Source: Roseateles sp. XES5 (GTDB lineage Bacteria; Pseudomonadota; Alphaproteobacteria; Rhizobiales; Rhizobiaceae). From it: a stretch of DNA of 64,000 nt. Of the stretch, positions 1 to 64,000 are shown piece after piece. Under the pieces are notes generated by a model, which saw only the letters and a program-made list of their open reading frames with translations, had not been told where the DNA came from and ran no database searches. The translations under genes were made by a program, and so were the position numbers. Where the stretch lies: the NCBI RefSeq assembly GCF_020535545.1, contig NZ_CP084754.1, forward strand, positions 558,001-622,000. Direction: 5' to 3'. Position 1 is the stretch's first letter, and the number at the start of each line of letters is the position of its first letter.

Positions 1-73
1 GACCGGCAAAAGGGTTCTTGCCATGACGCTGGAAGACGCCGAGGTAGCGCTGGACGCCGGCCGTCATCTCTGA
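1..73 (+). CDS. C-terminal end of an unidentified protein (partial)
   Basis: An open frame enters from the left edge and ends at TGA 71-73. The last 23 residues end in LEDAEVALDAGRHL. Codon use matches the surrounding genes, and the next gene is convergent only 16 bp away, so this is probably the real 3' end of a plus-strand gene. The fragment is too short to assign a family. Confidence 0.4.
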   Translation, partial: TGKRVLAMTLEDAEVALDAGRHL

Positions 74-89
74 CGCCCGACGGCAGGCT

Positions 90-524
90 TCAGGTCACGC
101 GGTAGAAGGTCGCCCTCGCCAATGTTCCCGCCCCGTCGGTCAGCAGCGTGCCGACGAAGGCCGCATCGCGCAGCCACGCATAGGGACCGTCCGCCACTTC
201 GAACGTCGGCACCGTACGCCCCCGGAAATCGCCATTCTCGTCGGCGCGTACCGTGCCCGCATTGATCAGCGAGATCAGCACGCCGTCATCGGTACGCAGC
301 GTGTAGCGCGCCCAGATTTCGCTGACGCCGTCCGGCCGGGTCAGGCACCAGTCGGCGCCGCCGAGCAGGACCACGCCGGCAATCCCGGGTCCGGTGAAGC
401 GCCCACCGGTGATCGGAATGATTTCGCGCACGCCGCCGCCGACTTCGCCGACGACAAGGGCCGGCGCGATCTCCGCCTCGATGCGCATGACAAGGTCCAG
501 CCCCGGCTGATCCGTCTCCGCCAT
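90..524 (-). CDS. DUF3237 family protein
   Basis: A 144-residue protein of the usual DUF3237 length. It shows the family pattern: an N-terminal beta-strand segment, a GGRFTGPGIAG-type turn (about residues 40-50), a GGADWCLTRPDG loop and a Y.L.TDDG strand (about 74-82), ending with a FYRVT tail. The family is a small beta-barrel of unknown biochemical role. It starts 13 bp after the stop of the gamma-glutamyltransferase gene on the same strand, so the two are probably co-transcribed. A purine-rich stretch (GAGGGGG) lies about 10 bases before the ATG. The family call is fairly sure; the function is unknown. Confidence 0.75.
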   Translation of the reverse strand: MAETDQPGLDLVMRIEAEIAPALVVGEVGGGVREIIPITGGRFTGPGIAGVVLLGGADWCLTRPDGVSEIWARYTLRTDDGVLISLINAGTVRADENGDFRGRTVPTFEVADGPYAWLRDAAFVGTLLTDGAGTLARATFYRVT

Positions 525-537
525 GATCTCGTCCCCC

Positions 538-2130
538 TCAAAGCCCGAGCGCTATGCCGTCCTTGCGCGATTCCGAACCGCCGGTCAGCGTGCCGTTTTC
601 CCAGTCGATGCGGATCGCCTGCGCCCCGCCGATCGGCCCTTCGGCGGCAACGAGCGAGAAACCGCGCCGTTCGAGTTCGCTTGCCGTCGCGGCCGGCAGC
701 GTCTGCTCGGCTTCGACAAGCGTGCCATCCGATTTCGGAATGAGGCGCGGCAGGTCGATCGCCTCCTGCAGATCCATGCCGTAGTCGAAGACCTTGGAAA
801 TGAGATGGGCATGGCCCATGGCCTGATAGTAGCCGCCCATGACCCCGAAGGGCATTTCCACGCGGCCGCCGCGCGTGACCATGCCGGGAATGATGGTGTG
901 GAGCGGCCTCTTGCCCGGCGCGACGACATTGGGATGGCCCGGTTTCAGGGAGAAACTCTGGCCGCGATTGTGCAGCACGACGCCGGAGCGCGGCGCGACG
1001 AGGCCGGTGCCGAAACTGTCGAAGACCGAGTTGATGAAGCTGACGGCATTGCGGTCACGGTCGACGACGGAAATATAGACCGTGTCGCGGTGCAGCGGCA
1101 TGTCGAAGGCCGGCAGGTCCGTCAGGGCGCGGCGAAGGTCGATCATGCCGGCCAGCCGGTCGGCAAGACCGTCCGACAACAGGTCCCCGACCGGCACATG
1201 CGCCTTGTCCGGGTCGGCGATCCAGGCATCGCGGGCGGCATAGGCAAGGCGTGTCGCCTCGATTTCCAGATGCAGTCTATCCGGCGATTGCGGATCGCCC
1301 TTGGCCTCGAAGCGGCTCAGGATATTGAGGATCAGCAGCGCGATGATGCCCTGGCCGTTCGGCGGGCATTCATGGATGGCGTAGCCCCGGAAATCCGTCG
1401 TGACGGGCGTCACGTAGTCGCCGCGCGCTTCGGCGAAATCCTCCAGCGTGTGCAGGCCGCCGAGCGAGCGGAGATAGGACACCATGTCCTCCGCCACCGC
1501 TCCCGTATAGAACCCGTCGCGCCCTTCGGCCGCGATCCGCCTCAGCGTCGCGGCAAGCTCCGGCTGATGGTGCACCTCACCGATTTTCGGCGCACGCCCC
1601 CTGGGCAGGAAGATGCGCGCAGCGGTCGGCACGGAACCAAGCAGCTCCTCCTCCAGCAACCAGTCGCGATGAACGCGCGGGCTGATCGCATAGCCCTCCT
1701 CGGCAAAGCGGATGGCCGGCGCCAGCACCTTCGCAAAGGGCATGCGGCCATGATCGGCATGCAGCCGCGTCCAGGCATCGATGGCGCCGGGAATGGTCAC
1801 GGCCGATGGCGATTGCCGCGGGACTTCGGCAAGGCCCCGCTCGGTGAACCAGTCGAGCGTCAGCGCCGCGGGCGTGCGCCCGGACCCGTTATAGGCGACG
1901 ACCTTGTCGGACCCGCCGGGCGCGAACAGCACGAAGCAATCGCCGCCAATGCCCGTCGAGCCGGGCTCGACGACGCATTGCACGGCCGAGGCGGCAATCG
2001 CCGCATCCATGGCATTGCCGCCGGCCTCGATGATCTGCAAGGCGGCGAGCGTCGCGGACGGGTGCGACGTCGCCGCCATGGCGTGGCGGGCGACGGCGAC
2101 CGAGCGGGTCGGCCTTTCGAAATTGCGCAT
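538..2130 (-). CDS. gamma-glutamyltransferase family protein (Ntn hydrolase)
   Basis: A 530-residue protein, the normal length for the gamma-glutamyltranspeptidase family, which cleaves or transfers gamma-glutamyl groups after self-cleavage into two subunits. The N-terminal half has GGNAMDAAIAAS (about residues 37-48) and GSTGIGGDCF. The predicted autocleavage nucleophile is Thr350 in RDTVYISVVD. The small-subunit half has NSVFDSFGTG and the RPLHTIIPGMV segment. The ATG at 2130 is chosen because GGAGGA precedes it; the open frame extends upstream only by overlapping the lysR gene. No signal peptide is evident, so it is probably cytoplasmic, and the substrate may not be glutathione. The upstream LysR gene on the same strand is the likely regulator. 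Confidence 0.88.
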   Translation of the reverse strand: MRNFERPTRSVAVARHAMAATSHPSATLAALQIIEAGGNAMDAAIAASAVQCVVEPGSTGIGGDCFVLFAPGGSDKVVAYNGSGRTPAALTLDWFTERGLAEVPRQSPSAVTIPGAIDAWTRLHADHGRMPFAKVLAPAIRFAEEGYAISPRVHRDWLLEEELLGSVPTAARIFLPRGRAPKIGEVHHQPELAATLRRIAAEGRDGFYTGAVAEDMVSYLRSLGGLHTLEDFAEARGDYVTPVTTDFRGYAIHECPPNGQGIIALLILNILSRFEAKGDPQSPDRLHLEIEATRLAYAARDAWIADPDKAHVPVGDLLSDGLADRLAGMIDLRRALTDLPAFDMPLHRDTVYISVVDRDRNAVSFINSVFDSFGTGLVAPRSGVVLHNRGQSFSLKPGHPNVVAPGKRPLHTIIPGMVTRGGRVEMPFGVMGGYYQAMGHAHLISKVFDYGMDLQEAIDLPRLIPKSDGTLVEAEQTLPAATASELERRGFSLVAAEGPIGGAQAIRIDWENGTLTGGSESRKDGIALGL

Positions 2131-2192
2131 TCTTTTCGTCCTCCTCGAATGTCTCTTTGCGCTGCCGGTCGGCACGCCTTTTATCTTGACGG

Positions 2193-3059
2193 TCAGGGCA
2201 CCGCGTTCACGGCAAAGCCCTTGCCGAAGCGCTCGCGGACCTTGCGGGAAAAAGCGGAAACGGTGGCGTGGTCGGCGGAGCTTGCCGTAACGAGCACGAA
2301 TTCCACGTCCTCCAGCGCCGGAAGCAAGGGCGGGGCGATCTCGTGAAGGCCAGAAGGCGCGAGGCTGCGCGGCTGCACCAGCGCGCCCATGCCCGCGCGT
2401 GCCGCCGCCGTCAGCCCGCTCAGGCTCTGGCAGGAGCAGACGATGCGCCAGGGCGTGCCCGCACGTTCCAATGCTTCCATCAGCAGTATCCGCGTGAGGC
2501 TCGGCGGCGGAAAGACGATCAGCGGCAGGACGGGCTTGGCCAGGATCGCCTCGGGGTCGCTCGCCAGCCACACCAGCGGTTCGCGCAGGATGGCATCGCC
2601 GCGCTGCTCGCCGATCCGGCGTTTGGCCATGACCAGATCGAGCTCGCCGCGATCCTGCATGTCGGCCAGCGTCTTGGAGAGCGCGACGGAAAGCTGGAGA
2701 TCGACGGAGGGGTGGTCGGCAATGAAGTCTTCCAGCAGGCCCGGCAGCTGCCCGCTTACGAGGTCCTCGGAAATGCCGAGGCGGAAGGGGCCGCGCGGCG
2801 CATCGGCATCGAAGCGCGCCACGGTCTGCCGCTCCAGTGCGAGAAGCTGGCGGGCGTTCGGCAGCAGCGCCTCGCCGTCGCTCGTCAGGCGCACGGCATG
2901 CGTATCGCGGTCGATCAACCGCCGGCCGAGACTGCGCTCGAGGCGCTGGAGGTGCTGGCTGACCGTGGACTGGCCGAGATTCAACCGCTCCGCCGAAAGC
3001 GTGAAGCTTTTGGTCTGGGCCACCATGACGAAGCTGCGGAGCTGGGCGAGGTCAAGCAT
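2193..3059 (-). CDS. LysR-family transcriptional regulator
   Basis: A 288-residue LysR-type regulator. The N-terminal winged helix-turn-helix runs LAQLRSFVMVAQTKSFT then LNLGQSTVSQHLQRLE (about residues 3-38), followed by a substrate-binding domain (about 80-280). Starts at 3092 and 3080 are also open, but an exact palindrome (3071-3085) would then lie inside the gene. The ATG at 3059 begins directly at the family's usual MLDLAQLRSF and follows GAGAAACGTG. It lies between the divergent symporter gene and the ggt-DUF3237 pair, so either could be its target; the effector cannot be read from sequence. Confidence 0.9.
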   Translation of the reverse strand: MLDLAQLRSFVMVAQTKSFTLSAERLNLGQSTVSQHLQRLERSLGRRLIDRDTHAVRLTSDGEALLPNARQLLALERQTVARFDADAPRGPFRLGISEDLVSGQLPGLLEDFIADHPSVDLQLSVALSKTLADMQDRGELDLVMAKRRIGEQRGDAILREPLVWLASDPEAILAKPVLPLIVFPPPSLTRILLMEALERAGTPWRIVCSCQSLSGLTAAARAGMGALVQPRSLAPSGLHEIAPPLLPALEDVEFVLVTASSADHATVSAFSRKVRERFGKGFAVNAVP

Positions 3060-3070
3060 ATCACGTTTCT

Positions 3071-3085
3071 CGATAATCATTATCG
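3071..3085. promoter_or_regulatory. Palindromic candidate LysR operator
   Basis: A perfect inverted repeat, CGATAAT-C-ATTATCG, lies between the start of the lysR gene (3059) and the divergent symporter gene (3150). Length and placement fit an autoregulatory LysR site (T-N11-A style). No binding data; inferred from symmetry and position. Confidence 0.5.
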
Positions 3086-3149
3086 ATTGCATCGCAAAAC
3101 AGGATAGCGCATTTTAAAGGCCTGTCGAGACCTCCCCGGACCGTGACCG

Positions 3150-4139
3150 ATGAAACGCTTCCTCCCCGATACATTCACCCTGCTGCTTCTCGGCGCGGTG
3201 CTGCTCGCATCGCTCCTGCCGATTTCGGGCGAACCGGCGGCGTGGTTCGGCATTGCCACCAATATCGCGATCGCGCTGCTGTTCTTCCTGCATGGCGCGC
3301 GTCTTTCGACGGATACCGTCGTCGCCGGCTTCCTGCACTGGCGTCTGCAGCTCTTCATCCTGGTGACGACCTTCGCGATCTTCCCGCTGCTCGGCCTCGG
3401 GCTCGGCCTGTTCTCGCCCTGGCTGATCGACCAGCCGATCTATCTCGGCCTGCTCTTTCTCTGCGTGCTGCCCTCCACCGTGCAGTCGTCCATCGCCTTC
3501 ACCTCGATTGCCGGCGGCAATGTACCGGCCGCGATCTGCGCGGCATCGACATCGAACATTCTCGGGATTTTCCTGACGCCGGCGCTGATGGCGCTGCTCT
3601 TCTCCACCGGCGGCAATGCCGGCATTTCCTTCGACATGATCTGGAAGATCATGCTGCAGCTCTTCCTGCCCTTTGTCGCCGGCCAGGTGCTGCAACCCTT
3701 CATCGGCAACTGGATCCGCTCGAAGAAGACGCTGCTCAATCCGTTCGACCGCGGTTCCATCCTGATGGTCGTCTACCTCGCCTTTTCCGAGGCGGTGACG
3801 GAGGGCATCTGGCACCGGCTGGCCATGGAGGATCTCGCGCTCCTCATCCTGGTCGACGGCCTGCTGCTCGCCGCCGTGCTCCTCATCACCAGCCTCGGCG
3901 GCAAACTCCTGGGATTCAACCGGGAAGACCGCATCACCGCCGTCTTCTGTGGTTCGAAGAAGAGCCTTGCCAGCGGCGTGCCCATGGCGAGCGTCATCTT
4001 CGCCGGCCAGTCGATCGGCGCCATCGTGCTGCCACTGATGCTCTTCCACCAGATCCAGCTCATGGTCTGCGCCTGGCTGGCGCGCGTCTACGCCGACCGG
4101 CACAAGGCCATCACGGCCGAACCCGCCGAGGCGCGCTGA
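3150..4139 (+). CDS. Bile acid:sodium symporter-like (SBF/YfeH-type) membrane transporter
   Basis: A 329-residue, very hydrophobic protein with about nine to ten membrane segments. It resembles the SBF-like (YfeH/SLC10A7) branch of the bile acid:Na+ symporter superfamily: the N-terminal MKRFLPDTFTLLLLGAVLLA helix, FLHGARLS after TM2, the VLPSTVQSSIAFTSIAGGN crossover region and the later CGSKKSLASGVPMA motif (about residues 269-282). It faces the lysR gene across about 90 bp and is probably under its control. Family members move organic anions; the substrate here is unknown. The preceding Ggt suggests a peptide- or glutamyl-derived compound, which is only a guess. Confidence 0.85.
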   Translation: MKRFLPDTFTLLLLGAVLLASLLPISGEPAAWFGIATNIAIALLFFLHGARLSTDTVVAGFLHWRLQLFILVTTFAIFPLLGLGLGLFSPWLIDQPIYLGLLFLCVLPSTVQSSIAFTSIAGGNVPAAICAASTSNILGIFLTPALMALLFSTGGNAGISFDMIWKIMLQLFLPFVAGQVLQPFIGNWIRSKKTLLNPFDRGSILMVVYLAFSEAVTEGIWHRLAMEDLALLILVDGLLLAAVLLITSLGGKLLGFNREDRITAVFCGSKKSLASGVPMASVIFAGQSIGAIVLPLMLFHQIQLMVCAWLARVYADRHKAITAEPAEAR

Positions 4140-4149
4140 CAGAGAAGCG

Positions 4150-4455
4150 TCAGGCGCTCAGGAAATCCGCCATTTCGGCGTGGTAGAAGGTCTTGGTGCG
4201 CGGGCCGGCGAGGATCGGGTCGATCCTGCGCACGCATTCCTGATAGTGCGGGGTCTTGCGATGTTCGTCCAGCGCTTCCGGCGACTTGAAGACCTCGTAG
4301 ATGATGAAGCTGTGGTCGTCTTCCGGGCTGCGCAGCACGTCGAAGCGCAGGTTGCCCGGCTCCTGCCGCGTGCCCTCGTAGTTGATACGGAACGCCTCCA
4401 GAAATTCGGCGGCATGGCCCCGCTTGACGTTGATGCTGACCATCTGGATGAGCAT
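4150..4455 (-). CDS. lsrG: LsrG-like antibiotic biosynthesis monooxygenase (ABM) domain protein
   Basis: A 101-residue ABM-fold protein matching LsrG, which acts on phosphorylated AI-2 (P-DPD) in the cytoplasm. It begins MLIQMVSINVK and has the ferredoxin-like core with NLRFDVLRSPED and FIIYEVFKSPEALDEHRKTPHY, the typical LsrG ending region. The start at 4455 was chosen because the longer upstream frame is antisense-like low-complexity sequence and overlaps lsrK. It is the last gene of the minus-strand lsrR-lsrK-lsrG group, 38 bp after lsrK. The family is broad, but the location makes LsrG likely. Confidence 0.85.
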   Translation of the reverse strand: MLIQMVSINVKRGHAAEFLEAFRINYEGTRQEPGNLRFDVLRSPEDDHSFIIYEVFKSPEALDEHRKTPHYQECVRRIDPILAGPRTKTFYHAEMADFLSA

Positions 4456-4493
4456 GTCTTGATCCCTGCTGTGTTGAATCTCGGGTGAAGAAG

Positions 4494-6056
4494 TTAGAGG
4501 CCCGGCGCTTTCCACATCGCCGTGGTGACGCCCTCGTCGACGAGCTGGCGCTGCAACGCGTAGGCGCGCGCCCAGCGTTCGCCGGCTTCGTCGTAGATGG
4601 CCTTGTGCTGGGCGTTCGGCTCGAAATGTTTGTCCCAGCGCACCCAGCTCCCGGCCGCCTCGACAAAATCGCGGCAAAGGCCGATGCCGATGGCGGCGGA
4701 AGCCGCGCATCCGAGCGCAGTCGCCTCCTTGACGACGGGCGTCACGACCGGAAGTCCCGTCGCGTCTGAGAGAATTTGCGACCAGTGGGCCGATTTCGAT
4801 GCGCCGGCGGCGAAGACGATCTTGTCCGGCGTCTTGCCGGACAGCGTGAAGATGGCCGAAAGATTGCGGGCCGCGACGATGGCGGCATTTTCCTGCAGCG
4901 CGCGGAAGATCGCGGCCTTGCCGGACTTTTCCGGATCGATGGAGAGGTTCAGCAGCGATGGAGCGGCGTGATACCAGTTCCCGTAGTGCATGACGTCGGA
5001 GAAGACCGGGATGATGCCGTAAGCGCCGACGGGCACGCCCGCCGCCTTTTCCTCCAGCAGCCGGTAGGCATCGCCGCCCGGACCTGCGGCAGCCACCTCT
5101 TCCGCGCCAAAACTGTCGCGGAACCAGCGCATGACGATGCCCACGAAGAAGCTGATCGCCTCGGCCTGGTTGAGACCGGTCACGACATGCGGATTGATGC
5201 GCAGGTCCATCGACGGATCGGAGATACCGGGACCGACATTGACCACCTGTTGCCAGAAGGTGCCGCCGAGCACGGCGCAGTCGCCTTCGTTGACGACGCC
5301 GATGGCCGCCGCACCGCTCTGGCAGTCGCCGCCCCCCATGACCACGGGCGTACCGGCGGCAAGGCCGGTCTCGCCCGCCGCTTTCTGGGTGACGCGGCCG
5401 ATGACGGTGCCTGGTTCGACGCTTTCAGGAAAGATGTCGTCCCGCATGCCGGCCCTTGCCATCGCTTCGGGCAACCAGTTGCGCTTCGCCAGACTGTAGA
5501 GCCCCGTCGTGCCGGCATTGGAGGGATCGCTGGCAATGACGCCGGAAAGGCGCGCCAGCACCCAGTCGGACAGCATGCTGATCCGGTCGATGCGGGCATA
5601 GATGTCCGGCAGGTTGCGCTTCAGCCAGAGAAGGCGCGGCAGAGCGCCCAGCGCGAAGGTCTGGCCGGTCTCGGCATAGAGGTCGCGCTCCAGGCCCGGG
5701 AATTCGCGCTTCAGGTCGCGCACCTCGCTGACGGCGCGGCTGTCGACATTGGCACAGGCCCATATTTCCCGGCCGCTGCGATCGTAGGCAACGATGGCCT
5801 CGCGCATGCTGGTGGCGCTGACGGCGCGAATATCGCCCGCGTTGATGCCGGCATCGGATATCGTCTGCCGGATGGCGCGCGACAACAGCGACCAGTTGCC
5901 TTCCACGTCGAAATCCATCGAGCCCGGAAAGCGCGGATCGGCCTTGTGCCACCATTCGTGCTGGGCGCTGGCGATCTGGTTGCCATTCTCATCGAAGATG
6001 ACGGCGCGGCCGCTGCCGGTGCCGGCGTCGACGGCCAGCAGGTAGGAAGTCGTCAT
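4494..6056 (-). CDS. lsrK: Autoinducer-2 kinase LsrK
   Basis: A 520-residue FGGY-family sugar kinase of the LsrK type. It phosphorylates imported AI-2 (DPD) in the cytoplasm, trapping it and making the LsrR ligand. The N-terminal phosphate loop is AVDAGTGSGRAVIFD (about residues 8-22). HEWWHKADPRFPGSMDFD is a characteristic LsrK segment, ATSMREAIVAYD follows, and the C-terminal ATP-binding part has VFAAGASKSAHWSQILSD. The length is close to enteric LsrK (about 530). It starts 3 bp after the lsrR stop, so the two are probably co-transcribed. Confidence 0.95.
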   Translation of the reverse strand: MTTSYLLAVDAGTGSGRAVIFDENGNQIASAQHEWWHKADPRFPGSMDFDVEGNWSLLSRAIRQTISDAGINAGDIRAVSATSMREAIVAYDRSGREIWACANVDSRAVSEVRDLKREFPGLERDLYAETGQTFALGALPRLLWLKRNLPDIYARIDRISMLSDWVLARLSGVIASDPSNAGTTGLYSLAKRNWLPEAMARAGMRDDIFPESVEPGTVIGRVTQKAAGETGLAAGTPVVMGGGDCQSGAAAIGVVNEGDCAVLGGTFWQQVVNVGPGISDPSMDLRINPHVVTGLNQAEAISFFVGIVMRWFRDSFGAEEVAAAGPGGDAYRLLEEKAAGVPVGAYGIIPVFSDVMHYGNWYHAAPSLLNLSIDPEKSGKAAIFRALQENAAIVAARNLSAIFTLSGKTPDKIVFAAGASKSAHWSQILSDATGLPVVTPVVKEATALGCAASAAIGIGLCRDFVEAAGSWVRWDKHFEPNAQHKAIYDEAGERWARAYALQRQLVDEGVTTAMWKAPGL

Positions 6057-6059
6057 GGG

Positions 6060-7007
6060 TCAGTCCTTGATCTCGATGAGGCCGGCGGCCGTCGTTTCGT
6101 CGGTGATGAGAATGCCGACGAACTTCCCGCGCAGCGCCGCATGGATGGCCTGCACCTTCTGGATACCGCCCGCCGCCGCCACGACCTTCTCGGCGCGCGA
6201 CAGCGCCGCGAGCTTCACGCCGATCACCCTGTCGTGCAGCGGCAGGTCGAGCGGTTCGCCGCGCTCGTTGTAGAACTGGCAGAGGATATCGCCGACCGCG
6301 CCCTTGCGGCGCAGCGGCTCCACCTCGTCGGGGCTGACATAGCCGGACCGCACGACGGTGGACGCGGCAGAAAGCTCGCCGATGCCGACGAGTTGATAGG
6401 TGGCGTTGAGCGCCATGTCGAGCAGGTTGGCCACGGCGGGCTCGGAGGAAAGGTTGCGCGCCACATCCGGATCGCGCACGACGAGCGGCGCGGGGACCAG
6501 ATGCACGCCGCTGCCCCAGTTGGCCGTGCGCATGCCGTCGACATAGGTGCCGACGCCGCCGGTGAGGCTGACGAGACCGATATTGCGTTCGTTGGCGAGA
6601 TGGCCGAGCCGCTGGATGGTGTTCGAGACCGTGGCGCCCCAGCCGACCGCGAGGAGGTCGTCCGTCTGAAGCCGCTGCATGAGGAACTGCGCGGCCGCCT
6701 GGCCGAGCCGGTCGCTCGGGTCCTGATCGGGGAGCTGCGGCACGACATAGGCTTCGAGCAGCCCGTAGCGTTCCTTGATCTGCCGCTCCAGCGCAAGGCA
6801 CCCCTGGTAACGCGAGTTGATGCGAACCTGGATGATGCCCGAACGCCGGCCGCTTTCGAGCAGGCGCGAGACCTTTATGCGCGACATGTTGAGCTTTTCG
6901 CCGATCTCGTTCTGCGTCAGCCCGTCATTGTAGTAATACCAGGCGATGCGGGTGAGGATCTCCTCGTCCGTATCGGCGTAGCTCCATTCCCCGTTGTCCG
7001 TCGCCAT
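6060..7007 (-). CDS. lsrR: LsrR transcriptional repressor (SorC/DeoR-type sugar-binding)
   Basis: A 315-residue regulator, matching the length of LsrR (about 317). The N-terminal helix-turn-helix is TQNEIGEKLNMSRIKVSRLLE (about residues 30-50). The remainder is the SorC-type effector-binding domain, with GWGATVSNTIQRL and LVSLTGGVGTYVDG (phosphosugar-binding loops) and AAAGGIQKVQAIHAAL near the end. In the Lsr paradigm it represses uptake genes until phospho-AI-2 binds. The start at 7007 gives a normal-length protein; in-frame upstream codons up to 7196 would add an AT-rich, unrelated leader. It is divergent from lsrACDB. Confidence 0.94.
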   Translation of the reverse strand: MATDNGEWSYADTDEEILTRIAWYYYNDGLTQNEIGEKLNMSRIKVSRLLESGRRSGIIQVRINSRYQGCLALERQIKERYGLLEAYVVPQLPDQDPSDRLGQAAAQFLMQRLQTDDLLAVGWGATVSNTIQRLGHLANERNIGLVSLTGGVGTYVDGMRTANWGSGVHLVPAPLVVRDPDVARNLSSEPAVANLLDMALNATYQLVGIGELSAASTVVRSGYVSPDEVEPLRRKGAVGDILCQFYNERGEPLDLPLHDRVIGVKLAALSRAEKVVAAAGGIQKVQAIHAALRGKFVGILITDETTAAGLIEIKD

Positions 7008-7247
7008 GCAAGCGGCCCCCTCGGTCGATTTCTGATCATTTGAATAACAAAAAAACTTTTGATACGTCAACGGACCCGTACGACGAAAAATTCTTCGCGA
7101 CCGCAATCCATTGATTTTCGCCGATAAATCATATTTTGCAGCGCAATATCCGCCGATCGCAGCTTTGTTGTGCGATTTGAGCATATTGACGGCCACAGAT
7201 CACTATGATCACATGATTGCCATGAGTTACATATGAACAGGTGCAGC
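7008..7247. promoter_or_regulatory. lsrR-lsrA divergent control region with candidate LsrR site
   Basis: This 240-bp AT-rich gap separates the two lsr transcription units. An inverted repeat GATCA-CTA-TGATC lies at 7198-7210, and a second GATCAC copy makes a partial direct repeat at 7208-7213. A TTTGAA and TTTTGA pair with an A-run between occurs near 7040-7062. These are candidate LsrR sites by position. I could not find a well-spaced sigma-70 promoter. Confidence 0.4.
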
Positions 7248-8750
7248 ATGACGGGTAGCCCGGCGGCCGGGAGGGTCGCGAAGCTGACGGACATCTGGAA
7301 GTCCTACGGCGCCGTTCCAGTGCTGAAGGGCGTTTCGCTCGCCTTGCAGGCCGGGGAAGTGCACGCGCTTCTCGGCGGCAACGGCGCAGGCAAGTCGAGC
7401 CTCATGAAGATCATGTCGGGCATCATCCCGGCCAATTCCGGCGCGATCGAGATCAATGGCCGGGCGCTTGCCCATGCCTCTCCGGCGCATGCCCAGGAAC
7501 TCGGCCTCTATCTGGTGCCGCAGGAAGCGCATATCCTGCCTAACCAGAGCGTCCTCGAAAACATCTGCCTCGGCCTCGCCGCGTCGCCAAACGCCCTGCG
7601 CCCGCGCGTCGAGCAGCTTGTTGGCGAGCTTTCCGTCTCGGTCGATCTCGACGCCCAGGCCGCTGCCCTGGAAATCGCTGAACGACAGATCGTCGAGATC
7701 CTGCGCGGCCTCGTGCGCGATGCGCGCGTGCTGATCCTCGACGAGCCCACCTCCGCCCTCACCCCGTTCGAGACAAGCGCGCTCTTCCAGCGCATGCGCA
7801 AATTGCAGGCGCAGGGCGTCGGCATCTTCTTCATTTCACACAAGCTGCGCGAAATTCGCGAGATCTGCGGCACGATCAGCGTGCTGCGCGACGGCGTGAT
7901 CGTGCTCTCCGGCCCGCTCGACGGCTACAGCGACGCCGAGATCATCGACGCGATGAGCCGTGTGCAGATCACCGAGGCCTCCGGCAAGGATCGCAGCGGC
8001 CGCAAGGTTTCGCAAATCGGCCAACCGCGCCTCAGCGTGCGCGGCCTCAGCGGCGAGGGTTTCCGCAACATCAGCCTTGATGTCCGTGCCGGCGAGATCC
8101 TCGGCCTTGCCGGCGTCGTCGGTGCGGGACGGACGGAATTCGCCGAAACGCTCTTTGGCCTGCGCCCCCAGTCCGGAGGCAGCGTCGTCTTCGACGGCGC
8201 GGAACTGAAGAAGCGCTCGCCGCGCCTCTGCATCGACCGCGGCCTCGTTTACCTGCCGGAAGATCGCCAGCAGCATGGCCTCTTCCTCGAAGCCCCGCTC
8301 TTCTGGAACGTTTCGTCCTACCTCGTGCACCGCCTGCCGTTTTTCCTGCGCCCCGGCGCCGAGCGGAAGGCCTTCGATGACTTCCGGTCCAGCATGGGCA
8401 TCAAGTGCACCGGCCCCGGTCAGGAGGCACGCGGCCTTTCGGGCGGCAACCAGCAGAAGGTGCTGCTGGCAAAATGCCTGTCCGCGCGGCCGAAGGTGCT
8501 GATCCTCGATGAGCCAACCCGCGGCGTCGACGTCGCGGCCCGCAACGACATCTACGATCTCATCCGCAAGCTCGCCGCCGAGGGTGTCGCCATCGTCCTC
8601 ATTTCATCCGATTTCGACGAGATCGAACAGCTCGCCGACCGCGTCGAGGTCATGGCCTTCGGCCAGTCCGGTGGGGAATTGACGGACGACATTTCGGTCG
8701 ACGCCATCGCCCGCCTCGCCTTCGGTGCCGCGGAGGTCCGCCATGCTTGA
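7248..8750 (+). CDS. lsrA: AI-2 ABC transporter ATP-binding protein LsrA
   Basis: A 500-residue tandem-ATPase sugar importer subunit. The first nucleotide-binding domain has Walker A GGNGAGKSS (about residue 48), a degenerate signature region and Walker B VLILDEPTSAL. The second domain has GVVGAGRTE, the signature LSGGNQQKVLLAK and Walker B VLILDEPTRGVD. The ATG at 7248 is preferred because AGGTG lies just upstream; an ATG at 7233, five codons earlier, has no Shine-Dalgarno sequence. It overlaps lsrC and heads the operon lsrA-C-D-B-aldolase. It could be a generic ribose-type ATPase, but the lsrK/R/G/B context makes LsrA convincing. Confidence 0.93.
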   Translation: MTGSPAAGRVAKLTDIWKSYGAVPVLKGVSLALQAGEVHALLGGNGAGKSSLMKIMSGIIPANSGAIEINGRALAHASPAHAQELGLYLVPQEAHILPNQSVLENICLGLAASPNALRPRVEQLVGELSVSVDLDAQAAALEIAERQIVEILRGLVRDARVLILDEPTSALTPFETSALFQRMRKLQAQGVGIFFISHKLREIREICGTISVLRDGVIVLSGPLDGYSDAEIIDAMSRVQITEASGKDRSGRKVSQIGQPRLSVRGLSGEGFRNISLDVRAGEILGLAGVVGAGRTEFAETLFGLRPQSGGSVVFDGAELKKRSPRLCIDRGLVYLPEDRQQHGLFLEAPLFWNVSSYLVHRLPFFLRPGAERKAFDDFRSSMGIKCTGPGQEARGLSGGNQQKVLLAKCLSARPKVLILDEPTRGVDVAARNDIYDLIRKLAAEGVAIVLISSDFDEIEQLADRVEVMAFGQSGGELTDDISVDAIARLAFGAAEVRHA

Positions 8751-9774
8751 CCTTTTCGCGCGCAACCGCGTCGCAACGCTCATTGCCGTTCTCGTCGTCG
8801 CCTATGCCGCGATCGGCGCCGTCGCGCCCGGCTACCTCTCCGGCGCCACGGCCTCCGTCATCCTGTCCAACAGCCTCGTTCTGATGCTGATCTCGCTCGG
8901 CACGATGGTCGTCATCCTGACGCGCAACATCGACGTTTCCAGCGGCTCGGTGCTGGGTTTGAGCGCCGCCGTGCTCGGCCTCTCGCTCAATGCCGGCGCC
9001 AGCCTGCCGCTGGCCGTCGCCCTCTGCCTGGTGACGGGAGCAGCCGCCGGGGCCTTCAACGGGGTGATGGTCGCCTATCTCGGCATTCCCTCCATCGTCG
9101 CCACGCTCGGCACGCTCGGCCTTTACCGCGGCTTCATGCTCGTGCTGACCGGCGGGCGCTGGATCGAGGACCTGCCGCAGAACCTGAAGACCCTCGCCGG
9201 CAATCTCGGCCTTGGCTTTTCGGCGCTCACCGTCGTCGTGCTCGCACTCGTGGCGGTGGTCTGGCTGGTGCTGCGCAAGACACGCTTCGGCCGCTATTTC
9301 TATGCCGTTGGCGACAACCGGGCCGCCGCGCACCATCTCGGCGTACCGGTGAAACGCGTGCAATTCGTCGCCTTCGTCGCAACCGGCATCTGCGCCGCGC
9401 TTGCCGGCCTCGTCTTCGCCGCGCAGATCGGCTTCATTCCCAACCAGGCCGGCAGCGGCATCGAGTTGAAGGCCATCGCCGTCAACGTGCTCGGCGGGGT
9501 CAGCCTGCTCGGCGGCACCGGCTCGGTCGGGGGCGTCTTTTCGGCGGTCGTCTTCATCACCTCGATCGACAGCGCGCTGGTCTTCCTGAAGATCCCCGCC
9601 TACTGGAACGACTTCATCGCCGGCGCGATCCTGCTCTCGGTGCTGCTGCTTGACGGACGCATCCGCCAGATCATCGACCGCCGCATCCGTGCCCGCCGCT
9701 ACGCCGTGCACGATCGCAGCTCGGTTCAACCCGCTGAACCGGCAACGGCGCGTAGCGTGGAGGCCGGCCGATGA
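8743..9774 (+). CDS. lsrC: AI-2 ABC transporter permease LsrC
   Basis: A 343-residue RbsC-type permease with about eight to ten membrane segments. [14 protein letters not shown] and the [12 protein letters not shown] cytoplasmic loop are family hallmarks. The start at 8743 has GGAGG about 7 bases upstream and overlaps the lsrA stop (8748-8750), suggesting coupling. It is followed by a second permease through an ATGA overlap, as in other lsr operons. Confidence 0.92.
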
Positions 9775-10784
9775 AGAAGCTCATCTTCCGCTGGGAGAGC
9801 GCGCTCCTTGCCATGCTCGTCGCCGAGCTTGCCATCTTCGGCTTCGTCAACCCGCGTTTCCTCAATGTCGCCAACCTGATCTACGGCACCTCGGACTTCG
9901 TGCAGATCGGCATCGTCGCCCTGCCCTTGACCCTCGTCATCATTGCCGGCGGCATCGACGTCTCCTTCGCCTCGGTGATCGGCCTTGCCGCAATCGTCTT
10001 CGGCGTCGCCACCTTCTACGGCGTGCCGCTGCCGCTTTCGATTTCGCTGGCGCTCGTCTCCGGCGCGCTCTGCGGCCTCCTCAACGCGACCGTCATCCAT
10101 CTTTCGAAGATCCAGCCACTCGTCGTCACGCTCGGCAGCCTCTATCTCTTCCAGGGCACGGCGACGGTCGCCTCCGGCCTCGTCGGCGCGGGCGGCTATG
10201 AGGGCATCGGCAATTTCCCGGAAGCCTTCAACGCTTTCGGCTATGCGGAATTTCTCGGACTGCCAGCCCCGCTCGCGCTGTTCCTCGCGCTCGCCGTCGT
10301 GCTGGTCGTGCTGCTGCACTTCACCCGCTTCGGTCGCGCCGTCTTCCTCTCCGGCCAGTCGGAAAGCGCCGCGCGCTTCGCCGGCATCCCGGTCGGCCGC
10401 GTGCAGGCGATCACCTATGTCGTCACGGGTGTTTCGGCCGCCATCGCCGGCCTCGTCATGTCGGCCTATTTCGGCTCGGCGCGCGTCGACCTCGGTTCGG
10501 CGACGTTGCTGCCGGCCGTCACCGCAGCCGTGCTCGGCGGCGCCTCCATCTACGGCGGACAGGGCTCCATCCTCGGCACCCTGATCGCCACCTTCGTCAT
10601 CGGCTACCTGCAGCAGGGCCTGCAGGCGGCCGGCGTCCCCAGCCAGATTTCCAGCGCACTTTCGGGAGGGTTGCTGGTTGTCGCGGTCGCGTTGCGCCAC
10701 GCAAGCGCAATGCTGGCCGATTTCATCGCCGTCGCCCGGCAAAAGAGACAGAACCGGGCGGCAGTCACTTCAGGAGGAGAATGA
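9771..10784 (+). CDS. lsrD: AI-2 ABC transporter permease LsrD
   Basis: A 337-residue RbsC-type permease, partner of LsrC. Hallmarks are [17 protein letters not shown] (about residues 60-76), [23 protein letters not shown] and the [17 protein letters not shown] loop. It overlaps lsrC by 4 bases (ATGA at 9771) and ends two bases before the preferred lsrB start. The heterodimeric permease pair plus one double ATPase matches the Lsr importer architecture. Confidence 0.92.
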
Positions 10785-10786
10785 GA

Positions 10787-11818
10787 ATGATCAAGACTGT
10801 TCTGAAATCCGGCGCCATCGCTGCGGCGCTTCTTGCCGGCACCATGCTCGCTTCGGGCGCAGCACGCGCCGAAAACCAGATCGCCTTCATCCCCAAGCTG
10901 GTGGGCGTCGGCTTCTTCACGTCCGGCGGCGCCGGGGCGACGAAGGCCGGTGAGGAACTCGGTGCGAAGGTCACCTATGACGGTCCGACCGAGCCCAGCG
11001 TTTCCGGCCAGGTGCAGTTCATCAACAACTTCGTCAACCAGGGCTACAACGCGCTCGTCGTCTCCTCCGTCTCGCCGGACGGTCTGTGCCCGGCGCTGAA
11101 GCGCGCCATGGAGCGCGGCGTGCTCGTCATGACCTGGGACAGCGACGTCAACCCGGATTGCCGCAGCTACTACATCAACCAGGGCACGCCCGAGCAGCTC
11201 GGCGGCCTGCTGGTCGACATGGCCGCGGAAGGCGTGACGAAGGAAAAGGCCAAGGTCGCCTTCTTCTATTCCAGCCCCACCGTGACCGACCAGAACGCCT
11301 GGGCGGAAGCCGCCAAGGCGAAGATCGCCAAGGAGCATCCGGGCTGGGAGATCGTCACCACCCAGTACGGCTACAACGACGCGCAGAAGTCGCTGCAGAC
11401 GGCGGAAAGCATCCTTCAGACCTATCCGGATCTCGACGCGATCATCGCACCCGACGCCAATGCCCTGCCGGCCGCCGCGCAGGCTGCGGAAAACCTGAAG
11501 CGCGCCGAAGGCGTCACCATCGTCGGCTTCTCCACGCCGAACGTCATGCGCCCCTATATCGAGCGCGGCACGATCCAGCGCTTCGGCCTGTGGGACGTCA
11601 CGCAGCAGGGCAAGATCTCGGTCTACGTCGCCGATCACGTCCTGAAGAACGGCCCGATGAAGGTCGGCGACAAGCTGGAAATCCCCGGCGTCGGCACCGT
11701 CGAGGTTTCGGCCAACAAGGTGCAGGGCTACGACTACGAGGCCGACGGCAACGGCATCATCCTGCTGCCGGAGCGCACGGTCTTCACCAAGGACAATATC
11801 GCAAACTTCGACTTCTGA
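10787..11818 (+). CDS. lsrB: AI-2-binding periplasmic protein LsrB
   Basis: A 343-residue periplasmic binding protein with a Sec signal peptide ([20 protein letters not shown], cleavage near ARA-EN). AI-2-contacting residues known from Salmonella and Sinorhizobium LsrB have visible counterparts: Lys in [11 protein letters not shown], Asp in MTWDSDVN, Asp-Gln in TVTDQNAW, and Pro/Ala in [12 protein letters not shown]. The ATG at 10787 sits 9 bases after AGGAGG (10772-10777); the ATG at 10781 is in frame but too close. LsrB-type receptors in rhizobia are known to import AI-2, although many rhizobia lack luxS and scavenge it from neighbours. Confidence 0.95.
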
Positions 11819-11829
11819 TCACGCAGGAA

Positions 11830-11855
11830 CGGCGGGCGGCTCCGGCTGCCCGCCG
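11830..11855 (+). terminator. Stem-loop after lsrB
   Basis: An 8-bp perfect stem (CGGCGGGC / GCCCGCCG) with a 10-base loop lies between lsrB and the aldolase gene. No T-run follows, so it more likely stabilises the upstream lsrB mRNA or attenuates partially than terminates fully. Confidence 0.45.
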
Positions 11856-11884
11856 CACGCATTTCAAAAAGGCAGGACATCCGC

Positions 11885-13138
11885 ATGAAAAGCCGCTGGA
11901 ACGACGAAGACGCAGCCCGCTCCATGGAGGCCGCGCTTGCGGCGGGACAGAACGAAGCGCTCGGTCTTCGCATCTACACGTCCCGCATCATCGGCGGCGA
12001 CCCGGACCTCGTCCTGCACGGCGGCGGCAATACCTCCGTCAAGGTGACGGCACCCGATGGCACTGCGCTCATGCACATCAAGGGCAGCGGCTGGGACCTC
12101 GACACCATCGAGGCGCCGGGCCTGCCGGCCGTGCGCCTCGCCCCGCTGCTCGAGGTGCGCGACGGGCCGAAGCTCTCCGACCCCGACATGGTCGCCCTCC
12201 TGCGGGCAAACCTCGTCGAGCCGGATGCGCCGAACCCCTCGGTCGAAGCGCTGCTGCACGCCTTCCTGCCCTTCGCCCATGTCGACCATACCCATGCGAC
12301 GGCCATTCTGGCGCTGGCGGACCAGCCCGACATGCAGGGTGCGGTCAAGCGCATCTACGGCGAGCGCCTCGCCTATGTGCCCTATGTCATGCCCGGCTTC
12401 GATCTTTCCATCGTCGCCGATCGCATCTACCGCGACCATCCGGGCTGCGAGGGCCTTTGGCTGGAGAACCATGGCCTCTTCACCTTCGCCGACGATGCCC
12501 GCGTCTCCTATGAACGGATGATCGAATTCGTCACGATGGCGGAAGACGAACTTGCCAGCGCCGGCGTCACGCTCGCCGGCCCCCAGCAAAGCGACGACAG
12601 GGAAGACACCACGCTCACCGCACGCGTGGAGAAGGCGCTTGTGCGCGACGGCTCCCCCTTCGCCAAGGGCGTCGTCCTCGACTACCGCTCCACGCCCGCG
12701 ATCCGCGCGCATGCCGGCAAGGAGAATGTGGAGGCCATCGGCCAGCGCGGCACCGTCACGCCGGACCACGTCATCCGCATCAAGCCCTGGCCGATGGTCA
12801 TCGACGCGGATGCGGACGATGCGGCCATCGACGCGGCGCTCGCAGCCTATGCCGAGCGCTACCGGGCCTACTTCACCCGCAACGCCGCCCGCAGCAACGA
12901 GCCGAAGCGCATGCTGGACCTCTATCCACGTGTCGTTCTGGTCAAGGGCCTGGGCCTCTATGCGCTGGGCGCGACCGCCAAGGCCGCGAAGATCGGCGGC
13001 GATCTTTGCGAACAGGCGACGCGGGCGATCAATGCCGCCGAGGCCTATGGCCGTTTTACCCCGATCGGCGAGGCCGATCTCTTCGACATGGAATATTGGT
13101 CGCTCGAGCAGGCGAAACTACAGGTCGCGGTCCAGTAG
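11885..13138 (+). CDS. Class II aldolase/adducin-family protein (aldolase half of RhaD-like enzymes)
   Basis: A 417-residue protein of the class II (zinc) aldolase family. Zinc-ligand motifs are HTHATA (His135, His137) and ENHGLF (His196). It opens with SRWNDEDAARS, and HGGGNTSVK (about residues 45-53) is the phosphate-binding loop. It ends at FDMEYWSLEQAKL, where bifunctional RhaD-type aldolase/dehydrogenases would continue into a short-chain dehydrogenase domain. That domain is absent here, with a clean stop. It follows lsrB by 66 bp on the same strand, in the place where lsrF might be expected. A role in cleaving a phospho-AI-2 product is a plausible inference, not shown. Confidence 0.82.
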   Translation: MKSRWNDEDAARSMEAALAAGQNEALGLRIYTSRIIGGDPDLVLHGGGNTSVKVTAPDGTALMHIKGSGWDLDTIEAPGLPAVRLAPLLEVRDGPKLSDPDMVALLRANLVEPDAPNPSVEALLHAFLPFAHVDHTHATAILALADQPDMQGAVKRIYGERLAYVPYVMPGFDLSIVADRIYRDHPGCEGLWLENHGLFTFADDARVSYERMIEFVTMAEDELASAGVTLAGPQQSDDREDTTLTARVEKALVRDGSPFAKGVVLDYRSTPAIRAHAGKENVEAIGQRGTVTPDHVIRIKPWPMVIDADADDAAIDAALAAYAERYRAYFTRNAARSNEPKRMLDLYPRVVLVKGLGLYALGATAKAAKIGGDLCEQATRAINAAEAYGRFTPIGEADLFDMEYWSLEQAKLQVAVQ

Positions 13139-13384
13139 AACCGGACCGCGTGCCGCCAACGGTTCAAGCCTTGCCTGCGGAGCCGTTAAGGTCGGAAACA
13201 TCGTGTTGAAAGGACCCGGCTCAATCGCGAACCGAGTCCTCCCTGCAGCATCCACCCCCGGATCGCTGCGGCAGGTTCGCATTGGCGGCGGTCGCTCGCT
13301 ATTAAATTTGACACAGCGCATGCGTGCTGAATCCATCGCGCGCTTGCACCGGCCTGCAGTCGGATATGCCGACGCTTTCCAGCC

Positions 13385-13759
13385 TCAACGGCCCGGCAGC
13401 GGACAGGCCTCCCCGCCGCCAAGGATGCGCGACCGGGTGAGGAAGCGTTTCTCCCGGCCGTTGTCGAGGGAAAACATGCCGCCGCGGCCAGGCACGACAT
13501 CGATGATCAATTGCGTGTGTTTCCACGCAGCGAACTGGCTTTCGCTGATATAGACCGGCACACCGCCGATCTCGCCGAGCTTCACGTCCCGGTCGCCGAC
13601 GATGTAGTCGTCCTGCGGATAGCACATGGGCGAGGATCCGTCGCAGCAGCCGCCCGATTGATGGAACAGGATTTTCGGATGATCCGCCTGGATCTCCCGG
13701 ATGAGAACAAGGGCGGCATCGGTCGCCACCACGCGCGGCTCGGTCAGGCCATCGGACAT
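13385..13759 (-). CDS. DUF779 domain protein, partner of an aldehyde dehydrogenase
   Basis: A 124-residue protein of the DUF779 family, typically found next to ExaC/AldB-type aldehyde dehydrogenases. Its Cys-rich signature is HQSGGCCDGSSPMC (about residues 32-45), followed by GEIGGVPVYISE and QLIIDVVPGRGGMFSLD. The start at 13759 has GGAGGGG nearby; an ATG at 13771 is also possible. It lies 130 bp downstream of the aldehyde dehydrogenase on the same strand. Biochemical function is unknown; the clustered cysteines suggest metal or redox chemistry. Confidence 0.85.
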   Translation of the reverse strand: MSDGLTEPRVVATDAALVLIREIQADHPKILFHQSGGCCDGSSPMCYPQDDYIVGDRDVKLGEIGGVPVYISESQFAAWKHTQLIIDVVPGRGGMFSLDNGREKRFLTRSRILGGGEACPLPGR

Positions 13760-13781
13760 AAACCCCTCCATGACGATATTT

Positions 13782-13808
13782 CCCTCTCTCCGGGGAGTGG
13801 AGAGAGGG
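13782..13808. repeat. Perfect 10-bp inverted repeat (stem-loop)
   Basis: CCCTCTCTCC and GGAGAGAGGG flank a 7-base loop just upstream of the DUF779 gene. The form resembles the short palindromic intergenic elements common in rhizobia. It sits on the boundary of the codon-atypical aldehyde dehydrogenase segment. Confidence 0.6.
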
Positions 13809-13849
13809 AGGGCGAGAGCACGGCGGACAAACCGCTCCCACCCGCAGAC

Positions 13850-13876
13850 GCCTTCTCCGCCGCGGGCGGAGAAGGC
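13850..13876. terminator. Perfect 12-bp stem-loop after the aldehyde dehydrogenase gene
   Basis: GCCTTCTCCGCC and GGCGGAGAAGGC are separated by GCG, 13 bp beyond the exaC stop on the minus strand. No U-run follows, so it may be an RNA-stabilising hairpin or a repeat element rather than a complete intrinsic terminator. Confidence 0.5.
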
Positions 13877-13889
13877 AGGCGGTCGCGGC

Positions 13890-15398
13890 TCAGAAGAAGC
13901 CCAGCGCGCTGGGCGAGTAGCTCACCAGCAGGTTCTTGGTCTGCTGGTAGTGGTCCAGCATGGCCTTGTGGGTTTCACGGCCGATGCCGGACTCCTTGTA
14001 GCCGCCAAAGGCGGCATGCGCCGGGTAGGCGTGGTAGCAATTGGTCCAGACGCGGCCGGCCTGGATGGCGCGACCCATGCGGTAGGCGCGGCTGCCGTCG
14101 CGGGTCCAGACGCCAGCGCCCAGGCCATAGGGCGTGTCGTTGGCGATCTGCAGGGCCTCGGCCTCGGTCTTGAAGGTGGTCACGGCCAGCACCGGGCCGA
14201 AGATCTCCTCGCGGAAGACGCGCATCTGGTTGTGGCCCTTGAAGAGCGTGGGCTGGATGTAATAGCCGCCTGCCAGATCACCGCCCAGCTGGGCCCGCTC
14301 GCCGCCGATCAGCAGCTGGGCACCCTCTTCCTTGCCCAGGGCCAGATAGCCCTGGATCTTGTCCATCTGCAGGGCCGAGGCCTGGGCACCCATCATGGTC
14401 TCGGTGTCCAGCGGATTGCCCTGCTTGATGGCCGCCACGCGCTTGATCGCCCGCTCGATGAAGCGCTCGTAGATCGACTCCTGGATCAGGGCACGGCTGG
14501 GGCAGGTGCAGACCTCGCCCTGGTTGAAGGCAAACAGCACCAGGCCCTCGATGGCCTTGTCCAGGAAGGCATCGTCCTGGGCCATCACATCGTCGAAGAA
14601 GATATTGGGGCTCTTGCCGCCCAGCTCCAGGGTGGCCGGGATCAGATTGGCCGCGGCCGCCTGAGCAATCAGCTTGCCGGTGGCGGTGCTGCCGGTGAAG
14701 GCGATCTTGGCGATGCGCTTGCTGCGCGCCAGCGGGTCGCCGGCCTCGCGGCCCAGGCCGTTGACGATGTTCAGCACGCCCGGCGGCAGCAGGTCGGCGA
14801 TCAGCTCCACCAGCACCAGCAGGCTGATGGGCGTGCTCTCGGCCGGCTTGAGCACCACGCAGTTGCCAGCACCCAGGGCCGGGGCCAGCTTCCAGGCCGC
14901 CATCAGGATGGGAAAGTTCCAGGGAATGATCTGGCCCACCACGCCCAGCGGCTCGTGGAAGTGGTAGGCGATGGTGTGGCCGTCGATCTCGCTGAGCGCC
15001 CCTTCCTGGGCGCGCACGCAACCAGCGAAGTAACGGAAATGGTCCACTGCCAGCGGGATGTCGGCATTCAGGGTCTCGCGGATCGGCTTGCCGTTGTCCA
15101 CCGTCTCGGCATAGGCCAGCAGCTCCAGGTTCGCCTCCATGCGGTCGGCGATCTTGAGCAGGATATTGGCCCGCTCGGCCGGCGGCACGGCCGCCCACTT
15201 GGCGGCGGCGGCATGGGCCGCGTCCAGGGCCAGCTCGATGTCCTCGGCGCCGGAGCGCGCGGCCTCGCAGAGCTTGCCGCCGGTGATCGGCGTGATGTTG
15301 TCGAAGTAGCGCCCGGAAACCGGCTCCTTCCATTCGCCTCCGATGAAGTTGCCGTATTTCGCCTTGTACGGATTCTCGACGATCTTCTGATGCAGCAT
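13890..15398 (-). CDS. exaC: NAD-dependent aldehyde dehydrogenase, ExaC/AldB type (codon-atypical)
   Basis: A 502-residue aldehyde dehydrogenase, oxidising acetaldehyde-like aldehydes to acids with NAD. The Rossmann segment has [21 protein letters not shown]. The general-base Glu is in [11 protein letters not shown] and the catalytic Cys297 is in [13 protein letters not shown]. The C-terminus is [10 protein letters not shown]. The ATG at 15398 follows GGGAGGA; 43 upstream in-frame codons lack family similarity. It is flanked by DUF779 and a GAF/Fis regulator, the usual exaC/acoR arrangement. After roughly the first 45 codons, Leu is nearly always CTG, Val mostly GTG and Ser mostly AGC, unlike the neighbours' CTC/GTC/TCC style. 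This suggests recent acquisition or gene conversion from a betaproteobacterium-like donor. Confidence 0.93.
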
Positions 15399-15549
15399 GT
15401 CATTCCTCCCGTGAAGGACCCAGGATGGGCCGTCGGGAAGGATGGTGCTCTGCGGCGGCGGATCGCGGTAGAGGCCGAAGGACGACGGCGGCGGCAACTG
15501 TCTCAGAATTGAGACAGGCTGGCGCATGCGGACATGCTGCGCCGCAACA

Positions 15550-16506
15550 TCAGTTGATCGAGAGCTTCTTCATCTTCCGGTACAGCGTCGCACGGCTGAC
15601 ACCGAGCAGGTCCGCCGCGCGGCTGACATTGCCGCTGGCACGGGTCAGGACACGCCGCAGCGCCGCCCGCTCCGCCTCGTCCAGGTCCCGCCGCCCGTCC
15701 GCCCGATCCTCCTGCAGCAGATCGGAAGCCGCGATACCCCCGGCGATACGCCGGTCATCGAGGTCGAGCGCCTGCCGGGCGGCACGGGTCGCCCCGAGCA
15801 CGAGGTCGTCACGGTCGACGGCCAGCAAGGCCGGCATGGTCCGGTTTCCGCCCGGCACGAGCAGGATCCGGGCCGCGGAGAAGGCGCGACGGAAAAGCCC
15901 CGCCTCCACGCGGGCCGCGGCATCGCGCACCGCCTGCGAGAGGATCGACATGGTCATTTCGTTGGCATCGTCACGGCATGTGGAAATGTCGAGCGCTGCG
16001 GCGATGCGGCCCGTATGGTCGCGGATCGGCGCCGTCGTGCAGGAAAGGCGGGTATTCTGCGACAGAAAATGCTGGTCGCGCAGAATGACGACGGACCGCT
16101 CGTCCGCGAGCGCCGTGCCGATGCCATTGGTGCCGACGCTCGCCTCGCTCCAGACCGTGCCGGACCAGAGGCCGACGCCGCGGAAATCCCGGTCGTCGCC
16201 CACCGCCCCCCGCCGCTCCAGCGCGATGCCCCTCTCATCCGTCAGAAGCAGGCAGCAGCCGCCCTTGCCGACCAGGGCGAAGAGCCGGTCGATTTCGCCG
16301 CCCGCCTCCTCGATCAGGACGCTGGCGCGCGCCCGAGCCTGCCGAAACTCGGCTTCCGTCAACCGGCCCGGCGTCCGGTCCTCTTCCGGAGAAAGACCAT
16401 GAAGGGTGAGGCAGCGGCGCCATGAGGCCGCGACAGGGGAACTCGCCGCCGCCGAAGCATCGGCCGCAACGGTGTGCACATGGTCCGCGTGAAACCGCAT
16501 CGACAT
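15550..16506 (-). CDS. GAF and Fis-type HTH regulator, AcoR-like but lacking the AAA+ domain
   Basis: A 318-residue regulator. An N-terminal AcoR-like region ([19 protein letters not shown]) leads into a GAF-type sensor domain (about residues 70-230) with [17 protein letters not shown] and the typical [16 protein letters not shown]. The C-terminus is a Fis-type helix-turn-helix, [29 protein letters not shown]. The central sigma-54-interacting AAA+ ATPase of full AcoR (no GAFTGA) is absent, so it cannot be a classical enhancer-binding activator. AGGAGGAAA precedes the ATG at 16506. Probable target is the adjacent aldehyde dehydrogenase gene on the same strand. Confidence 0.85.
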
Positions 16507-16824
16507 CCGCTTTCCTCCTGAACGTCCGCCAGGCCAAAAGACCGGACGAGATGTGGAGCGCTCGACGCTCTGCTGCCGGCAACCAGTCCGACAGGGATAA
16601 ACGAAGAGCTCCCGACGGGAGCAGCATTGAGGTCCCGTCCGATCGGGCAACCGCTCGTTTCGCCAGACTAAGCCGATCCGACAGCGAAAGTCCATTGATC
16701 GAAGGTATCAGGGAGAAAGACGGACGTAGGAATGCAGGCGACGCGGCGCGGAGACTTCAAAGTCGCACGCATGGCTCATCGGCACCGCACGGGTGGCGCC
16801 CGGCGGTGCGACAAACGCCATTTC
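16507..16824. other. Intergenic region without a supported gene
   Basis: A 318-bp gap between the GAF/Fis regulator gene and the DapA-family gene, both minus strand. A hairpin GCTCCC-GAC-GGGAGC lies at 16608-16622. Open frames here lack start signals and family similarity. The promoter of the regulator gene is probably here, but no convincing -35/-10 pair was found. Confidence 0.4.
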
Positions 16825-17703
16825 CTAGAGATCGTAGCGACGCAGGATTTCCGCGATCCGGGCATCCTGCTCGTCGTTCGGCAACAGCGCCGGCTGACGG
16901 CTCGCCCCAACGGACGAATCCTGCAGGAAGAGGGCGCGCTTGACCATGGCGGGGGCAAAGCCGAGGGCGTAAAGGTCCGTACGGAAGGCGGCAAAGATGG
17001 CCTGCTGCCTTTCCGCTTCTGCTAGGTCGCCCGCATTGACCGCCTTCAGGATCCCGGCCAGAACCTGCGGCATGGCATTGCCGAGGCCGGAAATGCATCC
17101 CGCGGCGCCATTCTGCAGCGCCCAGAGCACCAGGTGGTCGGGGCCGGAATAGACCTCGAAGCCATCGATATCCCTGGCGACAGCGAGATAGGCCTCCAGC
17201 GTCTCCTTCGCGCCCCCTGAATCCTTGATGCCGGCGATGTTGCCGTGGCCGGCGAGCGTGCGGGCGGTTTCGGGCTCGATGTGGTTCTGCGTGCGAGCCG
17301 GAATATCGTAGAGATAGACCGGCGTCTTCACGGCATCGGCGACCGTCGAGAAATGGCGGATCAGGCCATCCTGCGTGCAGGCGATGAAGAAGGGCGTGAT
17401 GACGGCGATGCCGTCGACGCCGATGCGGTCGAATTCGCGCGCCAGCTTGATCGTCTCGAAGGTCGCGGGCATGCCGGCATTGACGATCACCCGCGAGCGG
17501 CCGCCCACCTCGTCGACGACCTCTTCCGTCAGCCGCACCTTTTCCTCGAAGGTCAGCGCGCTGAAATCGCCGTTGGTGCCGGCGCACATGATGTTGTTGC
17601 CGGCCTCGACCTGTCGGCGGACCTGCGCGCGCGTCGCCGCGTAGTTGATGGTCTCGTCCGCGTTGAAGCAGGTGACGAGGGCGACGAAGGCTTGTTTGCT
17701 CAT
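16825..17703 (-). CDS. Dihydrodipicolinate synthase (DapA)-family aldolase/lyase
   Basis: A 292-residue class I aldolase of the DapA/NanA family, a TIM barrel forming a Schiff base with a keto acid. The active-site Tyr is in YLYDIPART (about residues 134-142) and the Schiff-base Lys in IAGIKDSGG (about 159-167). AGTNGDFSALTFEEK takes the place of the canonical GTTGE loop. The KDSGG form resembles 2-keto-3-deoxy sugar acid or hydroxy-keto acid aldolases more than lysine-biosynthetic DapA. It is the last gene of the minus-strand unit with a DMT exporter and a peptide-type ABC transporter, so a catabolic role is likely. Confidence 0.88.
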   Translation of the reverse strand: MSKQAFVALVTCFNADETINYAATRAQVRRQVEAGNNIMCAGTNGDFSALTFEEKVRLTEEVVDEVGGRSRVIVNAGMPATFETIKLAREFDRIGVDGIAVITPFFIACTQDGLIRHFSTVADAVKTPVYLYDIPARTQNHIEPETARTLAGHGNIAGIKDSGGAKETLEAYLAVARDIDGFEVYSGPDHLVLWALQNGAAGCISGLGNAMPQVLAGILKAVNAGDLAEAERQQAIFAAFRTDLYALGFAPAMVKRALFLQDSSVGASRQPALLPNDEQDARIAEILRRYDL

Positions 17704-17725
17704 GGGTATTCCTTTGTTCTGGCGC

Positions 17726-19345
17726 TCAGGAGACGCGTTGAAGACGGGCGGCGCGATGGGCGGCCTGGACGTCGGGATCGGGATCGAGGCCGGCGGAGAG
17801 CAGGGCGCGGGTGTAGTCCTCCCGTGGCGTCTCGAAGACCTGACGCACCGTGCCGAGCTCCACGACGTTCCCCTTCTGCATGACCATCACATGGTCGGCG
17901 AAGTCGCGCACGACGGGCAGGTCATGGGCGATGAAGATGAAGGCGATGCCCATCTCCTTGCGCAGCTTGTCGAGCAGCGCGATGACCTGCGCCTGTACCG
18001 AAACGTCGAGCGCCGAGACCGCTTCGTCGCAGATGATGAGCTGCGGTTCCAGTGCGAGCGCCCGGGCAATGGCGATGCGCTGACGCTGGCCGCCGGAAAA
18101 CTGGTGCGGATAGCGGCCCATATGTTCCGGGCCGAGCCCCACCTGCACCAGCAATTCGCCGACGCGCTCGCGCCATCTGGCCTTGGGCAGGATATCCGGG
18201 TGAATGACCCAGGCCTCGGAGATGAGCTGGTAGACCGTCATGCGCGGGTTGAGCGACTGTGTCGGGTCCTGGAACACCATCTGCAGGTCGCGGCGCAGCT
18301 TGTAGAGTTCGGCCGGCGACAGGGTGAACAGGTCGCGGCCTTTCCAGTGCGCCGTGCCCCCGTCCGGCTCGTCGAGCCGGATCAGGATGCGGGCGAGCGT
18401 CGACTTGCCCGAGCCGCTCTCGCCGACGACGGCCATGGTCTCGCCGGGCATGAGATCGAAGGAAACGCCCTTCAGCGCGTCGAAGGAACCGTAGCGCTTG
18501 CGCACGTCGCGCACCGACAGGACCGGCTCGGCGCGGGCGACCGGCGCATGCATCTCGCCCTTGCCGGGCGCCGCGCCGATCAGCTTCCTGGTATAGGGAT
18601 GCTGGGGGTTCTTGTAGACCTCGCGCACCGTGCCGGCTTCCACCAGCACGCCCTTCTCCATCACCACGACACGGTCGGCGATTTCGGCGACGACGCCGAG
18701 ATCGTGGGTGATGATCAGCACGGCCATGCCGGTCTCTTGCTGCAACTCCTCCAGAAGGGCGAGCACCTCCGCCTGGACGGTCACGTCGAGCGCGGTCGTC
18801 GGCTCGTCGGCGATCAGGAGATCCGGGCGCAGCGCCAGCGCCATGGCGATCATCACACGCTGGCGCTGACCGCCGGAAAATTCGTGCGGATATTTGCCGA
18901 GCGAGCGCTCGGGATCGGGAATGCCGACGCGGCCGAGGAGGCGCAACGCCTCGGCCTGCGCCTTGGCGGCATCCGTTCCGTGCGTGGTGAGCGCCTCGCG
19001 GATCTGCCAGCCGACGGTATAGACCGGATTGAGATGGCTCAGCGGGTCCTGGAAGACCATCGCGATGCGCCGGCCGTTCACCTCCCGCCGCTCGTGCGCC
19101 GGCATCGTCAGGAGATCGACGCCGTCGAGCAGGATTTCGCCCGAACTGATGCGGCCCGGCGGCATGTCGATGAGGTTCATGATGGCGGAGGAGGAGACCG
19201 ACTTGCCCGATCCGCTCTCCCCGAGGATCGCCAGCGTCTCGCCGCGGTCGAGGTGGTAGGAGATGTCGCGCACGGCCTTCACGACGCCGGCGGCGGTATG
19301 GAACTCGACCGAGAGGTTGCGCACTTCCAGAAGATGGTCAGCCAT
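17726..19345 (-). CDS. Peptide-type ABC transporter, fused dual ATP-binding protein (DppD-DppF-like)
   Basis: A 539-residue protein with two complete nucleotide-binding domains. Domain 1 has Walker A GESGSGKS (about residue 36), signature [12 protein letters not shown] and Walker [13 protein letters not shown]. Domain 2 has [26 protein letters not shown] and [12 protein letters not shown]; the Ala in place of the usual Pro is a normal variant. Each carries the oligopeptide-family C-terminal element ([16 protein letters not shown], then a terminal equivalent). It overlaps the upstream permease gene by 8 bases. It energises import of the substrate bound by the protein at 21275-22774. Confidence 0.93.
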
Positions 19346-20261
19346 TCTTGCGGCCCTTCATTTCGAGGCGCCAGCGCTGCACCGGATCGAGCGCGATGCG
19401 CAGCCAGTTCGAGAGCAGGTTGAGCGACATGGTGGTCAGGATGATCGCAAGCCCCGGCCAGAAGGACAGCCACCAGGCATTGGTGAGATACTGCCGGCCC
19501 TGCGAGATCATCAGGCCCCAGGTGATTTCCGGCGGCTGGATGCCGATGCCGAGGAAGGAGAGCGCGCTTTCAGCCAGCATGACATAGGCGAAATCGAGCG
19601 TCGCCAGCGTCGTCAGCGTCGGCAGCACGACGGGCAGGATGTGGCGGAAGAGGATGCGCTTGCTCGATGCGCCCATCACGCGGGCGGCCTGTACGAACAT
19701 GCGCTCGCGGATTTCCAGCACCTCCGCCCGCGTGGTGCGCAGATAGACCGGAATGCGGGTGATCGCGAGCACCAGCATCAGGTTGAGGATCGAGGAGCCC
19801 AGGATGTAGAGCACGATCACGGCGATCAGCAGCGAGGGGAAGGACATGATGACGTCCGCGAGCCGCATGATGACCTGGTTGACGCGCGGCGAGGAGAAGC
19901 CCGCGACAAGCCCGAGCAGCGTGCCAATGACGGCGGACAGCGCGACGGCGCCGGCGGCGACCATCAGCGTGTTCTGCGTGGCGACGATGATGCGGGCCAG
20001 CAGCGGGCGGCCGAGCGCGTCGGCGCCCATCCACCACACCCAGCCGCGCTGCCAGTCGAAGGGCGCGGCATTGCGGCCGCGCAGATTCTGCTTCGTCGCG
20101 AGATCGCCGAGCCATGCCGGGCCGACAATGGCGAGGATCAGGACGACGATGAGGAAGATTGCCGCGCAGAGCGCGAACCTGTCGGCCAGCAGCATGCGGA
20201 GCATGCGCCTGGCGAAGCTCGGCTCTTCGGCAATGACGGTGTCGGAGGTCTGAAGGGTCAC
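19338..20261 (-). CDS. Peptide-type ABC transporter permease (DppC-like)
   Basis: A 307-residue inner-membrane permease with six membrane segments and the DppC-type N-terminal extension. The conserved loop EVLEIRERMFVQAARVMGASSKRILFRHILP is followed by EITWGLMISQGRQYL, both typical of the DppC group. The GTG at 20261 is preferred, with GAGGAGG immediately upstream that overlaps the stop of the preceding permease gene. An ATG at 20309 is open but lies inside that gene. Confidence 0.9.
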   Translation of the reverse strand: MTLQTSDTVIAEEPSFARRMLRMLLADRFALCAAIFLIVVLILAIVGPAWLGDLATKQNLRGRNAAPFDWQRGWVWWMGADALGRPLLARIIVATQNTLMVAAGAVALSAVIGTLLGLVAGFSSPRVNQVIMRLADVIMSFPSLLIAVIVLYILGSSILNLMLVLAITRIPVYLRTTRAEVLEIRERMFVQAARVMGASSKRILFRHILPVVLPTLTTLATLDFAYVMLAESALSFLGIGIQPPEITWGLMISQGRQYLTNAWWLSFWPGLAIILTTMSLNLLSNWLRIALDPVQRWRLEMKGRKNG

Positions 20262-20271
20262 GGCCGCCTCC

Positions 20272-21186
20272 TCAATGCCGGATGCGCGGATCGAGCAGCG
20301 CATAGGCAAGGTCGATCAGAAGATTCATGAGGAAGATCGCCAGCGCCGTGACGAGGATCGCGGCGAGAACGACGTTGAAGTCGCGTTGCAGGATGGAATC
20401 GATCATCAGCTTGCCGACGCCCGGAAAGCCGAAGATGGTCTCGACGATGACCGCGCCGTTGAGAAGGCTCGCCGCCTGGTCGCCGATGACGGTGATGACG
20501 GGCAGCATCGCATTGCGCAGGGCATGGACGAAGATGATCGGGCCCGACCTGACGCCCTTGGCACGCGCCGTCTTCACATAGGCCGACGAGAGCGCGCCGA
20601 TCATCGAGCCGCGCACGACCTGCACGATGATGCCGAAGGGGCGGATGAAGAGAACCGAGATCGGCAGGATCCAGTGCAGGATCGAGCCGGTGCCGGATGT
20701 CGGCAGCCAGGCGAGGTTCACCGAGAAGACGACGATCGCCACGACCGCCAGCCAGAAATCGGGAACGGAGGCGCCGACCAGCGAAATGACGGAGGACAGG
20801 CGGTCGAAGAAGCCGCCGGCGCGGAAGGCGGCCAGCGAGCCGACGACGATGGCCGCGCCGGTGACGAGCGTCATGGTGATGAGGGCAAGCCAGAGGGTCC
20901 AGACGAAGGCTTCCAGCACGACATCGAGCGCCGGGCGCGCCTTGCGCAGGGATTCGCCGAAATCGCCGGTCACGACGTCGCCGACATAGCGGACGAACTG
21001 CGTGAGCAGCGGGTCGTTCAGGCCGTGCAGTTCACGGAACTGCTGCTTCATTTCCGCGGAGGCCTCGACCGGAAGGAACAAGGCGGCCGGGTCGCCCGTC
21101 AACCGCGAGAGGAAGAAGACCATGACGATCAGGCCGACAAGCGAGATCAGACTGGCCACAGCGCGTTTTCGAACGAATTTCAGCAT
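20272..21186 (-). CDS. Peptide-type ABC transporter permease (DppB-like)
   Basis: A 304-residue inner-membrane permease. It begins MLKFVRKRAVASLISLVGLIVMVFF and contains the DppB-type periplasmic segment with HGLNDPLLTQFVRYVGDVVTGDFGES. The coupling loop SSAYVKTARAKGVRSGPIIFVHALRNAMLP is followed by FGFPGVGKLMIDSILQRDF, typical of this group. The ATG at 21186 follows GAGGGCGCC. It pairs with the DppC-like protein encoded immediately downstream. Confidence 0.92.
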   Translation of the reverse strand: MLKFVRKRAVASLISLVGLIVMVFFLSRLTGDPAALFLPVEASAEMKQQFRELHGLNDPLLTQFVRYVGDVVTGDFGESLRKARPALDVVLEAFVWTLWLALITMTLVTGAAIVVGSLAAFRAGGFFDRLSSVISLVGASVPDFWLAVVAIVVFSVNLAWLPTSGTGSILHWILPISVLFIRPFGIIVQVVRGSMIGALSSAYVKTARAKGVRSGPIIFVHALRNAMLPVITVIGDQAASLLNGAVIVETIFGFPGVGKLMIDSILQRDFNVVLAAILVTALAIFLMNLLIDLAYALLDPRIRH

Positions 21187-21274
21187 GGCGCCCTCGGGGG
21201 AATCCGGCGGCGGGATCATCCCGCCGCCTTGATTGCTGTTGTGGCTGGCAAACGCGGCGTTCGCCAGCACCGGC

Positions 21275-22774
21275 TTACTTGATCTTGATTTCCGACAGCT
21301 GGAGCGTGCCGTTCGTCGCCATGGTCGGCTTGAAATCGAGACGTTCGGAAACGCGGGAGAAGCCGACCATGTGGAACAGGAGGACGTCGGCGACGACCTC
21401 GTCATGCACATAGGCGATCACTTCCTTCCACAGCTTGGCGCGTTCCTCGCCCACGGCGGCCGAAGCGCGCTTGATCAGGTCGTCGACCTTCGGGTCGGAG
21501 AAGCCGGACTGCGTGCCTTCGGTCGCATATTTGAAGAACATCGAGAACGACGGGTCGCCCTTCGCGTTGTCATGCATGGCGGCGACGATCTGCGGGCCGC
21601 GGCCTTCCTTGAAGGGCTTGGAATAGTACTGCTCGTGCTCGGCGACCTCGACGAATTTCAGTTCGACCTTGAAGCCGACATCCTGAAGCTGCGCCTGGAT
21701 GGCTTCCATGATCTCCGTGACGTTCGGGAAGTTGGCCGAGCGGGCGATGATGGTGATCGGCGTGTCGACCTTGACGCCGGCGGCCTTGGCTTCCTCCAGC
21801 AGCTTCTTCGCGCCTTCGGGGTCGAAGGGGAAGACCTTGACGTCGGGATTCCAGCCGAGCGTCGGCGGCGGCACGATGGCTGTCGCCAGCAGCGCGCCCT
21901 CGGGAACCAGCGTGCCGATGAAGGCCTGGCGATCGATCGCAAGGTTCAGCGCACGGCGCACCCGCACGTCGTTCAGCGGCTCGATATTGTGGTCGATGCG
22001 CAGGTACACCGTCTCGCTGTCGAGATAGGAGAAGTCGGTCGCCGGGTTGGTGGCGTCGAGCTGCGAGATGGACGGCGAGAGATCGGCTTCGCCGGTCTGC
22101 ACCATCGCGGCGCGAACGGACGGATCGGCGCGGAAGAGATAGGTCGCCTCCGTCACTTCCGGCTTCTCGCCCCAGTAGTCTTCCCGGCTCGTCAGCACGA
22201 TCTGCTGGCCGGGCGTCCAGTTGGTCAGCTTGTAGGGGCCGGTACCGACCGGCTCGCGCACGAATTCGAGCGGCGTTTCCTCGGGTACGATGGTGACGAG
22301 CGACATCAGCAGCGGCAGGATCGGCTGGGCCGGATCGGCCTTGAAGTCGATCGTGTAGTCGTCGACGATCTCGGGCGTTACCGTCATGCCGCCGAAGTAG
22401 CGGCGCGATTCACAGGCGTTCTTGTCGCTCATGATACGGTCGAAGCTGTGCTTGACGTCCTTCGCGTCGAAGCCCGTGCCATCGGAGAACTTGACGCCCT
22501 GGCGCAGGTGGAAGCGCCAGCTTCCGTCGGCGTTCTGCTCCCACTTTTCGGCAAGGCGCGGCATGACGCCCTTGTCGCCGCGCACGTCGAGCTCGGTCAG
22601 TGTCTCGCTGACATTCTGCATGATGACGCGGCCGATATTCGAGCGCGTCGCCATGCAGGGCTCCAGGAGATCGGCCTCCTCGGGCAGGACGATCTTGATG
22701 GGGCCCGACCCGGCGAAAGCAGGCGACAAGGCGGAGCCCAGCATGAGGGCCCCCAGGACAAACATTCTCTTCAC
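21275..22774 (-). CDS. Peptide-type ABC transporter substrate-binding protein
   Basis: A 499-residue family 5 (DppA/OppA-type) periplasmic binding protein. A Sec signal peptide, MKRMFVLGALMLGSALSPAFA, occupies about the first 21 residues. Typical segments are PRLAEKWEQNADGSWRFHLR, GVKFSDGTGFDAKDVKHSFDR and EPVGTGPYKLTNW. Family members bind peptides but also sugar acids, oligosaccharides and opines. Given the DapA, PdxA and kinase neighbours, a non-peptide ligand is plausible. It lies between the DMT exporter gene and the two permease genes, all on the minus strand. Confidence 0.92.
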   Translation of the reverse strand: MKRMFVLGALMLGSALSPAFAGSGPIKIVLPEEADLLEPCMATRSNIGRVIMQNVSETLTELDVRGDKGVMPRLAEKWEQNADGSWRFHLRQGVKFSDGTGFDAKDVKHSFDRIMSDKNACESRRYFGGMTVTPEIVDDYTIDFKADPAQPILPLLMSLVTIVPEETPLEFVREPVGTGPYKLTNWTPGQQIVLTSREDYWGEKPEVTEATYLFRADPSVRAAMVQTGEADLSPSISQLDATNPATDFSYLDSETVYLRIDHNIEPLNDVRVRRALNLAIDRQAFIGTLVPEGALLATAIVPPPTLGWNPDVKVFPFDPEGAKKLLEEAKAAGVKVDTPITIIARSANFPNVTEIMEAIQAQLQDVGFKVELKFVEVAEHEQYYSKPFKEGRGPQIVAAMHDNAKGDPSFSMFFKYATEGTQSGFSDPKVDDLIKRASAAVGEERAKLWKEVIAYVHDEVVADVLLFHMVGFSRVSERLDFKPTMATNGTLQLSEIKIK

Positions 22775-22800
22775 GGCATTTCCTCCCTAGTGAATTTCGT

Positions 22801-23673
22801 TCAGGCAGATGTCGGTTTTCCGGATCGCGCGGCGATCAGCGCCGCGCAACAGATGAGCCCGCCGCCGCAAAGCGTGGTGAGGGCGATGTTTTCGCCGAAC
22901 AGTGCGAACCCGCCGAGCGCCACCAGCGGCAGGCGCAGGAAATCGACGGGGGCGACGATGGTGGCGGGGGCGAGCGAGAAGGCATGAGTCATCATGCCCA
23001 TGCAGGCGGCGCCGACGACGCCTTGCAGCGCCAGAAGCCCCATCTCCTTCGAGCCGGGCATCGTCCAGAAGGGGACGGCGAAGAGCAGCGCGATCGGCAC
23101 GGTCAGAAGCAGGTTCCAGATGACCAGCGTCGCGGTCCCGTCGCCCTTCGACATGGATTTCAGGATCAACTGGATGGCCGACTGAAGCACCGCGCCGGCA
23201 AGCGCGAGCACAATGGCGAGGCTGAAGCCGGTGCCTGACGGCCCGATGACGAACAGCGCACCGACGAAACCGACCACGACCGCGACGATCATGGCCGGCC
23301 CCGGCCGCTCGCCGAGGGTCAGCGCCGCGCCCAGCACCAGGAAGATCGGTGACGTAAAGGCAATGGCCGTCACGTCGGCGAGCGGGCCGGCGCTGAAGGC
23401 GGCGAAGAAGGCAACCATGGCCAGCAGCTTGAAGCCGGCGCGCACCGCATGCTGGCGCAGCGGATGCGTCGAGCGCAGCACACCGGGGCGCAGCGCGATC
23501 CAGGGCAGGAGAACGAGCGCGCCGAAGAAGGCGCGGAAGAAGCCGATGACGAAGGGATGAACGGCGCCATCGAGGGCGCGAACGATCACCGCGTCGGTCG
23601 CCGCAAGGATCGCAGCGCCCACCGCAAAGATAACGGCCGCCCTGGCCCGCTCCTGCCCGCCGAATACCGGCAT
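22801..23673 (-). CDS. EamA/DMT-family membrane transporter
   Basis: A 290-residue protein with ten predicted membrane helices in two EamA repeats (about residues 12-140 and 155-285). Characteristic segments are FRAFFGALVLLPWIAL, PLADVTAIAFTSPIFLVLGAALTLGE and the mirrored DFLRLPLVALGGFALFGEN. It is a likely metabolite exporter. It is the first gene of the minus-strand unit and is divergent from the Asp-box protein gene. Substrate unknown. Confidence 0.88.
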   Translation of the reverse strand: MPVFGGQERARAAVIFAVGAAILAATDAVIVRALDGAVHPFVIGFFRAFFGALVLLPWIALRPGVLRSTHPLRQHAVRAGFKLLAMVAFFAAFSAGPLADVTAIAFTSPIFLVLGAALTLGERPGPAMIVAVVVGFVGALFVIGPSGTGFSLAIVLALAGAVLQSAIQLILKSMSKGDGTATLVIWNLLLTVPIALLFAVPFWTMPGSKEMGLLALQGVVGAACMGMMTHAFSLAPATIVAPVDFLRLPLVALGGFALFGENIALTTLCGGGLICCAALIAARSGKPTSA

Positions 23674-23905
23674 GAAACCCTCCTCCCGGCATCCTCTCGC
23701 CGGCTGGCCCAGACAATCTCCTTTTCCGGCAAGTTTGTCAATTTCTTTCGCAATGTAAAATCATACGTTTTAATTTTGAAATTATAAATGCCATAAAAAC
23801 AATATGTTAATTAACTTACTTGCCGCAATCATCAAATCAAGTAACATTCTTAAACTTGACAACTTTGGAAATTTTGCGATTTTCGAAGGCCTGCAGGAGG
23901 AGCCG
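23674..23905. promoter_or_regulatory. AT-rich divergent promoter region of the sugar-acid-like locus
   Basis: A 232-bp, markedly AT-rich gap between divergent genes. It holds an exact palindrome GTTAATTAAC (23806-23815) and a TTGACA box near 23858. No match to the palindrome before the DUF1537 kinase gene (29080-29105) was found. This is the probable control region for both arms of the locus. Confidence 0.45.
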
Positions 23906-25099
23906 ATGAATCCAGAAGAAATAGCCAGCACCATGAATGGCCTGCTCACGACCGTCGCGCCCGGCCGCATGGAAGCCCTGCTGCCCTCGCCGATGATCCA
24001 GAACCATGCCGCGTTCCTGCACCTGCTGTCCGACGGTGCGCTCGCCTGCGCCTGGTTCGGCGGCACGCTGGAGGGCAAGTCCGACATCTCGATCTTCGCC
24101 TCCGTCCTGCCACAGGGCGCGGCGCAATGGGGGCCGCCGCAGCGCCTGAGCTTCGACCCCGCCCATTCGGAGCAGAACCCGGTGTTCTTCACCGCGCCGG
24201 ATGGCCGGCTCTGGCTCTTCCACACCTCGCAGCCCTCCGGCAACCAGGACGAATGCCGCATCCGCATGGTCGAAATCCGGCGCAGGGCCGATCCCCTGAC
24301 GCTGACCGCCGCCGAAGGCCGCTATCTCGACCTGCCGCGCGGCTGCTTCGTCCGCGCACCGGTGACGCTGCGCGACGACGGGGCCTGGCTGCTGCCGATC
24401 TTCCGCTGCATCCAGCGCCCGGGCCAGAAATGGAACGGCAGCCACGACACGGCCGCCGTCGGCGTCTCGCTCGACCACGGCGCGACATGGCGGCTGGACG
24501 ATCTCGATCAGTCGATCGGCTGCGTGCACATGTCGCCCGTCCCGCTTGGCGAGGGCCACCTCGCCGCCTTCTTCCGGCGGCGTCAGGCCGACTGGGTCTA
24601 CCGCACGGAAAGCCGCGACGGCGGCCGCTCCTGGTCGATACCCGCGGCCAGCGACGTGCCGAACAACAATTCCTCCATCGCCGCCGTCCGGCTTCGGGAC
24701 GGGCGTGTCGCGATGATCTGCAATCCCGTCAGCGCCGCCCAGTCGGCGGAGCGGCGTGCCTCGCTCTATGACGAACTGGGCGAGGACGACAGCCGGCCCG
24801 ACGCGGATCCGGCCGGCGGCTGCGTGCCCGTCTGGGGCGTTCCGCGTGCGCCGGTCGCGCTCTGCCTTTCCGAGGACGGCGGCCGGACCTTCCCCATCCG
24901 GCTGCTGGTCGAGGACGGGCCGGGCACCTGCCTTTCCAACGACTCGACCGACGGCCGCAACAAGGAAATGTCCTATCCCTGGCTGCTGGAGGGACCGGAC
25001 GGCACCCTGCACCTCGCCTATACCTACCACCGCCGCGCCATCAAATATGTCTGCCTCTCCCCCGGCTGGGACGGCGCCGACGCACGGAGAATTTCATGA
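23906..25099 (+). CDS. Sialidase-fold protein with Asp-box (BNR) repeats, cytoplasmic
   Basis: A 397-residue beta-propeller protein with three visible Asp-boxes (S-x-D-x-G-x-[TS]-[WF]): SLDHGATW (about residue 187), SRDGGRSW (about 236) and SEDGGRTF (about 322). It also has [18 protein letters not shown] and [22 protein letters not shown], typical of the BNR_2 sialidase-like group. No signal peptide and no FRIP motif are visible, so it is unlikely to be a secreted sialidase. It may hydrolyse, isomerise or lyse a sugar-acid linkage in the cytoplasm. The ATG at 23906 follows GGAGGAG; an upstream extension runs into AT-rich intergenic sequence. Its stop overlaps the pdxA-like start by 4 bases. 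Confidence 0.82.
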
Positions 25100-26052
25100 G
25101 CAATATCATCGGCATAACCATGGGAGATCCGTGCGGGGTCGGCCCGGAGATCTCGGTTCGGGCGCTGGCCGGCATGCCGCCGGAGGAACGCGACGCGACC
25201 CGCATCTACGGCAATCTCGCGACGCTCGAAGCGGCGCGGGCGGCGCTCGGCATCGATATCGACCTCGCACGCCATGTCGTCGACCTTCCCGTCGAAGGCG
25301 CACCGCTGCCCTGGGGGCAGCTCAGCCCGGTCGCCGGCGACGCGGCCTTCCGCTTCATCGAAAAGGCGGTGCAGGACGCGCAGGCCGGCACGATCGGCTG
25401 CATCGTCACCGCGCCGATCAACAAGGAGGCCCTGAACCTTGCCGGCCATCACTATGACGGCCATACCGGGATGCTGCGCAGCCTCACGGGCGCCAAGGCG
25501 GCCTATATGCTGCTCGCCTCGGACCGGCTGAAGGTCATCCACGTCTCCACCCACGTCTCCCTGCAGGAGGCGATCCGCCGCGCAACGACCGAGCGCGTGC
25601 TGGCGACCATCCGCGCGGGCGACGCCCATCTCAAGCGCATCGGCTATGCGGCGCCGAAGATCGCGATCGCCGGCATCAATCCGCATTGCGGCGAGAACGG
25701 CCTGTTCGGCACCGAGGACGACGATCAGATCGCGCCGGCCGTCGCCGCAGCGCGCGCCGAAGGTATCGACGCGCACGGCCCGATCTCGGCCGACACCGTG
25801 TTCCACCGCGCCTATTCCGGCGCATTCGATCTGGTCGTGGCGCAGTACCATGATCAGGGCCATATCCCGATCAAGCTCGTCGCCTTCGATACCGCCGTGA
25901 ACGTCTCGGTGGATCTCCCGATCGACCGCACCTCCGTCGACCATGGCACCGCCTTCGACATTGCAGGCAAGGGCATCGCCAATCACGGCAATATGAATTC
26001 CGCCATCGCCTATGCCCGCAAGCTGGTGGCCGGCGGGGCAAAGCGAGGATGA
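25096..26052 (+). CDS. PdxA-family 4-phospho-hydroxy-acid dehydrogenase (PdxA2-like)
   Basis: A 318-residue NAD-dependent metal dehydrogenase of the PdxA family. Motifs are [13 protein letters not shown] (residues 7-19), [10 protein letters not shown], the metal ligand region [35 protein letters not shown] and [14 protein letters not shown]. PdxA2 members oxidise 4-phospho-threonate or -erythronate to a beta-keto acid that decarboxylates to dihydroxyacetone phosphate. True PdxA acts in vitamin B6 synthesis, but the association with a DUF1537 kinase, an Fe-ADH and uptake genes argues for catabolism. It overlaps the BNR gene by 4 bases and precedes the Fe-ADH by 4 bp. Confidence 0.9.
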
Positions 26053-26056
26053 CGCC

Positions 26057-27175
26057 ATGACGATCGCTCCCATCACCCTTCACCAGCCGCGCCGTCTTGC
26101 CGTCGGCGCAGGCACGATCGCAGAGGTCGGCGCCTGGGCGGCGGACGCCAGGTCCGTCCTCGTCATCGCGACGCCGATCACCGTCGGCTTTGCCGACCGG
26201 CTGAAACTGTCCGGGCGCATCGCCACCTTCGACGCCATCCCCGGCGAACCCGACATCGCAACGCTCGAGGCAGCCCTCGGCGCAGCGCGCCAGACCAGGC
26301 CCGACCTCATCGTCGGCCTCGGCGGCGGCTCGGTGCTCGACGTCGCCAAGCTCGTCGCCGTGCTGTGGGACAGCGAACAGACGCTTGCCGATGTCGCCGG
26401 CCCGAACCGCGTCGCCGGCCGGCGCACGCGGCTCGTCCAGGTGGCGACCACCGCCGGCACCGGCTCGGAGGCGGGCATCCGCTCGCTGATCACTGATCCG
26501 GAAAAGGGCAGCAAGATCGCGGTCGAAAGCCCGCACATGATCGCCGATTTCGCGGTGCTCGATCCGGAGCTCACCTATTCGGTGCCGCCGGCCGTAACCG
26601 CCGCGACCGGGGTCGATGCCATGGCGCATTGCGTCGAAGCCTTCACCAACCGCCGCGCCCATCCGATGATCGACGGTTTTGCCCGCATGGGCTTCCGGCT
26701 GGTCGGCAAGTATCTCGCCCGCGCCGTGAAGGATGGCACCGACACCGAAGCGCGCGAGGGCCTGATGCTCGCCTCCTATTATGGCGGTATCTGCCTCGGG
26801 CCAGTGAACACGGCGGCGGGACATGCCATCGCCTATCCGCTCGGCACCCGGCTGCGCCTGCCGCACGGATTGGCGAATGCCGTCATCTTTCCGCACGTCC
26901 TCGCCTTCAACCAGAAGGTAGCATCGGACAAGACCGCGGAAGTCGCCGCGGCACTGGGCCTTGGCGAGACCCTCTCCGCCGGCGCACTGCTGGACACCGC
27001 CTGTGGTTTCTGCCGGGAGCTCGGCATCGAAATGTCGCTGGCCGCCCATGGCGCGAAAGCCGACGACCTGCCGCTCTACGCCAGCGAAGCCCATGCCAAC
27101 CGGCGGCTGATGGACAACAACCCCATCGACATGAGCGTCGAAGAGGTGCTCGGCATCTACAAGGCGGCCTTCTAG
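26057..27175 (+). CDS. Iron-containing alcohol dehydrogenase (maleylacetate reductase-like)
   Basis: A 372-residue group III (Fe) alcohol dehydrogenase. The NAD(P) loop is GLGGGSVLDVAKL (about residues 90-102), followed by TTAGTGSEA. Metal ligands are visible as Asp/His in GVDAMAHCVEA, His in RLRLPHGLANA and His in SEAHANRRLMDNNP. GAGGATG precedes the ATG. It is third in the plus-strand unit with the Asp-box protein and PdxA-like genes, and probably interconverts a keto and hydroxy group of the same substrate series. It is followed by a cluster of hairpins and a terminator. Confidence 0.9.
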   Translation: MTIAPITLHQPRRLAVGAGTIAEVGAWAADARSVLVIATPITVGFADRLKLSGRIATFDAIPGEPDIATLEAALGAARQTRPDLIVGLGGGSVLDVAKLVAVLWDSEQTLADVAGPNRVAGRRTRLVQVATTAGTGSEAGIRSLITDPEKGSKIAVESPHMIADFAVLDPELTYSVPPAVTAATGVDAMAHCVEAFTNRRAHPMIDGFARMGFRLVGKYLARAVKDGTDTEAREGLMLASYYGGICLGPVNTAAGHAIAYPLGTRLRLPHGLANAVIFPHVLAFNQKVASDKTAEVAAALGLGETLSAGALLDTACGFCRELGIEMSLAAHGAKADDLPLYASEAHANRRLMDNNPIDMSVEEVLGIYKAAF

Positions 27176-27176
27176 A

Positions 27177-27221
27177 GTTTGTCAGGGAAAAGCGGGAACC
27201 GGTTTTCCCGAAAAGACAAAC
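27177..27221. repeat. Nested palindromic intergenic element
   Basis: Outer arms GTTTGTC (27177-27183) and GACAAAC (27215-27221) enclose inner arms GGGAAAA and TTTTCCC, around a GCGGGAACCGG core. It lies one base past the Fe-ADH stop. The GGGAACCGGTTTTCCC pattern resembles short palindromic elements that recur between genes in Rhizobiaceae; that link is from memory, not a search. Confidence 0.6.
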
Positions 27222-27250
27222 GAAAACAAAAGAATTTAGAACACGCCCCA

Positions 27251-27270
27251 CCGAAGCGGCATCGCTTCGG
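27251..27270. repeat. Perfect 8-bp stem-loop
   Basis: CCGAAGCG and CGCTTCGG flank a GCAT tetraloop between the nested palindrome and the terminator. Probably part of the same transcription-end structure. Confidence 0.5.
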
Positions 27271-27285
27271 CGCCGGAGAATACGC

Positions 27286-27311
27286 AAAACCCCGGCATTA
27301 CAGGGGTTTTT
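27286..27311. terminator. Bidirectional intrinsic terminator
   Basis: AAAACCCC and GGGGTTTT form a perfect 8-bp stem with a 9-base loop and a T-run in both orientations. It separates the plus-strand Fe-ADH gene from the convergent gntR-type gene (stop at 27321), so it can end both transcripts. Confidence 0.85.
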
Positions 27312-27320
27312 CCGTTCGAG

Positions 27321-28022
27321 CTACCTGGTCGCCTGGAACAGGCGGTCCCGCGAACCGGTGAGGTGCTCGAGCATGAGCTGGCGCGCCTTCACCCCGTCGC
27401 GGGCGACGATGGCGTCGGCGATCGCTTCATGCTCGGCGAAGACGCGCGTCAGGCCGGCAGCCTCGCGCTTGACCGAGGCACCATGGAATTTCATGCCGAC
27501 GGCGATATGGTCCTTCAGCGCTTCCATGGCGGTGAAGAAATAGCTGTTCTGCGCGGCACGGGCGATGGCGAGATGGAACTGGAAGTCCGCATCCTCGCGG
27601 TGGGACTGCCGGTTGGTGGCGTCGCGCATCAGCTCCAGTGCCTGACGGATGGCGGCGAGCGTCGCCGCGTCATGCCGCTCGGCCGCCGCGGCCGCCGCGG
27701 CCGGCTCGACGGTCAGGCGGAACTCGTAGCAGTTGAGAAGATCGGCGACGTTTTCGAGTTGGCCGAAGCCGAGCGGTTCGCGCATGCCGACGGCGCGCAC
27801 GAAGCTGCCGGCGCCGCGCCGCGAATAGATGAAGCCCTGCTCGCGCAACCGGCGCAGCGCCTCGCGCACGATCGGCCGGGACACCTCGAATTCGATCGCC
27901 AGGTCATGCTCCGTCGGCAGGCGCTCATCCGGCTGGTAAGCGCCTGACTTGATGGCCCGGTGCATGCGCTCGAAGACGAGATCGCCGAGGCTCTTGCGTG
28001 CTGTTCCGTTCTCCAGTCCCAT
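27321..28022 (-). CDS. GntR-family regulator, FadR (FCD) subfamily
   Basis: A 233-residue regulator. The winged helix-turn-helix (about residues 8-75) includes LPTEHDLAIEFEVSRPIVREALRRLREQG. The all-helical FCD effector domain (about 88-225) has FRLTVEPAAAAAAAERH, FHLAIARAAQN and the metal/ligand His region HEAIADAIVARDGVKARQLMLEHL. FCD regulators usually bind organic or sugar acids. It starts 3 bp after the DUF1537 kinase gene on the same strand and faces the sialidase-like/pdxA/adh unit, so it most likely controls the whole locus. Confidence 0.92.
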   Translation of the reverse strand: MGLENGTARKSLGDLVFERMHRAIKSGAYQPDERLPTEHDLAIEFEVSRPIVREALRRLREQGFIYSRRGAGSFVRAVGMREPLGFGQLENVADLLNCYEFRLTVEPAAAAAAAERHDAATLAAIRQALELMRDATNRQSHREDADFQFHLAIARAAQNSYFFTAMEALKDHIAVGMKFHGASVKREAAGLTRVFAEHEAIADAIVARDGVKARQLMLEHLTGSRDRLFQATR

Positions 28023-28025
28023 CTG

Positions 28026-29045
28026 TCATCCCGTCTTGCGGAGGATCCTGTCCGCGATCTGCGTCAGCGTGTCCGGCTCACCGAATCCGCCCGATTTCGC
28101 GATGATGCAATGTCCTTGCGCATGCGCCAAGCCCAGACCCGGCAGGCACTCGCCCATGAGGCGGAAGCGCTCGATTCCCATCCTTGCCAGAACGGCTTCG
28201 GCCGTTGCCCCGCCGGAAAGAAGCAGGATCGATACGCCCTCGGTCAAGGTCGGGCAGACACTTTCGGCAAGCGCCTGTGAAACCATGTGCCCGCCTGCCT
28301 CCGTCGCACCGGGCACCGCCTGGACCAGCGTGAGCGGGCTCTCGTCGGGCTGCGCATCGGAAAGCACGCCGTTCGGCGCCGGCAGGTAGCGCGGGTCGCC
28401 GGCGGCACGCAACGCGTCAATCTGGGCAAGCGTGATCGGATCGCGCGAACCGATCACGAACAGGCCGCGTCCCGGCGGGATTGTCGCGAGGCCGGGCGCC
28501 CTCCCGCCGCTCATGCGCGCGGCGAGCGCATCGGCAAGGCCCCGCGCGCCGATGAGAAGGTCTATGCCCGGGATATCGAGGACCGCATCCATTGCGCTCT
28601 GGGTCGGCGTATCCGGCACCACTGCGCGCGCGGCGTGCGTGCCCAGCCGTTCCGCGACGGAGATCGGCGTGTCAACCCCGAAACCCTGGATATGGCCGTC
28701 CAGAACCACCCGGCCGAAATCCGGAATGGCCGGCGCGACCAGCGCGGAACGATAGCGCATCGCATCAAGCTCCGTTGCAATGTGGCCCTTGAGCCGCGAA
28801 TCGACCTTTTTGAACAACCGTGCTGCCGGTGGAAGGGCAGCAAGCGCGGCGACCGTCCGCCGACGCGCCGCATCCGCGTCGATTTCGCGGGACGCGAGAT
28901 TCACCGCCAGCACATCCGGTTTCTCCGAAACCGCTTGCGCGATGACCTCGATCGACAGCGCCACCTCGACATGGAAACCACGGCTGGCGAAGGGAGCGGC
29001 AGCGTCGAGCGTTCCCGTCAGATCGTCCGCTATGAGCACCAACAT
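28026..29045 (-). CDS. Four-carbon acid sugar kinase family protein (DUF1537), short form
   Basis: A 339-residue member of the DUF1537 kinase family (DtnK/OtnK/DenK relatives), which phosphorylates threonate or erythronate-type acids. N-terminal hallmarks are LIADDLTGTLDAAAPF (residues 4-19), KKVDSRLKGHIATELDA and APAIPDFGRVVLDG. The C-terminal nucleotide-binding part has LLLSGGATAEAVLARMG and IIAKSGGFGEPDTL. It is shorter than the 389-residue paralogue at 50679-51848 and most characterised members (about 420). Together with the PdxA-like enzyme at 25096 it forms the kinase-dehydrogenase pair of acid-sugar catabolism. Confidence 0.88.
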   Translation of the reverse strand: MLVLIADDLTGTLDAAAPFASRGFHVEVALSIEVIAQAVSEKPDVLAVNLASREIDADAARRRTVAALAALPPAARLFKKVDSRLKGHIATELDAMRYRSALVAPAIPDFGRVVLDGHIQGFGVDTPISVAERLGTHAARAVVPDTPTQSAMDAVLDIPGIDLLIGARGLADALAARMSGGRAPGLATIPPGRGLFVIGSRDPITLAQIDALRAAGDPRYLPAPNGVLSDAQPDESPLTLVQAVPGATEAGGHMVSQALAESVCPTLTEGVSILLLSGGATAEAVLARMGIERFRLMGECLPGLGLAHAQGHCIIAKSGGFGEPDTLTQIADRILRKTG

Positions 29046-29079
29046 GCCGCCACCTCGAATTAGTTGTTATCTTTATAGC

Positions 29080-29105
29080 GGTATTATCGCTTGAAATACC
29101 AGTAT
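29080..29105. promoter_or_regulatory. Overlapping palindromes before the DUF1537 kinase-gntR unit
   Basis: GGTATT (29080-29085) and AATACC (29095-29100) form an inverted repeat. The latter is part of a second palindrome, ATACCAGTAT (29096-29105). They sit in AT-rich sequence 35 bp before the kinase start, a good position for an operator of the FadR-type regulator encoded next. Inferred from symmetry only. Confidence 0.45.
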
Positions 29106-29313
29106 AAAATTCAAAGATTGGACAAACTCCGCATAGTGCGCGGCTGTGGCTTGGGCAGTTCCCACCCCAGGTCGATCTGGGTACGCGATGATGATGTTCG
29201 GACTGATCGGGTTCACGGGATACCGTTGGCTGGCGGGCCCGGCGCACATGTCGGGCTGCCACGCTCGCGGACGATGATCCGCGGGCCGATGCGCCGTCAG
29301 GTGTTGCGGGGCG

Positions 29314-31104
29314 CTACCGCGCCGGCCTCTTGATCTGGCTTGCAGCGACCGTCCTGTCGCGGCCTTCCGCCTTGGCGGCGAGCAGGGCGGCATCCGCGCG
29401 GGCGAGAAGGGTTTCCACCGAGCCATCCGCGGGCGACGCCGAAACGCCCACCGAAACGGATACCATGCCGAGGATCTGCCCCGCATGGGAGAGCGCCGCG
29501 CCGCTGATCTTCTGCCGCAGCGTTTCCGCCAGCTCGATTGCCTGTTGCTCGCCGAAAGACGGCAGAAGGGCGGTGAATTCCTCGCCGCCGAAACGGAAGG
29601 CGTCGCCCGCCGTCGCGCAGGTGTCGCGTAGCGTCTGCCCGACGAACTGCATCACGAGGTCTCCGGCGTCATGGCCGAACTGGTCGTTGAAGCGCTTGAA
29701 ATGGTCGATGTCGATCATCAGGCAGGCAAGCGGTTCCCCGCTCCGCTCGCCGACATGTCTGCGCAGCGTCTCATCCAGGGAGCGGCGATTGAAAAGCCCC
29801 GTCAGCGGATCGCGAGCGGCAAGGGCCGTCAGCTTCTCTCGCAGCTGCAGGTTGGCGATAGCAAGGCCGACATTCTCTGCGATCAGTTCGAGATAGAGCC
29901 GCGGCCCCGCAGGTCCCAGCGCGTCCTCCTGCCGTTCCTCCAGATAGAGAAGCCCGATCATGTCGCCCTGCGCGGTCAGGGGGACGCAGAGCGCGCCGAC
30001 ACCGGGCGGATCGAGATGCTGGCAGGGCACGTCCACGCCGTCGTCGCTGCTGCGATGGGCGCGGCCGCGCCGCAAGCCCCAGCATTCGGTGGCCGGAAAC
30101 GCCGCCGCCGAGTGCTGCGGCTCGAGCCATGCCCCGGCCCGCACCAGCGTGGTATTGCTCTCGTTCAGGATATAGAGGCCGCCGGCAAGGCCGGGAAAGA
30201 TCTCCGGCGAGAAGCGGACGATCACATCGGTCAGCTCGGCCTGGTTCTGGCACGCCTGGACCCGGTGCATCATCTGCAGGATGAGGTCCTTGGTATGCTG
30301 GTCGGCCCTGCGATCCGCATCCAGCTTCTCGCGTTCGATGAGATTGGTACGGAAGATCTCGATCGCCTCGTTCATTTCGCCGATCTCGTCCGCCCGCCGA
30401 TCCAGCGGCACCTCGACGGTATAGTCCTGTCTGGCCAGCCGGCTGACAATTCCCGTCATCCGCCGCAGCGGCATCGCCACGCGCCGCCGCAGCACGAAAT
30501 ACAGCACCGCGACGAACAGGGCTCCGGTAACCGCAAGCATGACCTTGGCGGCAAGGCTCCACCAGTCGCTGCGCGCACGAGCCCTTTCGAGATTGGATTG
30601 TGTGCGTGTCGCGGTCAGGTCGCGGAAATGGGCGATCGTCTGGAGAAGCGCACTCTGGAGCCGCTCGTGTTCCGGGCCGAACAGCGCCGCCTGCGCGCCC
30701 GCCTTGTCGCCGCGCCGATAGGTTTCGATCGCTTCCGCCTCGATCTTGTCCAGGCCCTCCACATCCTTGACGATATCCGTCAGCACGGCCGCTTCCACCG
30801 GCTCCAGCCCGCGGGCAATGAGCTTGGCGGCGACCTCTTCCCGGCGCCGCTCCGTTTCCTCGTCCGCATGAAACGCCTGGAGATGGCGCTCCTCGCCGCG
30901 CATCACGTAAAGGCGCGCCTCGTCGCTTCGGACCTCGGCGCCCAGCGCCAGCTCCTCGGCCAACGTATCGAGCGAGAGATGTTCCTCGACCGCGGCACGC
31001 TCCTCGAGCGCGCTCCGGGACGACAGGATGAACGACGCGCCGGAAAGTGCCGTCAAGACGACCGTGATGCCATAGGCCCAATTGGTGATGGTGGTAATTC
31101 TCAT
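29314..31104 (-). CDS. Membrane diguanylate cyclase: HAMP-GAF-GGDEF
   Basis: A 596-residue signalling protein. TM1 spans about residues 8-30, then an extracytoplasmic helical sensor (about 31-185), TM2 (about 188-208) and a HAMP domain with RRRVAMPLRRMTGIVSRLARQDY. A GAF-like domain (about 275-415) follows. The GGDEF domain (about 425-580) has DPLTGLFNRRSLDE, IDIDHFKRFNDQFGHDAGD and active-site GGEEF, so it should make cyclic di-GMP. The usual RxxD inhibitory site five residues before GGEEF reads TAGD, so product inhibition is probably missing. It is a single gene with no obvious operon partner. Confidence 0.92.
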   Translation of the reverse strand: MRITTITNWAYGITVVLTALSGASFILSSRSALEERAAVEEHLSLDTLAEELALGAEVRSDEARLYVMRGEERHLQAFHADEETERRREEVAAKLIARGLEPVEAAVLTDIVKDVEGLDKIEAEAIETYRRGDKAGAQAALFGPEHERLQSALLQTIAHFRDLTATRTQSNLERARARSDWWSLAAKVMLAVTGALFVAVLYFVLRRRVAMPLRRMTGIVSRLARQDYTVEVPLDRRADEIGEMNEAIEIFRTNLIEREKLDADRRADQHTKDLILQMMHRVQACQNQAELTDVIVRFSPEIFPGLAGGLYILNESNTTLVRAGAWLEPQHSAAAFPATECWGLRRGRAHRSSDDGVDVPCQHLDPPGVGALCVPLTAQGDMIGLLYLEERQEDALGPAGPRLYLELIAENVGLAIANLQLREKLTALAARDPLTGLFNRRSLDETLRRHVGERSGEPLACLMIDIDHFKRFNDQFGHDAGDLVMQFVGQTLRDTCATAGDAFRFGGEEFTALLPSFGEQQAIELAETLRQKISGAALSHAGQILGMVSVSVGVSASPADGSVETLLARADAALLAAKAEGRDRTVAASQIKRPAR

Positions 31105-31153
31105 CCCCTGACAATGCCACCGTCTGCTTGAGCGAGGATTAAGGAGAGGCTTT

Positions 31154-31168
31154 TTGCCGATTCGGCAA
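31154..31168. promoter_or_regulatory. Palindrome TTGCCG-N3-CGGCAA
   Basis: A perfect 15-bp inverted repeat (arms TTGCCG and CGGCAA around ATT) in the gap between the diguanylate cyclase and Lrp-type genes. A related TTCCG-N3-CGGAA palindrome lies at 31247-31259. Two related sites suggest an operator pair for the Lrp-type regulator. Confidence 0.45.
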
Positions 31169-31237
31169 CATCTCGCATCAATTCGCCCTTAATCCGGAAA
31201 TTTTCGGCACGATTTGCGCACTACGGCTGAAATATTC

Positions 31238-31266
31238 TTGACATAATTCCGTTTCGGAAATTTACT
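31238..31266 (+). promoter_or_regulatory. Probable promoter of the Lrp-hyu-ABC operon with embedded operator
   Basis: TTGACA (31238-31243), a 17-bp spacer and TTTACT (31261-31266; 4 of 6 matches to TATAAT) point toward the Lrp-type gene at 31297. The spacer contains the palindrome TTCCG-TTT-CGGAA (31247-31259), so a bound regulator would block RNA polymerase. This is consistent with negative autoregulation. Confidence 0.6.
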
Positions 31267-31296
31267 TCCCGCAGTTGGCCGAAATGGAACCGCCCC

Positions 31297-31800
31297 ATGA
31301 CACAGCGTTACGTCGTCGACGATCTGGACCGTGAGATCATCCGCTACCTTTCCGAGGACGGGCGCCTCTCGGCAGCCGAGATCGCCGGCCGGATCGGCAG
31401 CGTGTCGGAACGCACCATCCGCAATCGCATCGCCGCCCTGCTGCAGGCAAAGATGATCGTCATCGGCGCCATCCCCGATCCCGTGGCGCTCGGGCGCGAT
31501 GTGCAGGTCGAACTTCTCATCGAGGTGGAAGCGGGCAAGCTCGAGGACGTCGCCATCCAGCTCGCCGAATATGACGAGATCGGCTACCTCGCCGCGACCA
31601 GTGGGGCGGCCAATCTCAGCGCCTCGCTCTTCGTCGCCGATCATGCGGCGCTTCTCGAATTCATCGATCAGGAACTGGGCAAGCTGCCCGGCGTCAAGCA
31701 CGTGACGACCTCGGTCGTCCTGCGGCTCTACAAGGTATTCGGCACGAGGACGACCGCGATCAGCCGCGGCACGGATCTCGGCGGCAAGAAGAAAGGGTAA
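31297..31800 (+). CDS. Lrp/AsnC-family transcriptional regulator
   Basis: A 167-residue Lrp-type regulator. The N-terminal helix-turn-helix is LDREIIRYLSEDGRLSAAEIA, then SERTIRNRIAALLQAK (about residues 9-55). A RAM (ACT-like) ligand domain follows, with VQVELLIEVEAGKLEDVAIQLAEYDEIGYLAATSG and VKHVTTSVVLRLYK. Family members bind amino acids or small metabolites. It is the first gene of the unit and ends 3 bp before the hydantoinase-like gene, so its ligand is probably that pathway's substrate. Confidence 0.92.
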   Translation: MTQRYVVDDLDREIIRYLSEDGRLSAAEIAGRIGSVSERTIRNRIAALLQAKMIVIGAIPDPVALGRDVQVELLIEVEAGKLEDVAIQLAEYDEIGYLAATSGAANLSASLFVADHAALLEFIDQELGKLPGVKHVTTSVVLRLYKVFGTRTTAISRGTDLGGKKKG

Positions 31801-31803
31801 CCC

Positions 31804-33348
31804 ATGCTGCGCATTGGGGTGGATGTGGGCGGGACTAATACGGACGCGGCGCTGCTGCGCGGCACCGAGGTTCTCGCAACGGTGAAGTCCTCGACCACGG
31901 CGGACGTGACCTCGGGCGTCGGCGCGGCGATCCGCACGGTTCTGGCCGAAGCCGGCATCGATGCGGCCTCCGTCGACGCCGTGATGATCGGCACGACGCA
32001 TTTCCTCAATGCGGTCGTCGAAGGCCGCCATCTTGAAAAGGTCGGCGTCCTGCGGCTTTGCGGCGCGGCGACGCGCTCGCTGCCGCCAATGATCGACTGG
32101 CCCGATACGCTGCGCTCCATCGTCGAGGGCGGCGCGGCCATGGTGGGTGGCGGCGTGAACTACGATGGCTCCGAAATCGCCCCGCTCGATAGCGACGCCG
32201 TCCGCGCCGCCTGCCGCGAATGGCGTACCAAGGGCATTTCGGCGGTCGCGATCTGCTCGGTCTTCGCCCTGGTCGACCCGCGCATGGAAAACGAGGCGGC
32301 CGAAATCGTCGCCGAGGAAATGCCCGACGCCGCGATCAGCCTGTCGCACCGCGTCGGACGAACCGGCCTCCTGCCGCGCGAAAACGCCACGATCCTCAAT
32401 GCGAGCCTGCACAAGCTCGGACACGAGACGGTCGGCGCCTTCCGCGCGGCCTTTGCCGCGCTCGGCCTTGCTTGCCCGCTCTACCTCACCCAGAACGACG
32501 GCACGCTGATGGCGGCGGACTTCGCCGAGCGCTATCCGGTCTTCACCATCGCCTCCGGCCCGACCAATTCCATGCGCGGCGCGGCCTTCCTCACCGGCCT
32601 TTCGGACGCCGCCGTGATCGACATCGGCGGCACCACCACCGATATCGGCATGCTGGTCGCCGGCTTCCCGCGCACCCGCAGCGAGGGCGCGATGATCGGC
32701 GGCGTGCCGACCAATTTCCGCGTGCCGGATGTCTATTCCTTCGGCCTTGGCGGCGGCAGCATCGTGCGCTCCGGCCCGCCCGCGACGGTCGGCCCGGATT
32801 CCGTCGGATTCCGCCTGCCGGAAAAGGCACTGTGTTTCGGTGGCGACACGCTGACCGCGACCGACATCGCCGTGGCGGCCGGTCTCGTCGACCTCGGCGA
32901 CCGCAGCCGTCTCGGCCACATCGCCCCGGACTTCGCCCGGCAGATGTTGGCGCAGATGAAGGCCAGCATCGAGACGGTCCTCGACCGCATGAAGCCGAGC
33001 GCGGAGCCGATCCCGGCCATTCTCGTCGGCGGCGGATCGGTCCTCGTGGAAGGGCTGCTGGAGGGCACATCGGTATCGCTGAAGCCGGAGCATTTCGGCT
33101 CTGCCAACGCCATCGGCGCGGCCATCGCACAGGTTTCCGGGGAAGTGGACAGCGTCGTTTCGCTGGAGGGCACGACGCGGGAGCTCGCGCTGGACTCCAT
33201 CGTTGCGGAAGCGCGGGCCCGTGCCGTCGAGGCCGGCGCGGCGCACGAGACGGTGACGCTCGCCGAGATCGAGGAAACGCCGCTGGCCTACCTGCCCGGC
33301 AATGCCGTGCGCATCGCGGCGAAAGTCATTGGAGAACTCAGGGCATGA
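31804..33348 (+). CDS. Hydantoinase/oxoprolinase family protein (HyuA-like)
   Basis: A 514-residue ASKHA-fold protein of the hydantoinase A/oxoprolinase family, which couples ATP to opening of cyclic amides. The N-terminal phosphate loop is GVDVGGTNTDAAL (residues 5-17); further motifs are IGTTHFLNAVV, AVIDIGGTTTDIGMLVAG, YSFGLGGGSIVR and ILVGGGSVLVEG. It is shorter than HyuA (about 680-700), as is usual for the standalone form paired with DUF917. No HyuB-type subunit is present. It overlaps the DUF917 gene by 4 bases. Confidence 0.88.
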   Translation: MLRIGVDVGGTNTDAALLRGTEVLATVKSSTTADVTSGVGAAIRTVLAEAGIDAASVDAVMIGTTHFLNAVVEGRHLEKVGVLRLCGAATRSLPPMIDWPDTLRSIVEGGAAMVGGGVNYDGSEIAPLDSDAVRAACREWRTKGISAVAICSVFALVDPRMENEAAEIVAEEMPDAAISLSHRVGRTGLLPRENATILNASLHKLGHETVGAFRAAFAALGLACPLYLTQNDGTLMAADFAERYPVFTIASGPTNSMRGAAFLTGLSDAAVIDIGGTTTDIGMLVAGFPRTRSEGAMIGGVPTNFRVPDVYSFGLGGGSIVRSGPPATVGPDSVGFRLPEKALCFGGDTLTATDIAVAAGLVDLGDRSRLGHIAPDFARQMLAQMKASIETVLDRMKPSAEPIPAILVGGGSVLVEGLLEGTSVSLKPEHFGSANAIGAAIAQVSGEVDSVVSLEGTTRELALDSIVAEARARAVEAGAAHETVTLAEIEETPLAYLPGNAVRIAAKVIGELRA

Positions 33349-34466
33349 AGTACTGGTCGCTCACCGAAACGGATATCGACCGCATCGCCATCGGCTGCGG
33401 CATCCTGGGCACCGGCGGCGGCGGCAGCACCTATCACGCCTCGCTGCGCGCCAAGGCGCTGTTGCGCGAGGGCAAGCGCATCCGCATGGTGCGGCCCGCC
33501 GACATGGCGCCCGACGCGCAGATCATCGGCATCGGCGGCATCGGCGCACCGACGGTCGGCATCGAAAAGATCGCCGAAGGTGCCGAGGGCGTGCGGCTGC
33601 TGCACGCGCTCGAACATCATATGGGCCGCAGGGTCGACGCCCTGCTCGGCGACGAGGTCGGCGGCGGCAACGGTCTTTCGCCCATGCTGACGGCCGCCAT
33701 GGTCGATCTGCCGGTGGTGGATGCGGACGGCATGGGCCGCGCCTTCCCGGAAGTGCAGATGACCACCTTCTTCATCCACGGCCAGCCGGTGCAGCCGGCG
33801 GCGCTCGCCGATGCCGACGGCAACGTGCTGATCGTCACCGAGGCGACCACGCCGAAGATGCTGGAAAAGCTGCTGCGCGCCAGCACCATCGCCATGGGCT
33901 GCACGGCGCTGATGACGACGGCGCCGATGAGCGGCGAGTTCGTGCGTCGCTTCGGTGTGCCGCACACGACGAGCCAGGCCTGGACCCTGGGCGATGCCGT
34001 GCTGAACGCCCGCGCCGCCAAGGAGGACCCGGTGGAAGCGATCCTCAGGCAATCGGGCGGTGTGCGCCTGCTGCGCGGCAAGGTCACCGACATCGCCCGC
34101 CGCATCGCCTCCGGCTTCAACCGTGGCACGCTCACCGTCGCCGGGCTCGACGCGGACGCGGGGCGCACGATCGCCATCGAGATCCAGAACGAATACCTGA
34201 TCGCCCGCGAGGGCGAGGACATCATCACCATGGTGCCGGACCTGATCTGCATCGTGGATTCGGAAACCGGCCGCGCCATCGGCACGGAGGAGCTGCGCTA
34301 CGGCCTGCGCATCGATGTGCTTTCCATGCCGGCGCCGGTGCTGCTGCGCAGCGAGATCGCACTCGAATCCGTCGGCCCCCGCGCCTTCGGTTATGATTTT
34401 GACTTTGTGCCGGTGGGCATATCCGCCGATGCGCCGCCGGTGCCCCATTACAGAGAAGACGCCTAA
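33345..34466 (+). CDS. DUF917 family protein
   Basis: A 373-residue DUF917 protein. It begins WSLTETDIDRIAIGCGILGTGGGGST (Gly-rich, about residues 4-29) and carries LLGDEVGGGNGLSPM and VVDADGMGRAFPEVQMTTF, both family hallmarks. Members regularly sit beside hydantoinase/oxoprolinase-like proteins and are thought to act with them; the reaction is not established. It is followed 33 bp later by the ABC transporter genes. Confidence 0.87.
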   Translation: MKYWSLTETDIDRIAIGCGILGTGGGGSTYHASLRAKALLREGKRIRMVRPADMAPDAQIIGIGGIGAPTVGIEKIAEGAEGVRLLHALEHHMGRRVDALLGDEVGGGNGLSPMLTAAMVDLPVVDADGMGRAFPEVQMTTFFIHGQPVQPAALADADGNVLIVTEATTPKMLEKLLRASTIAMGCTALMTTAPMSGEFVRRFGVPHTTSQAWTLGDAVLNARAAKEDPVEAILRQSGGVRLLRGKVTDIARRIASGFNRGTLTVAGLDADAGRTIAIEIQNEYLIAREGEDIITMVPDLICIVDSETGRAIGTEELRYGLRIDVLSMPAPVLLRSEIALESVGPRAFGYDFDFVPVGISADAPPVPHYREDA

Positions 34467-34499
34467 TCGTCCGGACCCCAACCTCCACGGGAGAACGAA

Positions 34500-36062
34500 A
34501 TGAACCGCCGCAATTTTCTGAAGACGACAGCCCTCGCCGCCCTTGCCGCCGCGGGCACCCGCTGGAACTTCGCCATGGCAGAGGGCACCGGCAGCATCTT
34601 CACGCTCGCCTGCCCGACGAGCTTCCCCGACCTCGACCCCGCCACCTCGTTCTCCAACGACGGCGCGGTCCTCGCGAACGTCTATGAGGGCCTCGCCCGC
34701 TACATTCCGGCCACCGACACGGCGGAAGCGAAGATCGAACCGCTGCTCGCGACCGGCTGGGAGGTCAGCGCCGATGGCAAGACCTGGACCTTCACCCTGC
34801 GCGACGGCGTGACGTTCCACGACGGCAGCCCGCTCACCTCTGAAGCCGTCAAGGGCTCGATCGAACGCACCCGGAAGATCGGCGGCGGCGCGTCCTTCAT
34901 CTGGGGTCCGGTGACAGCCATCGAAACGCCCGAGCCGTTGAAGGTCGTCTTCCAGCTCTCCGAGCCGCAGCCGCTCGACCTCATCGCCTCGGCGGGCTTC
35001 GCCGCCTGGATCTACGCACCGTCCGTCCTCGACAAGGACAATGCCTGGTTCAATGCCGGCAATGACGGCGGCACCGGTCCGTTCAAGATCAGCCGTTACG
35101 AGCCGGGCCAGCGCGCCGTGCTCGACCGTGTCGACGGCTATTGGGGCAAGGTGCCGGAAAACGGCTTCAAGACCGTGTCCTTCGAGATCACCGAGGACGC
35201 GACGCTGGCCCAGAACATGATCGAAAGCGGCCAGGCCGACTGGACCTACAGCCTTCCCTACGAGAATCTCGAGGCGCTGAAATCCAATCCCGACCTCAAC
35301 GTCGTCGTCAACCCGTCCTTCGAAACGCTGTTCGGCCTCTACAATGTCAAGCGCGCGCCGCTCGACAAGGTGAAGGTGCGCCAGGCGCTGTCGCTCGCCT
35401 TTCCCTATGACGATGTGATCGCGGCCGGCACGAGCGGCTTCGGCACCCGCGCCAAGGGCGTCGTGCCCGCCGGCATCTGGGGCCACGACGCCGCGGCGCC
35501 GATCCCGAAGACCGACCTCGAGGCCGCCAAGGCGCTGCTCGCCGAGGAAGGCATCGAGCCGGGCCTCGAGCTGACGATGACCTATTCGGCATCCCAGGCG
35601 ATCGAAGCGGTTGCCGGCGAACTCTGGAAAGCCAATCTGGAGACCCTCGGCATCACGCTGACGCTGCAGCCGATGGCCTGGGAAGCCCAGTGGCAACTCG
35701 GCAAATCGGATCCGCAAGCCGCGCAGGACATCTTCGTCATGTTCTGGTGGCCGACCTTCGTCACGCCCTACGACTACCTCTTCAACCTGTTCCACAGCGA
35801 GGAAAAGCCGAACTTCAATCTCGGCTACTATTCCAACCCCGAGGTGGACGCCAGGATCGACGAGGCAGCAAAGCTCTCCGGCACCGACCGACCGCGCGCC
35901 GAGGCCCTGTTCATCGAGGCGCAGCGCAAGGTGATCGAGGATGCGGCGGCGGTCTTCATGCTGGATCAGCCCAACGTCCACATCATCCGTGCGGATATCA
36001 AGGGCTATGCCGACAATCCGGCCTACGGGCACATCACCTTCATCAACGAGCTGAGCCGGTAG
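34500..36062 (+). CDS. Peptide-type ABC transporter substrate-binding protein (Tat signal)
   Basis: A 520-residue family 5 binding protein. The N-terminus MNRRNFLKTTALAALAAAG carries a twin-arginine motif (RRNFLK), so export is probably through Tat. Family segments include DLDPATSFSNDGAVLANVYEGL, WTFTLRDGVTFHDGSPLTSEAVKGSIERT and GGTGPFKISRYEPGQRAVLDR. GGGAG precedes the ATG. The position after hyuA-like and DUF917 genes suggests a cyclic amide, N-acyl amino acid or modified peptide ligand. Confidence 0.92.
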   Translation: MNRRNFLKTTALAALAAAGTRWNFAMAEGTGSIFTLACPTSFPDLDPATSFSNDGAVLANVYEGLARYIPATDTAEAKIEPLLATGWEVSADGKTWTFTLRDGVTFHDGSPLTSEAVKGSIERTRKIGGGASFIWGPVTAIETPEPLKVVFQLSEPQPLDLIASAGFAAWIYAPSVLDKDNAWFNAGNDGGTGPFKISRYEPGQRAVLDRVDGYWGKVPENGFKTVSFEITEDATLAQNMIESGQADWTYSLPYENLEALKSNPDLNVVVNPSFETLFGLYNVKRAPLDKVKVRQALSLAFPYDDVIAAGTSGFGTRAKGVVPAGIWGHDAAAPIPKTDLEAAKALLAEEGIEPGLELTMTYSASQAIEAVAGELWKANLETLGITLTLQPMAWEAQWQLGKSDPQAAQDIFVMFWWPTFVTPYDYLFNLFHSEEKPNFNLGYYSNPEVDARIDEAAKLSGTDRPRAEALFIEAQRKVIEDAAAVFMLDQPNVHIIRADIKGYADNPAYGHITFINELSR

Positions 36063-36078
36063 GGCGCGCGGGGGTCTG

Positions 36079-37101
36079 ATGGAACTTCTGCGCTATATCC
36101 TGCGCCGCACGGTGCTCTCCGCCTTCGTGGTGGTGGGCGTGACCTTCCTGGTCTTCGTGGTGGCGCAGGTCGTTCCCTCGGACCCCGCCGCACTCTATGC
36201 CGGCCCTCGTCCCACGGCCGAACAGATCGAGAAGGCGCGTCAGGAACTGAACCTCGACGCGCCCCTTCCGGCCCGTTTCGCGACCTTCGCCGTCGCCATG
36301 GCGTCCGGCGATTTCGGCATTTCCTATAAATCGCGACGCCTCATCGCCGAGGATCTGCGGGCCTACCTGCCGGCGACCCTCGAACTTGCCGTCTTCTCCA
36401 CCGGCCTTGCGCTCCTGATCGGCATCCCGCTCGGCGTCGTCGCCGCGGCGCGGCAGGGCCGATGGCCGGACAGGATCGGCAGCTTCGGGTCCATCGCGGC
36501 CGTCGCCATGCCGACCTTCTTCCTCGCCATGATCCTGCAGCTCGTCTTCGCGCAATGGCTCGGCGTCCTGCCGCTGTCCGGGCGCCTGTCGCGCGAAATA
36601 TCGATCTCCGCGCCGCTGCCGATGGTGACGGGTTTCAACATGATCGACGCGCTCATCGCCGGCCGTTTCGACGCCTTCGGCGATGCCTTCGCCCATCTGA
36701 TCCTGCCGGCGCTGACGCTGGCTTCCTATCCGGCCGGCGTCGCCATGCGGCTGACGCGCTCGGCGATGATCGAGATCCTCGAGCGCCGCCATGTCGTGGC
36801 CGCCCGCGCGCTTGGCCTTTCCGAGCCGCGCATCCTCTTCGGCCACGCCCTGCCGAACGCCATGGGGCCGGCACTGACGGTGATCGGCCTTTCCTTCGCC
36901 TATGCGCTGACCGGCGCGGTGCTGGTCGAGATCATCTTCGCCTGGCCGGGCCTCGGCCGCTATGTCTCCGAAGCGATCCTTGCCAAGGACTTCCCGGTCA
37001 TCGCCGCCGTCACCATGGTGGTGACGATCTGCTATGTCGTGATGAACCTCCTGATCGACATCGCCCAGGCCCTGGTCGATCCACGGGTGGCGCTGTCATG
37101 A
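36079..37101 (+). CDS. Peptide-type ABC transporter permease (DppB-like)
   Basis: A 340-residue inner-membrane permease. It begins MELLRYILRRTVLSAFVVVGVTFLVFVVAQVVPSDP, typical of DppB. It has ARQELNLDAPLPARFATFAVAMASGDFGIS and the coupling loop SAMIEILERRHVVAARALGLSEPRILFGHALPNA. FAWPGLGRYVSEAILAKDFPVI is the conserved end. It overlaps the next permease gene by 4 bases. Confidence 0.92.
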   Translation: MELLRYILRRTVLSAFVVVGVTFLVFVVAQVVPSDPAALYAGPRPTAEQIEKARQELNLDAPLPARFATFAVAMASGDFGISYKSRRLIAEDLRAYLPATLELAVFSTGLALLIGIPLGVVAAARQGRWPDRIGSFGSIAAVAMPTFFLAMILQLVFAQWLGVLPLSGRLSREISISAPLPMVTGFNMIDALIAGRFDAFGDAFAHLILPALTLASYPAGVAMRLTRSAMIEILERRHVVAARALGLSEPRILFGHALPNAMGPALTVIGLSFAYALTGAVLVEIIFAWPGLGRYVSEAILAKDFPVIAAVTMVVTICYVVMNLLIDIAQALVDPRVALS

Positions 37102-37937
37102 AGAAACTCGTGCAACGTCTCGGCTGGCCCGGCACGCTCGCCCTCGCGGTCGTCATCCTCTTCGTCCTCGTCGCGATCTTCGCACCCTGGATCGCGCCCT
37201 ATCCGGCGCAGGGAGCCGGTGCGCCGAATGTGGTGGCCAAGCTCTCCCCGCCGTCGGCCGACTACTGGCTCGGTACGGACCATCTCGGCCGCGACATCCT
37301 CAGCCGCATCATCTACGCCACCCGCATCTCGCTGACGAACGGCGTGCTGATCGTCGCCTTCTCGCTGCTCATCGGCCTGCCGGTCGGCCTTGCCGCCGGC
37401 TATTTCGGCGGCTGGATCGATGAGGCGCTGATGCGCGGCACGGACGTCTTCCTCGCCTTCCCCGCCCTGCTGCTCGCCGTGTTGATGGCCGCTGCCCTCG
37501 GCCCGGGTTTCCTCAACAGCGTCATCGCCGTCGCCGTGACCTGGTGGCCCTGGTATGCCCGCCTCGCCCGTGCCGAGGTGCTGGTGCTGCGCGGCCAGCC
37601 CTATGTGGAGGCCGCCCGCCTTGCCGGCGTCTCGCACCCGCGCATCATCGTCCGTCATATCCTGCCGGCAACGGGCCGGCCGCTGACCGTCCAGGCCGCG
37701 CTCGACGTCGGCCCGGCGCTGCTGACCGCCGCCGCCCTCTCCTTCCTCGGCCTCGGCGTGCTGCCGCCGACCGCCGACTGGGGCCAGATGGTCGACGCCG
37801 GCCGAAAATTCTTCCCGGCGCGCTGGTGGTATTCGGCCATGCCCGGCATGACCATCTTCATCGTCGCGCTGGCCTTCAGCGTGCTCGGCGATGCCCTGCG
37901 CGACCGCAAGGGAGGTTCCGCCCGTGCCTCTGCTTGA
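37098..37937 (+). CDS. Peptide-type ABC transporter permease (DppC-like)
   Basis: A 279-residue inner-membrane permease, partner of the preceding DppB-like protein. Features are APPWIAPY-like periplasmic N-terminus (FAPWIAPYPAQG), YWLGTDHLGRDILSRIIYATRISL and the coupling loop GQPYVEAARLAGVSHPRIIVRHILP, then PPTADWGQMVDAGRKFFPARWW. Its 3' end overlaps the next ATPase gene by 14 bases. Confidence 0.92.
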   Translation: MKKLVQRLGWPGTLALAVVILFVLVAIFAPWIAPYPAQGAGAPNVVAKLSPPSADYWLGTDHLGRDILSRIIYATRISLTNGVLIVAFSLLIGLPVGLAAGYFGGWIDEALMRGTDVFLAFPALLLAVLMAAALGPGFLNSVIAVAVTWWPWYARLARAEVLVLRGQPYVEAARLAGVSHPRIIVRHILPATGRPLTVQAALDVGPALLTAAALSFLGLGVLPPTADWGQMVDAGRKFFPARWWYSAMPGMTIFIVALAFSVLGDALRDRKGGSARASA

Positions 37938-38877
37938 CGTTCGCAACCTCTCCGTCAGCATTCCAACGCCGGACGGCGATGTCCATGCCGTGCGCTCCGT
38001 CAGCCTTGAGATCGAACGGGGCGAAATCCACGGGGTGATCGGCGAATCCGGTTGCGGCAAGACCATGACCGGCATGGCCACCCTCGGCCTCCTGCCGAAG
38101 GGCGCGCGCATAGACGCCGATCGCTTCCACTTCGACGGCGAGGATCTGCGCGACCATGCGGCCCGCCTGCGCGGCCGGCGGATCGGTCTCATCTCGCAGG
38201 ACCCGGCGGCCGCGCTCAACCCTGTGCTTTCCATCGCCCGCCAGCTCGACGATGTGATCCGCGCCCACCGCGACCTGCCCCGGCAGGCCCGCCGCGCCGA
38301 GGCCGCTTCGCTGCTCGCCGCGACCGGCCTTCCCGACCCGGACAAGGTCCTGAAGAGCTATCCGCACCAGCTGTCGGGCGGCATGCAGCAGCGCGTCGTC
38401 ATCGCGCAGGCGCTGGCCACCGGCGCCGACTTCCTCATTGCCGACGAGCCGACCACGGCGCTCGACGTTTCCGTCGGCGCGCAGGTGCTGGCGCTCCTGC
38501 GCGGGCTGGTCAGGGACCGCGGCCTCACCGTGCTGATGATCACCCACGACATGGACGTGATCGCGGAGGCCTGCGATCGGGCGACGGTGCTCTATGCCGG
38601 CCGGTCCGTCGAGACCGGGCCGGTCGGCGCGGTGCTGCAAAGCCCCGGCCATCCCTATACCCGCGCCCTGCTTTCGGCCCTGCCCGACGCCGCGCCGCAC
38701 GGTGCGCGCCTTGCCGCCATCGACGGCGCCATCCCGCCGCCGCGCTCGACCATCACCGGCTGCGCCTTCGCGCCGCGCTGTCCGCAGGCGATGACGGTCT
38801 GTTCGGCGACCACGCCGCCGGAGCGTGATCGCGCGACCCATCGCTGGCTCTGCCATCTGCCGGAGGACGCGGCATGA
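37924..38877 (+). CDS. Peptide-type ABC transporter ATP-binding protein (DppD-like)
   Basis: A 317-residue ATPase. Walker A is GESGCGKTM (about residue 42), the signature LSGGMQQRVVIA and Walker [13 protein letters not shown]. The C-terminal oligopeptide-family element [14 protein letters not shown] is followed by a Cys-containing tail (GCAFAPRCPQAMTVC) typical of the group. The GTG at 37924 is chosen because GGAGG lies 8 bases upstream; the open frame from 37891 is embedded in the permease gene. Confidence 0.9.
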   Translation: MPLLDVRNLSVSIPTPDGDVHAVRSVSLEIERGEIHGVIGESGCGKTMTGMATLGLLPKGARIDADRFHFDGEDLRDHAARLRGRRIGLISQDPAAALNPVLSIARQLDDVIRAHRDLPRQARRAEAASLLAATGLPDPDKVLKSYPHQLSGGMQQRVVIAQALATGADFLIADEPTTALDVSVGAQVLALLRGLVRDRGLTVLMITHDMDVIAEACDRATVLYAGRSVETGPVGAVLQSPGHPYTRALLSALPDAAPHGARLAAIDGAIPPPRSTITGCAFAPRCPQAMTVCSATTPPERDRATHRWLCHLPEDAA

Positions 38878-39662
38878 CCCCGGTTCCGATTCTCGACGTC
38901 GACAGGCTCGTCATCCGCTACCGCGCAGGCCTCTTCGCGTCGCGCCCGAAGCCGGCCGTCAACGGTGCAAGCTTCCGCCTCGAAAAGGGCGAGACGCTTG
39001 GCATCGTCGGGGAAAGCGGCTCCGGCAAGACAAGCCTGTTGCGCGCCATCCTCCGGCTCCTGCCGGTCGAAAGCGGTGCGATCCGTCTTGACGGGCAGGA
39101 CTGGCTGGCGCTGAAGGGCGAGACGCTGCGCCTGGCGCGCCAGAAGATCGGCGTCGTCTCGCAAAACCCGTTCCTGTCGCTGAGCCCACGGCTGACCATC
39201 GAGGACATCCTTGCCGAACCCATGCTGGCGGCGGGGCAGCGAAAAGGCGCCGTCATGCGCGAGAAGATCGCGGCCCTTCTTTCCGACTGTGGCCTGCCTG
39301 GTGACTTCCTCGGTCGCCGCGCCCGCGAACTCTCGGGCGGCCAGGCGCAGCGTGTCGCGATCGCCCGCGCACTGGCGCTGGAACCCGGCCTCCTGATCCT
39401 GGACGAGCCGACCTCCGCGCTCGATGTCTCCGTGCAGGCGCAGATTCTCAACCTTCTCTCCGACCTCAAGGCGAGCCGCGGGCTCTCGATGCTCTTCGTC
39501 ACCCATAATCTGAAGGTCGTCGCGCACATCTCCGACACCCTGCTCGTCATGCGTCGCGGCGACGTCATCGAGTTCGGCAGGACCGAGGACGTCATCCGCG
39601 CGCCCGCCGAAGCCTATACGCGCGAGCTGCTCTCTTTCGGTCGCAACGCCGTTTCCCGGTGA
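38874..39662 (+). CDS. Peptide-type ABC transporter ATP-binding protein (DppF-like)
   Basis: A 262-residue ATPase. Walker A is GESGSGKTSLLRAIL (about residue 44), the signature LSGGQAQRVAIA and Walker [13 protein letters not shown], with the switch His in FVTHNLKVV. It ends AYTRELLSFGRNAVSR and is slightly shorter than most DppF proteins. It overlaps the DppD-like gene by 4 bases. Its last 49 bases overlap, on the opposite strand, the truncated end of cysG, so this gene lies directly at a rearrangement junction. Confidence 0.9.
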   Translation: MTPVPILDVDRLVIRYRAGLFASRPKPAVNGASFRLEKGETLGIVGESGSGKTSLLRAILRLLPVESGAIRLDGQDWLALKGETLRLARQKIGVVSQNPFLSLSPRLTIEDILAEPMLAAGQRKGAVMREKIAALLSDCGLPGDFLGRRARELSGGQAQRVAIARALALEPGLLILDEPTSALDVSVQAQILNLLSDLKASRGLSMLFVTHNLKVVAHISDTLLVMRRGDVIEFGRTEDVIRAPAEAYTRELLSFGRNAVSR

Positions 39663-40783
39663 CCGGATTTGCGGGGTTTGAGGCCATAAGGACCAAGGTC
39701 GCGGTGAGCCAGGGGCAGGCCGAAGCGCGATGCCGTGGCGCTCGCCGCCTCGATGCCGGGAACGACGTCGACGGGGATGTTCTCCCGGTCGAGATGGACG
39801 ATCTCCTCTCCGGCACGGCCGGAGCCAGGCGTAAGCCGCACCACGCGCTGGCCGGCCTTGGCGAGCCGAACCATCATGGCGTTGATGTCCTCCTGCCGGC
39901 CGCTTTCGCGGCCGCCGCGTTTTCTCACCGGCAGGCGCTTCGCTTCCCGGCGCGCCAGTTCCAGCACGTCGGCGGAGACGCGGTCGTCGAAGAGGATGAC
40001 ATCGGCCGCCTGCAGCGCGCGCACGGCCTTGAGCGTCAGGTGTTCCGCATCGCCTGGCCCCGCGCCGACGAATGTCACGCGACCGATGGCGGGGGCTTCC
40101 GCGAGCCGTTCGGCCTCAGCGAGAAGCACCCCGCCCACGCCCTCCTCCGGCGTATCCAGCGTGGAAAAGACCGCATCGGAAAACCGCTCCCAGAAGGCGC
40201 GGCGCGGCGGGCCGGGCTGCAGGCGACGGTTGACCGTCTCACGCAGCGACTGCGCCAGCGCCGCCCATGCCTTCAGGCTGTGCGGCAGAAGCGTCTCGAT
40301 CCTGCGGCGGATCGTCTGCGCCAGGATGGGGGCTGCGCCATCCGTTGAAATCGCCACCACCACGGGCGAGCGGTTGACGATCGAGCCGAACTGGAACTGG
40401 CAGAAAGCCGGATTGTCGATGACATTGACCGGCACGCCCGCCGCACGCGCGGCCGCGGCGAATGGTTCCGCATCCTCCTCGCAGTCGCCGACCGCCAGCA
40501 CCGCGCCCGGAAGATCCGATGGCGCCCAGCACCGGTCGTGTCGCGTCAGATGCGCGGCCGGATGTTCCGGCCTGCGGATGAACAGCGCCTCGAAAGCCTC
40601 GCTGAAGCGCTCCGCATAGACATCGACGCACGCACCGCAGGCGGCCAGCAGCTCCGCCTTCCACATCGCGGCATCCGTACCGCCGGCGATGACGACACGC
40701 TTGCCCTCCAGCGCCCAGAAGACGGGCAGTTTGGCGAGCGGCGCCATGCGGGATTCATTGCGCGGCAGCGGCAAGACATCCAT
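39614..40783 (-). CDS. cysG: Siroheme synthase CysG, 3'-truncated (C-terminal part of the SUMT domain lost)
   Basis: A 389-residue protein where a full CysG has about 460-480. The N-terminal precorrin-2 dehydrogenase/ferrochelatase domain has VFWALEGKRVVIAGGTDAA and NVIDNPAFCQFQFGSIVNRSPVVVAISTDGAAP. The methyltransferase (SUMT) domain begins VTFVGAGPGDAEHLTLKAVRAL and continues to VVPGIEAASATASRFGLPLAHRD. There, near 39690, similarity stops: the reading frame runs into sequence convergent with the dppF-like gene and ends after about 24 unrelated residues. The lost part includes the conserved VTGH and YMG segments, so methyltransferase activity is doubtful. It overlaps nasA by 29 bases and should supply siroheme to NirB. 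Confidence 0.85.
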   Translation of the reverse strand: MDVLPLPRNESRMAPLAKLPVFWALEGKRVVIAGGTDAAMWKAELLAACGACVDVYAERFSEAFEALFIRRPEHPAAHLTRHDRCWAPSDLPGAVLAVGDCEEDAEPFAAAARAAGVPVNVIDNPAFCQFQFGSIVNRSPVVVAISTDGAAPILAQTIRRRIETLLPHSLKAWAALAQSLRETVNRRLQPGPPRRAFWERFSDAVFSTLDTPEEGVGGVLLAEAERLAEAPAIGRVTFVGAGPGDAEHLTLKAVRALQAADVILFDDRVSADVLELARREAKRLPVRKRGGRESGRQEDINAMMVRLAKAGQRVVRLTPGSGRAGEEIVHLDRENIPVDVVPGIEAASATASRFGLPLAHRDLGPYGLKPRKSGHRETALRPKESSSRV

Positions 40784-43412
40784 CGACGATCCCCCTGATC
40801 TCTGCGCGGCAGGAGCCGCAATTGGTGCCGGCATTGAGCGCCTTGCCGACGGCTTCGACGCTGTGGCAACCGCCACGCACGGCGGCGACGATCTGGTTGA
40901 CGCCGACGCCGAAACAGGAACAGACGGTGGCGCCGGGATCCGGCTTGTCCGCACCCGGCCGGCCGGCGACGAGCGCGAACCGCTTGCGCAGGTTGGCGTG
41001 TTCGGCGGCAAGCTGCGCGATCGCCCAGTTGCGGGCGACGGCCACGGGCTCGCGCGCCAGGAAGAAAGCGGCAAGGAGCCGCGTGCCCTCGAAGAAGGCA
41101 AGCCTGACGTCGCCGGTCTGCGCATCCGCATAGCCGAGCGGCTCGACATGGGCGGGAATGGCCAGAGCGCGGCGACACCAGTCCGTCCAGGCTCCCACCG
41201 GCGCAACGAAGGCCAGTTCCAGCCGCCAGCCGCCATCGGCCCTGGCAAGCGCCCAATAGGCTGCGTCCAGATCAACCGGCTTTGTCCGCGAAACGGCAAA
41301 GGCATAGTGCTGCGCCTTGAACCGGCGCGCCGCGACAGCGATGTTCTTCGAGGCCGGCTGGCCGGAAAAACGGTCGGTGATGGCAGGCACGACGGCGTCG
41401 ATGCGCGCCCTTGCAGCAAACTGGTCGTTCCAGTGCATGGGGGCAAAGATGCTGCCCCGCGCCTGGCGCTCGGTGATGAGGGCGCGCACGACCACCCTTC
41501 CCTGCGGGCTCTCGATCTCGACCAGCCCGGCATTGCCGACACCGATCTCCATCGCATCGCGCGGATGCAGTTCCGCGAAGGGTTCGGCGATATGGGACGA
41601 GAGGCGCGCGCTTTTGCCTGTGCGCGTCATGGTGTGCCACTGGTCGCGGATGCGGCCGGTGTTCAGCGTGAAGGGATGGTCGGCATTCGTGCGGTCGCTT
41701 TCCACCGGCTCGACAGCAACGAAACCGGCCTTGCCGCCGGCATGGTAGAAGCCGCCATCGGCGAAGAAGCGGGTTTCCGTAGGCGCCTGCCCTGCCGGCT
41801 GCGGCCACTGGAAGGGCGCAAGGGCATCATAGGCATTCTGGGCGATGCCAGCATGCGCGCCGATGTCGAAATCCCGGCGGCCGGCGTTCTCGAAAGCCGA
41901 AAGGGCCGCGTGTTCGGAAAAGATCTCCGCCGGCGCGGTATAGGCGAAGGCCTCCGCAAAGCCCATTCGGCGCGCGACTTCGGCAAGCTGCCACCAGTCC
42001 GCCCTGGCCTGGCCGGGGGCATCGAGGAAGGCGCGCTGGCGGGAAATGCGGCGCTCGGAATTGGTGACCGTTCCGCTCTTCTCCCCCCAGCCGAGCGACG
42101 GCAGCAGCACATGGGCGAGCCGGGCGGTGTCGGTTTGCCGGAGGATGTCGGAGACGACGACGAAAGGACAGGTCTTGATCGCCGCCGCGACGGCGTCGGC
42201 GTCGGGCATGGAAACCGCAGGGTTCGTCGCCATGATCCAGAGCGCCTTGATACGCCCCTCGGCAACGGCCTGGAAAAGATCGACGGCCTTGAGGCCAGGC
42301 TTCTCCGCAATGACCGGCGAGGCCCAGAAGCGCTGCACCCGGTCGCGGTCATCGGCGCTTTCGAGGGCCATATGAGCGGCGAGCATGTTGGCGAGCCCGC
42401 CCGCCTCGCGCCCGCCCATGGCATTGGGCTGGCCGGTCAGCGAGAAAGGGCCGGCACCGGGGCGGCCGATCTGTGCCGTGGCCAGATGGCAATTGAGGAT
42501 CGCATTGACCTTGTCGGTGCCCGAGGTCGACTGGTTGACGCCCTGGCTGTAGCAGGTGACGACCTTCTCGGTCGCCGTGAACAGGCGGTAGAATTCGCGA
42601 AGCTGCATGGCCGGAAGGCCGGTCCGTTCCAGCACGTCGCGGAAGGAAACGCCAGCGGCGGCCGAAAAGGCTTCGGCAAAACCTGACGTATGCGCGGCCA
42701 CATAGTTCTGCTCGACGGCATTGTTCGAGACGAGATGGGCAAGCAGGCCGACAAACAGCGCCACATCCGTATCGGGACGGATGGCGAGATGCAGGTCGGC
42801 CATGTCGGCCGTCATGGTGCGGCGCGGATCGATGACGACGACCTTCATGCCCGGACGCCGCTGTTTGGCCGCGACAATGCGCTGGTAGAGCACGGGATGA
42901 CACCAGGCGAGGTTCGAGCCGGTCAGGATGACGAGATCGGCCAGTTCCAGGTCTTCATAGGTCCCCGGCACCGTATCCGAACCGAAGGCCCGGCGATGAC
43001 CGGCAACGGAGGAGGACATGCAGAGCCGGGAATTGGTGTCGATATTGGCCGAGCCGAAAAACCCCTTCATCAGCTTGTTGCCGACGTAATAATCCTCCGT
43101 CAGCAATTGGCCGGAAACATAGAATGCCACGGAATCGGGGCCGTGCTCGGCAATCGCACCGGCGAATTTCGCGGCGACGAGGTCGAGCGCCGCGGCCCAG
43201 GACGCCTGCCGGCCATCGATCTCCGGATGGAGGAGGCGACCGTCAAGGTCGATCGTGTCGGCAAGCGCCGCCCCCTTCGAGCAGAGCCGGCCGTAATTCG
43301 ACGGATGGTCCGGATCGCCCTTGACGGAGACGGCGCCGTCTTCGGCGACCGTCGCGACGACACCGCAGCCGACGCCACAATAGGGGCACGTTGTCTTGAC
43401 CGCCTGTTCCAT
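40755..43412 (-). CDS. nasA: Assimilatory nitrate reductase catalytic subunit (molybdopterin, NasA/NarB type)
   Basis: An 885-residue molybdoenzyme reducing nitrate to nitrite in the cytoplasm. The N-terminal 4Fe-4S site is CPYCGVGCGV (Cys9, 12, 16) with the fourth Cys in GRLCSKG. MGD-binding segments include NIDTNSRLCMSS, TGSNLAWCHPVLYQRI and QGVNQSTSGTDKVNAI. The C-terminal molybdopterin dinucleotide domain has NTGRIRDQWHTMTRTG. An extra C-terminal BFD-like 2Fe-2S domain (CSCFGVGVNQI and GTNCGSCRAEI, about residues 828-870) is typical of NasA forms that take electrons from NAD(P)H or ferredoxin partners. It starts 1 bp after nirD. Confidence 0.95.
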   Translation of the reverse strand: MEQAVKTTCPYCGVGCGVVATVAEDGAVSVKGDPDHPSNYGRLCSKGAALADTIDLDGRLLHPEIDGRQASWAAALDLVAAKFAGAIAEHGPDSVAFYVSGQLLTEDYYVGNKLMKGFFGSANIDTNSRLCMSSSVAGHRRAFGSDTVPGTYEDLELADLVILTGSNLAWCHPVLYQRIVAAKQRRPGMKVVVIDPRRTMTADMADLHLAIRPDTDVALFVGLLAHLVSNNAVEQNYVAAHTSGFAEAFSAAAGVSFRDVLERTGLPAMQLREFYRLFTATEKVVTCYSQGVNQSTSGTDKVNAILNCHLATAQIGRPGAGPFSLTGQPNAMGGREAGGLANMLAAHMALESADDRDRVQRFWASPVIAEKPGLKAVDLFQAVAEGRIKALWIMATNPAVSMPDADAVAAAIKTCPFVVVSDILRQTDTARLAHVLLPSLGWGEKSGTVTNSERRISRQRAFLDAPGQARADWWQLAEVARRMGFAEAFAYTAPAEIFSEHAALSAFENAGRRDFDIGAHAGIAQNAYDALAPFQWPQPAGQAPTETRFFADGGFYHAGGKAGFVAVEPVESDRTNADHPFTLNTGRIRDQWHTMTRTGKSARLSSHIAEPFAELHPRDAMEIGVGNAGLVEIESPQGRVVVRALITERQARGSIFAPMHWNDQFAARARIDAVVPAITDRFSGQPASKNIAVAARRFKAQHYAFAVSRTKPVDLDAAYWALARADGGWRLELAFVAPVGAWTDWCRRALAIPAHVEPLGYADAQTGDVRLAFFEGTRLLAAFFLAREPVAVARNWAIAQLAAEHANLRKRFALVAGRPGADKPDPGATVCSCFGVGVNQIVAAVRGGCHSVEAVGKALNAGTNCGSCRAEIRGIVDGCLAAAAQ

Positions 43413-43413
43413 C

Positions 43414-43743
43414 CTATTCGGCCGCCATCATCAGGCTTTCGAGCGCGATGAACAGCGCGCCGCCGTCGTTTTTGAGCACGATCGTCTTCACCGCACCCTG
43501 GTCCGCACCGAGCGCCTTGCCGGTTTCGAGCGAGATGACCCAGTTGTGCAGCGGGCAGGTGACGGCTTTGGCATGGACGATGCCCTGGCTGAGCGGCCCG
43601 CCCTTGTGCGGGCAATGGTCCTCGATGGCGAAGACCTCGTTTTCCGCGGTGCGGAACACGGCGATCCTGCCCTGCGGGGTCTTCACGCAGCGCGCGCCGC
43701 GCAGCGGGATGTCGGCGATATCTCCGATGGCAAACCAGTTCAT
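43414..43743 (-). CDS. nirD: Nitrite reductase small subunit NirD (Rieske)
   Basis: A 109-residue Rieske-fold protein and the small subunit of NADH-dependent assimilatory nitrite reductase. The 2Fe-2S ligands are in the pair CPHKG (EDHCPHKGGPLSQG) and CPLHNW (TCPLHNWVISLETG), giving the full C-x-H and C-x2-H set. AGGAGGT precedes the ATG at 43743. It lies between nirB (10 bp) and nasA (1 bp), consistent with one transcript. Confidence 0.95.
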   Translation of the reverse strand: MNWFAIGDIADIPLRGARCVKTPQGRIAVFRTAENEVFAIEDHCPHKGGPLSQGIVHAKAVTCPLHNWVISLETGKALGADQGAVKTIVLKNDGGALFIALESLMMAAE

Positions 43744-43753
43744 GTCCGACCTC

Positions 43754-46195
43754 CTATTCCGCAGCGTCCGGGTAGCCGATGGTCGCCATCGGCCGGAATT
43801 CATGTTTGTCCTTGCCGGAGACGCGCTCCGACCAGGGATCGACCTGGGCAAATTTCTGGGAGAAGACGAAGCGGTCGTAATAGGCCTTGCGCTTGTCCGC
43901 ATCGTCCATGATCTGGCGGCGGATCTCATCGAGGCCGATGCGCTTTGCCCATTTGTAGATGCGCTCGAGATAACGCGCCTGCTCGCGGTACATCTGCGTC
44001 AGCGCCACGATATGCTCCAGCGCCTCGTCCTCGCTCTTCACGAGGCCGAGCACCTCCGTGCCCTTGATGTCGAGACCGGCGGCACCGGCGAAATGGATCT
44101 CGAAGCCGGAGTCCACGCAGATGACGCCGATGTCCTTGCAGGTCGCTTCCGCGCAGTTTCGCGGACAGCCGGAAACGGCCATCTTCAGCTTGGCCGGCGT
44201 CCAGGACCCCCACATGAATTTTTCGATGCGAATGCCGAGCCCGGTGGAATCCTGCGTGCCCATGCGGCACCACTCGCTGCCCACACAGGTCTTCACGGTG
44301 CGCAGGGCCTTGGCATAGGCATGGCCGGAGGGCATGCCGATGTCCTTCCAGACATTCACCAGGTCTTCCTTCTTCACGCCCAGCAGGTCGATGCGCTGGC
44401 CGCCGGTGACCTTGACCGTGGGGATGCGGTACTTGTCCACCGCATCGGCAATGCGGCGCAGCTCGGCGCTGCTGGTCTCGCCGCCCCACATGCGCGGGAT
44501 CACGGAGTAGGTCCCGTCCTTCTGGATATTGGCGTGGGCCCGCTCGTTGATGAAGCGGGACTGATAGTCGTCGGCATAGGCATCCGGCCAGTCGCAGATG
44601 AGGTAGTAATTGAGCGCCGGGCGGCACTTGGCGCAGCCGCAGGAGGTTTTCCATTCCAGTTCCTGCATGACGGCCGGAATGGACTTCAGCCCCTTGGCCT
44701 TGATCAGGCGGCGCACGTCGTCATGGCCGAGGTCGGTACAGCCGCACATCGGCTGAACGGCGGCGGGATTGTAACTGTCGCCGAGTGTCAGCGTCATCAA
44801 CTGTTCGACGAGCCCGGTGCAGGAGCCGCAGGAGGCGGATGCCTTGGTATGGGCCCGCACATCGTCCAGCGAGGTCAGCCCCTTACCGGTGATCGTCGAG
44901 ACGATCTTGCCCTTGCACACGCCGTTGCAGCCGCAGATTTCCGCATCATCCGGCAAGGCTGCAACGGCCGCCATAGGGTCCAGCGGAGCGCCCCCCTGAT
45001 AGGCCTGGCCGAAGATCAACGTCTCGCGCATCTGCGAGATGTCGGTCTGCTTCTTCTTCAGGTCGTTGAACCAGGCGCCGTCGGCGGTTTCGCCATAGAG
45101 CACTGTGCCGACGATCCTGTTGCCCTTCAGCACGAGGCGCTTGTAGACGCCGGCCGATGCGTCGCGCAGCACGATCTCCTCGCGGTCGTCGCCATCGGCG
45201 AAATCGCCAAGCGAAAAGAGTTCGATGCCGGTGACCTTGAGCTTGGTCGGCGTATCCGAATGCACGAAGGCGGCGCCATGCTCGCCCGCAAGGTGCGAAG
45301 CCATGACACGCGCCATCTCGTAGAGCGGAGCGACGAGGCCATAGACCATGCCGCCGACCTCGGCGCATTCGCCAAGCGCCCAGATGCTGCCATCGGAGGT
45401 CTGCATGCCATGATCGACGACGATGCCCCGATTGATCGCAAGCCCCGCCTCCCGCGCAAGTCCAACATTCGGGCGAATGCCGACGGCCATGACGACGAGC
45501 GTTGCCGGAACGATGCGGCCATCCTCCAGTTCGATGCCCTCGACCTTGCCGTTGCCGACGATGGCCTTGGTGTTTGCCTTGCAGATGATCTTGATGCCGC
45601 GCCCCTCCAGCTCTTTCTGCAGGAGGTAGCCGGCGGCCGGGTCGAGCTGGCGATCCATCAGGGTCGGCATAACATGGAGCACGGTGACATCCATGCCGCG
45701 GCCGGCGAGGCCGGCGGCGGCTTCGAGCCCCAGGAGGCCGCCGCCGATGACGACGGCCTTTTCCCGCGACTGGGCCGCCAGCAGCATGGCCTGGGTGTCG
45801 GCGATATCACGGTAGGCAATCACGCCGTCCAGCTCCTTGCCGGGCACCGGCAGGATGAAGGGCTTGGAGCCGGTGGCGATGACCAGCTTGTCATAGCTTT
45901 CCGTGACGCCGTAGTCGGATGTGACGGTCCTGGCATCGCGGTCGATGGCGACGATGCGATGGCCCTTGTAGAGCGTGATGCCATGCTTGATGTACCAGCC
46001 GTCGCCGTGAATGATGATCTCCTCATAATCCTTCTCGCCCGACAGCACCGGCGAAAGCATGATGCGATCGTAATTGACGCGCGGCTCGGCGTTGAAAATG
46101 GTGACCTCGTATTGGCCCGGCGCCTTTTCGAGGAGATGCTCCAGCATGCGCCCCGGCGCCATGCCATTGCCGATGATGACGAGTTTCTCGGTCAT
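43754..46195 (-). CDS. nirB: Nitrite reductase large subunit NirB (NADH, siroheme)
   Basis: An 813-residue flavo-sirohaem enzyme reducing nitrite to ammonium. It begins LVIIGNGMAPGRMLEHLLE (FAD-binding) and has a second dinucleotide site AVVIGGGLLGLEAAAGL. Two BFD-type cysteine clusters follow (CGCNGVCKGKIV with SCGSC, and TSCGCAKCRPALNYY). The siroheme/4Fe-4S half has CVGSEWCRMGTQDSTGLG and SGCPRNCAEATCKDIGVICVD, giving all four cluster cysteines. It needs siroheme, which makes the truncated cysG notable. It starts 15 bp after narK. Confidence 0.96.
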   Translation of the reverse strand: MTEKLVIIGNGMAPGRMLEHLLEKAPGQYEVTIFNAEPRVNYDRIMLSPVLSGEKDYEEIIIHGDGWYIKHGITLYKGHRIVAIDRDARTVTSDYGVTESYDKLVIATGSKPFILPVPGKELDGVIAYRDIADTQAMLLAAQSREKAVVIGGGLLGLEAAAGLAGRGMDVTVLHVMPTLMDRQLDPAAGYLLQKELEGRGIKIICKANTKAIVGNGKVEGIELEDGRIVPATLVVMAVGIRPNVGLAREAGLAINRGIVVDHGMQTSDGSIWALGECAEVGGMVYGLVAPLYEMARVMASHLAGEHGAAFVHSDTPTKLKVTGIELFSLGDFADGDDREEIVLRDASAGVYKRLVLKGNRIVGTVLYGETADGAWFNDLKKKQTDISQMRETLIFGQAYQGGAPLDPMAAVAALPDDAEICGCNGVCKGKIVSTITGKGLTSLDDVRAHTKASASCGSCTGLVEQLMTLTLGDSYNPAAVQPMCGCTDLGHDDVRRLIKAKGLKSIPAVMQELEWKTSCGCAKCRPALNYYLICDWPDAYADDYQSRFINERAHANIQKDGTYSVIPRMWGGETSSAELRRIADAVDKYRIPTVKVTGGQRIDLLGVKKEDLVNVWKDIGMPSGHAYAKALRTVKTCVGSEWCRMGTQDSTGLGIRIEKFMWGSWTPAKLKMAVSGCPRNCAEATCKDIGVICVDSGFEIHFAGAAGLDIKGTEVLGLVKSEDEALEHIVALTQMYREQARYLERIYKWAKRIGLDEIRRQIMDDADKRKAYYDRFVFSQKFAQVDPWSERVSGKDKHEFRPMATIGYPDAAE

Positions 46196-46210
46196 GGTGT
46201 TTCCTTGCAG

Positions 46211-47437
46211 TTACGCAGCGACAGCGGGAACGGAGACGCGCTCCATCTGGCGGATGGACAGATGCATCCAGAAAAGCGAGATGGCGACGACGGCGAAGAG
46301 CAGGATGAAACAGCTCGACCACAGGCCCGTCGCGTCCTTGAGGAGGCCGAAGGCGATGGGCAGGAGGAAGCCGCCAAGCCCGCCGACCATGCCGACAATG
46401 CCGCCGACAGCGCCGATGCTTTCGGGATAATAGGCCGGGATATGCTTGTAGACGGCCGCCTTGCCGAGGCTCATGACGAAGCCGAGGACGAAGACGGCGA
46501 GGATGAAGATGGCCGGCGGCAGGGCGGCCGGTACGGAGAGGACCAGCGTTGCGGCCGCCGAAACCCCGAACACCCAGTACATGACGCTGCGCGCGCCCTT
46601 CCGGTCGGACAGCATGCCGCCGAGCGCCCGGAAAATGCTGCCGGGGACGGAATAGGCCGCCGCGATCATACCGGCCGTGGCGATGTCGAAACCGTAGACG
46701 CCGACGAGATAGCGTGGCAGCCACAGCGACAGGGCCACGAATCCGCCGAAGGCGAAGAAATAGTACAGCGAGAAGCGCCAGACCTGGGCGTTCTTCAGCG
46801 GCGCGAATTCCTGCAGCATCGGGCGGCGCGGCGCCCTGCCTCCCTTACGGCTGCGGAAGGCGGGATCGTCGGAGGTGGTGAACCAGAAAAGCACGGCGGC
46901 CAGGAACAGAGCCGCCGCCCAGTATTCCGCCACCATCTGCCAGCCTGCGGCGACGAGCACGACGGGCGCCAGGAACTTGGTCACCGCCGCGCCGACATTG
47001 CCGGCGCCGAAAATGCCGAGCACCGTCCCCTGCTTTTCGGCCGGAAAGAACGGCGAGACATAAGCGATGCCCACGGCGAAGGAGCCGCCCGCAAGCCCGA
47101 TGCCGAGACCTGCCAGCAGCATTTGCGGATAGGTCGTGGCATGCGACAGCAGGAGCGTGGCGAAGGCTGCCGCCAGCATGGTCAGCGTATAGACCAGGCG
47201 GCCGCCATAGCGCGTCGTCCAGACACCGAGCACGATGCGCACCAGCGATCCGGTGAGAATGGGGGTGCCGACGAGAAGACCGAACGCGGCTTCGCTGAGC
47301 CCCAGCTCTTCCTTGATGCGGATGCCGATGATCGCGAAGATCGTCCAGACGGCGAAACAGATGGTGAAGGCGAAGGTTGACATCCACAGGGCGATTGCCG
47401 GTTCACTGGCGGATAGAGGTTTGCTGGTCGCAGACAT
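46211..47437 (-). CDS. narK: Nitrate/nitrite MFS transporter (NarK/NasA type)
   Basis: A 408-residue major facilitator protein with 12 membrane helices. Nitrate-signature motifs are visible: GLGIGLAGGSFAVGIAYVSPFFPAEKQGTVLGIFGAGNVG (first) and GVMSLGKAAVYK-like region (FVMSLGKAAVYKHIPAYYPESIGAVGGIVGMVGGLGG, second). The ATG at 47437 follows GGAGAA. It is the first gene after the regulated leader and heads narK-nirB-nirD-nasA-cysG, importing nitrate for the pathway. Confidence 0.94.
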   Translation of the reverse strand: MSATSKPLSASEPAIALWMSTFAFTICFAVWTIFAIIGIRIKEELGLSEAAFGLLVGTPILTGSLVRIVLGVWTTRYGGRLVYTLTMLAAAFATLLLSHATTYPQMLLAGLGIGLAGGSFAVGIAYVSPFFPAEKQGTVLGIFGAGNVGAAVTKFLAPVVLVAAGWQMVAEYWAAALFLAAVLFWFTTSDDPAFRSRKGGRAPRRPMLQEFAPLKNAQVWRFSLYYFFAFGGFVALSLWLPRYLVGVYGFDIATAGMIAAAYSVPGSIFRALGGMLSDRKGARSVMYWVFGVSAAATLVLSVPAALPPAIFILAVFVLGFVMSLGKAAVYKHIPAYYPESIGAVGGIVGMVGGLGGFLLPIAFGLLKDATGLWSSCFILLFAVVAISLFWMHLSIRQMERVSVPAVAA

Positions 47438-47483
47438 GGCTTCTCCGTGGCCCGACAAGGTCGTGCCGCTCCATCTTGAGGGG

Positions 47484-47556
47484 TGAAAACAAAAAGCCGC
47501 AGGCCAGGGCATGCGAGACGGATGGTCCGTCGTCACAGATCCTGATCAGCGGCTTT
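47484..47556 (-). terminator. Leader terminator of the nitrate operon (NasT-controlled)
   Basis: Read on the minus strand, AAAGCCGC (47556-47549) pairs with GCGGCTTT (47500-47493). A 4x4 internal loop and a further CAGG/CCTG stem follow, and a small GACGGA/TCCGTC hairpin caps the inside. The 3' arm runs straight into TTGTTTT. This is an intrinsic terminator 47 bases before the narK start. Its 5' arm lies inside hairpin P2, so the two structures exclude each other. Confidence 0.82.
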
Positions 47557-47584
47557 GCTGGTGGGGCGCCCGTCGTTGGACGCC
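47547..47584 (-). promoter_or_regulatory. Tandem hexaloop ANTAR-binding RNA motif (P1 and P2)
   Basis: On the minus-strand RNA, P1 (47584-47565) has a 7-bp stem, GGCGUCC / GGGCGCC with one G-U pair, and hexaloop AACGAC. After a 4-base linker, P2 (47560-47547) has a 4-bp stem, CAGC / GCUG, and hexaloop AAAGCC. Both loops carry A at position 1 and G at position 4, the rule known for ANTAR-protein target RNAs (EutV, NasR, AmiR class). P2 uses the bases of the terminator's 5' arm. NasT bound to P1-P2 would therefore prevent termination. Confidence 0.82.
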
Positions 47585-47616
47585 GATTTCGTGACCCGAA
47601 GGCCCGGGCGATAAAA

Positions 47617-47633
47617 AGCAATCGGCGTGCCAG
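47617..47633 (-). promoter_or_regulatory. Sigma-54 (-24/-12) promoter of the nitrate operon
   Basis: Minus strand CTGGCACG-N4-TTGCT matches the RpoN consensus YTGGCACGrNNNTTGCW at all fixed positions. It predicts a start near 47606, placing P1, P2 and the terminator in a short leader of about 170 bases before narK. Nitrogen-limitation control through NtrC is therefore expected; I could not identify a convincing NtrC site upstream. Confidence 0.8.
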
Positions 47634-47760
47634 TTTCGGCAAGCCATTGATTCACAACGAAAAGGAAACTCTATGAAGCGTCGAGACTTGCCGGGCGGCT
47701 TTCAGCCCGTGCATTGCAAAGTCATTTTTTGTGCAGTGCGCATAAATTAAGCGCCGCGCA

Positions 47761-48975
47761 TCAACCGGCAGATTGCGCGGCGATATAGGCGTCGACGTCG
47801 TCGGGATCGAAGCGGCCGCCATCGAAGAATCCATCCGGTCCCAGCGTCAGCGCGCCGGAAGAGCCGACCGGCGTTGCGACCGTCAGCGCCCCCTCGACCT
47901 TGGCGCTGGCGGAGGGCATGGCGATGCCGAGGTCCTTCAGCGCGGCCCGGTAGATGTCCGGGCGGTAGGTCTCCGCCGCGATGTGCTGGTGCTTCGTCGT
48001 GTGTTCGATCTGCCGCCAGCGAACCATCTGGGTGTAAAACCAGAGCGCATGGCTCTTCCACGGAAAAGTCGCCGCCCTGGCATTCGGTACGAAGAAATCG
48101 TCGATGGACCGCACGACGCCGCCCCCGACCGGCAGCTTGCCGCTGAGCGCCGGCAGAAGCAGCTCCACATCGCGCCCGACATAGGCCGGCTGCGCCAGAA
48201 GCGCGGCAAGCGCCGCACGATTGTCCGGCCGGGCGCACCACAGCGAGGCCTGGTGCAGCGCCACGAGCAGCGCGGCCATCGCCTCTGGATTGGCTTTGCC
48301 CCAACGCGCGTTGACGCCCAGCACCTTTTCCGGGCTCGACTGCCAGATCGCCGCCTTGACGGTCGCAAGATGCCCGCCGCGGCGCAGCACGCCGAACGCG
48401 TTCCAGGGTTCGCCCGCACAATAGCCGTCGATCACATGCTCGGCGAGCGCATCGCCCATATCCGGCGGCGGCAGCACGACGATCTCGATATCGCGATCCG
48501 GATCGATACCGCTCGCCGCCAGCCAGTACCGCAGTTCGTAATTGTGCCCGGAATAGGGATGCACGACGCCGAAGCGCAGCGGTCGCCCGGCCCGCGCCGC
48601 GATCACCGCACGGAGCGCGGCACCATTCGCGCGCGCATCAAGATCATCCGTCGCGCCCTTGTCCGCCATCGCCTGCCAGAGCGCCGGCGAGACGGTGACG
48701 GCGTTGCCGCCAAGACCGAGCGCCATGGGCACGATCATGTCGGGGGCGGGAACATTCAGGCCGAGATTGCCGGCGATCGGCATGGGGCCGAGAATATGCG
48801 CGACGTCGATATGGCGCACCGCCAGCCGGTCCCGGATGCTTGCCCAGGAGCGCTCGCGCAGCAATGTGAGCGCGATCCCCTGCTCCTCGGCAAAGCCCAT
48901 CTCGCGGGCGACGACGAGGAGCGCGCTGTCGAGCAACGGCACGAAGCCGGCGGTGATGGCGTGGCGCGTCGTCAT
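47761..48975 (-). CDS. nasS: Nitrate/nitrite sensor NasS (NrtA-like, cytoplasmic)
   Basis: A 404-residue protein of the NrtA/CmpA binding-protein fold without signal peptide, so cytoplasmic, as expected of NasS. Typical segments are AGFVPLLDSALLVVAREMGFAEEQGI, LAVRHIDVAHILGPMPIA, VHPYSGHNYELRYWL and DGYCAGEPWN. In Azotobacter, Paracoccus and Bradyrhizobium, NasS holds NasT inactive until nitrate or nitrite binds. It overlaps nasT by 4 bases and lies directly upstream of the nitrate leader. Confidence 0.94.
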   Translation of the reverse strand: MTTRHAITAGFVPLLDSALLVVAREMGFAEEQGIALTLLRERSWASIRDRLAVRHIDVAHILGPMPIAGNLGLNVPAPDMIVPMALGLGGNAVTVSPALWQAMADKGATDDLDARANGAALRAVIAARAGRPLRFGVVHPYSGHNYELRYWLAASGIDPDRDIEIVVLPPPDMGDALAEHVIDGYCAGEPWNAFGVLRRGGHLATVKAAIWQSSPEKVLGVNARWGKANPEAMAALLVALHQASLWCARPDNRAALAALLAQPAYVGRDVELLLPALSGKLPVGGGVVRSIDDFFVPNARAATFPWKSHALWFYTQMVRWRQIEHTTKHQHIAAETYRPDIYRAALKDLGIAMPSASAKVEGALTVATPVGSSGALTLGPDGFFDGGRFDPDDVDAYIAAQSAG

Positions 48976-49574
48976 TCCGTTCCTCCGGGATCGAGCAAGC
49001 CGGCGGCCGTGACAAGGCTTTGCGCTATCTCGGCGATCTTGCGGTTCTGGTTCATCGCCGTGCGGCGCAGCAGCGCATAAGCCTCGTCCTCCGAGAGCCC
49101 GCGAGAGCGCATCAGCAGCCCCTTGGCGCGGTCGATGACCTTGCGGCTCTCGAGCTCGCCACGCGTCTCGTCCAGCTCGCGGGTGAGACGGGAAAAGGCG
49201 TTGAACCGGCTGATCGCCATCTTCAGGATCGGCCGCACCCGCTCCTGCTTCAGTCCGTCGACAATATAGGCAGACACGCCCGCCTCGACCGCCGCCTCGA
49301 TGGAGGCCTCGTCGGATTTGTCGACGAACATGGCAATGGGACGCCTGACGGCGCGCGAAAGCTGGAACATGCTTTCCAGCATGTCGCGGTTCGGGTTTTC
49401 GAGATCGATGACGATAATATCGGGATTGAGATCGGCAATGCGGCGCGCCAGACCCTGCATGACGTCGATGACCGTCACCTGGTCATAACCGGCATCCCGC
49501 AGCCCGTCTTCGATGATGGCGGCGCGAATGCGATTCTCGTCGATAACAAGTACGTTCAGTCCATTCGGCTTCAT
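48972..49574 (-). CDS. nasT: Transcription antiterminator NasT (receiver-like and ANTAR domain)
   Basis: A 200-residue protein. The N-terminal receiver-like domain (about residues 5-120) has LNVLVIDENRIRAAII and DIIVIDLENPNRD. A coiled segment leads to the RNA-binding ANTAR domain (about 140-190), KVIDRAKGLLMRSRGLSEDEAYALLRRTAMNQNRKIAEIAQSLV. It binds double-hexaloop leader RNA to stop terminator formation; a matching target exists at 47547-47584. It forms an operon with nasS. Confidence 0.95.
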   Translation of the reverse strand: MKPNGLNVLVIDENRIRAAIIEDGLRDAGYDQVTVIDVMQGLARRIADLNPDIIVIDLENPNRDMLESMFQLSRAVRRPIAMFVDKSDEASIEAAVEAGVSAYIVDGLKQERVRPILKMAISRFNAFSRLTRELDETRGELESRKVIDRAKGLLMRSRGLSEDEAYALLRRTAMNQNRKIAEIAQSLVTAAGLLDPGGTE

Positions 49575-49721
49575 ATGGCGACCGCATCGAAACCGCGCTG
49601 CTGAATTGCCGCGTCGTCATTTTGCAATGCAGCATTCTGCAGGCGATATCAAGCCATGCGGCCCATCGGCGTGGGCGACGCGTGTTCGGCTCTTGCGCGC
49701 GCGCAGACATCGGCGACTGTT

Positions 49722-50603
49722 TCAGGAGAAGGCAAAGTCCTCGTGGAAACCTGCAAGCAGCCATGAAACGAACGTGTCGAGGGAAGGCGATATCTCTGCC
49801 GATGGCGAGCGAATGATGCCGTAGTGCGAGCCGTCCGGCAGGAAGCCCAGGGGTGCGACGAGGCGCCCCCTGCGGATATCGTCGATGGCCATGATCTTCG
49901 GACACATGGCGACACCGAGCCCACTGGCAGCGGCTTCCACCATCAGGAAATGATGATCGAGAAAACGCGTCGACCTTGGCTTCGGTGCCTCCCGGCAGCC
50001 GGCAGACCATTTGCTCCAGGCATTGGGCCGGGTCTTCGCGGCAAGCGCGACATAGGCGCCGGCAGAAAACCTCTCGACCATATCGGGATGCATGACCGGC
50101 CCGACCTCCTCGGCAATCAGCTGTTCGACGTGCCAACGCGGATCGATTGCGAAATCCAGCCGACGGATGGCCAGCGTGATCCGGTCACGCGCAAAGTCGA
50201 AACTGCCGCCGCCGACGGACAGATGAAGGTCTATGTCCGGATGGCGATCCTGAAACTCCGAGAGCCGCGGAATGAGCCAGCGCATGGCGACAGATCGCTC
50301 GCTGGAGACGACAATCGGCGGCGACAGCTCGACTTCACGGATATCCTCCAGCGCGGCCGAAACGAGCGACAGGGCATCCGTTGCCGCTTGCGCCAATCGC
50401 GCGCCCTCCTTCGTCAACCGCAGACCACGGCCGTCGGGCTCCAGCAGAACGACGCCCAGGTGATCGGAAAGCTTCGATACGCGCCGGCTCACAGCACCGT
50501 GGGTGAGATTGAGGTCGGCGGCAGCCGCCCGCACGGATCCAAGCCGCGCCACGACCTCGAATGCACGCAAGTCATCGAGAGAGGAGATTTCCGATCGCTT
50601 CAT
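49722..50603 (-). CDS. LysR-family regulator (GcvA-like)
   Basis: A 293-residue LysR protein. The helix-turn-helix is LDDLRAFEVVARLGSVRAAAADLNLTHGAVSRRVSKL (about residues 9-45). The effector domain has SERSVAMRWLIPRLSEFQDRHPDIDLHL and MVEAAASGLGVAMCPKIM, resembling the GcvA/AmpR group. It is divergent from the DUF1537-pdxA2 unit by 75 bp. A perfect palindrome covers its start codon, consistent with autorepression and control of that unit. Confidence 0.92.
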   Translation of the reverse strand: MKRSEISSLDDLRAFEVVARLGSVRAAAADLNLTHGAVSRRVSKLSDHLGVVLLEPDGRGLRLTKEGARLAQAATDALSLVSAALEDIREVELSPPIVVSSERSVAMRWLIPRLSEFQDRHPDIDLHLSVGGGSFDFARDRITLAIRRLDFAIDPRWHVEQLIAEEVGPVMHPDMVERFSAGAYVALAAKTRPNAWSKWSAGCREAPKPRSTRFLDHHFLMVEAAASGLGVAMCPKIMAIDDIRRGRLVAPLGFLPDGSHYGIIRSPSAEISPSLDTFVSWLLAGFHEDFAFS

Positions 50604-50624
50604 TGGTGATTATTTATCACCAAT
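50602..50624. promoter_or_regulatory. Perfect 9-bp-arm palindrome over the lysR start codon
   Basis: Arms ATTGGTGAT and ATCACCAAT flank a TATTT centre. The left end overlaps the lysR ATG (50603-50601). It is the most symmetrical site in the window and sits between divergent genes, so it is a strong operator candidate for the LysR protein or another dimeric regulator. Confidence 0.65.
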
Positions 50625-50678
50625 AATCGTCAGATCATATCGATTTTTCTCCTCGACGTCCGCTAGTATTCAGGAGTC

Positions 50679-51848
50679 ATGAGAGAGATCATTGACCAAA
50701 TCGAACGGGTCGGCATTGTTGCCGACGACCTGACGAGCGCGGCGGACGGCGCTGGCGCATTTCTGAAATCCGGCTATCAACCCCGGGTCTGCCGGTCGAA
50801 ACAGGAAACCGGCAGCGCGCAGGTGACGGCCATCGACACGGGCAGCCGGCTCATGACCGAAGTGGACGCCGTGCGCGCCACCGCGCAGGCGATCGCTTCG
50901 CTTGCCGGCTGCCGGCACCTCTACAAGACGATCGATTCCACCCTGCGCGGCCATGTTCGCGCGGAGATCGCCGCTGCCTTCAAAGCCAGTGGCCGGGCAC
51001 GTCTCGTTATCGCTCCGGCATTTCCGGCAGCGGGACGCACCACGATCGACGGCGTCCAACGTCTGCATGGCGAACCAGTCGCGCAGACCGCCTATGGTCA
51101 CGACCCCGTTCATCCCGCGCGCACGTCGCGGATTGCAGACCTGATCGCACCCGATCTCGGCCGACCGGCGATGGTTCCCGTCAGCGTGACCGACGACGAT
51201 ATCGGGAAGCACATTGCCGGCGCTTCGGTCATCGTCGTCGACGCATACAGCCAGATTCTGCTGAACCGCCGGATTGCGGAGATTGCGAAACACGGCCCGG
51301 CTCTATGGGTCGGATCTCCGGGCATGGCCGAGGCCCTGGCCGCGGTCGTCGGCCAATCGCCCGATCGCCAGACCTTTACGCCACCAAACGCTCCGCGTCG
51401 CGTTCTCGTCCTCGTCGGCAGCGCAAACCACGTCAGCCACGCCCAATGCGTGGCGCTGGCCGCGGCCGGCGCCTCGGTCGCCGATAGAGCAGAAGGCATC
51501 GCTGCGACGGCGTCCATCGCGTGCCTCCATGCCCCGCGCACCCGCACGGCGGATCCGTCGAAGGTTCTCTCCGCACTGGTGGATGAGGCGGAAGTCGCGC
51601 TCTCGCGGCAATGCTACGACGCCATTATCGCGACAGGCGGCGAGACGATGAGCGCCCTTATGGACCGCCTCTCCATCCACGCCTTCAACTTGACCCATGA
51701 ACTCGAGCCCGGCTTTCCGCTCGGCTGCACACGTCTGGTAAATGGACGAACGATGCTGCTTGCCATGAAGGCAGGCGGTTTCGGCTCGGTCATGACCTTG
51801 TGCAATGCCGCCAATGCCATCCTTCAGATCGGAGGGAAGCCCGCATGA
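50679..51848 (+). CDS. Four-carbon acid sugar kinase family protein (DUF1537)
   Basis: A 389-residue DUF1537 kinase. N-terminal motifs are VGIVADDLTSAADGAGAF (about residues 11-28), KTIDSTLRGHVRAEIAAAF and IAPAFPAAGRTTIDGVQ. The C-terminal nucleotide-binding domain has IIATGGETMSALMDRL and LAMKAGGFGSVMTL. It resembles DtnK/OtnK-type kinases that phosphorylate threonate or erythronate at C4. AGGAG precedes the ATG. It overlaps the pdxA2 start by 4 bases, the arrangement seen in characterised threonate pathways. Confidence 0.9.
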   Translation: MREIIDQIERVGIVADDLTSAADGAGAFLKSGYQPRVCRSKQETGSAQVTAIDTGSRLMTEVDAVRATAQAIASLAGCRHLYKTIDSTLRGHVRAEIAAAFKASGRARLVIAPAFPAAGRTTIDGVQRLHGEPVAQTAYGHDPVHPARTSRIADLIAPDLGRPAMVPVSVTDDDIGKHIAGASVIVVDAYSQILLNRRIAEIAKHGPALWVGSPGMAEALAAVVGQSPDRQTFTPPNAPRRVLVLVGSANHVSHAQCVALAAAGASVADRAEGIAATASIACLHAPRTRTADPSKVLSALVDEAEVALSRQCYDAIIATGGETMSALMDRLSIHAFNLTHELEPGFPLGCTRLVNGRTMLLAMKAGGFGSVMTLCNAANAILQIGGKPA

Positions 51849-52846
51849 AAACCATTCTGCGCCCCCTCGCCATTACCATGGGCGACCCGTCGGGCATCGG
51901 ACCGGAGATCGTCGCGAAGACGATCCTTGCCCGTTCCGATTTGCGTCACAACGTCATTGTCGGCGATCCGGCTGTTCTGGCCAAGGCGATCGCCAGACTG
52001 GATGGCGGGCTGCGCCTGAACGAAATCGGCACGGTCGCCGATGCAAAGCCGGAAGGCTTTCTGAACGTCCTCGCCTCGTCCAGGGTCGAGACGCCGCCCC
52101 CGCTCGGCATGGTCAGTGCCGCCAGTGGCCGCATGGCCTATGACGCCATCGTTGCGGCGATCGATCTCGCCAGATCAGGCGCGGTCGCCGGGATGATCAC
52201 GGCGCCGATCCACAAGGAAGCGCTCGCCGCCGCCGGGCTTTCCTATCCCGGCCATACGGAAATCCTCGCGGAAAGGGGCGGCGCGGACCGTGTGGCGATG
52301 ATGCTCGCCAACGACGACATCCGCACCGTTCTGGTAACGATCCATTGCGCGCTGGCCGAGGCCATCCGCCGAGCCGATTTCGCGGCGCAGATGTCCGCAA
52401 TACGCCTCGCCCATCAGGGCGGCCGCGCCCTCGGCATCGCCCATCCCCGTATCGCCGTCGCGGGGCTCAATCCGCATGCCGGCGAAGGCGGCCTCTTCGG
52501 CGACGAGGAGATACGCATCATCGCCCCGGCCATTGCCGCAGCGCGCGCGGAGGGCATCGACGCCAGCGGCCCCTGGCCCGGCGATACGGTGTTCATGCAG
52601 GCGCGGAACGGCCGTTTCGACGTGGTCGTCGCGCAGTATCACGACCACGGTCTGATCGCGGTGAAGTACCTGGGGGTGGAGGAGGGCGTCAACGTGACCC
52701 TGGGCCTGCCCTTTGTGCGCACCAGCCCGGACCATGGCACGGCCTTCGATATCGCGGGCCGCGGCACGGCCGACCCGAAAAGTCTCGAAACAGCCATCGA
52801 TTACGCTCGCCGACTGGCAGACGCGCCATCCGAACAGGAGAACTGA
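51845..52846 (+). CDS. pdxA2: PdxA2-type 4-phosphate dehydrogenase
   Basis: A 333-residue PdxA-family enzyme. Motifs are ITMGDPSGIGPEIVAKTIL (about residues 10-28), ITAPIHKEALAAAG, YPGHTEILAERGG, GLNPHAGEGGLFGDEE, AQYHDHGLIAVKYLG and [14 protein letters not shown]. The kinase gene immediately upstream indicates the PdxA2 role: oxidising threonate/erythronate 4-phosphate toward dihydroxyacetone phosphate and CO2. GGAGGGA precedes the ATG at 51845. It is a paralogue of the protein at 25096-26052. Confidence 0.9.
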   Translation: MKTILRPLAITMGDPSGIGPEIVAKTILARSDLRHNVIVGDPAVLAKAIARLDGGLRLNEIGTVADAKPEGFLNVLASSRVETPPPLGMVSAASGRMAYDAIVAAIDLARSGAVAGMITAPIHKEALAAAGLSYPGHTEILAERGGADRVAMMLANDDIRTVLVTIHCALAEAIRRADFAAQMSAIRLAHQGGRALGIAHPRIAVAGLNPHAGEGGLFGDEEIRIIAPAIAAARAEGIDASGPWPGDTVFMQARNGRFDVVVAQYHDHGLIAVKYLGVEEGVNVTLGLPFVRTSPDHGTAFDIAGRGTADPKSLETAIDYARRLADAPSEQEN

Positions 52847-52847
52847 C

Positions 52848-53546
52848 ATGTCCGCCACGGACTTCATCTTCATGCTGACCCGCAACGACCGGACGATCCC
52901 GGATGCACGGGAGCAGTTGCCCGCCGTGCTTTCGGCGGGTGTTCGGCACATCGGCTTCAAGGATATCGGTCTGCCCCTGGCCGCGCTTGCTGACCTGAAC
53001 CGGGAAATCCAGCGGGCGGGTGCGAAAAGCTACCTCGAGGTGGTTTCGCTCGACAGGGAAAGCGAGATCGCCTCGGTGCGCGCCGCCCTCACGCTCGGGG
53101 TCGACTATCTGCTGGGCGGCACCCATGTGGACGACGTGCTTCCCCTCATCGAGGGAAGTGGCATCCGGTACTATCCGTTCCCCGGTCGCATAACCGGGCA
53201 CCCGAGCATTCTCGAGGGGTCCATGATGGAGATCGTTGCAAGCGCCAGGGATCTTGCCAGTCGTGAGGGCGTGCACGGCCTCGACCTCCTTGCCTATCGC
53301 GCCGATGTCGATGTCGCCGATCTGATCCGGGCCGTCTGTAGCGCCGTTGCCAAACCCGTCATCGTCGCGGGGTCTATCGACCGTGCCGAGCGCATCCATG
53401 CCGCCGTCAGTGGCCAGGCCGCCGGCTTCACGGTCGGAACCGCGGCTCTCGAAGGGCGATTTCCGGCGGCGACGGCCGGCCTGACCCACCAGCTTCTGGC
53501 GATAGGCGCGATCAAGAAACAAGCCGAGCGGCTGATCGAAGGGTGA
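52848..53546 (+). CDS. Probable TIM-barrel protein of a PdxA2 operon, function unknown
   Basis: A 232-residue protein beginning one base after the pdxA2 stop. Secondary-structure rhythm and GVRHIGFKDIGLP, AGAKSYLEVVSLDRES, GVDYLLGGTHVDDVL and KPVIVAGSIDRAERI suggest an alternating beta/alpha barrel with a phosphate-binding end similar to HisA/HisF-type enzymes. The final GTAALEGRFPAA also fits that fold. I do not recognise a characterised family. It may be an epimerase or aldolase acting before or after the kinase-dehydrogenase steps. Confidence 0.6.
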   Translation: MSATDFIFMLTRNDRTIPDAREQLPAVLSAGVRHIGFKDIGLPLAALADLNREIQRAGAKSYLEVVSLDRESEIASVRAALTLGVDYLLGGTHVDDVLPLIEGSGIRYYPFPGRITGHPSILEGSMMEIVASARDLASREGVHGLDLLAYRADVDVADLIRAVCSAVAKPVIVAGSIDRAERIHAAVSGQAAGFTVGTAALEGRFPAATAGLTHQLLAIGAIKKQAERLIEG

Positions 53547-53569
53547 TCCGGACGGCGCCTCTCGCTCCG

Positions 53570-54661
53570 TCAATCGAGCAGGCGCCTGGTGCCCTTTTCA
53601 GGCGCCTGCATGGCAACGATCTTGCAGATGGACATGCCCTTGCCGATGACGCGCTGATGCCAGCGCGCAAACAGGATACCGTCGACGGCAGAGACAATCT
53701 CTGTCCAGGCACTCCGTGCACCCGTCTCCGCCGGATCGAAAATCCTGGCCAGGATATCTCCTTTCCGCACCCGGCTCCCGGGTGTTTTCAGGGGCACGAG
53801 GATGCCGAAGCACGGGCTTGGCACCATGTCCACCGCCGCCAGATCGGCTGGTGCAATCGTATCGGTCCGCGGCACCACCCGACTTTCGGAAAGCACGGCC
53901 CCGGCATCCGCCAGGAAAGCGTGAAACGCCTTGGCGTCGCGCATCGTCAGCGCCTCGTCGACATCGGCAAGGCCGCGCAGTTCCACCGTACAGGCGCAGG
54001 TCGGGTGCGACGGCGGCGCGCCATGCTCGCCGAGATATCGATCAATTCGCCGCCAGGCCTCCCCATGGGCTTCATCGAAGGGCGTATCGGCGGAAACATC
54101 GGCCAGCAGCACGATCGCAATGTCGAGCCTTTCTGCGAGCGGTTTCACACCGGGCCAGGCGGTTTGCGAAGAATACATATGAAGGATCGCTTCCATATCC
54201 GAATGGACATCGATCACCATATCCGCCCCCCAGGAAAGCTGCATGAGGTGCAGGCGAAGCCGGTCGCCGTCACCCTTGGCGTCATAGCTGCGCAGCAGCG
54301 ACAGGCCGATTTCGACGGCGCGCTCGCGCGTGCGGGCCTTCGCATCCAGGCGTTCCAGCGTGGAAATGACATCCTCGGCGAGGTCGGGAAACCCTCTGTT
54401 GAAATTGCGTCCGTCCTGGAGATCGAACCGGCCGAGATGCCGGCCAAGCACGAACTGACCGAGGCCGCGGGGATTGCAATGGGGAACGACGATCACCTCC
54501 CCAAGGATGCGCCCGTGCCGGTCGTCGACCTCGAGCAGCCGCACGAGCCGCTCCAGCACCAAGGTCCCCGCGACCTCGTCGGCATGAAGCCCGGCCTGAA
54601 TGTAGATTTTCGGATGCGCGCCCTGTCTGCCGAAACGATGCGCGACAATCTCTTCCATCAT
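53570..54661 (-). CDS. Succinylglutamate desuccinylase/aspartoacylase (M14)-family deacylase
   Basis: A 363-residue zinc deacylase. The zinc motif is IQAGLHADEVAG (H-x-x-E, about residues 22-33) with the third ligand in DMVIDVHSDMEA. NCNPRG-like VPHCNPRGLGQF and GRNFNRGFPDL are substrate-site segments. The last 90 residues look like a small beta-barrel cap (GILVPLKTPGSRVRKGDILARIFDP). The ATG at 54661 overlaps the upstream stop (ATGA). The family includes EutE/DoeB (N-acetyl-diaminobutyrate deacetylase), but no ectoine hydrolase is present, so another N-acyl substrate is possible. Confidence 0.85.
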   Translation of the reverse strand: MMEEIVAHRFGRQGAHPKIYIQAGLHADEVAGTLVLERLVRLLEVDDRHGRILGEVIVVPHCNPRGLGQFVLGRHLGRFDLQDGRNFNRGFPDLAEDVISTLERLDAKARTRERAVEIGLSLLRSYDAKGDGDRLRLHLMQLSWGADMVIDVHSDMEAILHMYSSQTAWPGVKPLAERLDIAIVLLADVSADTPFDEAHGEAWRRIDRYLGEHGAPPSHPTCACTVELRGLADVDEALTMRDAKAFHAFLADAGAVLSESRVVPRTDTIAPADLAAVDMVPSPCFGILVPLKTPGSRVRKGDILARIFDPAETGARSAWTEIVSAVDGILFARWHQRVIGKGMSICKIVAMQAPEKGTRRLLD

Positions 54662-55785
54662 GCGGGCTCCGACGGGCGGCACGCCCCCAGAAGCTGCAGG
54701 CGGATCGACGTTTGCGCATTCGCAAAGGCTTCCACGGGCAGGCCGGTCGAAGCTGGACCGGGCCGTCGATAATATCGGTTGCGCATACTCATGTTGTCAT
54801 GGAGCTCCTCCGCCGTGCTGCCGGAGACGTAGTAGGTCGTTGCCTTGCGAACATCGGCAAAGCCGAGCTTCTTCTCCCGGAGAAGACGCTCGATGGCCTC
54901 CATGACGGCGGCCGTCTGGCCGACGATGTCGACCGTTCCGCTTTCATCCGCCGCCGCGATATGAAAATGCGTGCTCGACTGGCGAAATGTCAGCGCGACA
55001 CGCGATCCTAGAAAAGACGGCGCGGACATGACGTGTCTTTCCAGACTGACCGGTGTTTCGGAGAATGTCAGCTCGGCGGCGGCGGCAATTCCGTCGAACG
55101 GCGTGCGGACGGTGCCTCCGGGGGTGGTGCAAAAACCACTGGTGCCGAGGACGCGGGAAATATCCAGACCGGAGTCGAACCACTGGTCGGCCAAAAGACG
55201 CTCCTGCGACAGGCCTGCCTGCGCGATCAACCGTTCCGCGGCCTCGGCGACGGCGCCGGCATCCGCATGCGAACCGGAAACGATAAGGTTTGCCCAGACG
55301 AAGGGACCGGCGTCCACGACGGAAAGGCGGGTGCCGGTCGCATCGTCGACGTGCTGCAACGATGCCTTCCGTGACACGGAGCCGTAGACATCCACTTCGA
55401 TCAGCATGCCGTCATAGTAGAAATGGGGTACGGCGACGGGAAGAATGACGACGGTCGGCCCCAGCCGGGCATGGAACAGCGAGGCCAGCGCCTCGGCATC
55501 GCCCGCGCGCGTTTTCACGTAATAGACCACAAGTCGGCCGATATCGGAGACCGCGCATGCCATCTCTCCGAGATAGCGCTCGATGAAGCCCGCGACGGCG
55601 CCCGCCTGGGCCAGAAGGTCGCCGGCGAACAGCACGGACCCCTCCGCATCGAGCGGGCACTGGCCGCAGGACCACAGGAGCCCGCCGTCCTTCACGATGA
55701 GCGAATAGGGATGCTCGATGCGCATCTTCCAGACATTGTCGAAGGGCAGGAACGAAAGCGATGTGCCGTGCATGGAGAACCTCAT
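54658..55785 (-). CDS. Tandem RidA/YjgF-like protein
   Basis: A 375-residue protein with two RidA-type folds (about residues 20-135 and 250-370). Domain 1 shows GQCPLDAEGSVLFAGDLLAQ and PHFYYDGMLIEVDVYG. Domain 2 shows VDIVGQTAAVMEAIERLLREKKLGFADVRKATTYYVSG. The canonical Arg that defines imine-hydrolysing RidA (in PARS..E) is not seen in either domain (ARLGPTVVILPV and EAFANAQTSIRLQ), so chemistry may differ. ATG 55785 overlaps the upstream ATPase stop; ATG 55773 is an alternative. It lies inside an ABC transporter operon. Confidence 0.75.
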   Translation of the reverse strand: MRFSMHGTSLSFLPFDNVWKMRIEHPYSLIVKDGGLLWSCGQCPLDAEGSVLFAGDLLAQAGAVAGFIERYLGEMACAVSDIGRLVVYYVKTRAGDAEALASLFHARLGPTVVILPVAVPHFYYDGMLIEVDVYGSVSRKASLQHVDDATGTRLSVVDAGPFVWANLIVSGSHADAGAVAEAAERLIAQAGLSQERLLADQWFDSGLDISRVLGTSGFCTTPGGTVRTPFDGIAAAAELTFSETPVSLERHVMSAPSFLGSRVALTFRQSSTHFHIAAADESGTVDIVGQTAAVMEAIERLLREKKLGFADVRKATTYYVSGSTAEELHDNMSMRNRYYRRPGPASTGLPVEAFANAQTSIRLQLLGACRPSEPA

Positions 55786-56558
55786 CCTGCCTGCAGAACC
55801 TTGGAGAGAAACTGAGCCGCACGCGGGCTTTGCGGCTGCGCGAAGAACGCATCCGGTTTTCCCTGCTCGATGAACTTGCCACCCTCGAAGAAGCACACGC
55901 GATTGGCCACCTCGCGCGCAAACCCCATCTGATGCGTGACGAGCAGCATGGTATAGGAATGGGTGCGGGCGAGATCGCGTATGACTTCCAGCACCTCGCC
56001 GACCATTTCCGGATCGAGCGCCGACGTCGGCTCGTCGAACAGCAGGATTTCCGGCTGCATGGCAAGCGCCCGGGCAATCGCCACGCGCTGCTGCTGGCCG
56101 CCGGAAAGCTGACTGGGATAGTGGTTCTGCTTGTCGGCAAGCCCGACTCTCGCCAGCAGGCCTTGCGCGCGCGCCACCGCTTCGGCTCTGGAAAGGCCGA
56201 GCGAATGGATCGGCGCCTCGATGCAATTGCCGAGAACCGTCATGTGCGGAAAGAGATTGAAGCCCTGGAAGACCATGCCGATCTTCGCACGCAGTTTTCG
56301 CACATGGGCACGGCTTGCCGGAACGAGCGCGTCGCCCTGACGCATCCGGTTCATCGGCTCGCCGTCGATCCAGATCACCCCGTCATTGATCTTTTCGAGG
56401 GTCATCAGCACGCGCAGCACCGTCGTCTTGCCCGAGCCGGAGGGGCCGATGACCGCCACGACCTCGCCGGGCGCGATGTCGAGGTCCAGACCGTCAAGTA
56501 CGGTCAGCTCTCCGTAGCGCTTCGTCACCTTGTCGAACCTGATTTTCGGCGCGCTCAA
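55782..56558 (-). CDS. Polar amino acid ABC transporter ATP-binding protein (EhuA/GlnQ-like)
   Basis: A 258-residue ATPase of the polar amino acid family. Walker A is GPSGSGKTT (about residue 37), the signature [12 protein letters not shown] and Walker [15 protein letters not shown], with switch His in [12 protein letters not shown] short insertion [22 protein letters not shown] is seen in EhuA-type proteins. TTG at 56558 is the likely start: AGGAGG lies 8 bases before it, and upstream sequence in this frame belongs to the permease gene. Confidence 0.9.
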
Positions 56559-57220
56559 CGATAGATCCTCCTGTTGACCATGAACTCGACCCAGCGCACG
56601 AGCGCCGCCGATATGAGACTGAGAATGAGAAAGAGCAGACCCGTCAGGGTGATGGCTTCGGAAAAGCGATAGAATTCCGCGCCGATGAGCTTGGCCGCCT
56701 GCATCATTTCCGCCACGGCGACGAAGGAGAGCAGCGGCGTCTCCTTGAAGATCACGATCAGATAGTTTCCAAGCGAGGGCACGATCGGCGGCAGCATCTG
56801 CGGCACGATGACATCGCGCAGCGTGCGATAGCGGCCAAGATTGAGCGCCGTGCAGGCCTCCCACTGCCCCTTCGGGACGGCTTCGAAGCCCGCCCGGAAA
56901 ACCTCCGAGCAGAGCGCGGCATAGTAGAGCCCGATCGCCAGCACGCCCGTGCTGATCGGCGGCAGGCTGAGGCCCGCCTGCGGGAGCAGGTAGAAAAGGA
57001 AGAAGATCTGCACGAGCAGCGGCGTCGACCGGAGGAACTCGATCAGCTCGCCGACGATCGCCGCGATGACCCGGTTTTTGCCGACACGCAGCAGCATGAG
57101 AGGCATCCCGAGCAGGACCGCCACGGCGAAGGACAGCACCGTGACCTCTATCGTCGTGACCATGCCGGCGAGCAGGCGCGGCATGACCGTGTGGATTGCG
57201 AACGTCCAGTCCCAGTCCAT
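56555..57220 (-). CDS. Polar amino acid ABC transporter permease (EhuD-like)
   Basis: A 221-residue HisM/EhuD-type permease with about five membrane helices. FLRSTPLLVQIFFLFYLLPQ and the coupling loop GQWEACTALNLGRYRTLRDVIVPQMLPPIVPSLGN are family hallmarks. The ATG at 57220 shares one base with the stop of the preceding permease gene (TGATG). The last residues overlap the ATPase start. Confidence 0.9.
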   Translation of the reverse strand: MDWDWTFAIHTVMPRLLAGMVTTIEVTVLSFAVAVLLGMPLMLLRVGKNRVIAAIVGELIEFLRSTPLLVQIFFLFYLLPQAGLSLPPISTGVLAIGLYYAALCSEVFRAGFEAVPKGQWEACTALNLGRYRTLRDVIVPQMLPPIVPSLGNYLIVIFKETPLLSFVAVAEMMQAAKLIGAEFYRFSEAITLTGLLFLILSLISAALVRWVEFMVNRRIYR

Positions 57221-57945
57221 CACGCAAGCGCTCCCCGATAGCGAGACACGCGCACCTCGAGCAGCTTCGATGCGTACCGGACGACCTGACAGAGGCAGTA
57301 GTAGAGCAGCATGGTGATCAGGAAGATCTCGACGGTGCGATAGTGGATGAGGTTCTGCTTGACCGCCGCCGAGGTCATGTCGACCAGCGTGACCGCCGAA
57401 ACCATGGCCGTTGCCTTGACGAGTTCGATGGTCTGGTTCGTCATGCCCGGCACCATGATGACGAAGGCCTGAGGCAGCACGATCCGGAGAAGCCGTTTCC
57501 ACTCCGGTATGTTGAGGGCAATGCAGGCCTCGCTCTGGCCGCGCGGCACGGACTGGATGGCGCCGCGCACCACCTCCGCCCCATAGGCACCGAAATTGAG
57601 ACCGATGCCGAGGACCGCAGCCGTCATCGGCGTCAGCACGATGCCGAATTCCGGCAGCACGAAGAACAGCCAGAACAATTGCACGAGAAGCGAGGTGCCG
57701 CGGAAAATCTCGATGTAGATGCCGGAGACCAACCGGATTGCGGTGCTGGCGCCGGTCCGTCCGAGCGCCGCAAGCACCGAGCAGACAAGGAAGAGCACAA
57801 AGGACAGAGCCGACAGCTTGAGCGTGACGACAAGGCCCGTCAGCAGGGCGGGCAGAAAGAGCTTCAGGTCGGAAAACGTGGCGAAGGCCAGCCCGACCAG
57901 GAAGGCGACGGCTCCCACGAGGGCACAGATGCGAACGGTGTTCAT
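57220..57945 (-). CDS. Polar amino acid ABC transporter permease (EhuC-like)
   Basis: A 241-residue HisQ/EhuC-type permease. EIFRGTSLLVQLFWLFFVLPE and the coupling loop GQSEACIALNIPEWKRLLRIVLPQAFVIMVPGMTNQ are typical. It forms the heterodimeric channel with the following gene product. It begins 76 bp after the binding-protein gene; that spacer has no obvious terminator. Confidence 0.9.
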   Translation of the reverse strand: MNTVRICALVGAVAFLVGLAFATFSDLKLFLPALLTGLVVTLKLSALSFVLFLVCSVLAALGRTGASTAIRLVSGIYIEIFRGTSLLVQLFWLFFVLPEFGIVLTPMTAAVLGIGLNFGAYGAEVVRGAIQSVPRGQSEACIALNIPEWKRLLRIVLPQAFVIMVPGMTNQTIELVKATAMVSAVTLVDMTSAAVKQNLIHYRTVEIFLITMLLYYCLCQVVRYASKLLEVRVSRYRGALA

Positions 57946-58021
57946 CCCGGCAAAACCTTGGAGACGGTGAGGAAGGGCAGGCTCCGGCGCAACGATCGCA
58001 GCGCCGGAGGCTGGCCGGATG

Positions 58022-58888
58022 TCACTTGGCTGCGCAAAGTTCGGCCGTCGTATAGCGCGGCAAATCGTCGGCCGAGAGGCCGTAGGTCTCGAGCATCTTC
58101 ACATGCTCGGGGCTCTTCACCCGCGCCTCCAGGTATTTGTTGAATTCACGAACGAAGTCCGCATCCTGGGGGCGAAACGCGATGGCGCCATGCGGCATGG
58201 CGATATGGCCATTGATCTCGCTGAATGGCTTCGTCATCTCGAAATCCTGCTCCGGCACGGAGGTGACAAGCGCCTTGATGCCGCCCGCATCGACGAAGAA
58301 GGCGTCCGCCCTGCCCGCGCGCACCGCGGCGATGGCCGACGCGGTATCCGGAATTTGCAGGACCTTGTCCGCGGGAATACCGGCCAGGGCCGCATAACCC
58401 ACATGGCCGGAGCCGGCGATGACCGCGACCGTCAGGCCCTTGGCCGCGATATCCTCGATCGTCGCGATCCCCTTGGGATTGCCCTTCGGCACGGCGATGG
58501 CATTGGTGACGCCGAAGATCGGTTCGGAGAAAGCAACCTCCTTGCAGCGTTCCGGCGTGACGTACATGCCGGCCGCCACCGCGTCGAAGCGTCCTGCCTT
58601 CAGCCCCGGGATGAGGTTGCCCCATTCGGTATCCTGGGTGCTCGCGATCCTCGCCCCCATCGCGGCCAGAACGGCATTGAGCGTATCGGGATCGGTCCCG
58701 ACCAGTTCACCCTTGTCGTTGAAGAAGGAATTCGGGTTGTAGTTGTAGAAGGCGATGGCAAGCCCCTCGCCCTTCGCCTTTTCCAGAAGGCCATCGGCGA
58801 GCGCCGCCGAAGCCGAAAGTGCTCCCATGGTGAAAGCCGTCGCGGCGAGAAGACGGCGGACATTGTGCACGGTTGTTCTGATCGTCAT
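58022..58888 (-). CDS. Polar amino acid ABC transporter substrate-binding protein (EhuB-like)
   Basis: A 288-residue family 3 periplasmic binding protein. A signal peptide (RRLLAATAFTMGALSASAALA, ending about residue 31) is followed by IAFYNYNPNSFFNDKGELVGTDPDTLNAVLAAMG and WGNLIPGLKAGRFDAVAAGMYVTPERCKEVAFSEP, close to the EhuB pattern. The ligand is probably a compatible solute, opine or modified amino acid. With the EutA-like, RidA and deacylase genes around it, it feeds a dedicated catabolic route. Confidence 0.9.
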   Translation of the reverse strand: MTIRTTVHNVRRLLAATAFTMGALSASAALADGLLEKAKGEGLAIAFYNYNPNSFFNDKGELVGTDPDTLNAVLAAMGARIASTQDTEWGNLIPGLKAGRFDAVAAGMYVTPERCKEVAFSEPIFGVTNAIAVPKGNPKGIATIEDIAAKGLTVAVIAGSGHVGYAALAGIPADKVLQIPDTASAIAAVRAGRADAFFVDAGGIKALVTSVPEQDFEMTKPFSEINGHIAMPHGAIAFRPQDADFVREFNKYLEARVKSPEHVKMLETYGLSADDLPRYTTAELCAAK

Positions 58889-58945
58889 GGTATTCCCCTT
58901 TTGGTTTTGTGTGAATGACGAGAGGTTATGCGGCTATCCCGCTGC

Positions 58946-59806
58946 TCATTCCGGCAGCGGCTGAGAAAACAGACGCCCGTGCCGGTTGAGGTCCGCCGCG
59001 GTACCGGCGCGCTGGCAGCATTCCCAGGCAATCGCCTGGTTGCTCGACACGACGGGTTTTCCGATGCGGTCCTCCAGCTTCTTCAGGATGGGGCTGACGG
59101 CGATGCCGGTGCAGGAAATGAAGAGCGCGTCGGCCTCGGACGTATCGGCCGCAAGCGCCGCCTCGAGGAAAACGTCCGGCGGTGTCAGGTACATCTGTGC
59201 GCCCGTGAGCTGGCCGAGCGTGCGGGCGCTGACGATCTTCATCCCCGCATCCGTCAGCGTGCGGGCGACGAGGGCATTCACCTCATCGACATAGGGCGTC
59301 ACGACGGCGAGCCGGCGAACCTTTAGGGCCTTCAGCGCCTTCAGAACGGAGCCGATCGGCGTCACGACGGGGACATCGGGCCGGGTTATCCCGATGAGAT
59401 CGCGCACCTTTTGCTCACCCAGAACGATCGTGCCCGACGTGCAGCCATAGACGATGGCATGCAGCCATTCGGCTCCCGGCAGAAGGTCGGCCGCGGCGGG
59501 GATGACCTCGGACACGGCCGTCAGACCCGCAATGTCGGCCGCATCGTTGAATTCCATGCGTCCGGCATAGACCCCGGCCGTGGCAGGCAGGAAGGCCAGG
59601 ATTTCCCGCGCCATCACGACCTCGGTGGAAAGCTCCAGGAGGCCGATGGAAGGACTATGGAGAGGCGGGCGGGAAAGCACCGGCTCCGGCATCCTCTGCC
59701 ATCGCCCTTCCGCAAGGTCTCGTTCAGTCGTCCAAAGGTCGGCGGTTCGATCGGAAAGCATGGGCCGGTTCATCCTGTTGCAGCGATGATCGGGCGCAAC
59801 GGGCAT
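58946..59806 (-). CDS. Asp/Glu racemase-superfamily protein, EutA/maleate isomerase-like
   Basis: A 286-residue protein with the two active-site cysteines of the superfamily: YGCTSGTIVLG (about residue 120) and ISCTGIAVSP (about 232). The end carries KPVVSSNQAIAWECCQRAG, typical of EutA/arylmalonate decarboxylase/maleate isomerase relatives. GGGAGGGGAC precedes the ATG at 59806. It is the first gene of the minus-strand unit and is divergent from a LysR gene. EutA is associated with ectoine catabolism but the accompanying ectoine genes are absent, so its substrate is open. Confidence 0.85.
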   Translation of the reverse strand: MPVAPDHRCNRMNRPMLSDRTADLWTTERDLAEGRWQRMPEPVLSRPPLHSPSIGLLELSTEVVMAREILAFLPATAGVYAGRMEFNDAADIAGLTAVSEVIPAAADLLPGAEWLHAIVYGCTSGTIVLGEQKVRDLIGITRPDVPVVTPIGSVLKALKALKVRRLAVVTPYVDEVNALVARTLTDAGMKIVSARTLGQLTGAQMYLTPPDVFLEAALAADTSEADALFISCTGIAVSPILKKLEDRIGKPVVSSNQAIAWECCQRAGTAADLNRHGRLFSQPLPE

Positions 59807-59882
59807 GTCCCCTCCCCGATCTCCAAGGCCCGATTAATCCACCGTTCCCCCTGCGGCGCCATTGACGAAAAAGTTGACGACT

Positions 59883-59899
59883 CATAACCTGTCGTTATG
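59883..59899. promoter_or_regulatory. Palindromic LysR-type operator over the lysR start codon
   Basis: CATAAC-CTGTC-GTTATG is a perfect inverted repeat containing the T-N11-A core. Its right end is the ATG of the divergent lysR gene (59897-59899). No Shine-Dalgarno sequence precedes this ATG. Autoregulation with simultaneous control of the EutA-like operon is likely. Confidence 0.6.
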
Positions 59900-60847
59900 A
59901 AGAACTTCATGCATCAGGTTGGCTCGCCGCGCTCGATCGTGGTCTTCGAGGCGGCGGCCCGTAACCTGAGCTTTACCCAGGCGGCGCAGGAGCTGAACGT
60001 GTCGCAGCCGGCGGTCAGCCGGCAAATCCGCGATCTGGAGGAGATGATCGGCTGCCGGCTGTTTCATCGCAGCGGAAACGCCATTGCGCTGACACGCTCG
60101 GGCCAGCAACTCGCCGAGGCGGTCGAGGCCGGGCTCGGTCGGATCTCGCATACGATTGCTGCCATCAGCGAAATCTGGAAAAGCGAATCCGTGGCGATCC
60201 GTTCGCATGTGACGCTTCTGTCGAATTTCGTGATCCCGCTCTGGACCGGCGTCGAGGCGGCCGATCTGAACGTCGCCATCGAAATCCAGTCGGCCCGCAA
60301 CGATGCCCCGATCTCTTTCGAAGGGCCCGGCATCGCCATTCTCTACGGCAACGGCTCCTGGCCAGGCTATGTCGCCGAGCGCCTTCTCGACGACCAGCTC
60401 TACCCCGTCTGCGCGCCAGCAACACGCGAACGATACCCTGCGGACGACTTTCGGAAGATCGCGCAGCAGGAGCCGCTGCTGCAGCTATCGCACTATGTCG
60501 ATCCTGAAATGAATTGGTCGCTCTGGATCGAACGCTTCGATTTGAAAGACGCCGGCAAAGCCGGCAGGCCAGTCTTCAACGATTATGAAATGCTCCTGCA
60601 GACCTGCAAGGCTGGCCGGGGCATTGCCATCGGCTCCGCCTGCATCGTCGCCCCATCGCTCGAGACCGGCTCGCTGGTGCGGATCGGGGATATCAGCTTC
60701 GACACGGACTTCGGCTATTATCTCGTCTACGACCCGATGATCGCGGAAGCCCCCCGCATCCGCCGCCTCGTGCGGTTCTTCCTGGAGAACGCTGCACGGT
60801 TCTCGCACGAGACGAGACGGATTTCGGAAGCGTCCCGGCCGCGGTGA
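59897..60847 (+). CDS. LysR-family regulator (GcvA-like)
   Basis: A 316-residue LysR protein. The helix-turn-helix is AARNLSFTQAAQELNVSQPAVSRQIRDLEEMIG (about residues 19-51). The effector domain (about 95-300) has VTLLSNFVIPLW and CKAGRGIAIGSACIVAPSLETGSLV, typical of the GcvA group. It is transcribed away from the EutA-like/ABC/RidA/deacylase unit and is its likely regulator. It ends 142 bp before the convergent tauC. Confidence 0.92.
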   Translation: MKNFMHQVGSPRSIVVFEAAARNLSFTQAAQELNVSQPAVSRQIRDLEEMIGCRLFHRSGNAIALTRSGQQLAEAVEAGLGRISHTIAAISEIWKSESVAIRSHVTLLSNFVIPLWTGVEAADLNVAIEIQSARNDAPISFEGPGIAILYGNGSWPGYVAERLLDDQLYPVCAPATRERYPADDFRKIAQQEPLLQLSHYVDPEMNWSLWIERFDLKDAGKAGRPVFNDYEMLLQTCKAGRGIAIGSACIVAPSLETGSLVRIGDISFDTDFGYYLVYDPMIAEAPRIRRLVRFFLENAARFSHETRRISEASRPR

Positions 60848-60989
60848 TCCGCTGCCCCCCGCAGGAAACACGTCTTCGAGACGGGAGGAAAGCCGCCGTT
60901 AGGTCAAGGGGCGACGTCGCTTTTGCCCGCTCCTGAAGCCGGGCCCGCGTCAAAGGACCCGGAGGCTGTATTCGGGGCGATCGCGACGC

Positions 60990-61826
60990 TTATCGATGGG
61001 ACGCCCAGGGAACCAGCGACCGCTCGATGAGACGCGCCACATATTCCAAGACGATTGCGATCAGCGCGATGACGACGATGCCGGCAATGACGATGTCGGT
61101 GACGAGGAACTGCGCCGCCGACTGGATCATGAAGCCGATGCCGCTCGTCGCGGCCACAAGCTCCGCTGCCACGAGTGTCGTCCAGCCCGCGCCAAGCGCG
61201 ATGCGGATGCCGGTGAGGATCGAGGGAACGGCGCTCGGCAGGACCACTTCGCCAAGGACCTGCCGCTTGCTCGCACCCAGCGAGCGGGCCGCGTTGACAT
61301 GATCCTTCGAGACGGCGCGCACGCCGGCGGAGGTGGACAGGATGATCGAGGGCAGCATCGACAGTGCGATGACGGTGATCTTCGAAGCCTCGCCGATGCC
61401 GACCCAGATGATGACCAGCGGCAGATAGGCGAGCGGCGGCAGCGGGCGCAGGAACTCGACGATGGGATCGAGGATGCCGCGGCCGACCCGGCTGGTGCCG
61501 ATGGCGATGCCCGCGGGGATGCCGATCAGGATCGAGGCAATCAAGGCGCCGAAGATGCGGTAGAGGCTGGCGCCGACATGTTCGGCAAGCGTCGCATCGA
61601 CGAAGCCGGTGACGACAAGATTGTAGAGGGCGATGGCGACCTGGCGCGGAGAGGGCAGGAAAACGGGTGAGACCATCGCATAGGCGGAGGCAAGGCCCCA
61701 CAGGCCGAGGATCGCGCCGATGGTGAGCGTGGAAATGGCGGCGACCGGCAGGCGGCGCGCCGGTCGAGCGGGTGCCGTGTCGTTCGTTTCGATGGGCAGC
61801 GCGTCGAGTTCGGCAAGAAGTGTCAT
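60990..61826 (-). CDS. tauC: Taurine ABC transporter permease TauC
   Basis: A 278-residue SsuC/TauC-type permease with about six membrane helices. LPSPRQVAIALYNLV, FLRPLPPLAYLPLVIIWVGIGEASKI and LGASKRQVLGEVVLPSAVPSILTGIRIALGAGWTTLVAAE follow the family pattern closely. It overlaps tauB by 4 bases. Taurine rather than another sulfonate is favoured because the TauA protein is strongly TauA-like. Confidence 0.92.
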   Translation of the reverse strand: MTLLAELDALPIETNDTAPARPARRLPVAAISTLTIGAILGLWGLASAYAMVSPVFLPSPRQVAIALYNLVVTGFVDATLAEHVGASLYRIFGALIASILIGIPAGIAIGTSRVGRGILDPIVEFLRPLPPLAYLPLVIIWVGIGEASKITVIALSMLPSIILSTSAGVRAVSKDHVNAARSLGASKRQVLGEVVLPSAVPSILTGIRIALGAGWTTLVAAELVAATSGIGFMIQSAAQFLVTDIVIAGIVVIALIAIVLEYVARLIERSLVPWASHR

Positions 61827-62626
61827 GCGGCAAGCTCCTCTTCGCCGGCGTGGATGAGGTCGGTAAGCCCCGCATGCGTGCGCTTGAAAAGCGGTGAGGC
61901 CTTCACGGCGGCAACCGAGGCGCCGTTCAGCACTTCCGCCTGGAATCCGGTCTCGATCTCCGCCGTGAAGCGGCCTGGATTGGGGGAAAGCACGACGACG
62001 CGCGTGCCGAGCAGCAGCGCCTCCTCGATGCTGTGGGTGATGAGGATGGCGCCCGCGCCGCTTTCGGCCTTGAGGCGCAACAGAAATGCCTGCATGCGGG
62101 TGCGCGTCAGCGCATCGAGCGCGCCGAAGGGTTCGTCAAGCAGCAGGAAACGCGGTTTGGCGGCGAGCGCGCGGGCAATGCCGACACGCTGGCGCATGCC
62201 GCCCGAAAGCTCCCAGATATGCCGGTCGCCGGCCTCGTCCAGTCCGACACGCGCGAGCAGGGCATCAGCCCGCGCGCGGCGCTCTGCAAGCGGCACGCCC
62301 TTCAGCTTCAACGGAAAGGCGATGTTGTCGCGCGCATCGAGCCAGGGATAGAGCGCGTCATCCTGGAAGACGACGGCGCGGTCGGCGCCCGGCCCGGCGA
62401 CGGGGACGCCATCGACGGCGATGGTGCCCTTGCTGGGCGCAAGGAAGCCGGCAGCAAGGTTGAGAAGGCTCGTCTTGCCCGAGCCCGAACGACCGATGAT
62501 CGCCACCAGTTCATCGGAGCCGACCTGCAGGTTGATGCCGTCGAGAACGCGCTTTTCGTCCGTGCCGCCTCGGCCGGGTCGGGCCGGATAGGTGAGCGAG
62601 ACGTTGCGGAATGTCAGGATGCTCAT
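61823..62626 (-). CDS. tauB: Taurine ABC transporter ATP-binding protein TauB
   Basis: A 267-residue NitT/TauT-class ATPase. Walker A is GRSGSGKTSLLNLAAGF (about residue 44), followed by GPGADRAVVFQDDALYPWLDARDNIAFPL, the signature LSGGMRQRVGIA and Walker B FLLLDEPFGALDALT. The start at 62626 follows GGAGGT. It is between tauA and tauC on the minus strand. Confidence 0.93.
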   Translation of the reverse strand: MSILTFRNVSLTYPARPGRGGTDEKRVLDGINLQVGSDELVAIIGRSGSGKTSLLNLAAGFLAPSKGTIAVDGVPVAGPGADRAVVFQDDALYPWLDARDNIAFPLKLKGVPLAERRARADALLARVGLDEAGDRHIWELSGGMRQRVGIARALAAKPRFLLLDEPFGALDALTRTRMQAFLLRLKAESGAGAILITHSIEEALLLGTRVVVLSPNPGRFTAEIETGFQAEVLNGASVAAVKASPLFKRTHAGLTDLIHAGEEELAA

Positions 62627-62734
62627 GGGACCTCCGAAGATGGGGTGCGCCGGGTTGGCGGTGACCGGTTGGCGATGACCCGGCGGCGCTTGTCGCACCG
62701 CCGGGCCGTCTCCGCCGCAAGCCTGTTCGAGGGA

Positions 62735-63739
62735 TCAGTAAGCGAGCTTCGTCGCGTCCGTCACCCAGCGGGTCGAAACGTAGGGCTTGTAGTCGGACAG
62801 CGCGGCGGGGATCTTGCCCTGTTCGAGGAGGAACGCCGAGGTGTCGGCAACCGCCTTTACCGTGCCGCCGCCCAGCAGGGCTTCGCCGGCCTGCTCGTCC
62901 AGCGTCGGGAAGATGTAGCCCTTGAGCAGCGCGGGTACCTCGTCCTGCTTTGCGCCGGTGAGGCGCGCAATCTTCTCGGCTTCCGGCGAGGTGGCGTTCC
63001 AGGCGTCCGGGTTGGCGCGGTAGGCGGCGGTCGCCTCCCCCGTCACCTTCACGAAGGCCGTCACGACGTCAGGATGCGCCTCGGCGAACTTCTTGCTGAC
63101 GATCCAGGCGTCGAAGGTCGGACCGCCCCAGTCGGCAACATCGGCCGAAGTCGCCAGAACCTTGGCGCTCTTCTTCAGTTCGGCCAGCACCGGGTCCCAG
63201 ACGTAAGCGCCGTCGAGGTCGCCGCGCTCCCAGGCGGCTGCGATTTCCGGCGGGCGCAGGTTGAGGATCTCGACCGACTTCGGATCGACGTTCCAGTGCT
63301 TCAATGCCGTCAGCAGGCTGTAATGGGCGGTGGACACGAAGGGCGTCGCGATCTTCTTGCCGGCGAGATCCTCGGGCTTTTCGATGCCCTTCACGGCGAG
63401 CGCCTCGGCTTCGCTGATGAGGCCGACGATAAAGATCGTCTCGATCGGCAGTTCGCGGCTGGCAGCAGCGGCAAGCGGCGAAGAGCCGACATAGCCGATA
63501 TCGAGCGAGCCGGAGGCGATGGCCGCGATCACGTCGGCGCCGCCGTCGAATTTCTGCCAGTTGATCTTGGCGCCGGTCACCTTTTCATAGGTGCCGTCGG
63601 CCTGCGGCACGCGCGAGGGCTCGACGATCGGCTGGTAGCCGATGTTGAGCGTCACGTCGTCAGCGAAAGCGGTGGTGAAGGATGCCGCCAGCGTTAGCGT
63701 TGCAGTGGCCGCGAGCAAGGTTCTGCGGGTGATGGTCAT
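62735..63739 (-). CDS. tauA: Taurine-binding periplasmic protein TauA
   Basis: A 334-residue binding protein with signal peptide MTITRRTLLAATATLTLAA (cleavage near AFA-DD). Segments closely parallel E. coli TauA: IGYQPIVEPSRVPQADGTYEK, WQKFDGGADVIAAIASG, DIGYVGSSPLAAAASRELPIE, ATPFVSTAHYSLLTALKHW and AAAWERGDLDGAYVWDPVL. It begins the tauABC unit. No tauD or tpa/xsc gene lies in the window, so taurine use must be completed elsewhere. Confidence 0.93.
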   Translation of the reverse strand: MTITRRTLLAATATLTLAASFTTAFADDVTLNIGYQPIVEPSRVPQADGTYEKVTGAKINWQKFDGGADVIAAIASGSLDIGYVGSSPLAAAASRELPIETIFIVGLISEAEALAVKGIEKPEDLAGKKIATPFVSTAHYSLLTALKHWNVDPKSVEILNLRPPEIAAAWERGDLDGAYVWDPVLAELKKSAKVLATSADVADWGGPTFDAWIVSKKFAEAHPDVVTAFVKVTGEATAAYRANPDAWNATSPEAEKIARLTGAKQDEVPALLKGYIFPTLDEQAGEALLGGGTVKAVADTSAFLLEQGKIPAALSDYKPYVSTRWVTDATKLAY

Positions 63740-63830
63740 GGGCTTCTCCTCAAGTTGCCGTCGTCCGAGGTCTCGTCGGCCGGTCATTCAAGGCTATATA
63801 ATCCATAAATTTAGTAGAGAAATTTTCGCC

Positions 63831-64000
63831 TCAATTTGCAACCAAGTCGGCAATTGGTTTTGCGTCGATCCGCAGCGGGCGCGGAATGGTCCGCCGCAGA
63901 CGCTGAAAGACGAAGATGCACAGCGCCGCGAGCGGCAGTCCGTAGCGCGTGAGATAGCCGCGGAGATCGGACAGGACCGTATGACCGGGATCCGGAGCAG
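63831..64000 (-). CDS. C-terminal end of an unidentified membrane protein (partial)
   Basis: A minus-strand frame enters from the right edge and stops at TGA (63833-63831). The last 55 residues include a membrane-like segment LPLAALCIFVFQRLRR, then a basic tail ending IADLVAN. Codon use is native. It is upstream of tauA on the same strand, separated by 91 bp of AT-rich sequence. The family is not recognisable from the fragment. Confidence 0.5.
   Translation of the reverse strand, partial: APDPGHTVLSDLRGYLTRYGLPLAALCIFVFQRLRRTIPRPLRIDAKPIADLVAN

Follow-up and report, generated by a model that had tools for sequence, protein, structure and literature searches.

A probable NasT-dependent antitermination leader with a sigma-54 promoter match ahead of a nitrate assimilation operon in Roseateles sp. 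XES5

What controls the nitrate assimilation genes that follow nasS in Roseateles sp. XES5? The window (the whole stretch of 64,000 nucleotides that was analysed) carries on its minus strand, in this order, nasT, nasS, a leader, a NarK-type MFS transporter gene, nirB, nirD and nasA. The product of nasT (48972..49574) is an ANTAR RNA-binding protein with a receiver-like domain (PF03861, 79.9 bits; PF00072, 37.9 bits), 94% identical to a Shinella curvata protein. The gene overlaps by 4 bp nasS (47761..48975; PF13379 NMT1_2, 237 bits), which encodes the predicted nitrate/nitrite-binding partner of NasT. Downstream of the leader lie the transporter gene (46211..47437, ATG at 47437; MFS_1, 135 bits), which would be the first gene of the controlled operon, nirB for the large subunit of assimilatory nitrite reductase (43754..46195; Pyr_redox_2, Fer2_BFD, NIR_SIR), nirD for the small subunit (43414..43761; Rieske / Rieske_2) and a nasA/nasC-type assimilatory nitrate reductase gene (40755..43412; Molybdopterin, Molydop_binding, Molybdop_Fe4S4, Fer2_BFD). 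By these Pfam matches a cognate ANTAR gene lies close to the leader and nitrate assimilation genes follow the leader on the same strand, and the ANTAR and NMT1_2 domains confirm what an earlier note on this DNA had said of nasT and nasS. That note had also proposed NasT antitermination. Anatomy, mutual exclusivity of structures, covariation, conservation and gene context support this reading, and we consider it highly likely, from sequence and predicted folding, that the leader responds to nitrate and works by NasT (ANTAR)-dependent antitermination of transcription.

The leader lies between nasS and the transporter gene and begins with a sigma-54 (RpoN) promoter match, CTGGCACGCCGATTGCT (47633-47617, minus strand). 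Sigma-54 promoters were scored against the -24/-12 consensus TGGCACG-N4-TTGC, to which this 17-base element has no mismatches; the -24 GG and the -12 GC are both present, with 10 bases between them. From promoter spacing, the transcript would start at about 47606. A 5′ hairpin with a UUCG loop, not of the A1/G4 type, is predicted at this putative start (P0, 47590..47606). It is followed by two hairpins with A1/G4 hexaloops: P1 (47584-47565), GGCGTCC-AACGAC-GGGCGCC, with 7 bp, and, after a linker of 4 bases, P2 (47560-47547), CAGC-AAAGCC-GCTG, with 4 bp. An intrinsic terminator, comprising an inner helix and a hairpin between its arms, occupies 47493..47556 (-34.1 kcal/mol alone) and leads into an interrupted U tail, TTGTTTT (47486..47492). 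Its 5′ arm, AAAGCCGC (47556-47549), consists of the P2 loop and part of the P2 3′ stem, so that bases 47549-47556 are common to both structures; the 3′ arm is GCGGCTTT (47500-47493). On re-reading, the positions that the earlier note had given for promoter, P1, P2 and the 5′ arm of the terminator, and its sequence of the tail, proved exact to the base.

A free energy of -56 kcal/mol is predicted for the fold of the 123-nt leader (z = -3.63), and none of 200 shuffled sequences folded as well. The predicted full-length fold contains the terminator, and a structure forced to hold P1 and P2 is 6.5 kcal/mol less stable. For nascent transcripts of 60, 66, 76, 91 and 106 nt, all predicted folds contain P1 and P2; at 111 nt the predicted fold contains the terminator.

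Relatives were searched with a finder script that required a tandem pair of hairpins with A1/G4 hexaloops and a terminator overlapping the second of them. In 80 nasT loci (3,145,266 bases counting both strands) it found 75 leaders in 68 loci, all of them located downstream of nasT and sharing its strand. A nitrate transport or nitrite reductase gene comes next in 73 of the 75, and the other two reach the contig end. Of these 73 leaders, 45 are followed first by an MFS gene, 27 by a gene for an ABC substrate-binding protein of the NrtA/NasS family and one by nirB. Seven loci have two leaders, the second of which precedes an MFS gene in all seven. Among the 30 nasS loci of a second set, 14 gave a leader, the window's own being one of these. 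Some loci of both sets are the same stretch (L005/L057, L007/L076, L012/L081 and L014/L102, for example), so that the sets are not independent of each other. The finder failed in 12 of the 80 nasT loci and in 16 of the 30 nasS loci. A looser pattern gave a near match in three of the 12, one of which (L096) has G at P2 loop position 1 by eye, leaving nine of the 80 nasT loci without a leader by either pattern. The leader is conserved in Rhizobium, Ensifer, Shinella and Mesorhizobium genomes. Since the finder requires the A1/G4 loops and the overlapping terminator, conservation of these among the hits is by construction.

The 4-base linker between P1 and P2, which the earlier note had singled out as short, has the length it gave and is ordinary, since linkers among the 75 leaders range from 0 to 6 nt with a mode of 3 nt. 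The U tail (47486-47495 in the window) is broken by one or two non-U bases, in the manner of TTTTTGTTTT, in 68 of the 75. In L008 (2907-2965) and L012 (2888-2948), with nasS on the plus strand, three A1/G4 hexaloop hairpins stand in a row, the third lying upstream of P1.

Covariation was assessed in an alignment (A2) of the window leader and 60 of the 75 non-identical leaders, 61 sequences in all, from which 15 near-duplicates were omitted. P1 had 95.1% of cells paired, with both sides changed in four of its seven pairs; the terminator had 97.0%, with both sides changed in eight of 14. P2 had 81.6% of cells paired; at one of its pairs 49 sequences have GC and 12 have AU, and 45 of the 61 leave the outermost pair unpaired. 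Covariation in related genomes, on which the earlier note had staked its model, was found: none of 500 shuffles reached the score of P1 with P2 and none that of P1 with the terminator, in a test where related sequences may beat shuffles without any structure. Sliding the partners by one to three columns lowered the score from 0.152 to at most 0.082 for P1 with P2, and from 0.259 to at most 0.108 for P1 with the terminator. A weaker measure counts further pair types; here the value of P1 with P2 was reached in 31 of 500 shuffles. Loop positions 1 and 4 of P2 stay A and G in this alignment, as the search required. Loop position 3 changes together with its partner in the terminator (A-U in 53, G-C in four and C-G in two of 61), and the common segment therefore appears to be under two constraints, one from the hexaloop hairpin and one from the terminator arm. 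Judged from their common bases, the predicted energies and the covariation of both helices, P2 and the terminator are mutually exclusive.

These results bear on a rival explanation, an ordinary intergenic terminator of nasTS with an unrelated transporter promoter after it, the hairpins being incidental. A strong intrinsic terminator does follow nasS. However, the promoter match lies upstream of it, which places the terminator inside the operon's own transcript, and P1, P2 and the terminator covary. A sigma-54 match with at most two mismatches precedes 69 of the 75 leaders, and in 65 of these 69 the distance from promoter to P1 is 47-55 nt. We regard this explanation as largely refuted and give it very little credence.

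Further upstream is a conserved motif, TGCGCACTGCACAAAAAATGACTTTGC in the window (47716..47742, minus strand), perhaps an NtrC enhancer. Its core, GCR-NN-GCACA, was found in 59 of 70 upstream regions (the window and 69 leaders), against a mean of 0.4 in shuffled sequences; its distance upstream from the -24 element is about 107 or 130 bases. The consensus continues as GCACAAAATTTGTGC, that is GCAC-N7-GTGC, which we take to be the spacing of NtrC half-sites; in the window the second of them is weak. The pattern given for NtrC in PMC5424462 matched 39 of the 70 regions with at most two mismatches, compared with 306 of 1400 shuffled ones. In the window its best match has three mismatches and lies away from the conserved motif. 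NtrC acting through this motif is therefore unproven as the activator, though likely.

In the NasT reading, nitrogen limitation would turn on the sigma-54 promoter, probably via NtrC bound upstream, and RNA polymerase would produce P1 and then, transiently, P2. With nitrate absent, NasT would be held by NasS; once the 3′ arm was out, the more stable terminator would capture the P2 loop and 3′ stem, and transcription would terminate ahead of the transporter-nirBD-nasA operon. With nitrate or nitrite present, NasT would be freed by NasS and, on the A1/G4 hexaloops, would keep P2 closed, so that the terminator would be prevented and the operon read through. One published observation counts against such a scheme: a nasT mutant of Bradyrhizobium showed raised, not lowered, expression of narK-bjgb-flp, although hairpins are predicted there (PMC6759348).

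ANTAR/NasT antitermination leaders are a known type with a published mechanism, of which the window leader is a further member. The two-hairpin ANTAR mechanism is set out in PMC3369931 and its structure in PMC8934654; according to PMC7496416 the two-hairpin motif occurs for NasT, and NasT targets in Bradyrhizobium have been published (PMC6759348). In layout the window resembles the nasA leader of Paracoccus denitrificans (PMC3795266, PMC5424462), where nasT-nasS lie directly upstream and hairpins stand between nasS and the nas operon. There, NasT binds the leader RNA after nitrate (PMC3795266), a chromosomal hairpin-I mutant lost growth on nitrate (PMC5424462) and NtrC adds a layer of control; the window's counterparts of the binding and of the NtrC layer are predicted from sequence. 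This likeness is one of layout, and the window has a sigma-54 match at the leader. The Klebsiella nasF leader (PMC7496416) shares with it two A1/G4 hexaloop hairpins, a P2 that overlaps the terminator and a nitrate assimilation operon; its regulator NasR, however, is a one-component NIT-ANTAR protein, whereas the window has a separate NasS sensor and NasT as the ANTAR protein. The Enterococcus eut leaders bound by EutV (PMC3369931, PMC8934654) likewise have dual A1/G4 hexaloops, with the second hairpin exclusive with the terminator, but differ from the window leader in signal and sensor. Linkers also differ: those of eut are 5-12 nt, whereas 0-6 nt was found in the NasT leaders here, 3 nt being commonest. 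That a linker of 3 nt impaired eutP (PMC3369931) is a point against the NasT reading. For Sinorhizobium meliloti, PMC6616083 (2019) states that control of nitrate assimilation was not known and that the NasS/NasT homologs awaited test. The leader offers a precise, testable answer for the Rhizobium/Ensifer/Shinella/Mesorhizobium group, as represented by genomes of these four genera.

Among Rfam families, the window leader scored 18.9 bits (E 0.23) with narK RNA (RF03032; gathering score 43.2) and 11.6 bits (E 3.2) with P11 (RF00625; gathering score 70). Since these scores are far below gathering, the alignment of both families to the leader, made at a relaxed threshold, is a hint only, and the window is not a member of either. 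A match to RF02883 (BcKCsr2, 16.3 bits) covers only the terminator and U tail; the A1/G4 loops were not seen in it, and it was taken as chance. The RF03032 consensus begins with a sigma-54 match, followed by P1 with the loop AACGGC and then by an unmarked CGAC-AAAGAC-GUCG; the Rfam structure marks P1 only and omits P2. Because sigma-54 matches and A1/G4 loops are present in the consensus lines of both families, 398 genomes of the phylum were searched. The narK RNA was found in 21 (16 above cut-off), P11 in 24 (14 above) and both in 17.

We fetched 30 of the 36 narK RNA matches and 20 of the 27 P11 matches. An A1/G4 hairpin with an overlapping terminator was placed by script in 25 of the 30 narK loci, one of them misplaced (L177; for L183 the script's P2 is another hairpin), and a further A1/G4 hairpin lies upstream of that P2 in 23 of 30. 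All 20 P11 loci contain GGAC-AA[AC]GGC-GTCC, and upstream of this P2 there are two further non-overlapping A1/G4 hairpins in 11, one in five and none in four. P11 matches combine a sigma-54 match with A1/G4 hexaloop hairpins, the last of which overlaps a terminator. The best hit downstream was an MFS protein for 15 of the 30 narK matches, an NrtA/NasS-like protein for nine, NasA for three, NirB for one and none for two; a porin-like frame lies downstream in one narK locus (L180) by eye. For the 20 P11 matches it was NirB in 15, an NrtA-like protein in four and none in one, where the downstream frame is cobA-like by eye.

Rfam gives the type of the narK RNA simply as Cis-reg, which would suit a riboswitch, or hairpins that bind a protein other than NasT, as well. 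The loops argue against this, since A1/G4 loops with a C-G closing pair are the ANTAR recognition rule obtained by SELEX (PMC7496416). So does co-occurrence: an ANTAR protein is encoded in 21 of 21 narK RNA genomes and in 23 of 24 P11 genomes, compared with 155 of 398 overall (hypergeometric 1e-9 and 2e-9, kinship ignored), figures that are not independent because one family supplies 16 of the 21 narK and 15 of the 24 P11 genomes. A riboswitch or a different protein is, in our judgement, highly improbable.

The unmarked P2 was examined in a further alignment (A3), hand-picked for spread, of the window leader, 17 alphaproteobacterial leaders (one of them, L045, a looser-pattern find), 16 of the 30 narK loci and one of the 20 P11 loci (n=35). 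In it 92.8% of cells are paired; at the second-innermost pair of P2, 18 sequences have GC and 17 have AU. No shuffle reached the covariation score, and the number of pairs with both bases changed was reached by 21 of 500. Given this pairing, P2, absent from Rfam's narK structure, is very probably a real helix in narK RNA. By sequence, the window leader, the narK RNA matches and the P11 matches are built alike and form one large conserved class, which suggests that both Rfam families could be described as sigma-54/NasT-type antitermination leaders. This bridge and the three-hexaloop forms are perhaps the parts unfamiliar to specialists. RF03032 itself gave no match at E 0.001 in the window's genome and 58 genomes of the class, and a literature search whose scope excluded most subscription journals did not find narK RNA, narK motif or RF03032 as words.

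The position of narK matches relative to the ANTAR gene takes two forms. In eight genomes the ANTAR domain is followed, after 28-239 nt, by the start of a match on the same strand; in ten the match lies about 1.9 kb upstream of the domain. Six of these ten were fetched (L169, L174, L175, L179, L181, L182), and all precede an NrtA/NasS-family gene (32-36% identity), which suggests that the nasS-nasT regulator operon may itself be under NasT antitermination in those genomes.

The P11 matches, which share the leader's anatomy, raise another possibility, that the locus is a small-RNA gene whose product, a terminated RNA of about 115 nt, works in trans, with read-through secondary. P11 of Pseudomonas aeruginosa has been studied as an sRNA (PMC12080996). 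NfiR of P. stutzeri is described as acting on nifD mRNA, and P11 is among the homologs that its authors name (PMC6606865). Unlike the window leader, P11 matches often have further A1/G4 hairpins. The structure here, however, is built on the exclusion of P2 and terminator, and this and the same-strand nitrate genes after 73 of the 75 leaders fit control in cis; we regard a primary role in trans as improbable. Romeo et al. (2012) reportedly dealt with antitermination in nitrate assimilation in Pseudomonas aeruginosa. P11 has been described as a regulator of the nitrogen assimilation operon (PMC12080996), a statement that goes back to Marogi et al. (2024), whose abstract reportedly speaks of nitrate, sensor proteins and P11; a connection between P11 and nitrate sensing may already have been published there. 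NfiR adjoins a nasA gene, and the text searched of PMC6606865 does not mention NasT or antitermination. P11 also has a central part in the disputed inheritance of pathogen avoidance by worms, where its level varies with growth conditions (PMC12080996 and PMC12604852). If it is a leader of the NasT type, its level should vary with the supply of nitrogen and nitrate.

A broader proposal would join these RNAs. The alphaproteobacterial sigma-54-NasT leaders, narK RNA and P11/NfiR would be one class in which one promoter has two outputs, operon mRNA with nitrate and a stable free small RNA of about 115 nt without it; a third hexaloop would have been gained in some lineages, and a free-standing copy would lie away from the nas genes in the window's genus. 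Taken whole, this proposal is speculative and rather unlikely.

Other candidate targets were sought in the window's genome, which has three ANTAR genes. The other two (L002, L003) each lie beside AmiC-like and ABC transporter genes by eye. An RNA model (R1) returned 13 hits with E values of 10 or less, of which only the window leader was strong (8.8e-17) and one was the antisense of that leader. Three further hits (L115, L117, L118) were rejected as NasT targets, being plain terminators at gene ends by eye; L115 comes after an rpsD-like frame. As R1 is close to its training set, divergent NasT targets could be missed.

A second sigma-54 element was seen in the window's genus. Its exact pattern is absent from the window's genome, where it was dropped as a candidate NasT target, and occurs in 15 of 21 genomes of the genus (L203-L217, at about position 1500). 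The element consists of a promoter, a hairpin GGTCCAGAGGGGACC, in most cases a P1-like GCGTCCAACGAATGRCGC with a mismatched closing pair, a degenerate P2 and a strong terminator, and may have arisen from a NasT leader as a small RNA that stands by itself. In the five loci examined by eye it lies between chemoreceptor-like and RND-adaptor-like frames. The element was also seen in L139 and L148-L152.
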